In this document: one piece after another, positions 1 to 64,000 of the stretch
Layout of the letters: every line of letters starts with the position of its first letter
Numbering within the stretch: position 1 is the stretch's first letter
Assembly: GCA_023382675.1 (NCBI GenBank)
Contig: JAHDWN010000006.1
Span: 1 to 64,000 of the forward strand
Reading direction: 5' to 3'
Source of the DNA: Anaerolineae bacterium
Lineage (GTDB): Bacteria > Chloroflexota > Anaerolineae > Aggregatilineales > Phototrophicaceae
DNA length: 64,000 nt
The notes under the pieces: model-generated
What the model saw: only the letters and a program-made list of their open reading frames with translations
Databases searched by the model: none
What the model was told of the DNA's origin: nothing
Translations under genes and position numbers: made by a program

Positions 1-230
1 GCAAGTATTTGATCGTTGATCAGAGCGAAGGCGACCAACAGCACGGCCAGCGCGCCGACGATGCCAACCACCGTCAGGATCAGGCGCTGCATGGCGGCTT
101 CGCGTTCGTGACGGGTACGGTACTCACCAAGCAAACGCGGCGTCCGCTTGCCGCTCTCACCAGACTCTTTCGCAGCCTTGGTCGGTGTGCGTTTGGGGAG
201 ACCGGTCGTTTGCTCACTGCGTTTCGACAT
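1..230 (-). CDS. N-terminal part of a membrane-anchored protein, possibly a PpiC/SurA-type peptidyl-prolyl isomerase
   Basis: The reading frame starts with ATG at 230 (MSKRSEQTTG...) and runs off the left edge after about 76 residues. The first 45 or so residues are basic and hydrophilic, with many Lys and Arg. One hydrophobic segment follows (ILTVVGIVGALAVLLVAFAL), and the visible part ends in INDQIL. That is a cytoplasmic tail plus a single signal anchor, so the rest should lie outside the membrane. Chloroflexota SurA/PpiC-like foldases often have this layout, but no catalytic domain is visible here, so the family is only an inference. It lies downstream of rpsR on the same strand. Confidence 0.55.
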   Translation of the reverse strand, partial: MSKRSEQTTGLPKRTPTKAAKESGESGKRTPRLLGEYRTRHEREAAMQRLILTVVGIVGALAVLLVAFALINDQIL

Positions 231-349
231 GGATTTGCTCCTGGGCAAGCACGAAGGCACAGTATCGACCGACTGCGCCCTCGACGTGGGAGAAGGACTC
301 GGTCATGGGTTGGCGGGCAGCACACGGCGCACTGCCCACGCCTGCTTGA

Positions 350-697
350 CTAATCTGAAAGGCTAACGAACGGCAGCAGCGCGAGGTGACGCGCACGCTT
401 GATCTCACGCGCCAATTCACGCTGGCAGCGCGAGCAGTTGCCTGTCTGGCGTCGTGGCTTGATTTTGCCGGTTTCGGTCACGTAGCGGCGCAGAGTATCG
501 ACATCTTTGTAGTCGAAGCATTTGCCGGGCGGGCAGTAGATCTGCGCGCGACCGCGACCGCGCATTGGGCGAGGCCCTCGGTCTGAACGACCATAACGGC
601 GCGGGCGGTCTGAAGAACCGCCTTCATCTTGTTGTGCGGTTTCTTCGGTATCCGCTTCTACGGCTTCGTTTTCAAGTTCACGGGGCTTGTCAGTCAC
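350..697 (-). CDS. rpsR: 30S ribosomal protein S18
   Basis: S18 is a small-subunit protein that pairs with S6 on the 16S rRNA platform. The C-terminal ~70 residues carry the family core, with [20 protein letters not shown] and then [19 protein letters not shown], ending in [10 protein letters not shown]. Four cysteines in two pairs suggest a zinc-binding S18. At 115 residues it is longer than usual because of an acidic then Arg/Gly-rich N-terminal extension of about 45 residues. The start is GTG at 697 behind an AGGAG Shine-Dalgarno about 9 nt upstream. It is the last gene of a rpsF-ssb-rpsR cluster, the usual bacterial order. Confidence 0.95.
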
Positions 698-732
698 AGG
701 GGTATCTCCTGATGTACTTTCACTACGGATAT

Positions 733-1131
733 TTAGAATGCGTAATCGTTGTCGTTGTCATCATTGTCGATGAAGTCGATGTCGCCGTTGTGCGTGCGCC
801 GATCGCCGAGCAAGATCATCTCTTGCGCCACCAGTTCGGTGCGAAAATGTTTCTTACCCTGTTCGTCTTCCCAGCCACGTGTTTGCAGACGACCCTCGAC
901 GTAGACCTGCTGGTTCCTGGTCAGATGTGCTTTGCAGATTTCCGCCAGGTTGCCCCAGGCGACGACGTTGAACCACTCGGTTTCTTCACGGCGCTCACCT
1001 TCGGCTGAAACCCAGGTGCGTGGCGTAGAAACACTAAAGCTCGTGACGGGACGACCACTGGGTGTATACCGCATTTCGGGCTCTCGCCCGACATAGCCGA
1101 TGATGATGACTTTATTCAGGCCACGTCCCAT
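733..1131 (-). CDS. ssb: Single-stranded DNA-binding protein
   Basis: SSB coats single-stranded DNA in replication, repair and recombination. The 132-residue protein begins [22 protein letters not shown], followed by the OB-fold signatures [16 protein letters not shown] and [18 protein letters not shown]. The linker after the OB fold is very short. The C terminus is strongly acidic (Asp/Asn alternation) and ends in YAF, a variant of the usual DDDIPF tip that recruits partner proteins. The gene sits between rpsF and rpsR, 35-45 bp from each, as in many bacteria. A weak AGAGGT ribosome-binding site precedes the ATG. Confidence 0.95.
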
Positions 1132-1175
1132 CGAATTCGACCTCTAAAGCGCAGCGAGGGCAGGCACGTAGAGGC

Positions 1176-1469
1176 CTATTCCTCGGTGCGCACGACCAGA
1201 TAGCGCAGGATGTTCTGAGACAGATTGATATTACGTTCCAATTCCTTGATCGCCTGCGGCTCAATCTGGCTTTCCATCAGAACGTAGAAGCCTTCGCGCT
1301 GCTTTTCGATCTCGTAGGCCAGCTTGCGCCGACCCCAACGGTCGATCTTCATCACCTGTCCCAGATCGTCAGTTTCGATCCAGTTGCGCACCTGGTCGAT
1401 GGTGCCGTTGAGCGTGGCTTCATCGACATCGATACGCACGATAAAAGTAACCTCGTAGGCTCGTTTCAT
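1176..1469 (-). CDS. rpsF: 30S ribosomal protein S6
   Basis: S6 is a small-subunit protein that forms a heterodimer with S18. The 97-residue sequence starts MKRAYEVTFIVRIDVDE and contains the family's KIDRWGRRKLAYEIEKQREG strand-helix region and the YLVVRTEE end. Length and sequence are typical. It is first in the rpsF-ssb-rpsR cluster. A purine-rich AAGGAG lies about 13 nt before the ATG. The 110 bp leader between this gene and the preceding one holds a short hairpin (1508-1525) that could be a target of S6:S18 autoregulation, but I could not match it firmly to the known motif. Confidence 0.95.
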   Translation of the reverse strand: MKRAYEVTFIVRIDVDEATLNGTIDQVRNWIETDDLGQVMKIDRWGRRKLAYEIEKQREGFYVLMESQIEPQAIKELERNINLSQNILRYLVVRTEE

Positions 1470-1581
1470 AGGGGTTCAATTTCTCCTTCCCCCGGGCTTG
1501 CCCTGGTCCGGTGCTGAGCATCCGGCGCAGAGCGGAAAGTATCGATCAAGCTGATATTGGGGATGATCAGCCGGTCGCATA

Positions 1582-3057
1582 TTACAATTGTGTGCGCATT
1601 TTCGCAACGGTCGATTCGTGCTCGACCCGCGCCAACCGTGCGCTCGCCAGCGCCAGGGCGACGACCGACCAGAACAACGTGATCGAGGCGTGGAAATCGA
1701 GCCGAAAGAAATAGAGATCGGCGACTGCGTTCGCCAGCGCTGCCACGAGCGCCGCATGATAGCCAAGAAAGATGGCAACCAGCTCCGGGTTGTGTTTGAC
1801 ACGCCTCCAGGCTGTGAGGCCATAGACGAAGACGCTCAGCATGGCGACGGCGAAAATCGCGACGCCAGTGACACCGATCTGGTTCGCCATGATCAAGTAC
1901 ATGCTGGCAACGTCGGTGTAGAGGTCGATGTCCGGCGTGCCGGTGAAGCCGACACCGAACACCGGATAGCGGCTGATCAGCCGGAAGGAGTCGGTGTATT
2001 CGCCGATGCGCATCTGTGTCGCCAGGTCTTGCACGGTGAACGCATCGACAAAGCGTTCGACCAGCGGCTGTGTTTGCGGCAGCACCAGGACGATGACGAG
2101 CGCCGCGGCCATCAGCAGCAGAAACTTGCGATAGCGCAGCGCGCCGATGACGAGCACACCCGCGCCAAAGGCGAGCAGCGATGCGCGTGAATAGGTCAGG
2201 AACAGCGCCAGCGCCAGAATGCCGAAGATGAGGATCGTCAGCCAGCGGTAGCGAAACACCGGCTTAGTGGCGAACACCTGCGGCGCGACGATGGTCGAAG
2301 CGATTGCCAGGACACCGCCGAGCGCGTTTGGATCAACCCACGTGCCGATGGCGCGTTCCGCCAGGTCGCGATTGTCTTCGATGTAACGGATGACGCCGCC
2401 GTCCGGGTAGCCAAGTGGGGAAAGGCGGACGAGGATATTCTCGGCCAGGTCGTTCGGCAGTGCGTACAGGACGAGCGTTAACAGCGCCTGTAAGCCGACA
2501 AAGGCCATGATCGCGATCACAAGCCGCCGCAGGGCAGGGGGATCGCGCAGAAAATCCACCAGGATGAAGACCAGACCGATGCTCAGGAGCGTTTCGACGA
2601 AGCCGCGCAGATCAGTGCTCGTCGGCGGCGCGTAACGCAGGCCGAGCACGAACGTCAGGATCAGCCAGCCCATGTAGATCAGGATGAAGAAATGGGCGGG
2701 GGTCGTCTGAAACGAGCGGCGCTGCCCGCGCACCCACTGGAGCAGATAGACGAGCAGAAACGCGCCCATCGCGCCGTCGAGCAGGGTTGGTGTGAAGCCG
2801 ATCTTGATCGGAAATGTGCCGAATGGGATCAGCGCCAGCACCGCGATCATGCCGTAGAGCGCGGCCTGGATGTTGGTGATGATAAACAAGCCCGCCATCA
2901 GGCCAAGCACCGCGCCGAAAGCCAGCAGCGGCTCGGCGACGACTATCAGCAGGCCGGCGGCGCCGCCGACAACGCCGAGCAGGACGCCAACGAGCACTGC
3001 ATAGGTGCGGCGATCCAGGCGCGCGATCCATTCTTGGACGGGGTTAAAGGTGAGCAT
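1582..3057 (-). CDS. O-antigen ligase/polymerase-like membrane protein
   Basis: A 491-residue polytopic protein with about a dozen hydrophobic segments. Its central-to-C-terminal part resembles the Wzy/WaaL (O-antigen ligase/polymerase) superfamily. Examples are LALALFLTYSRASLLAFGAG, which has the conserved SRxxLL-type motif, and a long extracytoplasmic loop containing TDSFRLISRYPVFGVGFTG. Enzymes of this family polymerise or transfer lipid-linked glycans at the outer face of the membrane. It lies 6 bp after a YfhO-like gene on the same strand, at the downstream end of a cluster of glycosyltransferases and nucleotide-sugar genes. That context supports a role in surface glycan assembly. Exact substrate unknown. 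Confidence 0.75.
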   Translation of the reverse strand: MLTFNPVQEWIARLDRRTYAVLVGVLLGVVGGAAGLLIVVAEPLLAFGAVLGLMAGLFIITNIQAALYGMIAVLALIPFGTFPIKIGFTPTLLDGAMGAFLLVYLLQWVRGQRRSFQTTPAHFFILIYMGWLILTFVLGLRYAPPTSTDLRGFVETLLSIGLVFILVDFLRDPPALRRLVIAIMAFVGLQALLTLVLYALPNDLAENILVRLSPLGYPDGGVIRYIEDNRDLAERAIGTWVDPNALGGVLAIASTIVAPQVFATKPVFRYRWLTILIFGILALALFLTYSRASLLAFGAGVLVIGALRYRKFLLLMAAALVIVLVLPQTQPLVERFVDAFTVQDLATQMRIGEYTDSFRLISRYPVFGVGFTGTPDIDLYTDVASMYLIMANQIGVTGVAIFAVAMLSVFVYGLTAWRRVKHNPELVAIFLGYHAALVAALANAVADLYFFRLDFHASITLFWSVVALALASARLARVEHESTVAKMRTQL

Positions 3058-3063
3058 GGGCGG

Positions 3064-5409
3064 CTACTGCCGGTTGACTTTCCGCTGTCTGAGCAAGAAC
3101 GCGAGGCTGAGTATACCAAGCCCACCCCAGGCAACCAGACTGATCAACGCGCCCGCGCGGTAGGAGAGCGGATCGTAGGTCAGGTGCACAGTATGCGCGC
3201 CCTCTGGCACGACGACCGCCGTCAGCACACCATAGGCGCGCAGGATCGGCGCATCGGCAGCATCGATCGTCGCGCGCCAGCCGGGATAATCGACCTGGGC
3301 AATGGACAGTATCGCCGGCTGTGGACTGTCAATCTCAATCGTGAGCGTCTCCGGCGCAAAGGCGACGACGCGGGCACTTCCATCGGTCGCCTCTGGCAAG
3401 ATCTCCACACCGGGATCGGCGTTCAGGATGACCGTTCGGCGGGCGGCGAAATCCGGCGCATCGAGACGGGCCAGGGCTGCCGCATCGTCGAGGATGACCT
3501 CATACTGACTCAGCAGTAGCGCATAGGGCCGCGGATCATCGAGGCGGTGCAGGTTGATGTCGCCGTAGAAATCTGTGCCCTGGCCGACGATCTCGCTCGG
3601 CACAGGCAGTTCGTTCCAGTCGGTGAAGACGTAGCGCACGCCGAACAGTTCCCAGGCAAGTGGGTTCGGGAAACCGCGCTCGATGATCGCATAGGCACGC
3701 CCCAGCCAGAGCGGGCTGATGCCGCGAATATCCGCCAGCCCGTAGAGACTGCCGTAGTTGGCCGTCAGCCCGCGAAAACCATCGACGCGAAACGGCACGC
3801 TGTCATCCGCCAACGCCTGCGCGACCAGCGGCGGGGGCGTCAGGCTGAGTTGATCGCCTGGCGGCACGGAGTTATAGGTGCCGCGGGCGTTCATATTGAC
3901 GGTGAACAACTCAAAGACGATCAGGATCAACAGTGCCCAGCGCAGCCAGGGACGCTCAGGCTGTGCCGCCAGCGCTGGGATGAGCCAGAGGGCGAGGCCC
4001 GCGACGACTGCCGACAGCACCGCGTAACCAACGAAAGCGGCGTACTCCTCCGGGAAGCCGAGCCAGGCGATGACGATCAGTGCCACCGCTAGGGCGACAG
4101 CGATGAATACCCAGCGCAGCCCGCGCCGCAGCGCTTTGAGGCTGGCGTCATTCTGCCAGGCAGCGAGTTGCACCACACCCAGTCCTGCGAGGATGGCGAG
4201 CGCATTGGCGACGATGAAGGCAGCACGCTCCTGTCCGCGGAATGGGTTCAGTCCTGGCAGCAGGTAATAGAGCGCCGGGTAGAGGACGCTGTTCGCACCA
4301 AAGCTCCATGCCAGGGCGAACAGCGCGGCGGCAATCCAGAAGATCGCGCCCGCCGCGCGCCGCCAGACGGCGATCAGTGCCAGCAGCAGTCCGCCCACGC
4401 CGACGTACAAGGGAGAGTAAAGGCTGACGACGCCCGGAACGGCGAACTGGACGACATCTTGCAGCGGAAAGCCATTGCCCTTGGCGTCAAAGCCGAAGCC
4501 CGTCCGCGTCGTCAGCGCCAGGTACTCGAAACCGGGCAGCAACTGCACAGCGGCGAGCGCCACGCCGAGCAGACCGAAAATGGCCGCACCGCCAACGAAG
4601 GTTGTCCAGTGCCAGCGGTGGGTATAGACACGATAGGCGAGATAGGCCAGCAGCACGTAAGTCGTGAAGAAGGTCGTCTGTGGATGTCCCGCCAGCCAAG
4701 ACAGTCCGTAGGCGAGGCCGGTCAACAGCAGCCACGGATAATGGGGAGTACTGAGTACTGAGTACTGAGTACTCGGTGCTCGGTGCTCGGTGCTCAGTGT
4801 TGGATTCCGTGGCTTGTCTCTGTAGGGATCAGTGGTTCGTGTGGCTTCGTGGATGCCGAGCAGCGCCAGCGGTAGCCAGGTTGCAGCCTCCAGTATGGCG
4901 AGTTGCAGCGGAGGGTAGCCGCTCAGGAAGCCGCCGTAGCCGCCGACGATGGCCGCCGTCAACCCGGCGAGCTGCGTGCCCGGCTGGCGCAGCGTCATTC
5001 GCCGGACGAGCGCGTAGAGCAGGAGCGAGTAGACGAGGACGTGCGCTGTCATCTCCAGTTCGAGCGCGTGATACGACCAGCCGCCCATCAAACGCGCCAG
5101 GGCGATGGTCGCTAACCGTGGCGGGTAAAAGACCGCCGCCTGTGTATCGGCGATGAACGGCAGTCCGCCGTTGTTGTACGGATTCCAGAGCGGGATTTCG
5201 CCCGCCGTCCAGCGCGCGTACTGATAGCCGCCAAAAGCGACGAACTGGCCGCTGAAATCGCCCAGTTTGAGCGAGGCTTGATCGGCGGCGACGGGTGTGA
5301 ACAGCCGCCAGAAGAAGAGCAGCCAGAGCGCGATCAGCACGCCAACGGCGGCCATGTCGGGATGGATACGCAGCGCGCGCGGTGTTGGCGCAGGCGTAGT
5401 CCGGCTCAT
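3064..5409 (-). CDS. YfhO-like polytopic membrane protein (GT-C-like)
   Basis: A 781-residue protein with more than ten membrane segments. After the first segment comes GDFSGQFVAFGGYQYARW and then EIPLWNPYNNGGLPF, the hallmark region of YfhO-family proteins. These resemble GT-C glycosyltransferases and include a Bacillus protein needed to glycosylate lipoteichoic acid. The last ~220 residues before a final membrane helix form a soluble extracytoplasmic domain. It overlaps the upstream DUF2142-like gene by 4 bp (ATGA), so the two are probably translationally coupled. Residues about 188-223 are unusual: they are low in hydrophobicity and come from a heptanucleotide repeat tract in the DNA (see 4746-4801). 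The frame stays open through it. Substrate unknown. Confidence 0.75.
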   Translation of the reverse strand: MSRTTPAPTPRALRIHPDMAAVGVLIALWLLFFWRLFTPVAADQASLKLGDFSGQFVAFGGYQYARWTAGEIPLWNPYNNGGLPFIADTQAAVFYPPRLATIALARLMGGWSYHALELEMTAHVLVYSLLLYALVRRMTLRQPGTQLAGLTAAIVGGYGGFLSGYPPLQLAILEAATWLPLALLGIHEATRTTDPYRDKPRNPTLSTEHRAPSTQYSVLSTPHYPWLLLTGLAYGLSWLAGHPQTTFFTTYVLLAYLAYRVYTHRWHWTTFVGGAAIFGLLGVALAAVQLLPGFEYLALTTRTGFGFDAKGNGFPLQDVVQFAVPGVVSLYSPLYVGVGGLLLALIAVWRRAAGAIFWIAAALFALAWSFGANSVLYPALYYLLPGLNPFRGQERAAFIVANALAILAGLGVVQLAAWQNDASLKALRRGLRWVFIAVALAVALIVIAWLGFPEEYAAFVGYAVLSAVVAGLALWLIPALAAQPERPWLRWALLILIVFELFTVNMNARGTYNSVPPGDQLSLTPPPLVAQALADDSVPFRVDGFRGLTANYGSLYGLADIRGISPLWLGRAYAIIERGFPNPLAWELFGVRYVFTDWNELPVPSEIVGQGTDFYGDINLHRLDDPRPYALLLSQYEVILDDAAALARLDAPDFAARRTVILNADPGVEILPEATDGSARVVAFAPETLTIEIDSPQPAILSIAQVDYPGWRATIDAADAPILRAYGVLTAVVVPEGAHTVHLTYDPLSYRAGALISLVAWGGLGILSLAFLLRQRKVNRQ
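4746..4801. repeat. Heptanucleotide tandem repeat inside the YfhO-like gene
   Basis: Eight consecutive 7-bp units read on the plus strand as GAGTACT (four times), CGGTGCT (three times) and CAGTGTT. Because 21 bp is three units, the minus-strand translation has a 7-residue period (LSTEHRA then PSTQYSV). The flank 4802-4855 also has degenerate repeats of the TTCGTGG/CACGAAG type. The tract resembles the short tandem heptad repeats known from cyanobacteria and other environmental bacteria. Confidence 0.85.
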
Positions 5410-7652
5410 GATCCCTCCGGCAGGATGCGCACGCGCGAAAGCTGGGTGTAGTCAAAAGCTTCACCGCCATCGGGCGTGATGACGCGCAGGCGATTGAACG
5501 CGCCGTCGTCCCCGCGCGTGTACAGCCCGACATAGATCTCGTAGATGCCCGGCGGCCCATCGGCGCTCACCGTTAGCGTATGCGCATCTGCGACAATCTC
5601 GCCGGGTGTCCAGGTCGTGGTCGGGCGCGCCCAGGCCGCGGGCATGGCATCCGACGCGGCATAGATGGCCGTCGTGATCGGGTCAATGATCTGCGCGAAG
5701 ACGACGTAATCCGTCTCAATCTGCGTCAGGCCGCGCCAATAGAGCGTCAGCGTTACGGCTTCGCCCTGCGCCGGGCTGAGATCGCTCAGGGTATAGCCGA
5801 CGAGTTCGATCTGGTTGGCGAAGTTGACGTTGATTGGGTTGGGCACGCCAAGATCGCTCACGCGCGGCAGCAGCGCAACCTGGCCGACGGTGAAGGTCTC
5901 GCCGCCATCTGCCAGCGTCATGCGCTCACCCGTCTGCAAATCGTACCAGCCGATGGCGACATCGAGCGTTTGTGGCGCGTAGGCATTCGCGGGCACCCAG
6001 ACGGCGACCGGGTTCAGCCAGGCGTCATTCGGCGGTGGATCTGACGTGGCGATCAGCCCGCCAGCGGGGTAGACGTCGCGCTGGCCGATGATGACGCCAT
6101 CGGGCGTCACGAGATGGACGAACAGACTCCAGTCGTGCATCAGCGGCTCTGTCACATGGTTGACCAGCGTGAATTCCAGGTACTCCTCTGGCCGCACCTG
6201 CGCGGGCAGGCGAGCCAGCGCCTGGATCGTAATTGTGCCGCCCCCATCCGGCTCGATAAACGTCGCTAATGGTTCGCCGGATGCGGCAGTATAGGTCACG
6301 GCGGGGAGCGGCAGCACCTGGATCGGTGCCCAGATGGCGATGAGCGCGGTGAAGGCGACCGGCAGCGCTGCCAGGATACGCGCTCGACGCGGCAGCCACC
6401 ACGACCAGCCGAGCGCCAGCCAGACGCAGATCGACGACAGCGCGCCGAAGACGAGCCGCCCCTGGCTGGCTGGCGTCTCCGCTGTCCAGCGCAAATACGA
6501 GACGAACGTGATCGCGATCCAGAGCAGTGTGATCCAGTGGGCGATGGTGAGGCGCGGCTCGATACGGCGTGCTGCGGTGCGCCAGACGACATAGGCCAGC
6601 GCGCCCACGAGGCCGATGCCAGCCAGAATGTTGTAGATGGTGTAAACGGCTATGGGCAGCGGCACATTCATACCGCCGAAGAAGCCCCAGAAGGCCTGCA
6701 AGAAGCTGTCACGCTCCGACCACAACTGCGCGGCATTGGCCGGGATGGCGCGCCGCCCGACGATGTCGAGAAAGACGTTCAGACCGGTCGGATCGCCATA
6801 GAGCTGCGCATTACGTAAGTACCACCAGCCCGCGACGAGGATCGCCAGCACGCCGCTGACCACGCCGCCGATCACCAGTGGACGCCAATCGCGGCGGCGC
6901 AGGCTGATCCAGAGCAGGCTGAGGGCGATGATCGGGATGAAGAAGCCCAGGTTGAGCTTTGCCAGCAAGCCCGCGCCGGTCACAGCGCCGAGGACGGCAT
7001 AATCGCGTACCCGCGGCGCATCTTCGCTCATGAGAAGGTGCGCTATCAGCAGCGTGAGCAGGTTGCCGAGCAGGTTCGAGAGGTTGTCGTTGTTGGCCGA
7101 GCCGCTGATGAACAGGAACATCGGCAGGCAGGCGTTGAAGGCCATCGCCAGCACGGCAATCTCACGTCGGGTCGGGAACAACTGCAAGCCGAGTAGATAG
7201 GTGACGAGCACTGTGCCTGCGCTCAGTACTACCGAGAGCAAGCGCGCGAGTTGCAGCGCCAGCAGCGCGCCGGAGAAGCGGTGCTGTGCCTCGTCCGGGC
7301 GGTGCGTGAGCATGTTGGTGTTGCCATCTGGACGGACGACGCCGATGTCTGCGTGCGGGTTGATGCGCCGCCAGTAGCCCACATCCGACGTGTCGATCCA
7401 CGACGTGAGCGCGGCGGCGAGCAGGTAGTAGAGCGGCGGCTGGCTGCCTTCTTGCCGCCAGGCGGTCGGGACAGCCGGATCTTGTCTGGGAAGCTGCAAG
7501 CCGTTGTCCGCCAGATGCTGGATCATGGGGTAGTGCCAGAGTTCGTCGGACGCTTCGAACGGCGGCGTGACCAGGCTGTAGATCGTCGCCAGGATCAGGT
7601 AGGCGGCGAGAATCAGGACAGCCGCACGGTGTTCGCGCCAGATGCGAGTCAT
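5406..7652 (-). CDS. DUF2142/GT39-like membrane glycosyltransferase
   Basis: A 748-residue membrane protein. The N-terminal loop after the first helix reads TPPFEASDELWHYPMIQHLA and is followed by EGSQPPLYYLLAAAL. This matches the acidic first-loop pattern of DUF2142 and related GT-C (PMT/ArnT-like) enzymes, which use polyprenyl-phosphate sugars at the outer membrane face. About ten further helices lead into an extracytoplasmic beta-rich C-terminal third (about residues 460-748). I chose the ATG at 7652 over the earlier in-frame ATG at 7658. It overlaps the preceding stop as ATGA and has GGGAG about 8 nt upstream. It ends in a 4-bp overlap with the YfhO-like gene. Function within glycan assembly is inferred from context. 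Confidence 0.7.
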   Translation of the reverse strand: MTRIWREHRAAVLILAAYLILATIYSLVTPPFEASDELWHYPMIQHLADNGLQLPRQDPAVPTAWRQEGSQPPLYYLLAAALTSWIDTSDVGYWRRINPHADIGVVRPDGNTNMLTHRPDEAQHRFSGALLALQLARLLSVVLSAGTVLVTYLLGLQLFPTRREIAVLAMAFNACLPMFLFISGSANNDNLSNLLGNLLTLLIAHLLMSEDAPRVRDYAVLGAVTGAGLLAKLNLGFFIPIIALSLLWISLRRRDWRPLVIGGVVSGVLAILVAGWWYLRNAQLYGDPTGLNVFLDIVGRRAIPANAAQLWSERDSFLQAFWGFFGGMNVPLPIAVYTIYNILAGIGLVGALAYVVWRTAARRIEPRLTIAHWITLLWIAITFVSYLRWTAETPASQGRLVFGALSSICVWLALGWSWWLPRRARILAALPVAFTALIAIWAPIQVLPLPAVTYTAASGEPLATFIEPDGGGTITIQALARLPAQVRPEEYLEFTLVNHVTEPLMHDWSLFVHLVTPDGVIIGQRDVYPAGGLIATSDPPPNDAWLNPVAVWVPANAYAPQTLDVAIGWYDLQTGERMTLADGGETFTVGQVALLPRVSDLGVPNPINVNFANQIELVGYTLSDLSPAQGEAVTLTLYWRGLTQIETDYVVFAQIIDPITTAIYAASDAMPAAWARPTTTWTPGEIVADAHTLTVSADGPPGIYEIYVGLYTRGDDGAFNRLRVITPDGGEAFDYTQLSRVRILPEGS

Positions 7653-8794
7653 GCGCATGTCTCCCGCACGCGATCAAAGAACGCAACGTGCTCGCGCGCG
7701 ATCTGCTCCCAGTCGAAGGTTGGAGCGAGCGCGGCTGCGCCCTGGCTCAATTTGCGCCGCAGGTCGGGATCGATATACAGGCGGCGCAGCCCGGCGGCCA
7801 GCGCATCGGGATCATCTGGCGGCACACAGAGCAGGTTTTCGCCATCGACAAATGATGGAATAGCGACGGATTGCGTCGTGGTGACGATGGGGCAGGCATA
7901 GCGCAGCGCCGCCATCAGGCTTCCACGCCGGTAGGATGCGCCGTCACGATAGGGCAGGGCCACCACGTCGGCGGCGTGCAGGTAGGCGCTGACATCGCTC
8001 TCATCCAGGTAGCCGGTCTGATGGATGACTGGGCGCAGTTCCATCGAGTCAATCAATCCGTCAATCTCTTTCGCATAGTCAAGATTGGTCGGGTCGTTGC
8101 CGCCTGCCGTACCACCGACGATCAGCAGGCGCGCTGAGACACCATCCTTGCGCAAGAGCGCCAGCGCGCGCAGCAGCACGTCGAGACCTTTGCTGCGGTT
8201 GATCAGACCGAAGTGAGCGATCACGAAATCACCCTCGACTGCCCCGGCGCGCGCGCGCCACTCGGCAGCGTTGAACGTCTCCGTCAGGGCAGTCGTGATA
8301 TTGCTGGCGATGGGGATCAAGGCGCGGCAGTCGTGGAAGGCGAGCGCGGCCATGTCCTCGTGATTGGTGGTGATCACGCCCGCCGAGAAGCGCGCCAATC
8401 GTCTGACGATCCACGTGCGCAGCATACCCGCCTTGGGGAACAGATACGGATAGCGCAGATCGTGAAAGGTCGTGACGACGGGCAGCGGGCGCAGGATGTC
8501 CGGCAGGAAATGAACCCACGGCGACATGGCGTAGGCGGCGGTTTGATATTGCAGGCTGATGAGTTCAAGCCGGTGCTCACGCGCCCAGGCACGCGCTTTG
8601 AGCCAGGCGCGGCCATCCCAACGACGGATGGTGTTCGTCAGGTGGATGCTGTTGTCCTCGTAACGCGCTCGCTCATCGGTCAGGATGTAGATGCCGTGCC
8701 CCTGCGCTGCCAGATGCCGCGCCAGGATGCGGCTGTACGCGCCGACGCCGCCGTGCATGGGCGGGAATTCGCCTGTGATGATGCCGATGCGCAT
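7649..8794 (-). CDS. Glycosyltransferase family 4 protein
   Basis: A 381-residue GT-B fold glycosyltransferase. The N-terminal domain opens with the family loop GIITGEFPPMHGGVGAYSR. The C-terminal domain has FGLINRSKGLDVLLRALALL, the LLIVGG strand, and the nucleotide-sugar-binding ALPYRDGASYRRGSLMAALR region, where GT4 enzymes normally show an EGFGL-type Glu motif. It probably transfers a sugar from a nucleotide donor to a lipid-linked glycan on the cytoplasmic side. The start is ATG at 8794, sharing one base with the stop of the upstream GT2 gene (TGATG). An ATGA overlap links it to the next gene. Confidence 0.85.
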   Translation of the reverse strand: MRIGIITGEFPPMHGGVGAYSRILARHLAAQGHGIYILTDERARYEDNSIHLTNTIRRWDGRAWLKARAWAREHRLELISLQYQTAAYAMSPWVHFLPDILRPLPVVTTFHDLRYPYLFPKAGMLRTWIVRRLARFSAGVITTNHEDMAALAFHDCRALIPIASNITTALTETFNAAEWRARAGAVEGDFVIAHFGLINRSKGLDVLLRALALLRKDGVSARLLIVGGTAGGNDPTNLDYAKEIDGLIDSMELRPVIHQTGYLDESDVSAYLHAADVVALPYRDGASYRRGSLMAALRYACPIVTTTQSVAIPSFVDGENLLCVPPDDPDALAAGLRRLYIDPDLRRKLSQGAAALAPTFDWEQIAREHVAFFDRVRETCA

Positions 8795-9744
8795 CAATGC
8801 ACCCTCAAACCCGACCGCAGAACGCGCCAGTAGGCGTCGATGCGCTCGCGGCGCATAGCTGGTTTGTGGCCGAGCAGCGCCTTGGCCCCTTCGAGAACGA
8901 TCTGCCAGGCATAGTTGAACAGCAAGAAGAGGCGCAGGCTGTGTGCAGCCAGCGCGCCGTGATATTTGCGGTAGTAGCGGAGTTTGCTCTCTTGAAAATG
9001 GATGTGCTTGCGGGCAACGACCTGTTCGGTGCTCTTGCCGCCGTGGTGGGTGATGTGGGCGCTGCCCAAATAGACGACCCGCCAGCCAGCGAGTTTAGCG
9101 CGCTTGCACCAATCCAGTTCTTCCGAGAACATGATGTAGCCCTCATCCAGCCCGCCGATCTGCTCGTAAACCTCGCGGCGCGCCAGTAGTGCTGACCCCT
9201 GCACCCAGTCGACATCGACGGTCGCATCGTCGGCTGAATCACGGACATAATAGCGGTCGAGCATGGCCTTCGGCGCGAAGGGCTGCAACCACGTGCTCTC
9301 GAAGAAACCTGTCGCCAGTGTCGGAAAGCGCCGCCGGCTGGATTGTGTTGTGCCGTCGCTGTTGTGCGTGTGCGGGCCGACGATGCCCACGTCAGGATGC
9401 GCGTCCAGGTAGGCAATCATCTGTTGGAGCGCGTCGCCGATAATTGCTGTATCCGGATTGAGCAGGAAGAGATTGCGCCCCTCAGCCAGCCCCAGGCCGA
9501 GATTGTTGCCGCGTGTGTAGCCGACATTTTCCGACTGTGCTGACAGACGCACCTGGGGATAGCGTTCGCGCAGCATGGCGACGGTCTTGTCGCTGCTGGC
9601 GGAATCGACGACGATGATCTCGACGTTTGGCCGCTCGCCATCGGCATCATCGAGCGCTACGTCGCTACGGAGAATGCTGTCCAGGCAGGCTGCCAGCAGA
9701 TCGGCCACATTCCAACTGACAATGATGATCGAGAGATCGCGCAT
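8794..9744 (-). CDS. Glycosyltransferase family 2 protein, WbbL-like
   Basis: A 316-residue GT-A fold transferase starting MRDLSIIIVSWNVADLLAACL. It has the nucleotide-binding VDSASSDKT segment and then ENVGYTRGNNLGLGLAEG and LLNPDTAI, a pattern typical of WbbL-type rhamnosyltransferases. The second half has GGLDEGYIMFSEELDWC and a C-terminal amphipathic/hydrophobic stretch (LRLFLLFNYAWQIVLEG). The start is ATG at 9744 behind AAAGGGA. An upstream extension of the frame to 9843 lacks a ribosome-binding site. Rhamnose transfer is a plausible role given the Gmd/Rmd pair 2-4 kb away, but this is inference. It heads the tightly overlapped GT operon. Confidence 0.85.
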   Translation of the reverse strand: MRDLSIIIVSWNVADLLAACLDSILRSDVALDDADGERPNVEIIVVDSASSDKTVAMLRERYPQVRLSAQSENVGYTRGNNLGLGLAEGRNLFLLNPDTAIIGDALQQMIAYLDAHPDVGIVGPHTHNSDGTTQSSRRRFPTLATGFFESTWLQPFAPKAMLDRYYVRDSADDATVDVDWVQGSALLARREVYEQIGGLDEGYIMFSEELDWCKRAKLAGWRVVYLGSAHITHHGGKSTEQVVARKHIHFQESKLRYYRKYHGALAAHSLRLFLLFNYAWQIVLEGAKALLGHKPAMRRERIDAYWRVLRSGLRVH

Positions 9745-9869
9745 ACATATCCCTTTCGGGGGCGCGATTTTACCAGAATTTAGCACTTGCCGTGATGCCA
9801 GACATACTTTCATTACATTTGTGCCGCAAGATCGAGCTATCAAATCATTTGACTGGAGAGGAGCCGATC

Positions 9870-10949
9870 ATGAAACGCACAACACTATTTATCCTATTGA
9901 TTGCCCTGTTGATCTCCGTGATTGCTTCCGGCGCTGCCGCTGCGCAAGACGCGCCGCCGCAACCACCGCACGGGCCAGACCGTCCTGGACAGCAGTTGCT
10001 CGGCCAACCCAATCGTCCAGGTCAGAACAGGCCTGCGTTCGATGCTGTGCAGGCATTGCTCAACGTGATCGCGTCTGAAACCGGACTGCTGCCGCGCGAG
10101 ATCGTCCAGCAGGTTGTGCAGGGGCAATCGCTGGCCGACGTAATCACGGCGAACGGTGGCGACGTGCAGGTAATTATCGATGGCGTGATTGCGCCAGTTA
10201 CACAGCGCCTGGACAATGCCGTTGCTGATGGCGGAATGACGCAGGAACGCGCGGATGAGATTCTTGCCAACGCGCAGGCTGCGATTGATCGAGCGCTGAA
10301 CGGTGAGTTGCATTTCCCTGATCCCGGCCAGCCAGGGCCAAATCGCGATCAGGCGCGGCGGCAGGGTGAGCGTGCGCTGCTCGATGCTGTGGGCGGCGCA
10401 ACCGGGCTGAGTGGGCGCGAAATCCTGTCACAACTGCGCGAAGGCGCTACGCTGGCCGAGGTTGTGACCGCCAGCGGCGGTGACATCGACGCGGTGATCG
10501 CTGAGGCGACGGCGGTGCTCAATCAGCGCATCGATCAGGCGCTGGCAAACGGGCGCATCACGCAAGCGCAGGCTGACGAGCTACGCGGCACGATTGACAT
10601 GGGCTTGATCGAACTTGTCAACGGCGACATCTGGGCGCGTGAGGCCGGGGCGCTTGCAACCGCAGGTGTGGTTCGTCTGGCGCTGGAACGGACCGGGCTG
10701 ACGCCGCTTGAACTGCGCGATCAGCTTCAGAGCGGCGCGACACTGGCGCAGGTTCTGGAAGCGAATGGCGTCGCGGTCGATGGCTTTATCGCAGACATGA
10801 CAGCGCGCGTTGGCGCACGGCTTAACGTCCTGGTCGTTGATGGGCGGATGTCACAGGCACGCGCCGACGAACTCCTGGCACAGTTCCAGGCGCGGCTGAC
10901 CGAGCGGATCAATCAGGCCGGGCCGCAAGGCCAGGACGGCGACATCTGA
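9870..10949 (+). CDS. Secreted protein with three copies of a helical repeat
   Basis: A 359-residue protein with a clear signal peptide (KRTTLFILLIALLISVIASGAAAAQ), so it is exported. The mature part starts Pro-rich and then has three related blocks of about 90-100 residues. Each has a turn such as TGLLPREIVQQV, TGLSGREILSQL or TGLTPLELRDQL, then xGxxLAxVxxxxG, a helix, and GxMTQERADEIL, GRITQAQADELR or GRMSQARADELL. The last element resembles the G-[KR]-[IM]-[TS]-Q-x-Q-A-D motif of DUF2680-like secreted proteins. The start is ATG at 9870 behind GGAGAGGAG. It is monocistronic, opposite in strand to the glycan genes on both sides, and has its own terminator. No function is known to me. Confidence 0.8.
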   Translation: MKRTTLFILLIALLISVIASGAAAAQDAPPQPPHGPDRPGQQLLGQPNRPGQNRPAFDAVQALLNVIASETGLLPREIVQQVVQGQSLADVITANGGDVQVIIDGVIAPVTQRLDNAVADGGMTQERADEILANAQAAIDRALNGELHFPDPGQPGPNRDQARRQGERALLDAVGGATGLSGREILSQLREGATLAEVVTASGGDIDAVIAEATAVLNQRIDQALANGRITQAQADELRGTIDMGLIELVNGDIWAREAGALATAGVVRLALERTGLTPLELRDQLQSGATLAQVLEANGVAVDGFIADMTARVGARLNVLVVDGRMSQARADELLAQFQARLTERINQAGPQGQDGDI

Positions 10950-10973
10950 TTGCCACATATTGGCCGACGATAC

Positions 10974-11006
10974 AGAGGCACGCAACCCGTGCCTCTTGCT
11001 TTGTTT
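10974..11006 (+). terminator. Rho-independent terminator of the secreted repeat protein gene
   Basis: A perfect 9-bp stem (AGAGGCACG with CGTGCCTCT) and a 5-nt loop lie 25 bp after the stop codon. A T-rich stretch (TGCTTTGTTT) follows. The convergent tatD gene ends just beyond it. Confidence 0.85.
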
Positions 11007-11012
11007 GGAGAT

Positions 11013-12787
<1,775 letters not shown>

Positions 12788-13756
12788 TTAGTTTGGCGCA
12801 GAAGACTGTGAAACACGCTGGCGAAAGTCGTTCAGAATTTCGCGCAGCGATTGTTCAAACGGGATCATCGGCTGCCAGCCGGTGAGTTGATTCAGCTTGG
12901 ACGAGTCACCCCAGACGAGCGGCACGCGCGACGGTCGCATCCGTGCCGGGTCTTGTTCCACGCTGATGTTCGCTGTCGTCAGGCTCAGTAATGTGTCCAG
13001 CACTTGCTGAACCGGGTAGGCGACGCCGGACGCGATGTTGTAGATCTCACCCGGCACACCCTGATTCATGATCAGGCGCTGTCCGCGCACGGAGTCGCGA
13101 ACGTCCGTGAAATCGCGGCGTGCTTCGAGATTGCCCACGCGCATGAGCGGGCTTTGCTGACCGGCCTCGATTTTCGCGATCTGGCTGGCAAAATCGGGCG
13201 CGACGAAGCCCAGGTTCTGCCCAGGGCCGATCTGGTTGAACGGGCGGGAGATCAAGACCGGGATTTGTTGGCTGTGAAAATATTGCAGCCCTAAGGCTTC
13301 TTGCGTGATCTTACTGACGCTGTACGGGCTGGACGGCTGGGGCAGCGCCGTTTCCTCGGTTGGGTGATCGTCACGATTGGCGGTTGCGTAGATCTCACCG
13401 CTGCTTACCACCAGGACGCGCGGCTTGAGGTTGTGAACGGCACAGGCTTCAAAGATGTTGAGCTGGGAGCGAATGTTCGTCTCCAGCGTGTCCCACGGAT
13501 CGCTGAACGAAGCGCCGACTGCCGCCTGCGCTGCCAGATGGTAGATCTGATCCGGACGAGTCTCGCCGATCAGGTTCAATACCGCGTCGCGCTCGCGCAG
13601 ATCGACGGGGTAGATCGTCATCCCCGCCAATTCGGTAGCGTCGCTCAAATCGGGCTTGGTGGTTCCGAAGAGCAGGTCATCGGGCCGTTGCTCGTGCAGG
13701 TGCGCGGTGAGATGACGACCGACAAAGCCGGTTGCGCCCGTGACTAATATGCGCAA
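12788..13756 (-). CDS. rmd: GDP-6-deoxy-4-keto-D-mannose reductase-like SDR
   Basis: A 322-residue extended short-chain dehydrogenase with the Rossmann motif ILVTGATGFVGRHL, LVVSSGEIYATAN for the Ser region, and YSVSK with the catalytic Tyr and Lys. SRPFNQIGPGQNLGFV and RRDFTDVRD are typical of the Rmd/GDP-mannose reductase branch. Together with Gmd next door it would make GDP-D-rhamnose. A GDP-fucose synthase or another epimerase is less likely but not excluded. The start appears to be TTG at 13756, with GGAGAT 7 nt upstream; no nearby ATG fits. It is the first gene after a non-coding relic (13800-14160). Confidence 0.85.
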   Translation of the reverse strand: MRILVTGATGFVGRHLTAHLHEQRPDDLLFGTTKPDLSDATELAGMTIYPVDLRERDAVLNLIGETRPDQIYHLAAQAAVGASFSDPWDTLETNIRSQLNIFEACAVHNLKPRVLVVSSGEIYATANRDDHPTEETALPQPSSPYSVSKITQEALGLQYFHSQQIPVLISRPFNQIGPGQNLGFVAPDFASQIAKIEAGQQSPLMRVGNLEARRDFTDVRDSVRGQRLIMNQGVPGEIYNIASGVAYPVQQVLDTLLSLTTANISVEQDPARMRPSRVPLVWGDSSKLNQLTGWQPMIPFEQSLREILNDFRQRVSQSSAPN

Positions 13757-13799
13757 AATGAGATCTCCATCAACGTTAGGCCAATAGTGGCGGGCATTG

Positions 13800-13910
13800 T
13801 GACAGACTCCCTACGCCTAACGGCTGGGGCTTCTACTGTCAATACGGCTGCGTGCCGAAGCACGTCTGACTGCCGCTCGTATACTACGCTGATGCCCCAG
13901 CGTAGTGAGC
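13800..13910 (-). ncRNA. Possible structured RNA at the end of the IS200/IS605-like relic
   Basis: Read on the minus strand there are three consecutive stems. The first is a 9-bp stem, ACTACGCTG with CAGCGTAGT (13906-13883). The second is a 5-bp stem closed by a C(UUCG)G tetraloop (13864-13851). The third is an imperfect stem in the GAAGCCCC...GGCGTAGGG end (13832-13806). TnpB-associated guide RNAs have their scaffold at this place in IS605-type elements. Expression is not shown. Confidence 0.25.
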
Positions 13911-14160
13911 GTTTAAGGACGGCTCAATGTCCGGTTCTCGCTTGGGAGCGTTGAAAGTTTTACGGGATGGACTGCCCATTCCAACGCCCTACATTCAGTT
14001 GCTAAAGCGCCGCACTGGACTTTTTTCGCTACCATCACAGGCTTGTGTAGTGATTGTCCAGTCGAATTGCAGCGAGTATAGCCCAAAGGAGCTATCAAAT
14101 GCCTAACAAGTTCTTGCCTTGTATCCCAAGCCTGAAGGTCGGGGTTTTACGGCGCTGTTC
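13800..14160. mobile_element. Probable relic of an IS200/IS605-type (TnpB-bearing) element
   Basis: This stretch of about 430 bp between genes has no convincing coding sequence. The right side (14118-14151) reads like the terminal hairpin common in IS200/IS605 elements, GTATCCCAAGCC then GAAGGTCGGGGTTTTACGG, with a decayed stem. The left side, read on the minus strand (13801-13835), has GAAGCCCCAGCCGTTAGGCG then TAGGGAG, which looks like the other end of such an element. Between them lie two strong hairpins and a 61-codon minus-strand frame (13913-14098) that I do not recognise. No transposase motif remains. The identification rests on remembered end-sequence patterns. Confidence 0.4.
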
Positions 14161-14185
14161 AATAACGGCTGCACGCCCGGTTGTT

Positions 14186-16225
14186 CTAGTCTGAAACAAT
14201 CGGGTAAGGCAGGGCAAAAAACACCGGATTGGTCGCTAATTGCGACCATGACGCGACGATTTCATAGGCTGCGCCAGCCTCAAGTATGACTGCCGGGACA
14301 CTCGCTACGATGCTGGTCTTCGCCTCGTCGACCACATAGAAATTGTAGCCGCCAGACGGGAGTTGCGCGGCGAGCGAGGCCAGATCAGCACCGGCAATCA
14401 CCAGCCGCCGCGCGCCAAAGGGTAAGTTGACTGTCTGATCGTTCGGGACGGGTGTGGTGGCAAATGTGTCATTTGTCTCCGCCAGCGTCTCCTGAGCCGG
14501 GGCGAACCATAGGCTGAGGGCTGCGCTGTCACTGCCAGAGATTTGCACCAGCCGAATACGTCCCGCGCCAGAGGGGAAGGTCATCGACGTATCTTCGATG
14601 ACGGTGATCTGGGGAACGGTCGCGTCGCCACGAGCATAAATACTGTAGCGATGATACGGCGTCAGTGTCACGGGGGTGCTGCTGCTGCCGGCTGCGCTGG
14701 TGACGAGCAGGTTGAAATCACCACCGGCGATCATCTGCACGTCGCTGGCGCTGGCAAAATCAAGATCGCTGACCTGAAGCATATCGTCCAGCGAAAAGCT
14801 CAGTTGGCTATCCGGGATGGCGTTGATCCAGCGAACCTGCGTGTTTGTTTCTTCCTGCTGCGCGGTACTTGGAAGCACTTCGACTGTGTGCTCCAGAACA
14901 ACCGCCGGGGCGTCTGCCCGGTTGGTGACGAGGTAGAGATAGTGCGTGTTTGGCGCAAGGGTGATGTTGCTTTCAAACAACGGGTCGCCCGAATTGTCAC
15001 CGACGAGCGCGGGCTGCCAGATAAACTGCTGCTCGCCGGCATTGGTGATGAAGGTCGCCGGCTGCCCGTAATCAAGCTCGATTGGCTCCTGCATGACGCC
15101 GTCTGTGCCGCCGCTGCGGATGGTATCGATGCCTGGGATCAGATGGATGAAGGTGATGCTCGATTCGCCGTCATTTAGCACTATGCTGACATCGTTGAAG
15201 GTGATGAGTTGGTTGTTGGCCGCGTTTCCGACAGCGATCAGCGTCAACCTGTCGCCAGGGCTGGGCGCAAGCGTGGTTGCCAGCAGCGGTACCGAGTTCG
15301 TGTCCTGACCTGCGGGGAAGATGCGCAGACTTTCCGTCGTGGTCGGCTGCTCGCTCGGATCGGTGACACCACCGAAGGCCAGATCGTGGGCAAGTTGCAC
15401 ATCACCGAGATAAACATCGACCGAGCCAGCCTCAGGATCGAGGCCGTTGAAAACCCGTATCTGCGCCAGGCCGGGCACATCCGTCTCTGCTTGATAGATT
15501 GTCCAGGCATCGCGCGTGCCCATGATCAGGATAGTGGTCTGCCGGAGTTCACGCAGATCGAGCGGAAGATCGAACCATCTGCGCCCATCGATTCGCGTCT
15601 GCAAGTTGACGTTCCCAGCCTCGACCGTGATCGGCGCGGAAGATTGCCCATACGCCAGTGCATCAATCAAGGCGCTGCCATCCTCGCTTCTGATCTGGAG
15701 TGATGGCACATCGGCCACGGCGTTAATCACCATTACCCGGCTGCGCCCGACGGCGAGCGGCGAATGATCATCGGGAATTGCCGTCAATACCGGCGCGGCA
15801 GGGTCGCCGGAGAGGAGCAGGGTATAACTGTTGCCGCCGGAGAGTTCCATCGTTTGTTGGACGAGTGGCACTGCATCAATGCCGCCGCCTGCAGGGACGA
15901 CGCGGAAGGTGTATGTACCACCGGCGATACGACTATCCCCGGCGCTCGATATGCCAAAACCAAGATTCAGCGCGACAGTGCTAAGTTCGGCGTAAATATC
16001 GACGTTTTCAAGACCCTGAACGGCATGAACGCTGCGCAGGCCGATCTGATCTTCCTGGTTCAAAGTGATGATGCGCGGGACGAAAGCCGGGGTGGCCGTT
16101 GCGGTTGGCTCGCCGGTAGGCAGCGGCGTATTCGTTGGCGGTGGTGGCGGAGTCGATGGCGCACACGACGCCATAATGATGGCCGCCAATGCGAACCAGA
16201 CGGCGATGAGCTGATTCCGGCGCAT
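14186..16225 (-). CDS. DUF4397-domain exported lipoprotein
   Basis: A 679-residue protein. The ATG at 16225 follows GGGAGA. It starts with a signal peptide ending AAIIMASC, a plausible lipobox, so it is probably lipid-anchored outside the cell. A Pro/Thr-rich spacer follows (PPPPPTNTPLP). The rest has repeated DUF4397-like beta modules: RSVHAVQGLENVDIYAELS near residue 70, IRVFNGLDPEAGSVDVYLGD near 260, VRWINAIPDSQLSFSLDD near 470 and a weaker one near 560. Such modules occur in surface proteins of uncertain, possibly adhesive, role. It lies downstream of another DUF4397 protein on the same strand, separated by a terminator-like hairpin. Confidence 0.75.
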   Translation of the reverse strand: MRRNQLIAVWFALAAIIMASCAPSTPPPPPTNTPLPTGEPTATATPAFVPRIITLNQEDQIGLRSVHAVQGLENVDIYAELSTVALNLGFGISSAGDSRIAGGTYTFRVVPAGGGIDAVPLVQQTMELSGGNSYTLLLSGDPAAPVLTAIPDDHSPLAVGRSRVMVINAVADVPSLQIRSEDGSALIDALAYGQSSAPITVEAGNVNLQTRIDGRRWFDLPLDLRELRQTTILIMGTRDAWTIYQAETDVPGLAQIRVFNGLDPEAGSVDVYLGDVQLAHDLAFGGVTDPSEQPTTTESLRIFPAGQDTNSVPLLATTLAPSPGDRLTLIAVGNAANNQLITFNDVSIVLNDGESSITFIHLIPGIDTIRSGGTDGVMQEPIELDYGQPATFITNAGEQQFIWQPALVGDNSGDPLFESNITLAPNTHYLYLVTNRADAPAVVLEHTVEVLPSTAQQEETNTQVRWINAIPDSQLSFSLDDMLQVSDLDFASASDVQMIAGGDFNLLVTSAAGSSSTPVTLTPYHRYSIYARGDATVPQITVIEDTSMTFPSGAGRIRLVQISGSDSAALSLWFAPAQETLAETNDTFATTPVPNDQTVNLPFGARRLVIAGADLASLAAQLPSGGYNFYVVDEAKTSIVASVPAVILEAGAAYEIVASWSQLATNPVFFALPYPIVSD

Positions 16226-16293
16226 GGGTTGTTCTCCCGACGCGGTCAAAAACAAACGCGATCCGTCAATATTTGACCATACCATAAACGAAT

Positions 16294-16323
16294 AGTCCTG
16301 CGGATTGAGGTGTCCGCAGGACT
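16294..16323 (-). terminator. Terminator-like hairpin between the two DUF4397 genes
   Basis: A perfect 11-bp inverted repeat (AGTCCTGCGGA with TCCGCAGGACT) and an 8-nt loop lie about 27 bp after the stop of the 835-residue protein. The sequence after it is only weakly T-rich (ATTCGTTTA). It probably terminates or attenuates transcription into the next gene. Confidence 0.65.
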
Positions 16324-16349
16324 AAGGTCATCTCTTTGGCCGGGCGCGG

Positions 16350-18857
16350 CTAGGCGCTAGGTGTCCCTTCCGGCGTTGGTGTAATCCCCAACGTCACCGT
16401 CACGGGGATGGCCTGGAGCTCGTAGGTTTCGCCGTTGAAGGTATAGCTCAGGTAGCGGCTCGAAGTCCAACCAATTTGACCTTCGAACTCGACCTGAACC
16501 CATTCAGCCGTGTCGGTGCGACCGCTCACAATCAACTGGGTTCCATCCGGCATCAGCGCGAGCGATTCTGAATTGGCGTTCGGGTTACGGCGCAGGTGCA
16601 GGTTCGCGCCCGCGTCAAGCTCAATCGTCCCGACGACGACATCGCGCAGCGGATTTCGCGTTGGCGCAATCGGCGCCGCAGCACCGCTGCTCATGTCGCC
16701 GCGCTGGGTGTCGTCAATGATGTTGAGCAGTTCGCGCGTTTCCATCTCTTCGTAATCGATGCTGCGATCACGGAAGCTGTAGCGCAAGAACCGTGTGCTG
16801 ACCCAACCGCGAACAATGCCGCCTTCCGGTTGCACGTAGCGGACGAACGCCCACTCACGTGCCTCGTTGACGCCGAGCAGTTCCATAACGGTGTCATTCG
16901 GTACCAGCGCCAGCGACTCGCCACTGGTAGTTGGCGTGCGGCGGATTTGCAGATTAACACCAGCATCCAACCCGATCACGATGGCCTGCACGATGTTTTC
17001 GGGCAGCGGCGGGGGAGTCACGGCGGTGTTGCGCGCTTCACCCGGCTGATTGTTGGGGACAGTCGGCAAATCTGCCAGGCGCTGTTTACGACCGCGCGCG
17101 TCGCGCACATCCAGGAACTGCGCGTTGACCCAGGCATTGATGACGCCGCCATCCGGGGCTATGTAATCGACGTTTAGCCACGTGTCGCCGGGGAGAAGAT
17201 CAGCGTCGGCTTCCAGCAAGGTCGCCGGATCGACGAACTCTGTAGCCTCTGGTGCGAGAGTGGGGGTTGCCACGTCAGGCAGGTAGACCGGCGCGCCTTC
17301 GCGCCCGTTGACGATCAGCACTGTGCCAGAGGGCGCGAGACCGAGCGAGAATGCATCACGGCTGGGATACTGGCGCAACTGAAGATTCGCACCCGGATCG
17401 AGGATGATGCGGCCTGTCGGCCCGCTGGGGGCAGCCGTGGCTGCCGGTGGCGGGGTCGCCTGCACGACTTCCGAATCCGAGGCGGGCGCAACCGGCTGCA
17501 CAACCTGAGGTTCCGCCGTCGGCAACTCCACGACCACGGTCGGTTCCGGCGCTGCGGCGACCAGGCTGGTGCCCGGCGCGCTGCCAATCGTCTGTGCCAG
17601 ACTGACGGGCGGGAATTCGATCAACTCAATGCCGGATTCGCCGGAAACGGCCAGGGCTGTGTAATAAGCACCGCCGTAGACGACCGGAACATTGAGCGCA
17701 ACATCGTCACTCGTGCTGCCGCCATAGTTGATCGTGAGCGTGGGCGCTGCATCAGTGGCGGCCAGAGCGGCGGTTTCTTGCGCGCCACCAGCGATTGCAG
17801 CGGTGAGCGGCGTGCCATCAGCGGACTGGAGCGTGACATTGACCGGGCTCGCGCCGAGGACGCCGTTGATGACGCTAAAACCAGCGGTGAGTTGATCGAC
17901 CGCAGCGGTGTCATCGACGAACGGTTGCACAATGACGGCATCACCGTCGAGCAGCGCCGCGGCAGTAATCCGCTCTTCCATGCTGACGCTTAGTGATGCA
18001 TCCGCAACCGGATCACTGCTTCCGGTGGCACGCAAGCTGATTGCATAGTCACCTTCCGGCAGCGCGATGTAATCAGTCGATTCGCCTTCGCTCAAGTTAG
18101 GCACGATCAGCGTGTCGTTGGCGTAGATATCGACTGCCGGGCCGCCGGGTACACCGTGCGCAAAACGGACGTAGCCACCGGCGTTCTCGGCATTCGTCGG
18201 CGCATTGAGCGCAAGAATCTGTGGATTGGCCGCCGAGCCGTAGGCGACAAGCATATAGGATGTGCCGGTGTCGAGCGAGAACGGTGCCGGGGCGATCAAA
18301 GCATCCGAGACGCTTGCCCCGGCTGGGACGATGCCCAGTTCGTAGGTCAGCGCCGGGATGTCGAGGGTGCCATACGGCTGATTGTAGTTCAGACCGGCGA
18401 CGACACCGCGCCCGTCGGCGAGAACGACATCGACGCTGGGCGCATCGGCGATAGCGTGGACAGCCGTGATGCGGCTGCTGCCCAGTGGCAGGGAGTTCAA
18501 ATCATCCGGGAAGGCCGCGTATGTCAGCGGATTCGTCGATGAGACGATCAGGGTGAATGCCTGACCGGCGGTTGGCGCGAAATCCTGCTGCCAGAGCGGA
18601 GTCGTCGCGCCGCTCTGCGTTGTCACAATATGCTGCGCACCCGCAGGGATGCGAAGATAAGTGGAGGCTTCTCCAAAAGCCAGGGCACGCACAGCAGGCG
18701 CGTCGTTCACATAGATGTCAACGGCTCCCGCGCCGGGGAGGGCATGGACGAAGCGAACCAGCGCATCACTCGTCTGTGCCAGACTTGCGCCGGGCAAAAG
18801 CGCCGTCATACAGACGACTACCAATAAGGCAATCGTAAGTTTTGCGATTCTACGCAT
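16350..18857 (-). CDS. Exported DUF4397 and SH3-domain protein
   Basis: An 835-residue protein with a signal peptide (LTIALLVVVCMTALLPGASLAQ). The N-terminal half has DUF4397-like modules: VRFVHALPGAGAVDIYVND near residue 35, ITAVHAIADAPSVDVVLAD near 128, and VRFAHGVPGGPAVDIYAND near 228. A Pro/Thr/Ala-rich linker is followed by three bacterial SH3-like modules near residues 480-585, 620-700 and 740-812. Each starts with DxGxNLxLRxxP and ends with GWxSxxxLxY. SH3b modules usually bind cell-wall or other surface polymers. The start is ATG at 18857 with AAGGAG 7 nt upstream. Probably surface-located; exact role unknown. Confidence 0.8.
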   Translation of the reverse strand: MRRIAKLTIALLVVVCMTALLPGASLAQTSDALVRFVHALPGAGAVDIYVNDAPAVRALAFGEASTYLRIPAGAQHIVTTQSGATTPLWQQDFAPTAGQAFTLIVSSTNPLTYAAFPDDLNSLPLGSSRITAVHAIADAPSVDVVLADGRGVVAGLNYNQPYGTLDIPALTYELGIVPAGASVSDALIAPAPFSLDTGTSYMLVAYGSAANPQILALNAPTNAENAGGYVRFAHGVPGGPAVDIYANDTLIVPNLSEGESTDYIALPEGDYAISLRATGSSDPVADASLSVSMEERITAAALLDGDAVIVQPFVDDTAAVDQLTAGFSVINGVLGASPVNVTLQSADGTPLTAAIAGGAQETAALAATDAAPTLTINYGGSTSDDVALNVPVVYGGAYYTALAVSGESGIELIEFPPVSLAQTIGSAPGTSLVAAAPEPTVVVELPTAEPQVVQPVAPASDSEVVQATPPPAATAAPSGPTGRIILDPGANLQLRQYPSRDAFSLGLAPSGTVLIVNGREGAPVYLPDVATPTLAPEATEFVDPATLLEADADLLPGDTWLNVDYIAPDGGVINAWVNAQFLDVRDARGRKQRLADLPTVPNNQPGEARNTAVTPPPLPENIVQAIVIGLDAGVNLQIRRTPTTSGESLALVPNDTVMELLGVNEAREWAFVRYVQPEGGIVRGWVSTRFLRYSFRDRSIDYEEMETRELLNIIDDTQRGDMSSGAAAPIAPTRNPLRDVVVGTIELDAGANLHLRRNPNANSESLALMPDGTQLIVSGRTDTAEWVQVEFEGQIGWTSSRYLSYTFNGETYELQAIPVTVTLGITPTPEGTPSA

Positions 18858-18903
18858 ATACTGCTCCTTAGAAACGAGGGCGCTCCTGCGCCAGAGACAA
18901 TGA

Positions 18904-20166
<1,263 letters not shown>

Positions 20167-20229
20167 TCAGGTCTCCCGTCCTTACGGTGATACATATTTT
20201 GTCTAGCACGGCGCATTTTAGCACACAGG

Positions 20230-21210
20230 TCAGCCGCTGTAATTGGCGTTCTGCTTTAATCGATCAAGCTTGCTGGCGTCATCAAAGTGGGAGCGATAGC
20301 GGGTGATGAATTCGTCGATGTTGAAGCGATGGCTTTGTGTGCCGGTGTTTTCCAGAACGTAGGTTGCGCAGAGCGATCCCATTTGGCCGGCGATCTCGAT
20401 GGGGAGATCGTAGAGCAGGCCACAGAACAGGCCGGCACGGTAAGCATCGCCGCCGCCCGTCGGATCTTTGATGGCTTTGGGCGGGAAGGCGGGGATGTGG
20501 ACGATGTCGCCGCCCGTATAGATTTCGGAGCCGTGCCTGCCGCGGGTGATGATGAGCACGTCGATTTCACGGCGCAAATCATCGAGTTTCATGCCGGTCT
20601 TTTCGCAGATCAACTCTGACTCATAACCGTTGACTGTCATCAAGTACGCGCCTTCCATGCCGGCACGCAAAGATGCGCCGTCCAGGCGCGGCACCTGCTG
20701 GCTGGGATCGTAAACAAAGCGAATGCCGCGCTCGCGGCACTCCTGCGCCAGATTGATCATGGCGATCGGGTCGTTGGGCGAGATCACCACCAGATCGGGC
20801 GTGCCCTCGTAGACATCTGCCAGTTTGTAATCGCGCGCGCGTGACATTGCGCCGCCGTAGAACGAGGCGATCTGATTGTTGTCGAGGTCGGTGTTGACGA
20901 AGAACGAGGCGGTGAAAACCTCCGGGATTTCGCGGACTGTGCTGCAATCGACCCCCACTTGCTCCAGCCATTGGCGGTAATCGCTAAAGTCACGTCCCAC
21001 TGTGCCCATCAACTTGGGCCTCGTACCCAGCAGCGCCATCGTATAGGCGATGTTGGCCGCGACGCCGCCCCAGTGTTTCGTCATGTCCTCGACCAGGAAG
21101 CTCAAACTCACCTGGTGCAGTTGTTCGGGGATCAAATATTCGGTGAAGCGCCCCGGAAAGCGCATTAGATAATCGTAGGCAATCGAACCTGTAATGACGA
21201 TTTCCCGCAT
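20230..21210 (-). CDS. PfkB-family sugar/nucleoside kinase, possibly adenosine kinase
   Basis: A 326-residue ribokinase-fold enzyme. The N-terminal substrate region is ITGSIAYDYLMRFPG, followed by KHWGGVAANIAYTMALLG. The C-terminal signature DPTGGGDAYRAGLFCGLLY contains the catalytic Asp and the anion hole. Sequence and position next to ahcY suggest adenosine to AMP conversion, but a sugar substrate cannot be excluded. I chose ATG at 21210; the frame also allows TTG at 21222, with no better ribosome-binding site. Same strand as ahcY and likely co-transcribed. Confidence 0.85.
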   Translation of the reverse strand: MREIVITGSIAYDYLMRFPGRFTEYLIPEQLHQVSLSFLVEDMTKHWGGVAANIAYTMALLGTRPKLMGTVGRDFSDYRQWLEQVGVDCSTVREIPEVFTASFFVNTDLDNNQIASFYGGAMSRARDYKLADVYEGTPDLVVISPNDPIAMINLAQECRERGIRFVYDPSQQVPRLDGASLRAGMEGAYLMTVNGYESELICEKTGMKLDDLRREIDVLIITRGRHGSEIYTGGDIVHIPAFPPKAIKDPTGGGDAYRAGLFCGLLYDLPIEIAGQMGSLCATYVLENTGTQSHRFNIDEFITRYRSHFDDASKLDRLKQNANYSG

Positions 21211-21377
21211 GTCAAATTCCAAGCCTGATGTTGCTCAATCTGGCGAGACAAAGGCGCAGTATAACACGAATGATGTGCCAGTGTGAGGCGCATGTCGGAA
21301 CGTTCAGCATGAATGCCTTGCCAATGCGGTTATAATCGCGTTGTGAAGGTTTACGAATTATAGAGGCTGGAGTAGTT

Positions 21378-22682
21378 ATGGCGCATTCCGGCGAGGATCA
21401 TCTACCGGACGATCTCCAGGTAAACGCGTACCGGCGCGACGCGGACAAAGGACGTGAGCCGCAGTTGGTGGCCGCGCGTCAGGGCACACGCATGTTTTCT
21501 CTGGCCGCGCTCCAGGAACGTATCGAAGCGGAATTCATTGAAGAGTATGGCGAAGACTCGGCGGCGCTGCGTGCAGCCGAGACTCCGACAAAACGGATCA
21601 AGCTGATTCTGGAGACGGTAGACTATGTACTCGGTGTCGAGTCGGTCGTGCTGGCGCCGGAGGCCAAAGCCGATCTGATCGAGCGCATCCACAGCAATCT
21701 GTTCGGCTACGGTGCGCTCGATCCCTACTTGTTGGACGCACGGGTGACGACCATCGCTATTCATGGCGCTGCGCACGTCTCGGTGCGTTACGGGCACGGC
21801 GAGCTTGAGCACACGGAGGCGATGTTCGAAGACGAGGCGCAACTGCGCACGATTGTCGGGCGGCTGCTGCGCGACGCTGGTGCAGAGGCGGACGAAAATA
21901 TACCGATCATCGAGACCGGGCTGACGATTGCGGGGCGGCGGATGTCGCTGAGCCTGGCCGCGCCGCCGTTCAGCCCCTACGTGCATGTCGATATGCGCCT
22001 GCACTCACCGGAAGTGCCCACGCTCGATGAGTTGGTCGCAGAAGGCTTCATGCTCCCTGAAGCGGCTGATCTCCTGCGTCAGATCGTGCAATCGCGTTAT
22101 GGGTTTGCGATTGTGGGCGAGTCGGAAAGCGGCAAGACGACACTGCTCAGTGTGCTGGCACAGCTTTTGCCGGATAAACAGATTGTCGCGGTCGAACGCA
22201 CAGGCGAACTCCAACTGCAAGAGACTGCCGTGCGCTTGACGCCGCGTTGGGTTCCTGGTGGGGCGACTTTCGGCGAACAGATCGAGGCCGCCACGCGACA
22301 AAAGGCCGACGTATTGATCCTGGACGAGATCCGGTCGGACGAGCCGCTCACGATCCTGCCACTGCTGACGAATGACGATCTGCCGCGCCAGATCTGGGCC
22401 GTGCGCGGCGTGCCGGATGCCAAACGGTTACAAAGCAGCATGGGTATGCTGGCACGGCGCGCGGATATGAGCCGCAGCGAAGCGATGGTGATGGCGCTCT
22501 ACGACCGGCTACCGTTTGTGCTCACTGTCCACAACATCCAGGGGCAGCTCAAGCTCTTCAGCATCGCCGAATGGCAATCGCGCGCAGACAGCGACTATCC
22601 AGACTACGTGATGATCACACAGTATCGAGATGGTGGCTCACGCCCGACCGGCAGAGCGCTGGCGCGCTGGCTGGACGTGTAA
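21378..22682 (+). CDS. CpaF/TadA-type secretion ATPase, solitary
   Basis: A 434-residue protein of the type II/IV secretion and pilus ATPase superfamily. The N-terminal part has an all-alpha region (residues 40-100) and an RxxG-type beta domain. The nucleotide-binding core has a Walker A variant GESESGKTT near residue 250 and Walker B VLILDEIRSDE near 310. VERTGELQLQETAVRL replaces the Asp-box region. The usual conserved His motif of the family is not obvious (the segment reads QIWAVRGVPDA), so it may be divergent. No pilin, TadB/C or other secretion genes are nearby. It is a single plus-strand gene between minus-strand genes, with a terminator after it. Confidence 0.75.
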   Translation: MAHSGEDHLPDDLQVNAYRRDADKGREPQLVAARQGTRMFSLAALQERIEAEFIEEYGEDSAALRAAETPTKRIKLILETVDYVLGVESVVLAPEAKADLIERIHSNLFGYGALDPYLLDARVTTIAIHGAAHVSVRYGHGELEHTEAMFEDEAQLRTIVGRLLRDAGAEADENIPIIETGLTIAGRRMSLSLAAPPFSPYVHVDMRLHSPEVPTLDELVAEGFMLPEAADLLRQIVQSRYGFAIVGESESGKTTLLSVLAQLLPDKQIVAVERTGELQLQETAVRLTPRWVPGGATFGEQIEAATRQKADVLILDEIRSDEPLTILPLLTNDDLPRQIWAVRGVPDAKRLQSSMGMLARRADMSRSEAMVMALYDRLPFVLTVHNIQGQLKLFSIAEWQSRADSDYPDYVMITQYRDGGSRPTGRALARWLDV

Positions 22683-22700
22683 CTGTTTTTGGAGACGACG

Positions 22701-22736
22701 TAGAGGCGGCATCATTACCGCCTCTATTCTTCTATA
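22701..22736. terminator. Bidirectional terminator between the CpaF-like gene and mtnA
   Basis: A perfect 9-bp stem (TAGAGGCGG with CCGCCTCTA) and an 8-nt loop start 19 bp after the CpaF-like stop. TTCTTCTATAT follows on the plus strand. The convergent mtnA ends immediately downstream, so both transcripts could end here. Confidence 0.8.
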
Positions 22737-23777
22737 TCACTGGCTGGCTTCCACCATTTGGCGCAGGCTCTCGGTGAAGGGCGGGCGCGCGATGCCGTTT
22801 TCGGTGACGATGCCGCTCAGATAGCGATTCGGTGTCACATCGAACGCGGGGTTGCGCGCCTTGAAGTGTGGCGGCGTGATCGGGTGGCCGAACGGCGCCA
22901 GCACCTCGCTCTTATCGCGCTCCTCAATCGGAATTTCGGCACCGCTCTTGAGCGACAGATCGACCGTCGAAGTCGGCGCAACCGAATAGAACGGGATGCC
23001 GTGTTCTTTCGCCATGATCGCGACCTGGTAGGTGCCGATCTTGTTGGCGAAATCACCGTTGGCGGCGATACGATCCGCCCCCAGGAGCACCAGTTTGATC
23101 TCGCCGCGCGCCATGTAGAACCCTGCCGCAGTGTCGGGCAGAATGTCGTAGGGGACGCCGAGTTGTTCCATCTCCCAGGCGCTCAGGCGCGCGCCCTGGA
23201 GGCGAGGGCGTGTCTCATCCAGCAGGACGTGGAAGCGCTTTCCCTGCTCGAACGCGGCGCGGATGACGCCGATGGCCGTGCCGTAGTCCACGGTCGCGAG
23301 CGCGCCGGTATTGCAGTGATGCAGCACCGTGTCGCCGTTGTGGATCAGCTCTGCGCCGTGCGCGCCCATCCGCTTGTTGATTTCGACATCCTCATCGGCA
23401 ATGCGCTGTGCTTCGACGAGCAGGACATCGCGCAGCTTGTCTGGATGGCGGTAGTCGCCACTGCGCGCGACTGCCATCAGGCGATCCACTGCCCAGGCGA
23501 GATTGACAGCGGTAGGCCGCGCAGCCTTCAAAACACGCGCGGCCTCTTCGAGATCGGCGAGTAATTTTTCCAGCGTTTCCGCGCGACTTTGCTGGGCGGC
23601 CAGCGCTAGCCCAAAGCCTGCCGCTGCACCAATGGCGGGTGCGCCGCGCACCGTCATATCGGTGATGGCATTGGCGACCGCGTGGTAATTGTCGAATTCG
23701 ACCAGCGCCAATTCCCAGGGGATGCGCTTCTGGTCGATCATCCGTACTTTGCAATCGTGCCAGTCTACAGTACGCAT
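22737..23777 (-). CDS. mtnA: Methylthioribose-1-phosphate isomerase
   Basis: The enzyme isomerises 5-methylthioribose 1-phosphate to methylthioribulose 1-phosphate in methionine salvage. The 346-residue protein has TDMTVRGAPAIGAAAGFGLAL at the substrate site, LHHCNTGALATVDYGTAIGV with the catalytic Cys near residue 157, and LLGADRIAANGDFANKIGTY with the catalytic Asp near residue 237. PFYSVAPTSTVDLSLKSG follows. Length and motifs are typical. Related eIF2B-like sugar-phosphate isomerases are the only close alternative. It is followed upstream by a DsbA-like gene (9 bp gap). No other salvage gene is adjacent, although ahcY lies 3 kb away. Confidence 0.95.
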   Translation of the reverse strand: MRTVDWHDCKVRMIDQKRIPWELALVEFDNYHAVANAITDMTVRGAPAIGAAAGFGLALAAQQSRAETLEKLLADLEEAARVLKAARPTAVNLAWAVDRLMAVARSGDYRHPDKLRDVLLVEAQRIADEDVEINKRMGAHGAELIHNGDTVLHHCNTGALATVDYGTAIGVIRAAFEQGKRFHVLLDETRPRLQGARLSAWEMEQLGVPYDILPDTAAGFYMARGEIKLVLLGADRIAANGDFANKIGTYQVAIMAKEHGIPFYSVAPTSTVDLSLKSGAEIPIEERDKSEVLAPFGHPITPPHFKARNPAFDVTPNRYLSGIVTENGIARPPFTESLRQMVEASQ

Positions 23778-23786
23778 AGTTTCAAC

Positions 23787-24509
23787 CTAACTGTTGGCGT
23801 TGGCTGCATCCGTGATGGCCGCAAGGATTTCGAATGGTACGCCGCCACGGTTGTACGTTTGACCGGCGTAGGTGATGAACTGCGGCGCGGAATCGCCATA
23901 ACGGACACCGATGGCCGGTGTACCCTGAATACCTACCTGCTGTCCGAGCGCCATGTCAACACGGACTCGATTCGAGTTTTGCTGGCAACTGAGCAGGTCG
24001 CTGTAAGAAGCGTTCAATTCACTGGCAACGGTACGCGGCGCATCCTGGTACAGACCCTGCTGCGCAAGCTGCCCGAAACGTTCACGCGCTACCCAGAAGC
24101 CATCCGCCTGAAAATTGGCGAGGCACTCAGCGATGCCGCCGGCGAAAACCGTTTGCTGACCGCCCGCCGTCGCAAAGACGCGGTACTCGAACTTGGCTTT
24201 GCCAGTGGCAACATATTCTTCAATGAAACGAGTGATATTCGGCTCATATTGCTGGCACGCCGGGCAGGCGTAGTCAGCAAATTCGACGATTGTGATCGGC
24301 GCTTCTGGACTGCCGAGCACAAAGCCGCCGTCCGCTGCTCGTGATTGCGGGATAGCAGCAAAATCGATGCCGGTTTGTGTGGTCTGCCCCGACAGAAGGA
24401 TCGCGGCGGCAACTGCGATGATGGCAACAATGGCGATAATGCCAATCAACAGCGTTTGCTGCTGGCGTTTCTTCTGATCTGGGGCTTTGCTGGTAGCTGC
24501 AACACTCAC
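23787..24509 (-). CDS. Membrane-anchored DsbA-like thioredoxin-fold protein
   Basis: A 240-residue protein with a short basic N terminus, one membrane helix (residues about 20-40) and an extracytoplasmic DsbA-type domain. The domain begins GSPEAPITIVEFADYACPAC, with the active-site CPAC at residues 82-85 and an insertion of helices. The cis-Pro region is IQGTPAIGV. Such proteins introduce or exchange disulfides in exported proteins. Two further cysteines (in AECLAN and LLSCQQ) could form a structural or auxiliary pair. A sigma70-like promoter lies about 40-70 bp upstream. mtnA follows after 9 bp. Confidence 0.88.
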   Translation of the reverse strand: MSVAATSKAPDQKKRQQQTLLIGIIAIVAIIAVAAAILLSGQTTQTGIDFAAIPQSRAADGGFVLGSPEAPITIVEFADYACPACQQYEPNITRFIEEYVATGKAKFEYRVFATAGGQQTVFAGGIAECLANFQADGFWVARERFGQLAQQGLYQDAPRTVASELNASYSDLLSCQQNSNRVRVDMALGQQVGIQGTPAIGVRYGDSAPQFITYAGQTYNRGGVPFEILAAITDAANANS

Positions 24510-24551
24510 GTAGGCCGTCCTTCATGTCTATTGCGAAAACGAGTACGACAA

Positions 24552-24580
24552 ATATTAACCCATGCAGATGAGAGGCTCAA
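24552..24580 (-). promoter_or_regulatory. Putative sigma70 promoter of the DsbA-like/mtnA unit
   Basis: On the minus strand, TTGAGC (24580-24575) and TAATAT (24557-24552) are separated by exactly 17 bp. The predicted transcript would start about 35 bp before the ATG at 24509. Confidence 0.45.
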
Positions 24581-24635
24581 TAATTATCTATGCGGGTTTA
24601 CAGGAGTTTTACATGTAAAAGATACCGTCACCCGA

Positions 24636-25439
24636 TCACTGTTGCGCATCGGATGCGAGCGCGACGACCTCGCCATCAACGATGTGATAGCGAATTTCAG
24701 GCGCGTCGATCCAGGTGTGGGCAGCGAAACGGATCTCGCCATTGATGCCCTCGTAGTCGATCTGATCGAGGGCGTGGGTGGCGCTGGTTCGCGTCGCGCC
24801 GCTGGTGGTCGCCCGGATCGCCATGCGCATCGCGTCATAGACCAGCGTCGCGAGCGGCGTTGGCGGCGGCGCGAATGTGTCAGCGGCGCGATAGCGTGCG
24901 CTGAAATCGGTATCGGGTGGTGCGGCGCTCGATACCCACTCTTGCACTGGCGTTTCGTCCAGGACGCGCGCGCCTGCATAGAACTGTGCATCGCTGGTCG
25001 TGTCGTCGCTGAAGCGCGTCAGGAGGAACGTTTCAGCGCCCACCGGCTGCGTTCCCCAGTTGCCAGCAACAACGATCGGCACATCCGCAAAGGCGACCTG
25101 CGTTTCGGCATCGGCGGCGGCGAATCCAACGACGATGGCAGTGAGCACCGCCGGATCTTGTGCCAATGCCTGGGCACGATCTGCAGCGCGCTCCGTCGTG
25201 CCACCGTCGTCAACTGCCAGCAGTTCGATGTGTGGGGCGTTTGCCTCGGCCAGCGCCAGACGGGCGGCATAGAGGGCATCGTAGCCGACTTCACGATAGC
25301 GACCTTCGAACGGCGCGAGCAGGGCGATTTTGTAGATAGACGGTGTTGAGCGGACGGCACAGGCCGCCAACAGCAGCACGACCGTGAGTGGCAGCAGAAG
25401 CAAACGAAATGCGCGCCTGCTTACAGCATCAGCAGCCAT
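24636..25439 (-). CDS. Periplasmic-binding-like lipoprotein (Leu/Ile/Val-binding fold)
   Basis: A 267-residue protein with a lipoprotein signal peptide ending LLLAAC. After it comes YKIALLAPFEGRYREVGYDALYAARLALAEAN, shown here only as the start of a type I periplasmic binding fold. A central LDETPVQEWVSSAAPPDTDF region and a C-terminal GINGEIRF segment also match branched-chain amino-acid receptor-like proteins. It is shorter than the usual ~380 residues. The start is ATG at 25439, 11 bp inside the end of mltG, so it is last in the alaS-ruvX-mltG operon. No ABC permease or ATPase is nearby, so a transport role is doubtful. It could be a LpoA-like or sensory binding protein. Confidence 0.7.
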   Translation of the reverse strand: MAADAVSRRAFRLLLLPLTVVLLLAACAVRSTPSIYKIALLAPFEGRYREVGYDALYAARLALAEANAPHIELLAVDDGGTTERAADRAQALAQDPAVLTAIVVGFAAADAETQVAFADVPIVVAGNWGTQPVGAETFLLTRFSDDTTSDAQFYAGARVLDETPVQEWVSSAAPPDTDFSARYRAADTFAPPPTPLATLVYDAMRMAIRATTSGATRTSATHALDQIDYEGINGEIRFAAHTWIDAPEIRYHIVDGEVVALASDAQQ

Positions 25440-26544
25440 TCGCCAGATGTTCCTCGAACGTAACGGCAAAATCATGGTAGCCACTGCCATCACAGCGGGC
25501 GCGGAAGTAGAGATAGCTGCTGGCTGTCGGATTGAGCGCCGCACGGATGGCGGCCAGGCCCGGGCTGGCAATCGGGCCGGGTGGCAGTCCGGTGTTCAGA
25601 TAGGTGTTGTAGGGTGATCGCGCTGTCTGGTAATCCTCGACCGTGATCTGCGGCCACCAAGAGCCATTGCGCAGGCCGATGCCATACTGCACGGTGGGAT
25701 CGGCGTCGAGTTTCATCCCGACGCGCAGGCGATTGCGATAGACACTGCTGATGAGCGGCATTTCGTCCACACGCACGGCCTCACGCTGGATGATCGACGC
25801 CAGCGTGACCACCTGATAGAGCGAGAAGCCCTGTTCGCGTGCTTGCGCCGGAATGTCGCTGCCCATGCGGTCGATGAATTCCTGAGTCACGATCTGACGC
25901 AGTTGGATCGGGGTGACAGCGGCGGGAAGCTGGTAGGTGTCCGGGAAGAGGAAGCCTTCGAGCGATGCGCCCGCTGGCAGCCCGACAAATTGAGCGAAGG
26001 TCAGGTCTTGCTGTGCGCCCGGCCCGGCGACGGCGAAAAAGTCCGCGCCGCTGAAGCCAAAGAAGGGATTGGTATCGATGAGGTTGTAGACGACCTCTTC
26101 CAGGCGCTGGCCTTCGAGGATGCGGAACAGAAACTGGCTGCCGGCTGAATCGGTCAGCGCGTGCGCGATCTCTGTCAGCGGCTGGGTGCGGTACAAAAAG
26201 AAGACTCCGGCCTCAAGCTGGTTGTCGATGTCGTAGGCGCGCACGTAATCGACGAACAGATCAGCGTCGGCGATCAATCCGTCGGCGAGCAGGTTTTGCG
26301 CAATCAGGCGCGGTGTGTCGCCTGATTCGATGGTGAAGCGGATGGGCGCTGTGTCTGTACCCAGTGGACGGTTGAGATCGGCTTCGCGGGCTGCCAGCCG
26401 CGCGCGCGCCAATTGATCCTGTATGAACTCGCCCAGTCGCCCGCCAGAGAGCACGAAGATCGTGCCCGCGCAGATGAGCACACCGATGAGAAGCATCCCG
26501 ATTGCGACTGCGAGTGTGCGCCAGAACCGATTCAACCTGCCCAC
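25429..26544 (-). CDS. mltG: Endolytic transglycosylase MltG
   Basis: MltG cleaves nascent glycan strands of peptidoglycan within the chain, at the outer face of the membrane. The 371-residue protein has one N-terminal membrane helix (residues 10-32), a LysM-like region (FTIESGDTPRLIAQNLLADG), and the YceG domain with LEGFLFPDTYQLP. The catalytic Glu is in the LASIIQREAVRVDEMPLISSVYRNR block, shown here in part as ASIIQREA. DADPTVQYGIG and SPYNTYLNTGLPPGPIASPG follow. The start is GTG at 26544 with GGAAGG upstream. It follows ruvX by 24 bp, the common bacterial arrangement. Confidence 0.95.
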   Translation of the reverse strand: MGRLNRFWRTLAVAIGMLLIGVLICAGTIFVLSGGRLGEFIQDQLARARLAAREADLNRPLGTDTAPIRFTIESGDTPRLIAQNLLADGLIADADLFVDYVRAYDIDNQLEAGVFFLYRTQPLTEIAHALTDSAGSQFLFRILEGQRLEEVVYNLIDTNPFFGFSGADFFAVAGPGAQQDLTFAQFVGLPAGASLEGFLFPDTYQLPAAVTPIQLRQIVTQEFIDRMGSDIPAQAREQGFSLYQVVTLASIIQREAVRVDEMPLISSVYRNRLRVGMKLDADPTVQYGIGLRNGSWWPQITVEDYQTARSPYNTYLNTGLPPGPIASPGLAAIRAALNPTASSYLYFRARCDGSGYHDFAVTFEEHLANGC

Positions 26545-26568
26545 CTGCCTTCCGCCATGTCGGCGTCT

Positions 26569-27054
26569 CTATCTATCATTCGCTTCATCGCTAACCCGAA
26601 TGGGCGGCTGCGCCAGACCGGCGTGCACCGCGTCGAGATAGCTTTGCAGGATCACCCGCGCCGCCAGATCGTCCACAGGTGCGTCACGCTTGCGGCGCTG
26701 CTGCCGGGCGAGATCACGCGCGTCGTGGCTGGTCATCGTCTCATCCCAGAGGACAACCGGCAGCGGCGTGGCTGCGCGCAGTGCCTCTGCCCACGTGCGG
26801 ACTCGATCTGCCTGCGAGTATAACCCCTGTGCCGCGCGTTCGTAATCCGTCGGTACGCCTACGATCAGGGCGACAGCGCGCTGCTCGGCGGCGATCCGGT
26901 TGATTTTGTCGAAATCTTCGCGCTTGGACGTGCGGCGGATGATCGCTAGTTCGCGCGCGACGAAGCCCGTTTCGTCGCTGACGGCGATGCCGAGACGCAC
27001 CAGTCCATGATCGATGCCGAGCAGTCTGCCAGTTACACGTGGGGCACCGTTCAT
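26569..27054 (-). CDS. ruvX: Putative pre-16S rRNA nuclease / Holliday junction resolvase (YqgF)
   Basis: A 161-residue RNase H-fold protein of the RuvX/YqgF family, which matures the 5' end of 16S rRNA in E. coli. It has the N-terminal GIDHGLVRLGIAVSDETG strand with the first Asp, and VALIVGVPTDYE where many homologues read GLPLNMDG. LWDETMTSHDARDL carries the Glu, and DDLAARVILQSYLD the C-terminal Asp pair. It overlaps the upstream J-like membrane-protein gene by 4 bp (ATGA) and precedes mltG. The alaS...ruvX...mltG order is widely conserved. Confidence 0.92.
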   Translation of the reverse strand: MNGAPRVTGRLLGIDHGLVRLGIAVSDETGFVARELAIIRRTSKREDFDKINRIAAEQRAVALIVGVPTDYERAAQGLYSQADRVRTWAEALRAATPLPVVLWDETMTSHDARDLARQQRRKRDAPVDDLAARVILQSYLDAVHAGLAQPPIRVSDEANDR

Positions 27055-28607
27055 GGCGTGAGAGTCTCCATAATAATGCGGATGCGGGCTGCCAGGAGCG
27101 GCAGATTAGGCAGCCAGCCTGGCGTGACGGCGATCTCCGGTGCGGTATCCGGCTGGAGATCGAGTTCCGTCGTCAGGTAAGCCTGAGCATCAGCGACTGA
27201 ACGACCCGCCATGCGGTCGCGGAGGACTTCGGGGTCGATCTGGGCGATAACGGTGCCCTGGGCAGTCATGACGAAGCCGACGCGCCCTGTGCTGTCGATG
27301 CTGACGCCGCTCGACTCGTATTCGAGTGTCTCCGGCAGGAGGATGCGACCGCGCGGGATTTGCGCGGAGAGGCGGGCGAGTGCGACCTGCTGGCCGTTGA
27401 GCTGTTCGATGGCGGTCGCTTCGACCACGAGGCGCATACTCAGGCTGAGTTCGTCGGCAACATCGCCCGGCTGCGCGCTGAATGTCGTCAGGTCGCCGCG
27501 CTCTTCGATGATGCGCACCGTGTCGCAGAGGACGGTCTGCGTTGCGGAGACGCGGTTGGTCATTTCGTCGCAGGCGCGTGATTGCATCTGTTGGCGCAGG
27601 GTGAACAGCAGCCGCTCCTGATCGGCCAGAGTGACGGTGCGCAGAGTGCGATCTTCACCGCCCACCGTCGGCGAGATGTTGCGCACACTGATCCGGTCGG
27701 CCAGATCGCCGGTAACGGTGTTGATCAGCCCCGCATCGACGTTCCCAGCGCTGCCGGCATATTCCGGGAGGGCTTCGACCGGCGCTTCCACCTGGAGGCC
27801 GACCCCGCCCGCCAGCAAAGCCGTGTCAGTTGTCTGGAACATGATTGGGGTCCCGGCGCTGGTCGCGACGACTGTGCCTGCCGGGATGTCAATCGGGGAG
27901 TCGGTCTGGTTGATGAACACGACTGTGCCCCCGGCGCGGCTATCTTCGACCTCGCGCAGGCCGGTCGTTTGAGTCGTGGCGGTGTCTTCGAGCGGCACCT
28001 GGACGATCAGCGCCGGGATGAGTCCGGCGTCCACATCGACGGTTGTTACAGCGGGATTGGGATCGGCCACAATCGGGGCCTGGACTTCCAGCCGCTCTTG
28101 CGCCGGGGTGATGCGGATCGTTGCGCTGGGCATGATGACGTAGGTCGCGGCGGCGATCACGGCAACAATCAGCAGGAGGGTGACGAGCTGCACCCATGGG
28201 CGTGTGCGCGCGGGCAGGAGCGCATCACTGCGCACGCGGCTGGCGACCGGCATGAGTTCATCGGCGCTCGGTTCCTCGTCGGGTTTGCGGGCACGGTCGG
28301 CGAAGAGGCTGCCGCGCGCGCGTTTCCAGCGTTTGCGTTCGCTCTCGCCAATCGTCTCGAAGACGCTGATGTTCAGCTCGCGGGCATGGCGTGCCACGTC
28401 CGCGTCGTGGCTGACGATAGCCAGCCGGATCGACAGCCGGGCGGCTTCGCGCTGCACGAGCACCAGATCGAGCTTGCGATTCAGCGCAGTGCCTGATTCT
28501 GGCCAGACGAGCAGCACCCGCCGCCCGCGAAGAAACGTCAGGCGGTCGCGAACGGCGGCGGCATCATCGCCAGATTCAAGCTGGACATAATCAGGTTTCG
28601 TCGGCAT
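27051..28607 (-). CDS. Membrane-anchored protein with baseplate-J-like beta domain
   Basis: A 518-residue protein. Residues 1-110 form a soluble cytoplasmic alpha/beta region containing VLLVWPESGTALNRKLDLVL and RLAIVSHDADVARHAREL. A basic/acidic linker follows, with one membrane helix near residues 138-160. The remainder, about 350 residues, should be outside and is beta-rich. It contains GGTVVFINQTDSPIDIPAGTVV, PIMFQTTDTALL and AGSAGNVDAGLINTV, a pattern seen in proteins labelled baseplate J/gp47-like in Chloroflexota. It is conserved in context between alaS and ruvX. I do not know its function. No other phage tail gene is present, so a phage origin is not implied. Confidence 0.6.
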   Translation of the reverse strand: MPTKPDYVQLESGDDAAAVRDRLTFLRGRRVLLVWPESGTALNRKLDLVLVQREAARLSIRLAIVSHDADVARHARELNISVFETIGESERKRWKRARGSLFADRARKPDEEPSADELMPVASRVRSDALLPARTRPWVQLVTLLLIVAVIAAATYVIMPSATIRITPAQERLEVQAPIVADPNPAVTTVDVDAGLIPALIVQVPLEDTATTQTTGLREVEDSRAGGTVVFINQTDSPIDIPAGTVVATSAGTPIMFQTTDTALLAGGVGLQVEAPVEALPEYAGSAGNVDAGLINTVTGDLADRISVRNISPTVGGEDRTLRTVTLADQERLLFTLRQQMQSRACDEMTNRVSATQTVLCDTVRIIEERGDLTTFSAQPGDVADELSLSMRLVVEATAIEQLNGQQVALARLSAQIPRGRILLPETLEYESSGVSIDSTGRVGFVMTAQGTVIAQIDPEVLRDRMAGRSVADAQAYLTTELDLQPDTAPEIAVTPGWLPNLPLLAARIRIIMETLTP

Positions 28608-28663
28608 AGACTGCGCTCTCAGACTTCAGCGACGGCAGCCAGCATGAAGCGGATCGCCGAGCG

Positions 28664-31378
28664 TTAGGACGCGCGTCCGGCGATCAGCTTGCGCGCCTCC
28701 GCCAGCGCTGCCGGGAGACGGCTGGCATCCTTGCCGCCTGCCTGGGCCATGTTCGGACGCCCGCCGCCGCCGCCACCGACAATCGGCGCGATCTGCTTGA
28801 TCAGGTTGCCCGCGTGCAAGCCCTGCTTGGTCATGTCGTCGGTTACGGCGACCAGAAGCTGTGGTCGCCCATCGGTGACGCTGCCGAGCACGACCACGCC
28901 GTGCTCGGTGACGGTGTCGCGGAACCAATCCGCCATCTCGCGCAGTGTCTCGACCGGCGTGTTATCCACCTGCGCGATCAGCGCCTGGACACCATCCACC
29001 TGCTCCAATCCGGTGAGCAGACTCTCGAACTGCTGGCGCGCGATCCGGCGCTGGAGCGCTTCGATCTGCTTGTACGCGCCGCTCAACTCGATCATCAGGC
29101 TGGCGACGCGGTCGCCGACCATGTCGGGTGTTGTGCCCAGCGCCTGCGCGACATGATCCATCATCATCAGATTGCGCTGCACGTAGTGCGCCGCACCAGC
29201 GCCGGTCAGCGCTTCGACACGGCGGATGCCCGCGCTGACGCTGCCTTCGCTGACGATCAGGAACGAGCCAATCGTCGCCGTCTCCGGGACGTGGCAGCCG
29301 CCGCAGAGTTCGTAGCTGTAGCGCCGGTTGCCGTCGCCATCAATGATGCTGATCGTGCGCACGCGGTCGCCGTATTTTTCGCCGAAGAGCGCCATCGCGC
29401 CTTCTTTGCGCGCTTCCTGGAGGCTCTTTTCCTTCGGTTGAACAGCGTAGTTGGCGAGAATGATGTTGTTGATCTCGTCTTCGATCGCGCGCAGCGTGTT
29501 GGTGTCGATCTTGCCATCATGTACGAAGTCGAAGCGCAGGCGATCCGGCGCGACCAGCGATCCGCGCTGCTGGACGTGGTCGCCTAGTCGGTTGCGCAGC
29601 GCCGCGTGGAGCAGGTGCGTCGCCGTGTGATTGCGCGTGATGTCTGCGCGCCGGTCCGCATCGACCTCGGCAGTCGCCATGTCACCGACGTGCGGCCTGC
29701 CTTCGGCGACTTCGCCCACGTGGACGATCAAGCCGCCGACCGGGCGCTTCATGTCTTCGATCTCGATCACCCAGCCGTCCCCGCGAATGATGCCGGTATC
29801 GCTGATCTGGCCGCCGCTCTCGACGTAGAAGCCGGTCGTGCCCAGGACGACCTCGACACGATCACCAGCGATGGCGCTATCCACCGGCTGCCCATCGACC
29901 AGCAGCGCCAGCACACGGTCATCGACGCGCAGGTGCTCATACGGCTCATAGGTCACGCCGGTCGCTCCGAGCTTGCCCTCGCGCTGGAGATCGGTGAGGA
30001 CGTTGTTGTAGATCTCCGCCGCCTCGATGGTGCCCATCGGTTTGTCACCACCGCTGGCAATGGCGTGCTCGTCTTCGGCGGCCTGGAAGCCCTGCATATC
30101 GACGCTGAAGCCGCGCTCCTCGACGATGTCCTTCGTCACCTGGATTGGCAGGCCGAGCGTCGCCTTGAGATAGAAAGCCTTGTCGCCGGGCAGCACGCGC
30201 CCGCCGTTGCCGCTGATCTCCATCAGCATCAGGTCGAGTTCACCCAGGCCGCGCTCCATCGTGCGCAGGAAGCGCTCTTCTTCGAGCGTAATCACGCGCT
30301 TGATCGCCCCGGCGCGCTCGACCAGATCGGTGTAGTGGCCGCCCATGATGTCGATGACCGAGTCGGCAATCTCCGCCAGGAACGGCTGGTGAAAGCCAAT
30401 CTTCGCGCCGAAGCGCGCGGCACGCCGGATGACGAGACGGCAGATCGCGTCGCGCCCCTTCGCGCCGGGCAGTACGCCATCGGCAATCAGGAAGACCGCT
30501 GCGCGAACATGATCGGCGATGACGCGGTAGGGCACGATGTTGGCGTCGCGCTCGGCGTCCGAATGGCCGGTCAGTTCCTGCGTCTTGCGGATGATCGGCA
30601 GGAACAGATCAGTTTCGTAGTTCGCGCTCACCCCATTGACGATGCTGAGCAGACGCTCCAGCCCCATGCCGGTATCGACGCCCGGCGCAGGCAGCGGCAC
30701 GTCGAATTTGCCCGTGTGCTGTTCGTCCGGCTGCGTGCGATTGAACTGCATGAAGACGAGATTCCACAGTTCGAGGAAGCGGTCATCTTCCGCTGTCAGC
30801 GACGGGATGATGTCGTCGATACCGCGCTCCGGGTACTTGTCCCAGTGGAGTTCGCTGGTGGGGCCGCAGGGGCCGGTCTCCGCCATCTGCCAGAAGTTGG
30901 TCTTCGGCCCTAGACGGGCGACGCGCTTTGGATCGACACCCATCTCGTTGACCCAGATGTTGTAGGCTTCGTCGTCGTTGGCGTATACGGTGAAGGCGAG
31001 GCGTTCCGGCGGCAGGCCGTAGACCTCGGTCAGCAGTGTGTATGCATATTTGATGGCGTCGCGCTTGAAGTAATCGCCAAAGCTGAAGTTGCCGAGCATT
31101 TCGAAGAAGGTGTGATGGCGCGGTGACGGGCCGACTTCCTCGATGTCGTTGTGCTTGCCGGAGACGCGCATACATTTTTGCGAGGTGGTGGCGCGTTTGT
31201 AATCGCGCTTGTCCAGCCCCAGGAAGACATCCTTGAACTGCACCATGCCCGCGTTGGTGAAGAGCAGGGTAGGGTCATTGCCCGGCACAAGCGAGGAAGA
31301 AGCGACTTTTTTGTGCCCCATCTCCTCGAAAAAATCGAGAAACGCCTGGCGCGCCTCTGCGCTGGTCATATTTTGCAT
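28664..31378 (-). CDS. alaS: Alanyl-tRNA synthetase
   Basis: It charges tRNA-Ala and edits mischarged Ser/Gly. The 904-residue protein has, in order: EEMGHKKVASSSLVPGNDPTL and the class II motifs around TNAGMVQFKDVF and RHHTFFEMLGNFSFGDYFK (residues 5-90); the tRNA-recognition region; the editing domain with HTATHLLHAALR; ELCGGCHV near residue 680; and the C-Ala/DHHA1 domain ending GGGGGGRPNMAQAGGKD. The ATG at 31378 has AGGGA 11 nt upstream; the open frame extends further 5' but without such a site. It heads the operon leading to ruvX and mltG. Confidence 0.97.
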   Translation of the reverse strand: MQNMTSAEARQAFLDFFEEMGHKKVASSSLVPGNDPTLLFTNAGMVQFKDVFLGLDKRDYKRATTSQKCMRVSGKHNDIEEVGPSPRHHTFFEMLGNFSFGDYFKRDAIKYAYTLLTEVYGLPPERLAFTVYANDDEAYNIWVNEMGVDPKRVARLGPKTNFWQMAETGPCGPTSELHWDKYPERGIDDIIPSLTAEDDRFLELWNLVFMQFNRTQPDEQHTGKFDVPLPAPGVDTGMGLERLLSIVNGVSANYETDLFLPIIRKTQELTGHSDAERDANIVPYRVIADHVRAAVFLIADGVLPGAKGRDAICRLVIRRAARFGAKIGFHQPFLAEIADSVIDIMGGHYTDLVERAGAIKRVITLEEERFLRTMERGLGELDLMLMEISGNGGRVLPGDKAFYLKATLGLPIQVTKDIVEERGFSVDMQGFQAAEDEHAIASGGDKPMGTIEAAEIYNNVLTDLQREGKLGATGVTYEPYEHLRVDDRVLALLVDGQPVDSAIAGDRVEVVLGTTGFYVESGGQISDTGIIRGDGWVIEIEDMKRPVGGLIVHVGEVAEGRPHVGDMATAEVDADRRADITRNHTATHLLHAALRNRLGDHVQQRGSLVAPDRLRFDFVHDGKIDTNTLRAIEDEINNIILANYAVQPKEKSLQEARKEGAMALFGEKYGDRVRTISIIDGDGNRRYSYELCGGCHVPETATIGSFLIVSEGSVSAGIRRVEALTGAGAAHYVQRNLMMMDHVAQALGTTPDMVGDRVASLMIELSGAYKQIEALQRRIARQQFESLLTGLEQVDGVQALIAQVDNTPVETLREMADWFRDTVTEHGVVVLGSVTDGRPQLLVAVTDDMTKQGLHAGNLIKQIAPIVGGGGGGRPNMAQAGGKDASRLPAALAEARKLIAGRAS

Positions 31379-31535
31379 ACGAATATTGTCCCTGCTGCCA
31401 ATCGGTCCGCGTGAATGAATGATTATAGAGGGCATATCGAAAGTTTTGTAGAAGCTTTTCACACGCGGCCTGCCTGGCTGCATGGAGGTATGTGCCTATG
31501 AGCCGCGTACGCGCTCAAGATCAGGGAGTTCTGCG

Positions 31536-32405
31536 ATGAAATTTGGCGTGACTTTACCTCCATTCGGCGACTTTGCCGATCCTGCCTATCTGGCGGAAAT
31601 GGCGCAGGTGGCCGAAGACACCGGATGGGATGGCTTCTTTATCTGGGATCACGTCATGTTTGACCCCACATTTCACCCGAATACTGATCCGTGGGTCGCG
31701 CTGGCGGCGGTCGCCTGTCACACCCAACGGCTGCGCATTGGCACCATGGTCACGCCGGTGGCGCGGCGGCGTCCGTGGACTCTGGCACGACAAACCGCCG
31801 CTTTAGATCGTCTGTCTGGCGGACGGTTGACTCTGGGTGTGGGCTTGGGAGAACCCGCGCAGTGGGACTTTGGCTTTTTTGGTGAAGACATAGATGCCCG
31901 GCTGCGCGCGCAAAAGCTGGACGAAGGGTTAGAGATACTGAAAGGTTTGTGGAGCGGGCAGCCGTTTCAGTTTGATGGGCAGCACTATCATCTGAAGCCA
32001 GTCACGTTCTTGCCCGCGCCGCAGCAAACGCCGCGCATTCCGATCTGGGTCGGCGGACATCTGCGCAACAAGCCGCCGATGCGCCGGGCGGCGCGTTGGG
32101 ATGGCTATTTCCCGATCAAAATGGATGGGCCGATACTGCCTGGAGACTGGCGTGAAGCTCTGAGCTACATCTCGCAGTATCGCACCGAGACTTCGTCGTT
32201 CGATCTGGTTCAAGGCAGTTGGCTGCCTTTGGAAGACTGGCACAATGCCGCCCACGTCATCGAGCCTTATATCGAGGTCGGCGTCACCTGGTGGATTGAG
32301 GATGTTAGCCCGTGGCGCTTCGGCCACAGTTGGGAGAGCCAGTGGCAGCCTGAATTCACGCGCGTCATGGAAGAGGTTATCCGGCGCGGCCCACCGAAGC
32401 TGTAG
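31536..32405 (+). CDS. LLM-class flavin-dependent oxidoreductase
   Basis: A 289-residue protein of the luciferase-like monooxygenase superfamily, which uses FMN or F420 in a TIM barrel. It starts MKFGVTLPPFGDFADPAYLA and has GWDGFFIWDHVMFDP, RLRIGTMVTPVARRRPWTLARQ, LSGGRLTLGVGLG and PIWVGGHLRNKPPMRRAARWDG, the usual family landmarks. The ATG at 31536 follows AGGGAG, so the earlier part of the open frame is excluded. It is divergent from alaS. The substrate and cofactor cannot be told from sequence alone. Confidence 0.9.
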   Translation: MKFGVTLPPFGDFADPAYLAEMAQVAEDTGWDGFFIWDHVMFDPTFHPNTDPWVALAAVACHTQRLRIGTMVTPVARRRPWTLARQTAALDRLSGGRLTLGVGLGEPAQWDFGFFGEDIDARLRAQKLDEGLEILKGLWSGQPFQFDGQHYHLKPVTFLPAPQQTPRIPIWVGGHLRNKPPMRRAARWDGYFPIKMDGPILPGDWREALSYISQYRTETSSFDLVQGSWLPLEDWHNAAHVIEPYIEVGVTWWIEDVSPWRFGHSWESQWQPEFTRVMEEVIRRGPPKL

Positions 32406-32508
32406 TTCGCGCAGGTCGCCGACGTGGAGCAAGGGGTGGCCTTCACCGCGACGATGCAACCGGTCTCGGTGGCGAAGGTCGTCTACGCGGGCGTGGTGGA
32501 TTTCGAAA

Positions 32509-32934
32509 TTAAGATACTATGCCCACGGCCTTAGCGATTTCCTCCGCCGCCATACCCTCTGTCAACTCAATGTAATCCAGCGAACTTGTGTTGAATAGGT
32601 AGAGTCGAATTCGAGAGGGCATGTTTCTACGATGCCACAAGATGAAATCCAGGAAGCTCTCTTTGGGACCTGTATCAAACTCAACAGTCTGATGATCTGT
32701 ACGAAGACGCCCTCAAAAACCGCTCTCAGTTTCGTTTTCAGGCGGCAGTTTCCATTCAAGAAGACCTATTTCCGCATTCGAAGAGAAAACACGAGCTGCG
32801 GGCCATTTCTCCAATAGACTCGCCCGATAGCGATCTGCGTCGATTCGAAATTCACTTGGCGGCGCTGGCCGCTCTTTAAGTGAATCTTCCCAAGTGTCAG
32901 GATTGTATGGAGCGATAAGGAAGTACGTAGACAC
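32509..32934 (-). pseudogene. Small conserved-looking gene interrupted by one in-frame TGA
   Basis: A GTG at 32934 has a perfect AAGGAG 7 nt upstream and opens STYFLIAPYNPDTWEDSLKE. The frame reads 73 codons to a TGA at 32715-32713. In the same frame it continues without another stop to TAA at 32511-32509, through GRLRTDHQTVEFDTGPKES and FLDFILWHRRNMPSRIRLYL, a coherent and protein-like sequence. The whole would be about 141 residues. The simplest reading is a point nonsense mutation (for example CGA to TGA). I recall similar uninterrupted hypothetical proteins in Chloroflexota, but cannot name a family. The 100 bp before 32509 and the ~265 bp up to tyrS hold nothing I can assign. Confidence 0.65.
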
Positions 32935-33198
32935 TATTTTCTCCTTGGCTTTCAAATCAAAGCCCTTCGTACGAGGAGCCAACAGACTCGGAAGAAAATC
33001 TATGATAGCTCTTCAAATTCGTACGTGTGCCTCGTGTGCTAATTATGCACATCCAACCCAATTTGAAATCTACTCTCAAACGAACGCCTGCACAACCAGA
33101 ACAACGTCTCTCCAAGAAACTCCCCTTTGTGTCCTGCGGTGCTTTGTGGTGTAATTTGCAGCCAGATTGCGCAGCAGTAATAAGCAGGAAGTGTCCAG

Positions 33199-34437
33199 AT
33201 GCCCACGATTGACGAGCAAGTCGAGATTTTGATGTCGGGTGTGGAATACGGCGATCCGGCGACGAAAGAGGTCATGGCGCGTGAACTGCGCGAACGGCTG
33301 ATCGAGGCCGAGAAGCAGGGGCGGATGCTGCGCGTCTACTGCGGCTACGATCCGCGCACGTCCGACCTGCACCTGGGGCACACGATCACGATGCGCAAGC
33401 TGCGCCAGTTCCAGGAATTCGGCCACGACGTAACGTTCCTCGTCGGCACGTTCACCAGCCTGATCGGCGATCCGTCGGACAAGGACAAGGAACGCGAGCA
33501 GCTCACGCGCGATCAGGTCGAAGAGAATGCCATGACCTACGCCGCGCAGGCGTTCAAGATTCTCGACCCGAATCTCACGCGCGTGCGCCGCAACGACGAG
33601 TGGCTGAGCACGCTCGACTTCGCCGACATCATCCGGCTGGCGAGCAACTTCACCGTGCAGCAGTTCCTGGTGCGCGAAAATTTCGCCAAGCGCGTCGAGG
33701 CTGGCTCACCGATCTATTTGCATGAGTTCTTCTATGCGCTGATGCAGGCCTATGACGCTGTGGCGCAGGAGGCGGACGTGCAGGTTGGCGGGCAGGATCA
33801 GTTGTTCAACATCGTCGTCGCCGGGCGCAAGCTCCAGCAGGCGCTCGGCCAGCGCCCGCAGATCGCTATCATCATGGGCGAGAGCCTGCCGGGCACGGAC
33901 GGCGAGATCAAGATGAGTAAGAGCCTGGGCAATCACATCCCGATCATGGCGACCCCGGACGACATGTTCGGCAAGGTCATGAGCGTCCCGGACAAAGCGA
34001 TGCCGATCTATCACAAGCTGATCCTGGGCTGGACACCGGCACAGATGAGCGCTTTCGAGCAGCAGCTTGCCGATGGCTCACTGCATCCCAACGACGCCAA
34101 GATGCGGCTCGCGCGCGAGATCGTCGCCATCTTCCACAGCCCCGACGCAGCCGAGCAGGCGCAGAAGACGTGGGATCAGGTGCATCGCGGCGGCACGGGT
34201 TTGCCGGAAGACATGGCGGAGGCAGCGCTGGTCGCTGAAGAGCGCGTGGTCGAAATCCTGCGCCGACTGGGCATGGTCAGCAGCGGCGGTGAAGCGCGGC
34301 GCTTGATCGAGCAGGGCGGCATCCGTCTCAATGGCGATGCGATTGCGGATATTCACGCGGTGATTGCGCCCGAACAGCTCCCGGCGGTGCTCCAGGTCGG
34401 CAAGCGCAAGTTTGTCAAGCTGGTGGCGGCGAATTAG
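33199..34437 (+). CDS. tyrS: Tyrosyl-tRNA synthetase
   Basis: It charges tRNA-Tyr. The 412-residue class I synthetase has the HIGH-like motif HLGHT at residues 58-62 after YCGYDPRTSD, the tyrosine site around VGGQDQLFNI, and the KMSKS loop (EIKMSKSLGNHI) near residue 238. A C-terminal S4 RNA-binding domain follows (LRRLGMVSSGGEARRLIEQG and VQVGKRKFVKL-like end). The motif spacing fits the TyrZ-type branch. The ATG follows AGGAAG. No T-box leader is visible in the 260 bp upstream. Confidence 0.96.
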   Translation: MPTIDEQVEILMSGVEYGDPATKEVMARELRERLIEAEKQGRMLRVYCGYDPRTSDLHLGHTITMRKLRQFQEFGHDVTFLVGTFTSLIGDPSDKDKEREQLTRDQVEENAMTYAAQAFKILDPNLTRVRRNDEWLSTLDFADIIRLASNFTVQQFLVRENFAKRVEAGSPIYLHEFFYALMQAYDAVAQEADVQVGGQDQLFNIVVAGRKLQQALGQRPQIAIIMGESLPGTDGEIKMSKSLGNHIPIMATPDDMFGKVMSVPDKAMPIYHKLILGWTPAQMSAFEQQLADGSLHPNDAKMRLAREIVAIFHSPDAAEQAQKTWDQVHRGGTGLPEDMAEAALVAEERVVEILRRLGMVSSGGEARRLIEQGGIRLNGDAIADIHAVIAPEQLPAVLQVGKRKFVKLVAAN

Positions 34438-34460
34438 CCCATCAGCATCTGGCTGTTAGG

Positions 34461-34655
34461 TCAGGCCAGCAGCCGTTCCAGCTTTTGTTCGCCGTAGCGG
34501 CGGATCAGCTCCAGGCTGTTGGCGCGGTCTTCGGCTTCGTCGCCCTCGTAAGCCATCGCCAGCAGATCCTGGATGGTCTCGCCAAGCTCGGCGATAATGG
34601 CGCGCAGTTGGTGGATGTCGTCGGTTCGTTCGATTTCTGTCTGGAAATCACGCAT
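34461..34655 (-). CDS. Small hypothetical protein, 64 residues
   Basis: A short frame with an ideal ribosome-binding site (AGGAGG, 9 nt before the ATG at 34655). The product is acidic and mostly helical, without membrane segments: MRDFQTEIERTDDIHQLR then IIAELGETIQDLLAMAYEGD and LELIRRYGEQKLERLL. It may form a small coiled coil or helical bundle. It is convergent with tyrS and divergent from the next gene. I recognise no family. The site and composition favour a real gene. Confidence 0.65.
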   Translation of the reverse strand: MRDFQTEIERTDDIHQLRAIIAELGETIQDLLAMAYEGDEAEDRANSLELIRRYGEQKLERLLA

Positions 34656-34731
34656 CGACCTCGCCTCCTGTGCATGAGTTTGAGATCTCAATACCATCAC
34701 ATCTATTCTAACATGGACGCATATTAAGCAG

Positions 34732-35238
34732 ATGAACGACAGGCGGTCGATAAGCGGGAAGCAGATCATCATCGTCGGCTCGGTTGTGATTGTGATCGTG
34801 ATGCTGCTGTCCGTGCTGGTGGTGAACACGCTCGTATCTGGCAGCAGCAAGGGCTACAACTTCCTGCGCCAGCTTTTCGAGGGCAATGAGGAAGCGGCCA
34901 TGGAATATGTCAGCCCGGCGTTCCTGGACGTGGTGCGTCTGAACTGCACACGCGGCGTCCTGACCGGCTGCCTGGAAGATCGCGTACCCGCCGAATGGGG
35001 CAGGGTGGGCGACATCACATTTGTGCAGGCGGCGCAGGCTGCCACCGAGGTCGCTGAACTATACCACCTGAGCTTTGCAGGTCTAGAACAGCCAGTCAGC
35101 GTCGTGCTGCTTCTGCGCGAGCAGTCTGGCAGCCGCTTGATCGTCGGCTGGCGCGGCTGGGCAATCAGCGAAGGCGCGGCGGCTGACGAGGCGCTGCTGC
35201 GCGGCGACCGTCACGACCACGAATTGACCAGTCCTTAG
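34732..35238 (+). CDS. Hypothetical membrane-anchored protein with small extracytoplasmic domain
   Basis: A 168-residue protein with a short basic N terminus, one membrane helix (IIIVGSVVIVIVMLLSVLVVNTL, residues 12-34) and an outside domain of about 110 residues. The domain begins YNFLRQLFEGNEEAAMEYVSP, suggesting an NTF2-like or DUF4878-like alpha+beta fold. Two cysteines (LNCTRGVLTGC) could form a disulfide. The ribosome-binding site is weak, so the start is uncertain. It is divergent from the 64-residue gene and overlaps the end of the convergent TauE-like gene by 4 bp. Function unknown. Confidence 0.65.
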   Translation: MNDRRSISGKQIIIVGSVVIVIVMLLSVLVVNTLVSGSSKGYNFLRQLFEGNEEAAMEYVSPAFLDVVRLNCTRGVLTGCLEDRVPAEWGRVGDITFVQAAQAATEVAELYHLSFAGLEQPVSVVLLLREQSGSRLIVGWRGWAISEGAAADEALLRGDRHDHELTSP

Positions 35239-35990
35239 CTGCTCGGCGGCACGGTGAGCAGAAAGATCGCGTTGAACGTCAATAATGCGAGCATCATCTG
35301 GTCGAAGCGCTTGCGATTCAAGTGGTTGACGACGCGGCGTCCGATGTAGACGCTGATCGGGATCACCGGCAGCGCCCAGAGCACGCTCGTCAGGTCGTGC
35401 AGATCGAAAACCTGCGCTGCGATCAGCCCCGGCAGCTTGAGCACGTTGACGATGGCGAAGAAGAGCGTCGCCGTGCCAGCGAAAGCGATGGGCGTGAGTT
35501 CTTGTTGGAACAGCATGTAAATCGTGAAGGGCGGGCCGCCGACGTTCGCCAGGGCAGAGCCGAAGCCGCTAACGACCCCGGTGAGCATCCCATGCCAATC
35601 GCGCGGCTGGTAAACCACGTTGAGCAGCCTGGGTTCGACCACGATCTTGTAGATGACGAACAAAAGCACGAACAACCCCACCAAACGCCGCAACGCCACA
35701 TCATCCAGATTTGCCAACAGATAGGTGCCGAGCAAGATGCCGACGATGGCCGGGGGCAGCAGCAGCTTGATGTGATGGAGATCCCAACGCTGCCAGAAGG
35801 CGGCCAGTGCGAACAGGTCTGCAAAAATGAGCAGCGGCAGCGTCATGCTGATCGCTTGCTGCACCGGCATGACCAGGCTGAGCAGCGGGATGCAGAGGAC
35901 GACCAGCGCCGCGCCTAGGCCGCCTTTGGACAAACCAATGATGAGGCAAACGATGATGACGATGACGACGAAGAAAGGTTGGATCGGCAT
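35235..35990 (-). CDS. TauE/SafE-family membrane transporter
   Basis: A 251-residue protein with about eight membrane helices. It has the two internally related halves of the TauE/SafE (DUF81) family: GLSKGGLGAALVVLCIPLLS in the first half, and GVVSGFGSALANVGGPPFTIYM in the second. Members export sulfite, sulfoacetate or other organic anions; the substrate here is unknown. It stands alone: convergent with the preceding plus-strand gene and divergent from rtcB. Confidence 0.9.
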   Translation of the reverse strand: MPIQPFFVVIVIIVCLIIGLSKGGLGAALVVLCIPLLSLVMPVQQAISMTLPLLIFADLFALAAFWQRWDLHHIKLLLPPAIVGILLGTYLLANLDDVALRRLVGLFVLLFVIYKIVVEPRLLNVVYQPRDWHGMLTGVVSGFGSALANVGGPPFTIYMLFQQELTPIAFAGTATLFFAIVNVLKLPGLIAAQVFDLHDLTSVLWALPVIPISVYIGRRVVNHLNRKRFDQMMLALLTFNAIFLLTVPPSS

Positions 35991-36067
35991 TCGGGATGGC
36001 CCTTAGTGTTGCTTCCGTGGCTGCGCGCGGTCGTGTATGATAACGCAAAGTGAGGGATGAGTGATAT

Positions 36068-37324
36068 ATGGCGAAGAGGAAGCATCCACAGCCATCACAG
36101 GAGACGTACGAACTGCGCGAACGGCCGCTGGAATATGCCGTCTGGGGCGCTGATTACATCGATGCTGAGGCGCGCAAGCAGATGGACAACGCCATGCGGC
36201 TGCCGGTCAGTGTGGCCGGGGCGCTGATGCCCGATGCACACGTTGGCTATGGCCTCCCCATCGGCGGCGTGCTGGCGACAGATAACGCGGTCATTCCCTA
36301 CGCGGTCGGCGTTGACATCGCCTGCCGGATGCGGCTGACGATCTTTCCGGTATCGCCGATTGTGATCCGCCAGAAGGTTGCCCAGTTCAAGAAGGCGCTC
36401 CTGGAGCAGACCCGTTTCGGCGCGGGGTCGGAGTGGAAGCCGAACGAGCAGGTCGAGCATGAAGTTCTCGACGATCCCAATTGGGCAGCGACCGACCTGC
36501 TGCGCTCGCTCAAGAGCCTGGCCTACCGCCAGTTAGGTACGAGCGGCACCGGCAATCACTTTGTCGAATGGGGCGCATTCGAAGTCGAGCGCGATGATCC
36601 CGATCTCGATCTGGAGCGCGGGCAGTACCTGGCGCTGCTTTCGCACAGCGGCTCACGCGGCGTCGGCTTCAAGATTGCCAACTTCTACTCGAAACTGGCG
36701 AAGGAGTTCCATCCACAGCTCGATCCGGCGGTGCGCCATCTGGCCTGGTTCGTGCTGGACAGTCACTACGGCCAGGAATACTGGCTGTCGATGCAATTGG
36801 CCGGACGCTTCGCCGCGGCTAATCACGAGGTCATCCACCGGCGCATCGCCAAAGCCATCGGTTACAAGCCGGTGATCTCCCTCGAAAATCATCACAATTT
36901 CGCCTGGAAAGAGACGATCCCCGCGCCTGCCGGTTTTCAGGGCGGTGAGCGTGAAGTCATCGTCCATCGCAAAGGCGCGACCCCGGCAGGAGAAGATGTC
37001 TACGGCATCATCCCCGGCTCGATGGGCGATGCAGGCTATCTCATGCGTGGGCGCGGCAACGTCCAGGCCATCAACTCCGCCGCGCATGGCGCTGGACGGC
37101 AGATGAGCCGCCGTAAAGCCATTGAGACGATCACACGCACTGAGCGCGACCGTTATCTCAAGGAGCGCGGCGTGACGCTGCTTGGCGGCGGGCTGGACGA
37201 GAGTCCGCAGGCCTATAAGCGGATCGACGACATCATCGACGCGCAGGCCGATCTGATCGCCATCGCGGGCAAGTTCACGCCGATCATGGTGCGTATGGCC
37301 GACGATGGGAAAGACGAAGGTTGA
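36068..37324 (+). CDS. rtcB: RtcB-family RNA ligase
   Basis: RtcB joins RNA 2',3'-cyclic phosphate ends to 5'-OH ends using Mn and GTP. The 418-residue protein has PDAHVGYGLPIGGVLAT, the metal site VGVDIACRMRL with conserved Asp and Cys, GTSGTGNHFVEWG, LLSHSGSRGVGFKIA, and the guanylylated His motif AAHGAGRQMSRRKA near residue 340. It belongs to the shorter, divergent RtcB group rather than the ~480-residue type. No RtcA or archease gene is adjacent. The next gene, a CoA-transferase subunit, starts within its stop codon. Confidence 0.93.
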   Translation: MAKRKHPQPSQETYELRERPLEYAVWGADYIDAEARKQMDNAMRLPVSVAGALMPDAHVGYGLPIGGVLATDNAVIPYAVGVDIACRMRLTIFPVSPIVIRQKVAQFKKALLEQTRFGAGSEWKPNEQVEHEVLDDPNWAATDLLRSLKSLAYRQLGTSGTGNHFVEWGAFEVERDDPDLDLERGQYLALLSHSGSRGVGFKIANFYSKLAKEFHPQLDPAVRHLAWFVLDSHYGQEYWLSMQLAGRFAAANHEVIHRRIAKAIGYKPVISLENHHNFAWKETIPAPAGFQGGEREVIVHRKGATPAGEDVYGIIPGSMGDAGYLMRGRGNVQAINSAAHGAGRQMSRRKAIETITRTERDRYLKERGVTLLGGGLDESPQAYKRIDDIIDAQADLIAIAGKFTPIMVRMADDGKDEG

Positions 37325-38130
37325 TGAGCGCAGACCACAGTGTCGATGAATTGATCGCCGTCTGCATCTCGCGCCAGGTCGTCGATGGCGAAGTGCTGGC
37401 GCAGGGCATCAACACGCCGCTGGTAATGGCCGGGTTCATCCTCGCGCAGTGTACGCACGCGCCGAATGTGCGTTTCGCTTCGGCCATCGGCCAGAGCATG
37501 TGCCGCGAATGGGGTGCGCTTGGCGTCGGGCGCGTCGAAGATCTGTGGTTGGGCAAGGCGCAGATGCACGTCGGCTTCGTCAGCGCGGCGGCGGATCTGC
37601 TGCCCAAGTACAATCCAAAAGAGTTCTTCCGCCCCGCGCAGGTGGATGTGTACGGCAATTTCAACAACGTCGCCATCAAGCGACCACGGATGCGTCTGCC
37701 CGGCACTGGTGGCATCCCCGACGTGACACCGACGTCGGAGCACATCTATCTCTACGTGCCCCGGCATTCGCGCGTCGTCTTCGTCGAGGCGGTCGATTTC
37801 GTCAGCGGCATGGGGCACGCGCCGCAGCGCCAGCACGGATCAGGCCCGCGCTATCTTGTCAGCGATCTGGGCGAGTTCGACTGGCATGAGGGGCGAATGC
37901 GGCTGATCCGCCACTTTCCGGGCGTTACGGTCGAGCATATCCAAAAGAAGACCGGATTTGCATTGGATATCGCCCCGGACGTGAGCGAGACGCCGCTGCC
38001 GTCGTCTGAGGAACTGCGGCTGCTGCGCGAGGACATCGATCCGCTCGGCGTGCGGCGTTTGGAGACACTCGGCGGCAGTGCGCGTAAAGATCTGCTGCGC
38101 CAGATTTTGGCGGCGGAAGGCGCGCTCTAA
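37324..38130 (+). CDS. CoA-transferase subunit beta (family I, glutaconate type)
   Basis: A 268-residue protein like the beta subunits of glutaconate and 3-oxoacid CoA-transferases. It opens DELIAVCISRQVVDGEVLAQ and INTPLVMAGFILAQCTHAPN, the family's N-terminal region where the catalytic Glu normally sits. GNFNNVAIKRPRMRLPGTGG is the usual glycine-rich segment, and the C-terminal part has PRYLVSDLGEFDW and HFPGVTVEHIQKKTGF. The ATG at 37324 shares a base with the rtcB stop (TGATG). The matching alpha subunit is not adjacent but at 60171-60980. It ends overlapping the convergent binding-protein gene by 4 bp. Confidence 0.88.
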   Translation: MSADHSVDELIAVCISRQVVDGEVLAQGINTPLVMAGFILAQCTHAPNVRFASAIGQSMCREWGALGVGRVEDLWLGKAQMHVGFVSAAADLLPKYNPKEFFRPAQVDVYGNFNNVAIKRPRMRLPGTGGIPDVTPTSEHIYLYVPRHSRVVFVEAVDFVSGMGHAPQRQHGSGPRYLVSDLGEFDWHEGRMRLIRHFPGVTVEHIQKKTGFALDIAPDVSETPLPSSEELRLLREDIDPLGVRRLETLGGSARKDLLRQILAAEGAL

Positions 38131-39935
38131 TTCACGCGCCAATCGCCAAGTGTGCGGAAACGGTCAGACAAGGCACCGATCGTCCCTAGCTGGACATTGG
38201 TCAGCCGTGGACTGGTCGCATACGTGAATAGCGGATAGTACAGCGGAATAGCGATGACGCGTTCGGCAAATTCGCGCTGAAACGCCTGGTAGAGTTCGAT
38301 GCGATTGATGCCGTTTGGATCGCGCCGCGCCCGTTCCAGCAACTGGCTGATCGTGCGGTCATCCGCGCCGCCATAGTTCAAGCCATCGGGCACGAACTGC
38401 CCCTGATGCCAGAACGTATAAACATCGGGATCTGTGCTCGCGCCAAGCGCATATTCGACGATTGCCACGTCAAATTCGCCTGCCTCCAGGCGCGCATGAT
38501 AATCAGCGAGGCTGACTGCCTCGACGCCGACGGCGAGATTGAGCTGTGACCACTGGGCGGCGATCTCCTGCGCCATGTTGACCCGGGCTGGATCATCCGG
38601 CACGAGGATGCTGAAATGGAACAGGAAGCCGTCTGGCGTGGTCGTCGGGGCGCTTTCACCCCCTTCAGGTGTGGCCTCGTCGTCGGCATTGCGGGCGGCG
38701 ATGGCGGCGAGACGCTCGCTCGCCAACTGAAGTTCGACGCGTGCGGTATCCGGCGCATAGGCCGGCCAGGGCAGATCGGTTACGTAGGCCCACGAGTTTG
38801 GCATCAGCGGGCTGTTGGCCTCGACGGCAACGTTGGACAGATTGCGCTCGATCACTGACGAGCGATCCAGGCCGGATGCGAGTGCGACCCGAACGCGCTG
38901 CTCGCGGAAAAAGCGTGTCGTATCTTGCTGCCAGTTGAAGATGAGTACTCCCAGGAGCGGCTCGAGCTGCGTATTCAGGGCGATACCGGGATTGCTGTTC
39001 GCCAGATCGAAAAGCTGGCGGCGCTGCTGAGCTGTTTGCGCTGCGAGGCCGTCGATGCTGCCGCTGCTCAAGGCCTGCGCTGCGCTGTCGAACGAGTTGT
39101 AGAGCACGAAGCTGATGCGCTCGATGGGGTAGCGGTCGCGCGCCTCCGGGCGCTGGCGATAGACGGTTGCCGCGCGCAGGTCGATCTGCGTCGGTTGCCC
39201 CTGGTCGTTGACCTGGATTTGCTCAAGCTGATATGGGCCGGTGCCGATGGGTGTCAGGTCGAAGGGATGTGTGACCAGCTGCGCGCCATTTGTACCGCGC
39301 AGGGCATGTTCGGGCAGGATGCCGATCTGGAGCATGTCCAGGAAGGTGCCCAACGGCTGTGTCAGGCGAAAACGCACCAGCCGCTCGCCGATGATCTCCG
39401 TTTCGACGGTACGCCAGAAGTTGCGCAGCTCCGCCGAGCCGGGGAAGTCGGGCGCGCGCAAAATGCTCATGGTATAGGCGACATCGACTGCAGAAAACGG
39501 CACGCCATCCTGCCAGAGCACATCGTCGCGCAGGGTGACGACATATTCCAGCCCATCGGACGAAATGACCCAGCTTTGCGCCAGGGCGGGTTCAGGTTCC
39601 CCATACGTATTGGTGCGCGTCAAGCCTTCGAAGATCAGGGATGTGATGTCATGATCGACTGGGTTGAGGTCAGCGAACAGCGGATTAAGGCGTTGGATCG
39701 TACCGACAAGGCCTTCGCGGAGGGTGCTGATGGTGCCCGCAGGCGGTGGCGTCGACGTCGGCGGCACGGGGGACGGCTCAATGACTGCCGTCGAAGTCAC
39801 CGATAGTGCGAGCGTGGGCGAGATTGCAGGTGTCTCGGCGGGCGATACAGGCTGTGAGCGGAAGATCAAACTGGCGGCGAATAGAAACGCTGCCAGGATC
39901 AGCGCAAGAAGTTGCCAACGAAAACCTCGCAGCAT
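38127..39935 (-). CDS. Family 5 extracellular solute-binding protein (peptide type)
   Basis: A protein of about 602 residues with an N-terminal membrane/signal segment (WQLLALILAAFLFAASLIF), a Ser/Thr/Pro spacer and an SBP_bac_5 domain. The domain begins LREGLVGTIQRLNPLFADLN and contains DITSLIFEGLTRTNTYGEPEP, VTLRDDVLWQDGVPFSAVDV and a C-terminal PLYYPLFTYATSPRL. These proteins deliver peptides, nickel or other solutes to ABC importers, but no permease is nearby. I favour ATG at 39935 (AGGA 11 nt upstream) over ATG at 39947. There is no clear lipobox Cys, so the anchor may be an uncleaved helix. Confidence 0.85.
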   Translation of the reverse strand: MLRGFRWQLLALILAAFLFAASLIFRSQPVSPAETPAISPTLALSVTSTAVIEPSPVPPTSTPPPAGTISTLREGLVGTIQRLNPLFADLNPVDHDITSLIFEGLTRTNTYGEPEPALAQSWVISSDGLEYVVTLRDDVLWQDGVPFSAVDVAYTMSILRAPDFPGSAELRNFWRTVETEIIGERLVRFRLTQPLGTFLDMLQIGILPEHALRGTNGAQLVTHPFDLTPIGTGPYQLEQIQVNDQGQPTQIDLRAATVYRQRPEARDRYPIERISFVLYNSFDSAAQALSSGSIDGLAAQTAQQRRQLFDLANSNPGIALNTQLEPLLGVLIFNWQQDTTRFFREQRVRVALASGLDRSSVIERNLSNVAVEANSPLMPNSWAYVTDLPWPAYAPDTARVELQLASERLAAIAARNADDEATPEGGESAPTTTPDGFLFHFSILVPDDPARVNMAQEIAAQWSQLNLAVGVEAVSLADYHARLEAGEFDVAIVEYALGASTDPDVYTFWHQGQFVPDGLNYGGADDRTISQLLERARRDPNGINRIELYQAFQREFAERVIAIPLYYPLFTYATSPRLTNVQLGTIGALSDRFRTLGDWRVN

Positions 39936-39954
39936 AGGCAATCTCATCCTAGAC

Positions 39955-39988
39955 GAAAAAGAGGTGCTGGATCACTCCGAACACCTCT
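39955..39988 (-). terminator. Rho-independent terminator of secG
   Basis: On the minus strand, AGAGGTG (39988-39982) pairs with CACCTCT (39966-39960). An inner GGA/TCC stem is capped by GTGA, and TTTTTCG follows. It lies about 50 bp after the secG stop and directly before the solute-binding-protein gene. Confidence 0.75.
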
Positions 39989-40038
39989 GTACACAACTAT
40001 GGAGAAGCAACGTGTGCGGGCAACCTGAACAGCGGCGA

Positions 40039-40266
40039 TCAGCGACCGAATGCCACTGCCAGGATCGACACGGCCACAAAGGCGAACGCCAGGACGATGG
40101 TCAGTTGGAAAAGCGTCTTTTCCAGGCCGCGCCGGGTGCGGGCGATGCCACCCATCGCTTCGCCACCGAGCAGGCTGCCCAGCCCACTGCCTTTGACCTG
40201 AAGCAGAATGATGACGACCAGCGCGATAGATAGAATGATCGAGGCGATTTCGAGCGCGACATTCAT
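40039..40266 (-). CDS. secG: Preprotein translocase subunit SecG
   Basis: SecG is the small auxiliary subunit of the SecYEG channel. The 75-residue protein has two membrane helices, IASIILSIALVVIILLQ and FQLTIVLAFAFVAVSILAVAF. They flank the family motif VKGSGLGSLLGG and the RTRRGLEKTLFQLT region. The ATG at 40266 has AGGGAG about 11 nt upstream; the frame extends further 5' without support. It lies between the CtpA-like protease and the peptide-binding protein and has its own terminator. Confidence 0.93.
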   Translation of the reverse strand: MNVALEIASIILSIALVVIILLQVKGSGLGSLLGGEAMGGIARTRRGLEKTLFQLTIVLAFAFVAVSILAVAFGR

Positions 40267-40353
40267 GGGCGCGTGTACTCCCTGGCTAACCAATGGACGC
40301 AATGGCAGCAGTATATCATGCTCGCGCAGCGGCGCAAAGTCCGGGTAGCGTCC

Positions 40354-41568
40354 TCAATTCTGCGGCAGCGCGACGAGTTGCGTCTGGAGGAAATCCAGTG
40401 CGGCATTCAGTTGGATGTCGTTCTCGAAATCCTCGGCGGACGTGGGTGACCATTCGACCATGATGTCCGGCGTGATGCCCTGCTGGTGGATCCAGCTTCC
40501 GTGCGGCGTGAGCCAGCGCGCGATGGTGATACGTGCGCCGCCGCCGTTGAGCAGCGCGTGCCACGTCTGCACTGTACCCTTGCCGAATGTCGTTTCGCCA
40601 ATCACCGTGACGACGCCGTAATCTTGCCATGCGCCCGCTACCAGTTCGGACGCGCTGGCGCTGGACTCATCCACCAGCAGCACGACGGGGATGTCGAGCG
40701 ACAAAGCATTGCCTTCGGCGGCGAGGTCTTGCTTCTGGTCGCCGAAATCTTCCGTGACCAGCGTGCCCTCGTTCACCAGCAAACTGCCCACGTCGATGGC
40801 GCTGTCCAGCAAGCCGCCGAGGTTGCCACGGAAGTCGAAGATCAAGCCCTTCAGACTATCTGGATTCAAATCTGCGAGCGCTGTGTCGATTTCGGCGCGC
40901 GCGTCCGGGCTGAATTCGCTCAGACGCACGTAGCCGATGTCGCCGTCAAGACGTTCGCTTTCGACGTTCTGGATCTGGATGCGTTCGCGGCGGATCTCGA
41001 AGTCAACCAACTGATCGCCGCGCAGCATGGTGATATTGACGGTTGTGCCTTCGCGCCCGCGGACGATGAGTGCCAGTTCCATCTGGGAGACACCGGTCAT
41101 ATCCTGACCGTCAACCATCGCGAAGATGTCGCCGGGCAGTACGCCAGCCTTTTGCGCGGGCGTCCCTTCCAGAACGCTGACGACCTCGATCTGTTCCGCG
41201 TCGTTAGTGCGGATGACAACGCCGATACCGGTGATCTCGCCGTCGAGGTCATCATTCATCATCTCGAACGTCGCCGGGTCCATGTAGCCGCTGAAATCGT
41301 CGCCAAGCGCGTTGAGCATCCCGTCGAGTGCGCCGTTGACGAGTGTCGCATCGTCGATTTGATCGCGATCCAGGTAATCGCTGCGGATCAGGTTGTAGGT
41401 CTGCCAGAAGGCGCGAAAAGCCTCGCGTGCTTCCGGCGGGGGCGAGCCTGAATCCTGCGCGAATGTGATGCTATTTTGACCACCGACAAAGATCCCAAGC
41501 GCGAAAACGACCACGAGCAGGAGACCGGTCGGTAGATATTTGCCAAGGAATGCGGACGAGAGTTTCAT
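40354..41568 (-). CDS. S41-family carboxy-terminal processing protease (CtpA-like)
   Basis: A protein of about 404 residues with a signal anchor (TGLLLVVVFALGIFVGG), an N-terminal helical region, a PDZ domain (GIGVVIRTNDAEQIEVVSVL and AGVLPGDIFAMVDGQDM, residues ~115-185) and a tail-specific protease domain. The catalytic Ser is in VVLLVDESSASASELVAGA, and the Lys follows in GETTFGKGTVQ. YVRLSEFS and LIFDFRGNLGG are also typical. It should act outside the membrane. I chose ATG at 41568 (GGAG 10 nt upstream); ATG at 41577 is possible. Confidence 0.93.
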   Translation of the reverse strand: MKLSSAFLGKYLPTGLLLVVVFALGIFVGGQNSITFAQDSGSPPPEAREAFRAFWQTYNLIRSDYLDRDQIDDATLVNGALDGMLNALGDDFSGYMDPATFEMMNDDLDGEITGIGVVIRTNDAEQIEVVSVLEGTPAQKAGVLPGDIFAMVDGQDMTGVSQMELALIVRGREGTTVNITMLRGDQLVDFEIRRERIQIQNVESERLDGDIGYVRLSEFSPDARAEIDTALADLNPDSLKGLIFDFRGNLGGLLDSAIDVGSLLVNEGTLVTEDFGDQKQDLAAEGNALSLDIPVVLLVDESSASASELVAGAWQDYGVVTVIGETTFGKGTVQTWHALLNGGGARITIARWLTPHGSWIHQQGITPDIMVEWSPTSAEDFENDIQLNAALDFLQTQLVALPQN

Positions 41569-41720
41569 GTTGGACATGCTCCACAACAAATGGTCTCTCT
41601 ATTATACGCACGAGCCAAAGCGAAGAATTGAGTGATAGCTAAACGTCACATATGCAATATATAAATCCATCCTACTGTAATGCACAGTGACAACGGTTAC
41701 GCGGGAGAAGGTGGGGACAC

Positions 41721-42083
41721 ATGATGCTGACACGTGACGATTTGCGCGGCCAATGCCTGGCGCAGGTGGGTGCAATCGAGGATTTCCCGTTCGGGGCAGA
41801 CGTGGCCGTCTACAAAGTTGGCGGCAAGATCTTTGCGCTGCTGCCTGTGGACGAGTCGCTGACGATTTCGCTCAAGTGCGAGCCGACGCTGGCGAAGGTC
41901 TTGCGCGACACCTATCCGGCAGTGCGGCCCGGCTACCACCTCAACAAGCAGCATTGGAATACGGTAACTGTCGATGGCAGCATCTCGCCGGACGAGATCA
42001 TCGACATGATCGAGCATTCGTATGGGCGCGTCTTTTCCGGTCTGACACGCGCGCAGCGCAAGGCCATCAGCGGCGAGGGGTAA
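41721..42083 (+). CDS. MmcQ/YjbR family protein
   Basis: A 120-residue protein of the MmcQ/YjbR family, which has a CyaY-like fold and is often called DNA-binding. The family features are FPFGADVAVYKVGGKIFALL in the N-terminal half, SLKCEPTLAKVLRDTYPAV, PGYHLNKQHWNTVTVDG and the C-terminal helix IIDMIEHSYGRVFSGLTRAQR. The role in the cell is not settled. A single plus-strand gene, convergent with the histidine kinase, with only 7 bp between the two stop codons. Confidence 0.88.
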   Translation: MMLTRDDLRGQCLAQVGAIEDFPFGADVAVYKVGGKIFALLPVDESLTISLKCEPTLAKVLRDTYPAVRPGYHLNKQHWNTVTVDGSISPDEIIDMIEHSYGRVFSGLTRAQRKAISGEG

Positions 42084-42090
42084 GCGAGGA

Positions 42091-44178
42091 TCAATCCGGT
42101 TCGGCGATGGATTGCCAGGGCAGAATGATGGTCGCTCGCGTGCCTCTTTCGGGTCTGGGTTCGACGTAGCACTCACCACCGACGATGTTCAGCAGCGTGC
42201 GATGCAGCGCCAGGCCGTTGTGACCAGGCGAGTCGGCTGGTGGCACGTGGTCGATGCCGATGCCGTTGTCCTCCACGTGGATGTAAAGCGCATCGCGCGC
42301 CTGGATTTCGAGGGTCAGGTGCAGCGGATCGCCGTTTTTGCTGCGCGCGTGCAGGGCGGCATTGCGCACGAACTCGCGGACGGCATTGACGAGCACATCT
42401 TTTGCCAGCGGATCGAGCGGCGGCAGTGGCCGGTCAGTGATCTGCCAATCGACACGCTCGAAAGCCGCGGGGAATTCATGTGCGATCAGGGCGCGCAGTT
42501 CAGCGACGAGATCGGCTTGCTTGCTCGCCTGAAGCGGGACGAGTGAGACGCGAATCAGATCGGAGATTTGCTGATGCACGTTTGTCAGAGCGGGGAGCGC
42601 ATCACTGCCACCCGGCAGCGCGCTGATCTGCAAAATGGCATCGTGCAGCGTGGGCAGCACTTCGTCGTGCAGCGTGCGCCGGGTCGCCAGATCGACCACG
42701 CGGCTGGCGGTCGTGCGTTTGCGCTGGAGCTTGAGCAAGCGTTCGGTCATGGTCTCGCTGACGAGCATATCGATGATTCGCTCGCCGCTCGCCTGCGCGA
42801 TGTCGATCTCCTCCTGGCTGTAGAGTCCGCCATCGGTTTTCTTGCTCAGAAACAGCGCGCCGATCAGGCCGCGCTCTGCCCAGAGCGGGATCGCCCAGTG
42901 ATACGTTTGAACCGCCTCTGTCGAAAGCAGCACCGGCCCATCTTCCAGGCTGGCAGGGACAGGCGGCACTAAAGGCGTGACAGCCTTGGGATAGGCCAGC
43001 GCCGCGCCTGCGAGCGAGGCGAACGGGCCCAGCGGCAAGAGCAGCCCGCGATTCGTATTCAGCACGTCATGGCAAGTTGCGTCGAGCAGTTCCTGCGCGC
43101 GGGATGCGCCGTCCTGACTCAGGCTGAGCGCGCGCGTGAGCGTTCGATGGCTGCCGACAAAGGGGCGTAACTGGCGAATGAGCGCCTCGTGTTCTTCGAA
43201 CGTGCGCCAACTGTAGACCGCAACCATGGCGACCGCCATCACGACCGTCAGCAGCAAGCCATAGATCAGCCGCAATTGGAGGAGGATGCTCCAACTGACG
43301 ATGACCGCCAGTACCAGTGCGATCAGCAGCACGATACGCCACTGCCGGTTCAAGCGTCTGCGCGGCAGGATGCGCCCCGTGAACACCTCGTAGGTGACTA
43401 TCGCCTGGCCGAGCGCAAGGTTGCCCACGGCAATCAGGAGCGACAGCGCCAGATCGAACCAACCGATAGAGTCGGCGCGAATGCTGAACAGCCCAGCACG
43501 TTCGCTCTGGCCGAGCACCCGGGCCACGAAATAGCAGACTAACACGCTGACGGCGAGCAGCAGCCCGGAAGTGCCGAGCAGCCACGGGCGCGCGCGCTGG
43601 CGGCCGATCGCTACTGCTGGCTGTGACGATGGGGCAGGGTGGAGCAGTGCGTCAATCGACAGGCCGATGCAGCTCACCATCAGGAGCGGGGCGGCGACAA
43701 AGACAATCGGAATGCCAAACAGGCTCGGCGTTTTGGCGAGATCGAGCGCGATGATGCTCTCGAAGGCCGGGATCGGGTTGGCGAAGATCATCCACAGGAG
43801 CAAGACGACGCCGATCAGCGTTGCCAGACTCAGCCATAGCGCATGGCGGCGGAAAAGCGGTGAGTGTGGGCGATTCCAGAAGCCGCTGAACCAGAGGATG
43901 ACGACGTACCAGACATATGGCGCGGCGGTCACAGGCAGCCAGCCGGACTGCCACCAGAAATTCAGGCCGTCATAGTTGAAGCTGAGGGATTGGCCCAGGA
44001 TAGCAGTGTGAGTGATGAAGAACGCTGCGCCCAGCAGCAGCCCGCCGCCCATCAAGAGCACGCCGCTGTTGCGCAGGTCGGCATTCAGGAGCACGATCAG
44101 GCCGAGCCAGAGCAAGACAATGGTGTTGAACAGCGAGACGGCGATAATCGCCCAATCGAGCAGCGCGAGGCCGGTCAT
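42091..44178 (-). CDS. Membrane sensor histidine kinase with GAF domain
   Basis: A 695-residue sensor. Residues 1-330 have about nine to ten membrane helices. Residues ~345-490 are a GAF-like domain, with ALAYPKAVTPLVPPVPASL and WAIPLWAERGLIGALFLSKK. The kinase core follows, with a HisKA_3-like phospho-acceptor in ATRRTLHDEVLPTLHDAIL near residue 508. The ATPase domain is near residues 585-695, with VREFVRNAALHARSKNG and YIHVEDNGIGIDH, and GTRATIILP at the end. The ATG at 44178 overlaps the response-regulator stop (ATGA), so the pair is co-translated. The signal sensed is unknown. Confidence 0.88.
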   Translation of the reverse strand: MTGLALLDWAIIAVSLFNTIVLLWLGLIVLLNADLRNSGVLLMGGGLLLGAAFFITHTAILGQSLSFNYDGLNFWWQSGWLPVTAAPYVWYVVILWFSGFWNRPHSPLFRRHALWLSLATLIGVVLLLWMIFANPIPAFESIIALDLAKTPSLFGIPIVFVAAPLLMVSCIGLSIDALLHPAPSSQPAVAIGRQRARPWLLGTSGLLLAVSVLVCYFVARVLGQSERAGLFSIRADSIGWFDLALSLLIAVGNLALGQAIVTYEVFTGRILPRRRLNRQWRIVLLIALVLAVIVSWSILLQLRLIYGLLLTVVMAVAMVAVYSWRTFEEHEALIRQLRPFVGSHRTLTRALSLSQDGASRAQELLDATCHDVLNTNRGLLLPLGPFASLAGAALAYPKAVTPLVPPVPASLEDGPVLLSTEAVQTYHWAIPLWAERGLIGALFLSKKTDGGLYSQEEIDIAQASGERIIDMLVSETMTERLLKLQRKRTTASRVVDLATRRTLHDEVLPTLHDAILQISALPGGSDALPALTNVHQQISDLIRVSLVPLQASKQADLVAELRALIAHEFPAAFERVDWQITDRPLPPLDPLAKDVLVNAVREFVRNAALHARSKNGDPLHLTLEIQARDALYIHVEDNGIGIDHVPPADSPGHNGLALHRTLLNIVGGECYVEPRPERGTRATIILPWQSIAEPD

Positions 44179-44915
44179 AGCGCCACTGGTGCCCAATCTC
44201 CGCGCGCATCCAGGCAGTAGGCTGTGCCGTCGGTATCCCAGCGCAAGAGTTCTCCGCGTTGATAGATGATGCTGGCGCGCGTCCGGGCGATCTTCTCGTC
44301 GGTTGTGCTGTCCACCAGCCCCCAGGCGGCGTAGATCTCGCCGTTCGTCCGGCTGATCGTCCGCTTGTCACGGAAACCCATGCGCGTGGCAATCTGCTCG
44401 TTGGTCAGCCCTCGCGCGATCAGGCGGATGACCGTTTGCTCGTTCGGTTCCAGGAGTGCCATCGGGTCGTTCTGATCCCGCTGTCTCACTTCCTGCACGC
44501 GCATCTCAATATCCGGGTCGATGAAACTGCGGCCGGCCACGGCGTCCTTGAGCAAGGGGACAATCATGTCTGGCAGCAGATAATTGGACTTGCGCACGTA
44601 GGCATAGTGGCTGAGGATGCCCGATTCTCTGAACATGCGGTAATAGCTGTCATCGTCCTGGATCGAGTAGAAGACCACCGGCATCCGCGGGAACTCGCGC
44701 CGGATCGCAATCGCCGCTTCGATGCCATTCATGACGCCAGCCAGGGCAACATCCATCAGAATGACGCGCACCGGCACATCACTCAGGCAGAGTTCGAGCG
44801 CCGCTTCGCCCGTATCCGTCTCCGCCGTCACTGCGACGTCGCCGGTCACTTCCAACCCCTTTTTCAGCCCCGCGCGCAGCCGCGCATGATCTTCTACCAG
44901 CATCGTTTCGAGCAT
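44175..44915 (-). CDS. Response regulator with LuxR-type HTH
   Basis: A 246-residue regulator. The receiver domain starts MLETMLVEDHARLRAGLKKG with the acidic pocket, has VILMDVALAGVMNGIEAA with the phospho-Asp near residue 55, and FYSIQDDDSYYRMF and YVRKSN with the conserved Lys. A LuxR/NarL-type helix-turn-helix follows near residues 155-205 (LLEPNEQTVIRLIARGLTN and EQIATRMGFRDKRTI), with a ~40-residue C-terminal tail. ATG at 44915 has AGGAGG 8 nt upstream. It is partnered with the histidine kinase next in the operon and divergent from the radical SAM gene. Confidence 0.9.
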   Translation of the reverse strand: MLETMLVEDHARLRAGLKKGLEVTGDVAVTAETDTGEAALELCLSDVPVRVILMDVALAGVMNGIEAAIAIRREFPRMPVVFYSIQDDDSYYRMFRESGILSHYAYVRKSNYLLPDMIVPLLKDAVAGRSFIDPDIEMRVQEVRQRDQNDPMALLEPNEQTVIRLIARGLTNEQIATRMGFRDKRTISRTNGEIYAAWGLVDSTTDEKIARTRASIIYQRGELLRWDTDGTAYCLDARGDWAPVAL

Positions 44916-45098
44916 CGACACATCCTCCTATTTGAACACTAAAGTGGGTTGTGCGTCCGGTCAAGCACTCAGGTGCTTCAGGTTGGCGACCTGAGCAGTG
45001 GAGCACAACGGGCGAATTCCCTAAGCTGGATACATCTCTGGTTGGCAGCCTGTGCGCCGCCGACCACGACTCAGACAATGGAAGCAAGGAGCACCGCC

Positions 45099-46532
45099 GT
45101 GAAAGTCAAAATGATCTTGCCTGCGCTGACCGAGGCCAAAAGCCCGTTCTTCCGGCCAATCAAGTATTCGCTGTTTCCGCCGCTGGGTCTGGCGACACTG
45201 GCTGCTTATCTCGACATGGACGATGAGGTGGTGATCCAGGACGAGCATGTCGAGACACTCGACCTGACCGACGAGCCAGATCTGGTGGTGATCCAGGTCT
45301 ACATCACGTCGGCATATCGCGCTTATCAGCTTGCCGATCATTATCGTGCGAAAGGTGCATATGTGGCGCTCGGTGGCTTGCACGTGACCTCGCTGCCGGA
45401 CGAGGCTGCCGAACACGCAGATTCTATCTTCCTGGGGCCGGGTGAGGATACCTGGCCGCAGTTCCTACGCGATTTCCGCGCTGGCCATCCCGCGCCGGCC
45501 TATCAATCCAACGTGCGTACCCTGATCGGCTTGCCGCCTGTGCGTCGCGAGCTGATCAAACGGCATCTGTACCTCGTGCCGAACTCGATTGTCGTCTCAC
45601 GCGGCTGCCCGCACGTGTGCGACTTCTGTTACAAAGAGGCATTCTTCAAGGGCGGCAAAGGCTTTTATACGCAGACGGTTGACGATGCGCTGGCCGAGAT
45701 CGAACGTCTGCCTGGGCGGCATCTCTATTTCCTCGACGATCATCTGTTCGGCAACGCGCGGTTTGCCTCGGCCCTGTTCGACGGTATGCAGGGCATGGGG
45801 CGCTTGTGGCAGGCGGCGGGGACTGTTCAGTCGGTGCTCAAGCCGGGGCTGCTGGAGAAGGCTGTCGCCGCCGGATTGCGCAGTCTGTTCGTCGGCTTCG
45901 AGACGCTTAATCCGAACAGCCTGCGCGAGCAGCACAAAGTCCAGAATCTCAATCGGGATTACGCCGCAGCCATTCGCCGCCTGCACGATCTGGGCGTGAT
46001 GGTCAATGGCAGCTTCGTCTTTGGCATGGATGATGATGACGAATCGGTCTTTGATCGCACGGTCGCCTGGGCGATTGAGCAGGGGATCGAGACGGCGACA
46101 TTTCACATTCTCACGCCGTACCCGGATACGGCGCTGCACCAGCGGATGGAAGCGGAAGACCGCGTCACGAGCCGCAACTGGGATCTGTATGATACGCGGC
46201 ACGTCGTCTATCGCCCGGCGAAACTCGCGCCGGAAGCGCTCGAAGCTGGTTACTGGCGCGCCTACCGCGAGTTTTATCGCTGGGGTGCGATTTTCCGTGG
46301 GGCGATGACCAAGCCGACATTGTCAGGGTCAGTGCGGCATGTCGCCTATGCGGGGGGCTGGAAGAAGTTCGAGCCTTTCTGGGATGCTGTCGTCCGCATG
46401 AAGCGCGCGACCCAACTGCTGCCACTGCTGGAAACAATCCTGGCCGAATTTGGCCGCCACGCGCCCGGAACGCCCGGAACGCCCGCTGCAAACGCAGAGG
46501 GAGCACTCGTATTGAGCGGCAAACAGGCTTGA
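45099..46532 (+). CDS. B12-binding-domain radical SAM protein
   Basis: A 477-residue protein with a cobalamin-binding-type N-terminal domain (residues ~1-135) that contains FPPLGLATLAAYLDMDDEVV, VVIQVYITSAYRAYQLADHY and YVALGGLHVTSLPDEAAEHA. The radical SAM core has the 4Fe-4S motif CPHVCDFC in SIVVSRGCPHVCDFCYKEAF. GFETLNPNSLREQHKVQN and GSFVFGMDDDDESVFDRTV are typical of the class. Such enzymes methylate or rearrange unactivated carbons; HpnJ/HpnP-like lipid enzymes are among the relatives, but the substrate is unknown. The start is GTG at 45099 with AAGGAG 7 nt upstream. The C terminus carries a low-complexity APGTPGTPAANAEG. Confidence 0.85.
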   Translation: MKVKMILPALTEAKSPFFRPIKYSLFPPLGLATLAAYLDMDDEVVIQDEHVETLDLTDEPDLVVIQVYITSAYRAYQLADHYRAKGAYVALGGLHVTSLPDEAAEHADSIFLGPGEDTWPQFLRDFRAGHPAPAYQSNVRTLIGLPPVRRELIKRHLYLVPNSIVVSRGCPHVCDFCYKEAFFKGGKGFYTQTVDDALAEIERLPGRHLYFLDDHLFGNARFASALFDGMQGMGRLWQAAGTVQSVLKPGLLEKAVAAGLRSLFVGFETLNPNSLREQHKVQNLNRDYAAAIRRLHDLGVMVNGSFVFGMDDDDESVFDRTVAWAIEQGIETATFHILTPYPDTALHQRMEAEDRVTSRNWDLYDTRHVVYRPAKLAPEALEAGYWRAYREFYRWGAIFRGAMTKPTLSGSVRHVAYAGGWKKFEPFWDAVVRMKRATQLLPLLETILAEFGRHAPGTPGTPAANAEGALVLSGKQA

Positions 46533-46550
46533 GTTGGCAAGAGACAATAC

Positions 46551-46630
46551 GAGCCTCAAAGACGCAAAAACGCAATGAAAAATCCTTTTGAATGAATTCC
46601 CCTTTGCGACCTTTGTGCCTTTGAGGTTCA
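46551..46630. repeat. Degenerate CGCAAAG-type repeat forming an inverted pair
   Basis: GAGCCTCAAAGACGCAAAAA at 46551 is mirrored by TTTGCGACCTTTGTGCCTTT up to 46630. The arms are imperfect inverted copies of a degenerate 7-8 bp (ACGCAAAG) unit around an AT-rich centre. It lies just after the radical SAM gene and might also act as its terminator. The rest of 46533-46862 holds the his leader described below. Confidence 0.5.
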
Positions 46631-46673
46631 AAATGAATGTGACGGGTTTGCTCGGTTGCACGCTACTTGAATT

Positions 46674-46702
46674 TTGACACGACCTTACGGCGTGGTTATA
46701 CT
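46674..46702 (+). promoter_or_regulatory. Sigma70-type promoter of the his operon
   Basis: A consensus -35 box TTGACA (46674-46679) and TATACT (46697-46702) are separated by exactly 17 bp. Transcription would start near 46709, only about 20 nt before the leader-peptide start codon. Confidence 0.8.
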
Positions 46703-46727
46703 CTTTCCACCGTTAGGAGGTTTGCGC

Positions 46728-46793
46728 GTGTTCTGCTTGACATTCCGCCACCATTATCGATATACCTCGCATCTGGTGCCGGTTCGCGACTGA
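46728..46793 (+). CDS. Putative his leader peptide, 21 residues
   Basis: GTG at 46728 is preceded by a full AGGAGG (46715-46720) at 7 nt. The short frame has three His codons, two of them adjacent (RHHYRYTSH), and ends at TGA 46791-46793. It sits between a strong promoter and a rho-independent terminator in front of hisH. That is the arrangement of amino-acid-operon attenuators, in which ribosome stalling at His codons prevents termination. The His count is modest compared with the enterobacterial leader, and I could not draw a convincing antiterminator. Confidence 0.65.
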   Translation: MFCLTFRHHYRYTSHLVPVRD

Positions 46794-46821
46794 ACACGTA
46801 TTGCTGTTTTAGATCGACAGT

Positions 46822-46849
46822 CCCCGCATCAGGCGGGGTTTTTTGTTTT
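46822..46849 (+). terminator. Attenuator terminator in the hisH leader
   Basis: CCCCGC (46822-46827) and GCGGGG (46833-46838) form a GC-rich stem with a 5-nt loop, followed by TTTTTTGTTTT. It lies 13 bp before the hisH start, and the hisH Shine-Dalgarno (AGGAGG) follows the T-run. A terminator here can only make sense as a regulated one. Confidence 0.85.
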
Positions 46850-46862
46850 AGGAGGTCGCTGG

Positions 46863-47477
46863 ATGCTGGCAGTCATCGATTACGGCGCAGGTAATTTACG
46901 CAGCGTGCTCCACGCCCTGTCCCACCTCGGCGTCGAGAGCATTCGTCTCGTGCGCACGCCGTATGAACTCAACGGCGCGCATAAAATCATCCTGCCCGGT
47001 GTCGGCGCGTTTGGCGCTGGGATGCAGAAGCTCCACGAGCAAGGGTTGGTCAAGCCGATTTCCGACGCAGTGCGTGCGGGGATTCCGTATCTGGGCATTT
47101 GCCTGGGGATGCAGTTCTTGTTCGATTACAGCGACGAAATGGGCGATCATCAGGGATTGGGGCTGCTGCCCGGCCACGTGACACGCTTTCCAGAGACGCC
47201 CGGTTACAAGGTGCCACACATGGGCTGGAATGCGCTGCGCATCGTCCGCGAGACACCGCTGCTGCGTGACCTGCCCGGCGAAGGCTATGCCTATTTCGTC
47301 CACAGCTATTACTGCGCCCCGGCGGAACCGAGCGATGTGGCGGCGGTGGTCGATTACGGCATCGCGTTCACGGCGGTCGTCCAGCGCGATAACATCTATG
47401 GCGTCCAATTCCACCCGGAGAAGAGCCAGCGCACCGGTCTGCGCATTCTGACCAATTTCCTGGAGTTGCCCGCATGA
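46863..47477 (+). CDS. hisH: Imidazole glycerol phosphate synthase, glutamine amidotransferase subunit
   Basis: HisH supplies ammonia from glutamine to HisF for the ring-closing step of histidine synthesis. The 204-residue class I amidotransferase starts MLAVIDYGAGNLRSV and has ILPGVGAFGAGM. The nucleophile Cys is in PYLGICLGMQFLF near residue 80, and the His/Glu of the triad are in GVQFHPEKSQRTG near the C terminus. KVPHMGWNAL and YFVHSYY are family-specific. It is the first gene of a tightly packed hisHAFIE operon behind a putative attenuator, and overlaps hisA by 4 bp. Confidence 0.97.
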   Translation: MLAVIDYGAGNLRSVLHALSHLGVESIRLVRTPYELNGAHKIILPGVGAFGAGMQKLHEQGLVKPISDAVRAGIPYLGICLGMQFLFDYSDEMGDHQGLGLLPGHVTRFPETPGYKVPHMGWNALRIVRETPLLRDLPGEGYAYFVHSYYCAPAEPSDVAAVVDYGIAFTAVVQRDNIYGVQFHPEKSQRTGLRILTNFLELPA

Positions 47478-48205
47478 TCATCTATCCGGCAATCGATCTG
47501 CGCGGCGGCAAAGTCGTGCGGCTGCGCGAGGGCGATCCCGACCGCCAGACAGTCTTCAGTGAAGATCCGGTCGCGATGGCGCGCCAGTGGATCGCGCAGG
47601 GTGCGCGCTGGTTGCACGTGGTCAATCTCGACGGTGCATTCGCGGCAGCCAATGATAACAGCGCGATCCTGCGTGAGATCGCGCGGTTGGGACTGCCGGT
47701 GCAGTTTGGCGGCGGCTTGCGTTCGCTGGAAGACATCGCCGCTGCGGTGGACGCTGGCGCAGCGCGCGTGATCCTGGGCACGATTGCGGTGCAGCAGCCG
47801 GAAGTGGTTGATCAGGCGCTGGCACGCTATGGCGCAGAGGCAATCTGTGTGGCGCTCGATTCGCGCGATGGTTACGTAACGACGCATGGCTGGCAGCGGA
47901 CGACAGAGATGACGGCGGTCGCCCTGGGTGAGCAGATGGCGGCGCGCGGTGTCGTTCACTGCCTGTATACCGACGTGGCGCGGGATGGCGGCCTGGCGGG
48001 CGTGAACCGCGAAGCAACCATCGACCTGGCGCGTTCGACCGGACTGCGCGTCATTGCCTCTGGCGGCGTCAACTCGCTCGACGACGTGCGCGCGCTGGCG
48101 GCGAGTCGTGTCGTCGCGGGCGCGGTCATCGGCATGGCGCTTTATGAGGGCAGAATTCAATTGGCTGAGGCGATAGACGCAGCGGGAGAGGGCGATGCTG
48201 GCTAA
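47474..48205 (+). CDS. hisA: ProFAR isomerase (HisA)
   Basis: HisA catalyses the Amadori isomerisation of ProFAR to PRFAR, the fourth step of the pathway. The 243-residue (beta/alpha)8 barrel starts [20 protein letters not shown] with the catalytic Asp, and has [25 protein letters not shown], and the second half [16 protein letters not shown] with the other Asp. [16 protein letters not shown] is the phosphate-binding turn. It overlaps hisH by 4 bp and hisF by 11 bp, so all three are probably translationally coupled. Confidence 0.97.
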
Positions 48206-48971
48206 ACGGATCATTCCCTGCCTCGACGTGATGGAGGGGCGGGTCGTCAAAGGGATCAACTTCGTCAATTTGCGTGATGCCGGGGATCCGGTGGAGCAGG
48301 CGGCCATCTACGACCGCGAAGGCGCGGACGAGCTGGTATTTCTGGACATCACGGCCTCACACGAGAATCGCAGCACGATGCTGGACATGGTGCGCCGCGT
48401 GGCGGATACGCTCTTTATCCCGTTCTGCGTCGGCGGGGGGATACGCACCATCGAAGATATTCGGGCGACACTGCTGGCGGGCGCGGATAAAGTGTCGATC
48501 AACAGCGCCGCAGTCAAAAAGCCGGAACTGATCAGCGAGGGCGCGTGGGGCTTCGGCAGCCAGTGCATCGTCGTCGCTATCGATCCGAAGTGGACAGGCG
48601 ATCATTGGGAGGTGTATATCAACGGCGGGCGCGTGTCGACCGGACTCGATGCGCTTGAATGGGCGCGCGAAGTCGAGCGGCGCGGCGCGGGCGAGATTTT
48701 ACTCACCAGTATGGATCGTGACGGCACACGCGCAGGCTACAACATCGAACTGACGCGCGCTGTCAGTGCTGCCGTTTCGATCCCCGTGATCGCATCCGGC
48801 GGTGCGGGGACAGTCGAGCATTTCTATGAGGCGCTCACGGCAGGCGGCGCAGATGCGGCGCTGGCGGCCTCGCTCTTTCACTACAACGAGCTGCGTGTAC
48901 CCGATCTCAAACGTTATCTGGATGGGCGCGGCGTACACGTGCGCCTGGATGGCTGGGAAGCTGACTTATGA
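48195..48971 (+). CDS. hisF: Imidazole glycerol phosphate synthase, cyclase subunit
   Basis: HisF uses ammonia channelled from HisH to make imidazole glycerol phosphate and AICAR. The 258-residue barrel starts [20 protein letters not shown] with the catalytic Asp 11 equivalent, and has [32 protein letters not shown] and [30 protein letters not shown] carries a substrate-site Asp, and [14 protein letters not shown] follows. Length and motifs are normal. It ends in a 4-bp overlap with hisI. Confidence 0.97.
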
Positions 48972-49297
48972 ATATCGAAGTTATTCAATGGAATGAGCGC
49001 GGGCTGGTGCCCACCATCGTGCAGGATGCCACCACACGCCAGGTGTTGATGGTCGCTTATATGAGTCGTGAGTCCCTGGAACGCACGCTCGAAATCGGCG
49101 AGACTGTTTTCTGGAGTCGCAGCCGGGCGAAGCTCTGGCACAAAGGAGAGACATCCGGCAATATCCAGCGTGTGCGCGAGATATATGTCGATTGCGATGG
49201 CGATACCCTGTTGGTAATGGTCGATGCGGCAGGCCCGGCCTGCCATACCGGCGAAGTATCGTGCTTTTATCGCCGCCTGGAGGCAGAAAGTGACTGA
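48968..49297 (+). CDS. hisI: Phosphoribosyl-AMP cyclohydrolase
   Basis: HisI opens the adenine ring of phosphoribosyl-AMP, the third step of histidine synthesis. The 109-residue protein has the family core: [57 protein letters not shown] and [15 protein letters not shown]. The Asp cluster and Cys residues bind Mg and Zn. It is a stand-alone cyclohydrolase rather than the HisIE fusion found in many bacteria. The pyrophosphohydrolase follows as a separate overlapping gene. Confidence 0.96.
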
Positions 49298-49598
49298 TAT
49301 GCTGCGTGAACTTGAACGCATCATTGGCGAACGCAAGGCGAATCCACAGCCGGAGAGCTACACGCACCGCTTATTCGAGAGCGGCACGAACAAGATCGCG
49401 CAGAAGGTCGGCGAGGAGGCGGTCGAGGTGGTGGTGGCGGCGTTGGGGCAGGGGCGCACGGAGCAGATTGGCGAACTGGCTGATCTTTTCTATCATACGC
49501 TCGTGTTAATGTCTCAGCTCGGCATTGGCCTGGAAGACGTGGACAACGAGCTTCACCGCCGCCACGCGGCCAGGCCGCAATCGCCGGCACAGGAGTAA
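49290..49598 (+). CDS. hisE: Phosphoribosyl-ATP pyrophosphatase
   Basis: HisE hydrolyses phosphoribosyl-ATP to phosphoribosyl-AMP, the second step. The 102-residue all-alpha MazG-like protein has [46 protein letters not shown] and [18 protein letters not shown], with the metal-binding EExx(E/D) and ExxD pairs. I chose GTG at 49290, overlapping hisI by 8 bp, because GGAGG lies 6 nt upstream. The ATG at 49299 would put that site 15 nt away. It is the last his gene here; hisG, hisB, hisC and hisD are not in the window. Confidence 0.95.
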
Positions 49599-49602
49599 GG
49601 GT

Positions 49603-50016
49603 ATGTCGGCAGAAGATCGGTTTGTCGCCGAAACCAGCTTCTACGTTCGTTATGCTGAAACGGACGCGATGGGCATCGTCCACCATTCCAGCTACATCGT
49701 CTGGTTTGAAGAAGGTCGCAGCAATTATGCCCGCCAGCGCGGCAGTGATTATGCCGATTTCGAACGCAGCGGCCATTACCTGACCGTCGCCGAGGTCAAC
49801 GCGCGCTATTTGAAGCCCATGGTGTATGGCACGCGGGTGACGGTGCGCTGCTGGATTGAAGCAATGCAGTCGCGCGCACTCACCTTTGCCTATGAGATCG
49901 TGGATGCGGAAACCGGCGCTGTTTGCGTCACCGGCTCGACGCGGCACATTTGCATCACACACGGGGGCCACGTCGCTCCGCTGCCGGAAGCGTGGCGTGC
50001 CTGGGGGGACTGTTAG
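49603..50016 (+). CDS. Acyl-CoA thioesterase, 4-hydroxybenzoyl-CoA thioesterase family
   Basis: A 137-residue hotdog-fold thioesterase of the YbgC/FcbC type. Residues 10-35 have the active-site stretch FYVRYAETDAMGIVHHSSYI, with the catalytic Asp in the YAETDAMGIVHH loop, followed by VWFEEGRSNYARQRG. Later segments are YLKPMVYGTRVTVRCWIEAM and FAYEIVDAETGAVCVTGSTR. The start is ATG at 49603, 4 bp after hisE, behind AGGAGTAAGG, so it is co-transcribed with the his operon although functionally it fits better with the acyl-CoA ligase downstream. Confidence 0.9.
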   Translation: MSAEDRFVAETSFYVRYAETDAMGIVHHSSYIVWFEEGRSNYARQRGSDYADFERSGHYLTVAEVNARYLKPMVYGTRVTVRCWIEAMQSRALTFAYEIVDAETGAVCVTGSTRHICITHGGHVAPLPEAWRAWGDC

Positions 50017-50020
50017 ACGA

Positions 50021-50049
50021 TTGCAGTCCTGTTTGGCGTAGATTATACT
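50021..50049 (+). promoter_or_regulatory. Sigma70-type promoter of the acyl-CoA ligase gene
   Basis: TTGCAG (50021-50026) and TATACT (50044-50049) are 17 bp apart, in the 86 bp between the thioesterase stop and the ligase start. The -10 box is identical to that of the his promoter. Confidence 0.6.
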
Positions 50050-50102
50050 CGGCATAACCTGTTGCGTTAGATTGTGGTTAAATTTTAGGCGGAGAGATTC
50101 TA

Positions 50103-51875
50103 ATGGTCACTTATGCCGAGCGCCCCTGGACAAAAAAATATGACGAATTCGTCCCCCAAAGTCTGGAGCCTTATCCTGATCATCCCCTGCACGAATTCTT
50201 ACGTAAAGCGGCGCGGCTATCTCCAGAAGGTCCGGCGCTCGTCGCCAGCGCCCACCTGCCACTTTTAGGACGTGTTGGTAATGTCGTGACATTTGCTCAA
50301 ATCGATGCTGCTTCGGATGCACTGGCAGCGGCGATGATCGAGATGGGCTTGAAAAAAGGTGATCGCGTCGTCATCGTCATGCCGAACTGTGTCCAGTTCG
50401 TGATTGCGTTCTATGCCATTCTCAAAGCGGGTGGGGTGGTCGCTGCGACCAATCCCACATATCCCCCCGAAAAGATGCAGTTCCAGATCAATGACTGCGA
50501 TGCCGAAATCGTGCTTACCCTGTCGTTGTTTTACAAGCTGGTCAAGGACATTCAACCGCGCACAAAAGTCAAGCAAGTCATTGTTACCAATATCAAAGAG
50601 TATCTGCCTGGCCCGGCGAAATTCCTGTTTACCCTGGCCCGCGAGAAGAAAGACGGCCACTACGTCGAAGCGCTGGCTTCGGGCGATGTCTGGTTGCAGG
50701 ATGTGCTGGCGCGTTATGCGGGCAGAAAACCGGGTGTGGATGTGCAGCCAGACGACCTGGCGCTGTTTCAGTACACGGGCGGGACAACGGGCGTCAGTAA
50801 GGCGGCGATGTCTACCCACAGGGCATTGGTAGCAAATACGCTCCAATGCAAGGCCTGGTTCATGGGCGCAGACAAGGAACAGGCACCGGAAGAGGTCTTC
50901 ATGGGCGCAATTCCGATGTTCCATGTTTTCGGAATGGTAGCGGTGCTCAGTTTTGCCGTCGGCATGGGGTCGCGCATCACTCTCGTGTCGAATGCGCGTG
51001 ACATTGCCGATGTGCTGGGCGTGATCGATAGTTACAAGCCGACTCTGTTCATGGGCGTGCCTGCGCTCTACAACGCGATCAACAATCACCCGGATGTGAA
51101 ATCAGGCAAAGTTAGCTTGCGCTCGATCAAATACTGTCTGAGCGGTTCTGCGCCGCTGCCTCCGGCAACCAAACGCGAATTTGAACAATTGAGCGGTGGC
51201 AGGCTGATGGAAGGCTTCGGCATGAGCGAAGCGCCGACGGCGACCCACTGCAATCCGATCAATGGCGAGAATCGTGCAGGGGCGATCGGTCTGCCGTTCC
51301 CGGATATGGATATGCGTATCGTCAGTCTGGATGATGGCGAAACCGATCTGCCAGCGGGTGAAGTGGGTGAGTTGGTGATGGCCGGTCCGCAGTTGATGAC
51401 CGGCTATCACGGGATGCCCACTGAGACGGCCAACACCTTGCGCGAGAAAGACGGCAAGCTCTGGTTGTACACCGGCGACATCGCGCGGATGGACGAAGAC
51501 GGCTACTTCTACATTGTTGATAGAAAGAAGGATATGGCGTTAATAGGCGGCTTCAACGTCTATCCGAATAACATCGAAAAAATCCTGGCCGATCATCCGG
51601 CGGTGTTGGAAGTCGGCGTTGCTGCGGTGCCACACCCGGAGAAGGAAGGGCAGGAGGCGCTCAAAGCGTGGGTTGTCGTGCGGCCAGGCATGTCTGTCAC
51701 CGCCGATGAGTTGATCAAGTATGCGGAAAAACTTCTGGCGCGCTACGAAATACCTACCCGGTTTGCCTTTGTTGATTCACTACCCAAAACCACGGTCGGC
51801 AAGACTCTACGGCGCGAACTCGTCCAGATGGAAATGGCGGAACGGGAAAGTACGTTGTCGGGTGGCAACAGCTAG
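50103..51875 (+). CDS. fadD: Long-chain acyl-CoA synthetase (AMP-forming)
   Basis: The enzyme activates fatty acids to acyl-CoA through an acyl-AMP intermediate. The 590-residue protein has the P-loop motif LFQYTGGTTGVSKAAMSTHR near residue 225, the adenine-binding region LMEGFGMSEAPTATHCNP near 370, and the ATP/hinge motifs LWLYTGDIARMDEDGYFYIV and RKKDMALIGGFNVYP near 460-480. The catalytic Lys is in LPKTTVGKTLRREL near the end. GVVAATNPTYPPEKMQFQI is typical of FadD. It has its own promoter and GGAGAG ribosome-binding site. Fatty-acid chain length preference cannot be inferred. Confidence 0.92.
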   Translation: MVTYAERPWTKKYDEFVPQSLEPYPDHPLHEFLRKAARLSPEGPALVASAHLPLLGRVGNVVTFAQIDAASDALAAAMIEMGLKKGDRVVIVMPNCVQFVIAFYAILKAGGVVAATNPTYPPEKMQFQINDCDAEIVLTLSLFYKLVKDIQPRTKVKQVIVTNIKEYLPGPAKFLFTLAREKKDGHYVEALASGDVWLQDVLARYAGRKPGVDVQPDDLALFQYTGGTTGVSKAAMSTHRALVANTLQCKAWFMGADKEQAPEEVFMGAIPMFHVFGMVAVLSFAVGMGSRITLVSNARDIADVLGVIDSYKPTLFMGVPALYNAINNHPDVKSGKVSLRSIKYCLSGSAPLPPATKREFEQLSGGRLMEGFGMSEAPTATHCNPINGENRAGAIGLPFPDMDMRIVSLDDGETDLPAGEVGELVMAGPQLMTGYHGMPTETANTLREKDGKLWLYTGDIARMDEDGYFYIVDRKKDMALIGGFNVYPNNIEKILADHPAVLEVGVAAVPHPEKEGQEALKAWVVVRPGMSVTADELIKYAEKLLARYEIPTRFAFVDSLPKTTVGKTLRRELVQMEMAERESTLSGGNS

Positions 51876-52426
51876 TCTGTGCCTTCGTCTGTCGCGGTTG
51901 TGGACGTGGTTCTGGCAGGTTCTTTCAGAAAGTGCCCACGGAAGAAGGCCCTGGCAGGGCCACGATTCATATACCAGGCGACATACAGCGGGATCATGAC
52001 GGTGAAACAGAGTTGGAGCGTGGCGAGTGAACGTGTCATCGCCGCGCCGGAGTCGATGCCGGTTTGGAGGGTCTGCGGAGTCGTCAATGTGGTGATCAAT
52101 AGAACGATGTTGCCTGCCGATAATAGTACGACCGCGCCGATGAGAATGAAACGTATGGTAGAGGGTTTTCCGCGCCATGCGAATGCAGCAATTATCAGGA
52201 ACAGCAGCGCGAGCACGGCTTGCACAATCAGGCGCGGTGAGTCGGCATTCAGCACGTTCCCACCAAAGGCTGCTGTGCCACCGCCGTCTAATTGCACCAG
52301 TTCCGTTTCCAGTCTCCCCCGTAGCGCCAGCACCATGATGACTTCTAAGAGCGGTAAACAGGAAAATAAACAGACGCTTGCCAGAATGGCAACTGCGATA
52401 CCGAGTGTTCGCGGCGGTTTATTCAC
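51872..52426 (-). CDS. Hypothetical four-helix membrane protein
   Basis: A 184-residue protein with four predicted membrane helices: near residues 8-35 (LGIAVAILASVCLFSCLPLL), 65-85 (LIVQAVLALLFLIIAAFAW), 90-112 (FILIGAVVLLSAGNIVLLIT) and 135-152 (LQLCFTVMIPLYVAWYM). The C-terminal tail is hydrophilic and rich in Thr. A GTG start at 52426 has GGAGA about 9 nt upstream. It overlaps the end of the convergent ligase gene by 4 bp. I recognise no family. It is divergent from the BTAD regulator. Confidence 0.7.
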   Translation of the reverse strand: MNKPPRTLGIAVAILASVCLFSCLPLLEVIMVLALRGRLETELVQLDGGGTAAFGGNVLNADSPRLIVQAVLALLFLIIAAFAWRGKPSTIRFILIGAVVLLSAGNIVLLITTLTTPQTLQTGIDSGAAMTRSLATLQLCFTVMIPLYVAWYMNRGPARAFFRGHFLKEPARTTSTTATDEGTD

Positions 52427-52502
52427 GAGTGCGTTCTCCAGAGATGGACAGCCTATTATGCGAATGGCATCTTGTCACGTAGCACATCACTTACAAAACA
52501 TG

Positions 52503-52520
52503 GTAAACTAGCTGTAAACA
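52503..52520 (+). promoter_or_regulatory. Direct heptamer repeat, possible operator of the BTAD regulator
   Basis: GTAAACT (52503-52509) and GTAAACA (52514-52520) are direct copies separated by 4 bp, an 11-bp period. That is the spacing typical of binding sites for SARP/OmpR-type regulators. They end 36 bp before the start of a gene encoding such a regulator, so autoregulation is plausible. This is inference from spacing only. Confidence 0.35.
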
Positions 52521-52555
52521 CTGTTGTCTCTTCAAGCCTGAGAAGGTAGGCGATC

Positions 52556-53836
52556 ATGAATCTACAGGAATCTATAGAGCAGCAATACGAAAGGTTTCTG
52601 GAAGCGGCACAATCATCCAAGATTATCCTGCTCCATCCAGATAGCCGATTGCGCTCGCCGCTGGTAGCCCGTTTGCTCGACTCACAAGATTATCATGTCC
52701 TCTATTATGCAATGGGGCCTGATGATGTGTCGGTCGACTCGGTTGTTGGCGGTATGTCTCATGACATCGCCGAGCAGAGCCGACTCTTTGGACGGCATCT
52801 TAACGTTTTGAGTGTACGTGAACAAGCAGATGTGCCGACGCTTATTTCTGCCCTTGTTCGCGAGTTCGTCGATATACAGGATCGGAATGTACTCCTGATT
52901 CTTGATGAGTATGATCGTTCGGATGAGGCGGATGATGTGCAGGACTTTGTCGAGTTACTCAGTGGTCAACTCCCTGAACACAGCCGCGTCGTCATCAATA
53001 GTCGAACTATGCCCAGACTACCCTGGGTCTCGATGATTGCGCATCAGCGGGCGCTTCTCCTTCAGGATGATACGATTATTCGCCGCGACTTCTACGGCAC
53101 GCTGCCAGAAGCGGATTACGATCTGGAAGTGTTCGGGCTGGGACCGGGTTTCGTGCTCTTCAATGGAAAAACCATTGACGCCTGGGAAGGACACCTTCCG
53201 CGCCTTTTGTTTTTCTTCGCTCTTGAGAAGCCCGTCGTTACCCGTTCAGAGATCTGCCGCGCCTTCTGGCCGGATTTGGATGTCGATCAAGCCGTCAATG
53301 TTTTCCATGTTACCAAAAGGCGCTTGCACAAAGCGCTGCAATTCGACATGGATATTTTAATGCACGACGACGGTTATTATTACATCAATCCTGCGCTGAG
53401 CCTGGACTACGATGTCATGCGCTTTGTGTCTGCATTGATGGACGCGCGCGCGCACGCCCACGAAAAACCGTTCGATAAGTGGCAGCGCGTGGCAGACATG
53501 TATCAGGGGCCGTATCTTCAAGGACACGACGATCCGTGGATTCTGGCACGGAGGCAGGATTATCGGGCAGGCTTTATCGAAGCGTTGTCGCATCTGGCGC
53601 AAATCCGGCTGGAAGCGGATCGTCCAGAACATGCACTTGGCTTCCTGCTGCGTGGTGCCGAAGAAGATGACTTCCGCGAAGACTTACACCAGCAGATCAT
53701 GCAGTTGTACGATCAGCTGGGGCGCAGAAGCGAGGCGGCGGCCTACTATCAGCGTCTGATGACGCGCTTCAAGAAGCGCAAAATGGCCCTGAGCGACATG
53801 ACCCAGGCCGTCTACCACGAAATCATGAATAGATAA
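52556..53836 (+). CDS. BTAD-type transcriptional regulator with degenerate ATPase-like domain
   Basis: A 426-residue protein. Residues 1-185 look like the NTPase part of MalT/LuxR-type STAND regulators: IILLHPDSRLRSPLVARLL at the position of Walker A, VLLILDEYDRSDEADDV at Walker B, and RVVINSRTMPRLPW. The Gly-Lys-Thr/Ser of Walker A is missing, so ATP binding is doubtful. Residues ~200-290 are an OmpR-like winged helix (WEGHLPRLLFFFALEKPVVT, AVNVFHVTKRRLHKAL). Residues ~300-426 are a bacterial transcriptional activation domain with TPR-like repeats (WILARRQDYRAGFIEALSHL, LHQQIMQLYDQLGRRSEAAA). It probably regulates nearby or secondary-metabolism genes; the target is unknown. It is followed by a strong terminator. 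Confidence 0.8.
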   Translation: MNLQESIEQQYERFLEAAQSSKIILLHPDSRLRSPLVARLLDSQDYHVLYYAMGPDDVSVDSVVGGMSHDIAEQSRLFGRHLNVLSVREQADVPTLISALVREFVDIQDRNVLLILDEYDRSDEADDVQDFVELLSGQLPEHSRVVINSRTMPRLPWVSMIAHQRALLLQDDTIIRRDFYGTLPEADYDLEVFGLGPGFVLFNGKTIDAWEGHLPRLLFFFALEKPVVTRSEICRAFWPDLDVDQAVNVFHVTKRRLHKALQFDMDILMHDDGYYYINPALSLDYDVMRFVSALMDARAHAHEKPFDKWQRVADMYQGPYLQGHDDPWILARRQDYRAGFIEALSHLAQIRLEADRPEHALGFLLRGAEEDDFREDLHQQIMQLYDQLGRRSEAAAYYQRLMTRFKKRKMALSDMTQAVYHEIMNR

Positions 53837-53860
53837 CAGGCAAGCTTCTTGTCTATCAGT

Positions 53861-53893
53861 AATTCGCCCCAGTCCGGGGCGAATTCGTTTTGT
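53861..53893 (+). terminator. Terminator of the BTAD regulator gene
   Basis: A perfect 10-bp stem, AATTCGCCCC with GGGGCGAATT, and a 5-nt loop lie 24 bp after the stop, followed by CGTTTTGT. It abuts the 3' end of the convergent tRNA gene. Confidence 0.9.
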
Positions 53894-53965
53894 GCCCCCG
53901 GAGAGAATCGAACTCCCGACACACGGTTTAGAAGACCGTTGTTCTATCCACTGAACTACGGGGGC
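53893..53965 (-). tRNA. tRNA-Arg (anticodon UCU)
   Basis: The minus strand folds as a complete cloverleaf. The 7-bp acceptor stem is GCCCCCG with CGGGGGC and discriminator A. The D arm is GTTCAGTGGATAGAAC. The anticodon stem-loop is ACGGTCTTCTAAACCGT, with anticodon TCT in loop CTTCTAA. The T arm holds GTTCGAT. The CCA end is not encoded. It reads AGA (and AGG by wobble) arginine codons. Confidence 0.97.
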
Positions 53966-54041
53966 AGTTGATTGAATTCTATGAACCCAGCAAGCTTGTG
54001 TCAAGTCGTGTTACTGGCGCACATTAGTTCTAATTTGCACA

Positions 54042-54070
54042 TTGAATCCTCACCTGAGATGGGGTATAAT
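54042..54070 (+). promoter_or_regulatory. Sigma70-type promoter of gyrB
   Basis: TTGAAT (54042-54047) and a consensus TATAAT (54065-54070) are exactly 17 bp apart. They lie about 120 bp before the gyrB start, so the mRNA has a leader of about 110 nt. Confidence 0.7.
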
Positions 54071-54083
54071 TAATGAAATAAGT

Positions 54084-54158
54084 AACGCCATTTAAGAAGG
54101 ATTTTGCAGCCTGTAAAATGGCGTTCGAGAGTGCGCACTGGCGCGCTCTTATTTTGTT
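54084..54158 (+). promoter_or_regulatory. Structured gyrB leader with a terminator-like hairpin
   Basis: A perfect 10-bp inverted repeat AACGCCATTT / AAATGGCGTT (54084-54093 and 54116-54125) is followed immediately by a 9-bp hairpin AGAGTGCGC / GCGCGCTCT with an ACTG loop (54128-54149) and TATTTTGTT. The second hairpin looks like an intrinsic terminator placed before the gyrB ribosome-binding site, which suggests attenuation. The controlling signal is unknown. Confidence 0.5.
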
Positions 54159-54190
54159 CAGCGAGTCGAACGGGATGCCGAGGAAACCAG

Positions 54191-56164
54191 ATGGCAAAGA
54201 ATAGTGCGGCCCCTGCCTACGATGAGAGCAGTTTTCAGCATCTCAACCCCAGGGAACACATCCGCCTACGGCCAGGCATGTATGTGGGCGGGACGGATGT
54301 GCGTGCGATGCATCATCTCGTCTACGAAATTGTCGATAATGCGATTGACGAGGCCTTGGCCGGGCGCTGTGATCAAATCGTCGTGACGCTTCATGACGAC
54401 AATCGTGTGACTGTTGCCGATAACGGCGTTGGTATTCCGGTCGGCATTCATCGTGTCACTGGTAAGTCGACGCTGGAAATGGCACTGACCGAAGTCGGTT
54501 CAGGTGCCAAGTTCGACAACCAGGCCTACAAAGTCAGCGGTGGGTTGCATGGCGTTGGCGCTGCGGCAGTGAATGCGCTGTCTTCTGAACTCACGGCGAC
54601 CATTTACCGCGATAACTACGTTTGGGAACAGTCGTATTGCGCTGGTGAGGCGATAGCGCCGGTGCAGAAAGTACGCAAGCTCAATCCGGATGAGGGCACC
54701 GGAACAGTAATCACCTTTAAACCGGACTTCACAGTACTGGAGCCGAACAGCTTTAGCTACGACACACTGATGACGCGCTTCCGCGAGATGGCGTTTGTAA
54801 CGCGCAAGGTCTGGCTGACGCTGCGTGATGAGCGGGTTAAACCCGTCCCGCGTGAAGTCACTTTCTATTTTGAGGGTGGGCTGCGCGCCTTTGTACGTTA
54901 TCTCAATCGCAACCGTAACCCGCTGCATGCGGTAGTTTACGCCGACCGCGATGTGCAGATTGCGCCGGAAGGTAAAGCGCCGTTTACAGTTGGCATCGAA
55001 CTCGCTTTTCAGTACAACGACACCGCCAACGTAACCGAACTGGCGTTTGCCAACACGATCAATACACCGGACGGCGGTACGCACCTGACCGGCTTGCGCT
55101 CGTCGATCACGGGTGTGATCAATCGCTATGCCCGCAAGGCCGGTTATCTCAAGGACAAGGACAACAACTTCTCCGGCACGGATACGCTGGAGGGGTTGAC
55201 AGCCATTGTCAGCGTCAAGCATCCAAACCCGGCCTTCGAAAGCCAGACAAAAGTCAAGCTGATCAATCCAGAAGTGCAGGGCGCGGTCTCTCAGGTGGTG
55301 ACGGAGGCGTTCAACGAGTTTCTCGAACTCAACCCGCGTGAGGCGCGCAAGATCATCGAAAAGTGCATGACGAGTATGCGCGCGCGTGAGGCGGCGCGTA
55401 AGGCGCGCGATCTGGTGCGCGGCGGCCCGAGCCTGCTGGAAAGCACAACGCTGCCCGGTAAGCTGGCGGACTGCTCTCAGCGCGGCGAAACCGCCGAAAT
55501 CTACATCGTCGAGGGTGATAGCGCCGGTGGCTCGGCCAAGCAAGGCCGCGATCGGCACTTCCAGGCGATCCTGCCGCTGCGTGGGAAGATTCTCAACACT
55601 GAGCGTGCGCGCCTGGACAAGATGCTGGATAACAACGAGATCAAGGCGTTGATCAGTGCGCTGGGCACTGGGGTCAGCGAAGATTTCAATGTCGAGAATC
55701 TGCGCTACGGTCGCGTCATCGTCATGACGGACGCGGACGTTGATGGTTCGCACATTCGCACGCTGCTGCTGACGTTCTTTTTCCGGCACATGCAGGCCTT
55801 GATTCAGGAAGGCCATCTCTACATCGCACAGCCGCCCATCTTCCGCTTGCAGCATGGCAAGGATATTCGCTACGTCTATCCTGAAGCCGGGCTGCACGAG
55901 ACGGAGCTGCTGGCTAAGGCATTGAAGGACTACAAAGAACCGGATCGCGTCAAGGTCAGCCGCTACAAAGGTCTGGGCGAAATGAACCCGGATCAGCTTT
56001 GGGAGACGACCATGGACCCGGAGACGCGGACGCTGCTCCAGGTGACGATTGAGGATGCTGTCGAAGCGGATCGTGTTTTCGACATGCTCATGGGCAGCGC
56101 AGTGCCGCCGCGCCGCAAATTTATCCAGACGCACGCCAAGAGCGTTCGCAATCTGGACATCTAG
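54191..56164 (+). CDS. gyrB: DNA gyrase subunit B
   Basis: The ATPase subunit of the type IIA topoisomerase that supercoils DNA. The 657-residue protein has the GHKL ATPase with HLVYEIVDNAIDEALAGRCD, VADNGVGIPVGIH and KVSGGLHGVGAAAVNALS (residues 35-130). The TOPRIM domain follows with EIYIVEGDSAGGSAKQGRDR and VIVMTDADVDGSHIRTLLL, and then the C-terminal RYKGLGEMNPDQLWETTMDP. KQGRDRHFQAILPLRGKILN fits GyrB rather than ParE, although a ParE cannot be excluded without its partner. The ATG at 54191 follows AGGAAA; the upstream open frame covers the leader hairpins and is not coding. Confidence 0.95.
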   Translation: MAKNSAAPAYDESSFQHLNPREHIRLRPGMYVGGTDVRAMHHLVYEIVDNAIDEALAGRCDQIVVTLHDDNRVTVADNGVGIPVGIHRVTGKSTLEMALTEVGSGAKFDNQAYKVSGGLHGVGAAAVNALSSELTATIYRDNYVWEQSYCAGEAIAPVQKVRKLNPDEGTGTVITFKPDFTVLEPNSFSYDTLMTRFREMAFVTRKVWLTLRDERVKPVPREVTFYFEGGLRAFVRYLNRNRNPLHAVVYADRDVQIAPEGKAPFTVGIELAFQYNDTANVTELAFANTINTPDGGTHLTGLRSSITGVINRYARKAGYLKDKDNNFSGTDTLEGLTAIVSVKHPNPAFESQTKVKLINPEVQGAVSQVVTEAFNEFLELNPREARKIIEKCMTSMRAREAARKARDLVRGGPSLLESTTLPGKLADCSQRGETAEIYIVEGDSAGGSAKQGRDRHFQAILPLRGKILNTERARLDKMLDNNEIKALISALGTGVSEDFNVENLRYGRVIVMTDADVDGSHIRTLLLTFFFRHMQALIQEGHLYIAQPPIFRLQHGKDIRYVYPEAGLHETELLAKALKDYKEPDRVKVSRYKGLGEMNPDQLWETTMDPETRTLLQVTIEDAVEADRVFDMLMGSAVPPRRKFIQTHAKSVRNLDI

Positions 56165-56175
56165 CACTGATCATC

Positions 56176-56208
56176 AGCGGCTAGCCGTGGACACTACGCG
56201 GCTGGCCG

Positions 56209-56210
<2 letters not shown>
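56176..56210. terminator. Hairpin between convergent gyrB and thiamine ABC genes
   Basis: AGCGGCTAGCCG (56176-56187) and CGGCTGGCCGCT (56199-56210) form a 12-bp stem with one G-U pair and an 11-nt loop. It lies in the 44 bp between the two stop codons. It has no clear T-run in either direction, so it may stop or protect both transcripts. Confidence 0.55.
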
Positions 56211-57233
<1,023 letters not shown>

Positions 57234-57234
<1 letters not shown>

Positions 57235-58922
57235 CAGTATGTCCGATCCGATGTGGGCTGCGTGCGCTCGATCAGGGCAAAGCCGACAGCACAGACGAAC
57301 AGCAGAATGCTGCTTAAGGCGAGCGCGCGCCCGTAGTTGGCCTCGCCCGGCTGGCCGAGTAAGCGGAAGATAGCAATCGGCAGGGTGGGGTTGTTCGGGC
57401 GCGCGACAAATAGCGACGCTCCGAATTCGCCCATGCTCATGGTGAAGGCGAAGACGGATGCCACTGCCAGCGCCCGGCTGATCAGCGGCAGTTGGATGCG
57501 CCAGAAGGTCATGATCGGGTTTGCGCCGAGCACCTGGGCGGCTTCCTCGACATGCGCGGGCAGGCTGCGCAGCGCCGGGACGATGCTGCGCAGGACGAAC
57601 GGCAGCGCGACCAGCGTGTGCGCAATCGGCAGCAGCGCGACCGACGTGCGCAAGTTGAGCGGCGGCGCATCGAGCGCCACGTTGAAGCCGAAGCCGAGAA
57701 CGACGGCGCTGGTTGCCAGCGGCAGCATGAAGACCGTCTCCAGCCAGGCTGGCGCGCCCGAACGCCGTGTCAGTGCGCGGGCGGCCATCAAGCCGAGTAT
57801 GACGGTGAGCGCCGTGGCGACGAGCGCAATGGCAATGGACGTGCCCACGGCTTGCAGCGGCGGCACGCTCAAGACCGAGCCGCGCAGGTTTTCGCCAAGT
57901 CCCGCGTAGTAGTTCAACGTCAATGCGCCCTGTGGGGTGGTGAACGAGCGCGCGACCAGCGCCAGCAGCGGCGCGATCAGGAACAGGGCGACGATGGTCT
58001 GGTTGGCGGCGATCATGAGCCATTCGCCCGGGTTTCGCGGCGGTCGCCCGGGCGGCGCGCCCTGCGCCAAGGCTAACCCGGCGCGCTTTTCCAGGCGGTT
58101 GTAGAGACCGATGGCAACGAACATGAACGCGATCTGTACAACCGACAGGGCCGAAGCGACAGGTAAATCAAAAATGTTGGCGACCTGACGGTAGATCTCG
58201 ACTTCCAGCGTGGCAAAGCGTGGCCCGCCGAGGATGACGATCACGCCGAAGCTGGTGAAGGTGTAGATGAAGACGAGCGTGGCAGCCGCGATCAAGGCCG
58301 GGCGCAGGATCGGCAGCCGGACGTGCCACCAGAGCCGCCAGCCGCGCGCGCCCAGGATGCGGGCAGCCTCCTCGATGCGCAGCGAGCGGTTGGCCCAGAA
58401 GGCGCTGATCAGTCGGAAGGCGACGCCGTAGTTATAGAAGACATGTGCGAGCAGGATGATTGTCAGCGTGCGTTCGAGCTGGATCGGCGGCTGGGTGAGA
58501 TCGAGCGTGCTCATGAGCGCCTGGTTGACGAGGCCGCGTGGGCCGATCAGCGCCAGGAACGCCGCCGCGACGACGACCGTTGGCAGCACGAACGGCAGCG
58601 CTGCCAGCGCCGCGAAGATGCTGCGACCGGGAAAGCGATAATGCGTGAAGACGAACGCACCCGGCACGGCCAGAAGCAGCGTGAGCAGAGTCGAGATGAC
58701 GGCCTGCCCCAGCGTGAAGCCGAGCGTTTGCAGATAGTAAGATGACGAGGCGATCTCGATCAGCCCGGTCAGATCGAGCTTGCCCTCCGGCGCGAAACCG
58801 ACGCCGAGGATGCTCACCAGCGGGTAGGCGAAAAAGATTGCCAGGAACGCGAGCGGCACGAACCAGAGTCCATGCCGCCCAACGCGCATCAGCCACTTCA
58901 ACGCAGAACCGTCTCGGTCCAT
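57234..58922 (-). CDS. thiP: Thiamine ABC transporter permease, two-domain type
   Basis: A 562-residue inner-membrane protein with two fused permease units of about six helices each. Both carry the EAA loop: RIEEAARILGARGWRLWWHV near residue 190, and HVEEAAQVLGANPIMTFWRI near residue 475. The fused layout matches ThiP and iron (FbpB-type) permeases. With the ThiB-like binding protein upstream and the riboswitch, thiamine import is the best reading. The annotated ATG at 58922 overlaps the thiB end by 25 bp; ATG at 58889, 8 bp after the thiB stop, is an alternative. Neither has a strong ribosome-binding site. Confidence 0.9.
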
Positions 58923-59941
58923 GCCTGGATCCAGGCTTCGCGGCCAGCATCGATTTGCTCCGGCGTCAGCGTGACCGGCTGATCGGGAATGGCCGCGTAC
59001 TCGGCGAAGACTTCCGGCAGCACGGCCTCTGAATTGACCGGGAAGACGAACATGTTGAGCGGCATGTCTTCCTGGAAGGGCTGGCCGAGCATGAAGTCGA
59101 TAAACTGCTGGGCTTCCGCCTCCATATCTGTTCGGTTCAGGATGCCTGCGAATTCGATCTGCCGGAAACAGGTATCGTCAGCGACGATCGATCCGGTCGG
59201 CGCAGCCTCCGGCTGTGGATCGGCAAAGAAGACCTCGGCGGGCGGGCTGCTGGCATAGCTGACGACCAGCGGGCGCACACCCAGGCTGCCCAGGCTGCCG
59301 CTGAACTGGTTGTAGTAGGCATCTGTCCAGTCATCAGAGATGTAGACATCGTTCGCGACCAGATCGCGCCAGTAGTCCAGGTAAGTGTAGTCGCTCTCCT
59401 CGCCGAAGACGGCGACCGTCGTCAGGAGGAAGGCCAGACCGGGCGAGGACGTGGCCGGGTTCGCGACGGTCAGCAGGCCGTTGTAGACTGGATCGGTCAG
59501 ATCAGCCAGCGACTCCGGCAGCGGCACGGCGTGCTCGTCGAAGTAGGCAACGTCATAGTTCAGGCAGACATCGCCGTAATCAATCGGCGTGACGCGGTGC
59601 TCCGGATCAACGATGAAGCGTTGATCGACGTTCTCCAGCAGCGGCGATTCATAGGCCACGAACAGATCGGCGTCGAGCGCGCGCCCCAGGAAGGTGTTGT
59701 CGACGCCAAAGAGGACGTCGCCCAGCGGATTCTCTCGATTGAGAATCGACTGGTTGACGAGCAATCCGGCATCGCCCAGGCGGAGGACTTCCACCGCGAT
59801 ACCCGTTTCTTCTGTGAACGTGTCCAGCACGGACTGGGTGTAGTTGAAGCTGTCGTGTGCGATCACGGTCAGCGTCGGTTGTGGCTGAGCCAGCGCAGGC
59901 GTGGCCAGCAGCAGCATGAGCAGCATCGTCAAGATGCGCAT
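58898..59941 (-). CDS. thiB: Thiamine ABC transporter substrate-binding protein
   Basis: A 347-residue exported binding protein with a signal peptide (MRILTMLLMLLLATPALAQ). The mature part has TLTVIAHDSFNYTQSVLDTF, VLRLGDAGLLVNQSILNREN and DVLFGVDNTFLGRALDADL, the landmarks of ThiB. It also has LTVANPATSSPGLAFLL and a C-terminal NMFVFPVNSEAVLPEVF. The first genes of the operon are preceded by a TPP riboswitch and terminator on the same strand. An AGGAGG lies 8 nt before the ATG. This context makes the ligand thiamine, its phosphates or a precursor. Confidence 0.93.
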   Translation of the reverse strand: MRILTMLLMLLLATPALAQPQPTLTVIAHDSFNYTQSVLDTFTEETGIAVEVLRLGDAGLLVNQSILNRENPLGDVLFGVDNTFLGRALDADLFVAYESPLLENVDQRFIVDPEHRVTPIDYGDVCLNYDVAYFDEHAVPLPESLADLTDPVYNGLLTVANPATSSPGLAFLLTTVAVFGEESDYTYLDYWRDLVANDVYISDDWTDAYYNQFSGSLGSLGVRPLVVSYASSPPAEVFFADPQPEAAPTGSIVADDTCFRQIEFAGILNRTDMEAEAQQFIDFMLGQPFQEDMPLNMFVFPVNSEAVLPEVFAEYAAIPDQPVTLTPEQIDAGREAWIQAWTETVLR

Positions 59942-59976
59942 ACGTTGTGCCTCCTGTTCAATAGACCAGGGAAGCC

Positions 59977-60009
59977 CAAAAAAAGACCCCTACGCAGGGT
60001 CGCAGGGGT
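59977..60009 (-). terminator. Terminator controlled by the TPP riboswitch
   Basis: On the minus strand, ACCCCTGCG (60009-60001) pairs with CGTAGGGGT (59994-59986) with one G-U pair, followed by C and seven T residues. It lies 25 bp after the aptamer and 35 bp before the thiB start. It is the likely off-state structure when TPP is bound. Confidence 0.85.
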
Positions 60010-60033
60010 TGGTTGGTGCTTGATCATACGCAA

Positions 60034-60120
60034 CACTCCCTACGCCGGTATGAACCGGATCAGGTTAGAGGGTCGGTGCGGCGTTACGCACCCTCTCAGC
60101 CCACTTGCGTGGACTCCCCT
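60034..60120 (-). promoter_or_regulatory. TPP riboswitch (THI element)
   Basis: Read on the minus strand, the aptamer has AGGGGAGTCC at its 5' side, the conserved GCTGAGAGGGTGCG, GACCCTCT, then ACCTGATCCGGTTCATACCG and GCGTAGGGAGTG at its 3' end. The CUGAGA and ACCUGAUC cores and the P1 strands are all present, so TPP binding is very likely. It is followed by a terminator and thiB, so high TPP should shut off thiamine uptake by early termination. Confidence 0.95.
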
Positions 60121-60170
60121 GGTAATCACGATGGTATGATAATAGTCGATTGCCGGCCGGATTTCAACGC

Positions 60171-60980
60171 TTATTCGGTGCTATTGATGAACTCGTCCAG
60201 GAACATCTGAAAGCGGCCATTGTTGCAGGCGTCAACGTAGTCCAGGAACATGCCGCCCGCCACCGGGTAGAGCGGGTAGCAGCTTGTCGGATGCGCGCCG
60301 CCGGGTGCGTGGACGATGTAATCGACCCCGACCGACGGTATCAGCAGGCCATCCGCATCGCGTTCCAGATGGTCAACGATGTGCTCGACGGTGACGATGA
60401 CGAGATCGCTGATGTAAATCAATTCCAGATCAACGCCCAGGTTGTTATTGAGCTTGACGTTGCCTTCGCGGTCGGCGGCCAGCCCGTGGATTATCGCGAC
60501 ATCGCAGCCGATGGCCGGGAACGCCATCAACGTTTCGCCGCTGTAGGGATCAGTGATGGTCTTCACATCCGGGCGCAAGCGCGGCAGATCGGTGCCGATC
60601 CAGGCGCGCGAGGGCATAAAGCCGACGTTGTGCATCCGCGCGCGCATCCCCATGGAGAGGCTGAGTTCTGTCTCCTCGATGATCTCGATGGTTTCTCTCG
60701 CAGCGGCTTCGGTGAACATCGGCGCGAGGCCGAACGCTTCCAGGCCGAAATAGACAGAGCGAATCGTCTTGACACGGCCCGCACCAACGAGCAAGTCCGA
60801 CTCGAACCCCGCAGTGAAGCACAGCAGCGTCAGGTCTTTGGGCGGAAGTTTGCGGCGGAGAAGGGCACGCACGAAGCCGACGGGGCGGCGGTAGAGCGTC
60901 ATGCCGCCGAGCGCGAGCGTCATGCCGTCATGAATCTGCTGCGCGGCGTGATCGAGGGTGACGAATTGAGGCTGCTGCAT
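60171..60980 (-). CDS. CoA-transferase subunit alpha (family I, glutaconate type)
   Basis: A 269-residue protein like the alpha subunits of glutaconate and 3-oxoacid CoA-transferases. It opens VTLDHAAQQIHDGMTLALGG and has DLTLLCFTAGFESDLLVGAG and SVYFGLEAFGLAPMFTEAA. PDVKTITDPYSGETLMAFPA and CDVAIIHGLAADREGNVKLN are the typical glycine/hydrophobic strands. The C-terminal half has the VDYIVHAPGGAHPTSCYPLY region of this family. A beta subunit is required for activity and the only candidate here is at 37324-38130, 22 kb away. It lies alone between the TPP riboswitch and a plus-strand gene. Confidence 0.87.
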   Translation of the reverse strand: MQQPQFVTLDHAAQQIHDGMTLALGGMTLYRRPVGFVRALLRRKLPPKDLTLLCFTAGFESDLLVGAGRVKTIRSVYFGLEAFGLAPMFTEAAARETIEIIEETELSLSMGMRARMHNVGFMPSRAWIGTDLPRLRPDVKTITDPYSGETLMAFPAIGCDVAIIHGLAADREGNVKLNNNLGVDLELIYISDLVIVTVEHIVDHLERDADGLLIPSVGVDYIVHAPGGAHPTSCYPLYPVAGGMFLDYVDACNNGRFQMFLDEFINSTE

Positions 60981-61020
60981 AGTTGCGCGTTCATTTCAGA
61001 TTGTTGCTGTGGCAGAATTG

Positions 61021-61055
61021 AAGCACAAAGGCGCACTGTCGCCAAGGCACAAAGG
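61021..61055. repeat. Degenerate CACAAAGGCGC-type repeat
   Basis: AAGCACAAAGGCGCACTGTC and GCCAAGGCACAAAGG contain two or three copies of a CACAAAG/GCCAAGG unit like the CGCAAAG-type repeat at 46551-46630. It occupies the divergent gap between the CoA-transferase alpha gene and the SAM hydrolase gene. Confidence 0.45.
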
Positions 61056-61066
61056 TTATTATTCAG

Positions 61067-61909
61067 ATGCCCTTGATCGCATTGCTGACTGATTTTGGAA
61101 CCCAGGATGCCTACGTCGGTGTCATGAAGGGCGTGATGGCTGGTATCTGCCCGGATGCGCAGTTTATCGACCTGACGCACGCCATCGAGCCGCAGAACGT
61201 CCGCCAGGGCGCGTTCGTGCTGATGACCGCCTTCAGTTATTTCCCGAAAGGGACGGTCTTCCTGGTGGTTGTTGATCCGGGCGTTGGCAGTCAGCGGCGC
61301 GCGCTTGCCGCGCGTGCGGGCGATTATTACTTCGTCGCGCCGGATAACGGTGTGCTGAGCTATGTCCTGCGCCGCTATCCCTATGCCGTTATCAACGAAC
61401 TGACGAGCACCACACACCGGCTTACGAACGTCAGCAGCACATTTCACGGGCGGGATGTGTTTGCGCCAGCGGCAGCCTATCTGGCGGCGGGCGAGGCGCT
61501 GGATCGGCTGGGGGGGCGTGTGCGCGACCACCAGAAGCTGCCGCAGCCCGCGCTGACCGCCCAGGCGGATCGTTTGGCGGGGGAGGTGCTGCACATCGAT
61601 CACTACGGTAATATCGTCACCAGCCTGGGGGCGCTGGCCTGGGAAGATGAATACACACTGGTGCTGACGCCGGCCTTTGGCAGCGTGCGCAAGCCCCTGC
61701 GTTTCAACGCGAGCGCCGCAGTCTGCCACATTGGCGGCACGCAGATCGACGGCGTGGCCCGGACCTATGCGCAGGCGGGGCAGGGCGATCTGGTTGCGCT
61801 CGTCGGCAGCAGCGGATTTGTGGAGATCTCGGTCAATCATGGCAGCGCCGCTGCGCGCCTGGGCGTTCATCTGGGCGACACGGTCGAATTGAACATCAAG
61901 CAGGCATAA
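61067..61909 (+). CDS. S-adenosyl-L-methionine hydrolase (adenosine-forming), DUF62 family
   Basis: A 280-residue protein of the SAM hydroxide adenosyltransferase family, related to fluorinase and chlorinase. It opens MPLIALLTDFGTQDAYVGVM with the conserved Asp, and has FIDLTHAIEPQNVRQGAFVL, FLVVVDPGVGSQRRALAAR and YYFVAPDNGVLSYVL. FHGRDVFAPAAAYLA holds the Arg/Asp/His-type active-site residues. The C-terminal part is a beta barrel. The DFGTQDxYV and FHGRDVFAP motifs fit the hydrolase rather than a halogenase. It is followed 6 bp later by murA, so the two are co-transcribed. Confidence 0.9.
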   Translation: MPLIALLTDFGTQDAYVGVMKGVMAGICPDAQFIDLTHAIEPQNVRQGAFVLMTAFSYFPKGTVFLVVVDPGVGSQRRALAARAGDYYFVAPDNGVLSYVLRRYPYAVINELTSTTHRLTNVSSTFHGRDVFAPAAAYLAAGEALDRLGGRVRDHQKLPQPALTAQADRLAGEVLHIDHYGNIVTSLGALAWEDEYTLVLTPAFGSVRKPLRFNASAAVCHIGGTQIDGVARTYAQAGQGDLVALVGSSGFVEISVNHGSAAARLGVHLGDTVELNIKQA

Positions 61910-61915
61910 GTACCT

Positions 61916-63241
61916 ATGCAGCAGTTTGTCATACGCGGCGGTGAGCCGCTCAACGGAACGATCAAACCTGGCGGCAACAAGAATGCAGCCCTCAAGATGC
62001 TGGCCGCCTGTTTGCTGACCGATGAGCCGGTCGTTTTGCATAACGTGCCGGACATTCTGGACATGCGCACGGGGATTGAGATCATGCGCCAGTTGGGCGC
62101 GCAGGTCGAATGGCTGAACGAGAATACGCTGCGTGTTCATGCGCAGGAAATCGCGACTTCGCAGTTGGACAAGAAGCTGGCGAGCAAGATGCGTTCGAGC
62201 ATCATTTTCGCCGGGCCGATGCTGGGCAGACGCGGTGAGATCATTCTGCCGCCGCCGGGGGGTGATGCCATCGGCGAGCGCCGTCTCGACAGTCACGTGT
62301 TGGCGCTGCGCAAACTCGGCGCGGACATCCAGTTTGACGGCGTCTTCACCATGCGCGCGCCCGACCTGCACGGCGCGACGATACTGCTGCCGGAAGCGAG
62401 CGTGACGGCGACCGAGAACGCACTGATGGCGGCGGTGCTGGCGAAGGGCACGACGGTCATCAACAATGCCGCCAGCGAGCCGCACGTTCAGGATTTGTGC
62501 CGCATGTTGAATGCGCTCGGCGGCCAAATCGAGGGCGTCGGCTCCAACCGGCTGACGATCCAGGGCGTCGAACGGTTGCACGGTGGCGAGGCGCGTATCG
62601 GCGCGGATTTCATGGAGGTCGGCAGCTTCATCGGCGCCGCGGTCATGACCGGTGGCGCGATCACACTCGAAAACGCCGACCCGCACTATCTGGACATGAT
62701 CGCGCTCGTCTACGAACGCCTGGGCATCGTCTGGGAGACGCGCGGGAGCGACATCTACCTGCCCGCAGGTCAATCGATGACGATTGCGGCCGATCTCGGC
62801 AATCGCATCCCGATCATCAAAGCCCAACCGTGGCCGGCGTTCCCGCCCGATTTGATGAGCATCGCGTTGGTGATGGCGACGCAGTGCGCAGGCGCGGCGC
62901 TGTTTCACGATTGGATGTACGAGAGTCGCTTCTTCTTCACCGATAAGCTGGTGCAGATGGGCGCGCGCATCACCCTCTGCGATCCGCATCGTGTGCTTGT
63001 GCAGGGGCCGTCGGCGCTGCACGGCGTGCCACACATCAGCAGCCCGGATATTCGCGCGGGGATGGCGCTGCTGCTGGCGGCGCTGGCAGCCAAGGGGGAG
63101 ACGCGCATCTCGAACATCCACCAGATCGACAAAGGCTACGCCAATGTCGAGCAAAAGCTGCGCTCACTCGGTGCGCACATCGAGCGCGTGGAAGACGAAA
63201 ATACCGTCAAAGACGGCGACGGTCTGCATATCCCGCATTAG
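61916..63241 (+). CDS. murA: UDP-N-acetylglucosamine 1-carboxyvinyltransferase, Asp-type active site
   Basis: MurA adds enolpyruvate from PEP to UDP-GlcNAc, the first committed step of peptidoglycan synthesis. The 441-residue EPSP-synthase-fold protein has PGGNKNAALKMLAACLLTDE with the PEP-site Lys 22 and RSSIIFAGPMLGRRGEIILP. The loop PPPGGDAIGERRLDSH has Asp 117 where most MurA proteins have Cys (PGGCxIG). Such Asp forms, known from mycobacteria and chlamydia, are active but insensitive to fosfomycin. GADFMEVGSFIGAAVMTGG and FPPDLMSIALVMAT are a little divergent. It follows the SAM hydrolase by 6 bp and overlaps the convergent selB end. Confidence 0.92.
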   Translation: MQQFVIRGGEPLNGTIKPGGNKNAALKMLAACLLTDEPVVLHNVPDILDMRTGIEIMRQLGAQVEWLNENTLRVHAQEIATSQLDKKLASKMRSSIIFAGPMLGRRGEIILPPPGGDAIGERRLDSHVLALRKLGADIQFDGVFTMRAPDLHGATILLPEASVTATENALMAAVLAKGTTVINNAASEPHVQDLCRMLNALGGQIEGVGSNRLTIQGVERLHGGEARIGADFMEVGSFIGAAVMTGGAITLENADPHYLDMIALVYERLGIVWETRGSDIYLPAGQSMTIAADLGNRIPIIKAQPWPAFPPDLMSIALVMATQCAGAALFHDWMYESRFFFTDKLVQMGARITLCDPHRVLVQGPSALHGVPHISSPDIRAGMALLLAALAAKGETRISNIHQIDKGYANVEQKLRSLGAHIERVEDENTVKDGDGLHIPH

Positions 63242-64000
63242 CGCCGGACGCGTGCATCGCCGACGCGTTTCGTGATCGCCTGTGCATCCAGATATTCGAG
63301 CAGCCCAATCGCATATTTTCGCGACGTGCCAAAAGCGTCGCGCAGCATGGCGGCGGTCACTGATCCATGTTGATCGATCAATGCCAGGGTACCGCTGACC
63401 ATTTCGTCATAGGTCACGCGTGCCAGGATCACATCCGGTTGGACGCGCACAATGTTGCCCAACTCGATCAGCGCCAGCAGCACATCTTCGCCGACGATCT
63501 GCGCGGCTTCGTCGAAGGACGGCGGCGTGAAGCGAGCGCTGTCAAAGGTTGCGCGCAGGCGTTCGATCTGGCTGAGCTGCGTCGCCGTGAACGTCACCTG
63601 ATGCTCTGCCAGCCGCAGCAGCGAGTCCTGCGCCACGATCTCGGTCTGCAACCCCAGCAGCGCGTTCAGCGTCGCCTGTTTGATGCCGATGCGACTGCGC
63701 AGGGCCTCACGTGCCATACCGAGGCGCAGCGGATACTCGCGGTGGAAGGTGTCCAATTCGCGCAGCATGGCGTTGTGCAGCCCGCGTGCGCTGTCGCCGC
63801 TCAGGTAGACATCCCCCGGCAGAGCGATGATCAAATCGGTGGACAGCGCTTCGTCGAGCGCAGCGGCAAATTCCGCGGTATTCATGCCTGCTGTTTGCTG
63901 CAAGGCCGTCGCTTTGAGCGGTTCGTTGCCGCTGGCGAGTTGTGCCAGCTGTTCTGCCGGGCTGCCCATCAGCCGGAGTTGCAGTTGTTCGACCACGGCG
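63238..64000 (-). CDS. selB: Selenocysteine-specific elongation factor, C-terminal part
   Basis: The frame enters from beyond the right edge and ends at 63238, giving about 253 residues. They match the C-terminal winged-helix domains of SelB: FHREYPLRLGMAREALRSRI near the middle, and a final domain with VTAAMLRDAFGTSRKYAIGL and LEYLDAQAITKRVGDARVRR. These domains bind the SECIS hairpin on selenoprotein mRNAs. The GTPase part lies outside the window. Its presence implies that UGA can encode selenocysteine in this organism. It is convergent with murA, overlapping by 4 bp. Confidence 0.9.
   Translation of the reverse strand, partial: AVVEQLQLRLMGSPAEQLAQLASGNEPLKATALQQTAGMNTAEFAAALDEALSTDLIIALPGDVYLSGDSARGLHNAMLRELDTFHREYPLRLGMAREALRSRIGIKQATLNALLGLQTEIVAQDSLLRLAEHQVTFTATQLSQIERLRATFDSARFTPPSFDEAAQIVGEDVLLALIELGNIVRVQPDVILARVTYDEMVSGTLALIDQHGSVTAAMLRDAFGTSRKYAIGLLEYLDAQAITKRVGDARVRR

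Follow-up and report, generated by a model that had tools for sequence, protein, structure and literature searches.

A conserved histidine leader-peptide attenuator predicted in front of hisHAFIE in the Chloroflexota class Anaerolineae

The hisHAFIE operon and its leader region

The window analysed here is a stretch of 64,000 nt (GenBank assembly GCA_023382675.1, contig JAHDWN010000006.1) from the genome of an Anaerolineae bacterium, G000, which comprises 6.42 Mb in 110 contigs. Its forward strand carries a his operon whose genes were identified with NCBIfam profiles: hisH (46863-47477, TIGR01855), which is the first gene, hisA (47474-48205, TIGR00007), hisF (48195-48971, TIGR00735), hisI (48968-49297, NF000768) and hisE (49224-49598 by the bounds of the listed open reading frame (ORF), TIGR03188). 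The profile match of hisE starts at residue 27, so the true hisE start may be further in.

The region in front of hisH, on the same strand, starts with a promoter that consists of TTGACA (46674-46679), a 17-nt spacer and TATACT (46697-46702) and matches the consensus at 11 of 12 positions. Reading on from there, we found a Shine-Dalgarno sequence AGGAGG (46715-46720) and, 7 nt downstream, the GTG start of a leader ORF of 21 codons plus stop (46728-46793) that encodes the peptide MFCLTFRHHYRYTSHLVPVRD; a His-containing ORF is found at this place family-wide. The ORF contains the tandem His codons CAC CAT (46749-46754), here called segment 1 and presumed from reading, folding and complementarity to be the sensor, and a third His codon (46770-46772) immediately 5′ of segment 2. 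Segment 2 (46773-46782) is composed of CUGGUGC (46773-46779) followed by GG (46781-46782) and can pair either with segment 3, forming an antiterminator, or with the His codons, since the CACCA of the tandem codons is also complementary to its UGGUG. Segment 3 (46823-46832), composed of CC (46823-46824) and GCAUCAG (46826-46832), is at the same time the upper 5′ arm and loop of an intrinsic terminator hairpin, CCCCGC-AUCAG-GCGGGG (46822-46838), which was found in a scan of the window and is kept in the family. In the window the hairpin is followed by TTTTTTGTTTT, with the U tract UUUUUUGUUUU at 46839-46849, and then by the Shine-Dalgarno sequence AGGAGG of hisH (46850-46855) and the hisH ATG at 46863.

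A first-pass annotation made from these letters had already proposed the promoter, the AGGAGG-led 21-codon frame, the terminator, the ribosome-binding site of hisH and the gene order hisHAFIE; all were confirmed at the same positions, as were the three His codons, two of them adjacent (46749, 46752 and 46770). The window sequence by itself is weak evidence for regulation and exceeds chance by little. Within 3 kb, one promoter-like site was seen against 0.7 expected and three terminator-like sites against 2.6 expected, and when the 119-nt leader region was shuffled 5000 times, an ORF with at least three His codons including an adjacent pair arose 56 times. The folding energy of the leader did not differ significantly from that of shuffled sequences (z −1.44), and the minimum free energy was dropped as evidence. 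The window leader has a single His pair, and most of its relatives have more; it is conservation that settles the question.

Between a radical-SAM-like gene and the promoter, at 46550-46630, lie CUUUGCG/CCUUUGUGCCUUUGAGGUU-like repeats with an imperfect inverted copy. A similar stretch occurs 5′ of hisH at L126 and 5′ of hisG at L273.

Conservation of the leader upstream of hisH

A search (E up to 1e-60) located hisH in 89 of the 98 genomes of the window's family. All 89 upstream regions were read and 87 were usable, the region being cut by a contig end in G042 and given as N in G088. A terminator stands between the leader ORF and hisH in 86 of the 87, a promoter with at least 9 of 12 consensus positions in 84, adjacent His codons in 79 and an ORF with at least three His codons in 77; in 73 upstreams all four features occur together. 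The exceptions include G062, which is without a detectable terminator, and G107, in which the leader has decayed, as well as G057, G064, G099 and G112; in G069 the automated count took the wrong frame, and the adjacent His codons are in another one. The set used for the antiterminator search (n = 85) omits G042, G088, G062 and G107, and the set used for spacing, swaps, geometry and His counts (n = 80) further omits G057, G064, G099, G112 and G069.

The 80 leaders carry on average 3.85 His codons in the leader frame, which had been picked by its His count, compared with 0.57 and 0.59 in the other two frames. The spacing of the leader parts is tight: the stop codon ends a median of 45 nt from the first tandem His codon (IQR 42-48), and a median of 29 nt (IQR 28-32) separates the stop codon from the terminator. 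Outside the His codons the leader peptides diverge widely, while the pairing with the terminator stays. The alignment of related hisH upstreams that the first pass had suggested as a check thus retains the His codons, the terminator and the antiterminator.

Each leader pairs with its own terminator

No clear antiterminator had been recognised in the first pass. Such a pairing does exist: in the window, CUGGUGC (46773-46779) and the adjoining GG pair with CC and GCAUCAG (46823-46832; the GCAUCAG at 46826-46832) at −12.4 kcal/mol. Across the 80 family leaders, the pairing between a leader and the 5′ arm plus loop of its own terminator has a mean energy of −11.23 kcal/mol, compared with −8.99 (sd 0.23) when terminators are swapped between leaders, and not one of 20,000 swaps was as good as the own pairs. 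The same result, 0 of 20,000, was obtained when the leaders of genus g36 (n = 31) and the remaining ones (n = 49) were treated separately, and a test with a single genome per genus (18 genera) gave a mean z of −3.6. A control segment, the 60 nt that precede the His codons, gave no signal (7710 of 20,000 swaps as good). For the hisG leaders described below, 12 of 20,000 swaps were as good (n = 33), and for leaders from other orders none were (own −14.37, swapped −10.75, sd 0.50; n = 24 of 25, G165 being lost as its terminator was not found).

The sequences that pair differ by clade: GGUGUUGG with CCnCGCACC in most genera and AGAGCGA with UCGCUC in g36. Alignment A2 holds 64 of the 80 leaders, A3 and A4 together hold 68, and A5 holds 26 of the 33 hisG leaders; the 12 left out of A3 and A4 (L011, L012, L014, L017, L021, L022, L120, L122, L131, L139, L173 and L175) fit neither motif by eye. 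In the clade A alignment (38 leaders) 82.0% of the cells of the named pairs are paired, compared with 39-56% for slid partners, and in the g36 alignment (30 leaders) 76.7%, compared with 30-52%. The covariation score was matched by 1 of 500 shuffles for clade A and by 6 of 500 for g36; two stricter covariation counts were not above shuffles (91 and 193 of 500 for clade A, 228 and 137 of 500 for g36). The antiterminator pairing is specific to each leader/terminator pair, with some covariation.

Geometry and proposed mechanism

The median distance from the first tandem His codon to the start of segment 2 is 28 nt (5-95%: 21-34). If a ribosome is assumed to cover about 15-18 nt, segment 2 is free in 79 of 80 leaders with the ribosome placed on the His pair, and half or more of it is covered in 73 of 80 with the ribosome placed on the stop codon. 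Because the third His codon of the window leader abuts segment 2, a stall there would mask that segment, and sensing probably falls to the tandem pair.

What was established directly are the leader parts and how they are conserved, the pairing of the antiterminator and this geometry; from them we infer ribosome stalling, premature termination and a response to histidine. It is very probable that hisHAFIE is controlled by a classical ribosome-mediated transcription attenuator that would act as follows. RNA polymerase would initiate downstream of 46702, and a ribosome would translate the 21-codon leader. When charged His-tRNA is ample, the ribosome should reach the stop codon at 46791 and sit over segment 2, the terminator (46822-46838) would then form with segment 2 masked, and transcription would stop at the U tract. 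When His-tRNA is scarce, the ribosome would stall at 46749-46754 and leave segment 2 (46773-46782) free to form an antiterminator with the terminator's upper 5′ arm and loop while they emerge, allowing the polymerase to continue into hisH. If no ribosome is present, segment 2 may pair with the His codons, leaving the terminator unhindered.

Folding of the window RNA bears on each of these states. With a ribosome at the His pair, the nascent chain folds as the antiterminator before the 3′ arm is included, and with a ribosome at the stop codon the terminator alone remains. Once the hairpin is complete, the minimum-energy fold of the stalled-ribosome RNA is the terminator and not the antiterminator. 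Since the antiterminator is favoured solely while the nascent chain still lacks the 3′ arm, the mechanism depends on the order of cotranscriptional folding. The maximum probability with which the 5′ arm pairs with upstream RNA has a median of 1.00 for a stalled ribosome and 0.67 for one at the stop codon; by these predictions upstream pairing would still be considerable in the latter state, which counts against the model. The ribosome-free fold of the window pairs the CACCA of the His codons with the UGGUG of segment 2, and complementarity between segments 1 and 2 beats shuffles moderately (mean z −1.09 for the 80 family leaders and −2.02 for the 33 hisG leaders).

The same leader in front of hisG and hisD

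Leaders in front of hisG in sister families came to light when the family leaders were turned into a covariance model (R1) and 154 genomes of the order were searched with it. With hisG located by TIGR00070 profile matches, a His leader followed by a terminator was found in 33 of the 34 hisG upstreams read in families f2 (7 of 7), f3 (16 of 16), f6 (1 of 2) and f8 (9 of 9), and all 33 have at least three His codons and an adjacent pair. Outside these 34 stand G121, where hisG is at a contig edge, and second, divergent copies in G038, G150 and G032. No leader was recognised before hisG in the upstreams read from f4 (two), f7 (11, one of them truncated) and f1 (11). In the window genome, hisG sits behind an overlapping ORF that resembles HisZ/HisRS by the look of its sequence.

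The search was widened with a model of the hisG leaders (R2), applied to 396 genomes of the class, and with a broader model (R3), applied to 400 genomes from the phylum. Together they added 20 genomes with a leader in front of hisG and three with one in front of hisD, from families f34, f55, f42, f28, f17, f58 and f60, as well as two more leaders (G165 and G326) that lie at a contig end or have no identified gene next to them. The genes hisG and hisD were profile-confirmed at one locus each (L208 and L310), the rest by sequence resemblance. The tally of R2 matches, 80 of 396, is unfit as a frequency, as many matches cover a terminator only and the window's own leader was missed. With the class-trained R3, every match below E 1e-4 falls in the window's class; the out-of-class matches that were read (L337, L338, L340, L344, L345, L346 and L349) are not leaders, and L341 is in the class. 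When R1 was run over 80 hisH loci, 76 of them from other phyla, the only matches below E 0.001 besides the window were the Chloroflexota loci L031-L033, and L034, which is titled Anaerolineae, gave no R1 match within its 6.1 kb. As far as these loci indicate, the element tends to stand at the head of a his operon. One record, JAHHHY010000001.1, belongs to a Chloroflexota genome but carries the name of a cyanobacterium, Pleurocapsa minor, and is evidently mislabelled.

Several weak covariance matches were rejected upon reading. Among the full-length matches of the order search, L212, L216, L217, L221, L222, L226 and L227 comprise the 3′ end of a pilin-like ORF with a terminator behind it, and L213, L215, L224 and L225 are coding sequence; L214 was left without an assignment. 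The class-search match L322 is false. In family f1 (L218, L219 and L223), a promoter, a short ORF and a terminator precede a PLP-dependent aminotransferase-like gene whose best NCBIfam match, GntC, is far below the cut-off; the short ORFs are not His-rich and have no clearly dominant amino acid.

The start codon lies at most 12 nt from the −10 box in 28 of the 31 hisG leaders with a promoter of at least 9 of 12 positions (median 7 nt) and in 23 of the 79 leaders of the hisH family. A start codon this near to the −10 box places it at or near the 5′ end of the transcript, and most of the hisG leaders would accordingly be leaderless; the window leader, which has a Shine-Dalgarno sequence, is not. 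A leaderless leader peptide is known elsewhere, from trpL of Sinorhizobium, in the part of the report consulted (PMC7298713).

The same Sinorhizobium trp attenuator, whose leader RNA and peptide are described in that part of the report as acting in trans (PMC7298713), lends some substance to a different reading, in which the element is a functional His-rich micropeptide or a trans-acting terminated small RNA, the terminator is its normal end and hisH is read by leakage. Such a function may be added to attenuation. As a replacement for it we consider it very unlikely, given that the peptides vary widely outside the His codons, yet the nucleotide pairing with the terminator is conserved, and that a different his gene stands behind the element in different families.

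Relation to known regulatory elements

Attenuation could also be exerted by an aptamer, with a T-box or metabolite riboswitch as the direct sensor of histidine or uncharged tRNA-His and an incidental ORF. T-boxes do occur in the class, in front of trpE at six of the eight loci scanned, including that of the window genome (L369, G000:C15:21800, outside the window; RF00230, 95.0 bits). The T-box resembles the leader described here in attenuating amino-acid genes, and differs in that none is found at the his leader: the covariance model RF00230 had no match over it, whereas the genome's own trpE, as a positive control, did match. More broadly, no Rfam family matched the leader at its gathering score, and a permissive search gave sub-threshold matches only, the best being sroD (21.7 bits against 50) and Trp_leader (18.2 against 41), with no T-box. 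The sub-gathering matches (sroD, Trp_leader, CRISPR-DR33 and anti-hemB) were rejected as chance aided by a shared G+C hairpin and U tract. What is conserved, a His-codon reading frame with fixed spacing to its stop codon and a terminator, is nothing that a tRNA aptamer needs, and an aptamer reading is extremely improbable. Because trpE of this genome has a T-box, its Trp and His genes use different sensors of tRNA charging. Control by translation or Rho instead of the intrinsic terminator, as discussed for leader-peptide systems of Actinobacteria in the text available (PMC1262725), is hardly credible for an element with a terminator and U tract in 86 of 87 usable family upstreams and a hisH Shine-Dalgarno sequence outside the terminator.

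With ribosome-mediated attenuation as the preferred reading, the closest known system is the enteric one. The enteric his operon is preceded by a short His-codon ORF and by mutually exclusive antiterminator and terminator structures; in its leader, seven His codons follow one another directly and the RNA segments are more numerous. The Chloroflexota leaders differ in having usually two to five adjacent His codons, in a segment 2 that lies mostly within the leader ORF and pairs with the terminator loop and upper arm, and in an operon head that may be hisH, hisG or hisD; His_leader (RF00514) had no match to the window leader at gathering score, nor up to E 10 over 46600-46900. The likeness to RF00514 lies in the short His-codon ORF, the exclusive antiterminator and terminator and the position before a his operon, as far as the enteric attenuator is described in the consulted part of PMC9413887.

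The first-pass annotation had assigned His leaders to Gammaproteobacteria and T-boxes to Firmicutes. The division is not exclusive, since some Firmicutes have His leaders: candidates have been described, in the excerpts available, from the Bacillus cereus group, Peptostreptococcaceae and Erysipelotrichales (PMC9413887) and in front of hisS/hisZ in bacilli (PMC2965389). These candidates, likened here by description only, share a His-codon leader peptide, a terminator and an antiterminator and are, according to the same excerpts, known from comparison only; they differ in phylum, and those of PMC9413887 have three to five His codons in a row. The attenuators of Actinobacteria (trp, leuS and a candidate for ilvB, the candidate ilvB leaders being rich in Ile, Val and Leu) are likewise of the classical type outside Proteobacteria, and no conserved structure is reported ahead of the operons for histidine, threonine or arginine in the available text of that paper (PMC1262725).

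In the literature searched, which covered few of the subscription journals, we found no description of leader-peptide attenuation for Chloroflexi/Chloroflexota, Chloroflexus or Anaerolineae, in agreement with the first-pass statement that no case was known from such a bacterium. Within the portions consulted, the study of His leaders in three Firmicutes lineages contains the word Chloroflexi once, in a reference (PMC9413887), and another mentions Chloroflexi merely as a noisy group (PMC4833913). A 2010 survey states in its available part that, before its Firmicutes case, no such attenuator had been shown outside Proteobacteria and Actinobacteria (PMC2965389).

Sequence comparison thus points to a real, conserved His leader-peptide attenuator, which would represent a known mechanism in a lineage without a described case in the literature searched. 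The first-pass proposal of His leader-peptide attenuation finds support in the conservation within the family, in the leaders of sister families and other orders and in the pair-specific antiterminator.

Leaders for other amino acids and other RNA elements

The His attenuator apparently belongs to a class-wide habit. A leader with tandem CGA codons was found in 10 of 30 argG upstreams read in the class (L391, L385, L386, L388-L390, L394, L402, L404 and L409); these leaders end in a GUCUGG-like segment that by eye is complementary to CCAGAC in the terminator loop. One more, L339, with a profile-confirmed argG, came from the phylum search. The Arg-codon leaders, found before argG in several families of the class, apparently constitute a candidate Arg attenuator. 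For ilvB, 9 of 30 upstreams read (L444, L450, L453, L454, L456, L458, L461, L462 and L469) have an Ile/Leu/Val-rich leader followed by a terminator, and several contain GUUGGGAGG-like segments that by eye are complementary to it. Thr/Met-rich leaders precede aspartokinase genes in 4 of 30 upstreams (L419, L420, L426 and L430), and at L309 the leader MKSVHFNLNITTTTSRLPVRNLRLVK in front of an aspartate kinase gene has four consecutive Thr codons (ITTTTSR). No convincing Trp leader was seen in 30 trpE upstreams.

On these grounds we think it fairly likely that leader-peptide attenuation is the standard control of amino-acid operons in the whole of one Chloroflexota class. A single compact design, in which the last leader codons capture the terminator's loop and upper 5′ arm, would serve His, Arg, branched-chain and probably Thr operons, would move with operon rearrangement from hisG to hisH or hisD, would often use a leaderless start and would coexist with Trp T-boxes; its origin or retention would be independent of the attenuators of Proteobacteria. 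A class-wide set of this kind would contradict the view, expressed in the consulted part of a 2013 survey of 255 genomes (five of them Chloroflexi), that amino-acid attenuators may stem from Gammaproteobacteria with very few horizontal transfers (PMC3766115). It would also imply close coupling of transcription and translation in these barely cultured bacteria, and it predicts histidine-responsive regulation for many uncultured genomes. The roughly 140 aligned leaders could be used to build an RNA family model and to ask how often such attenuators arose.

Further RNA elements were noted in passing. Two aspartokinase upstreams, L422 and L425, resemble SAM riboswitches by eye (CUCUUAUCCAGAGAGGU..GGGACCGGCCC). 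On the reverse strand, the window contains a tRNA gene (53893-53965) and a TPP riboswitch (60019-60130, 64.1 bits).
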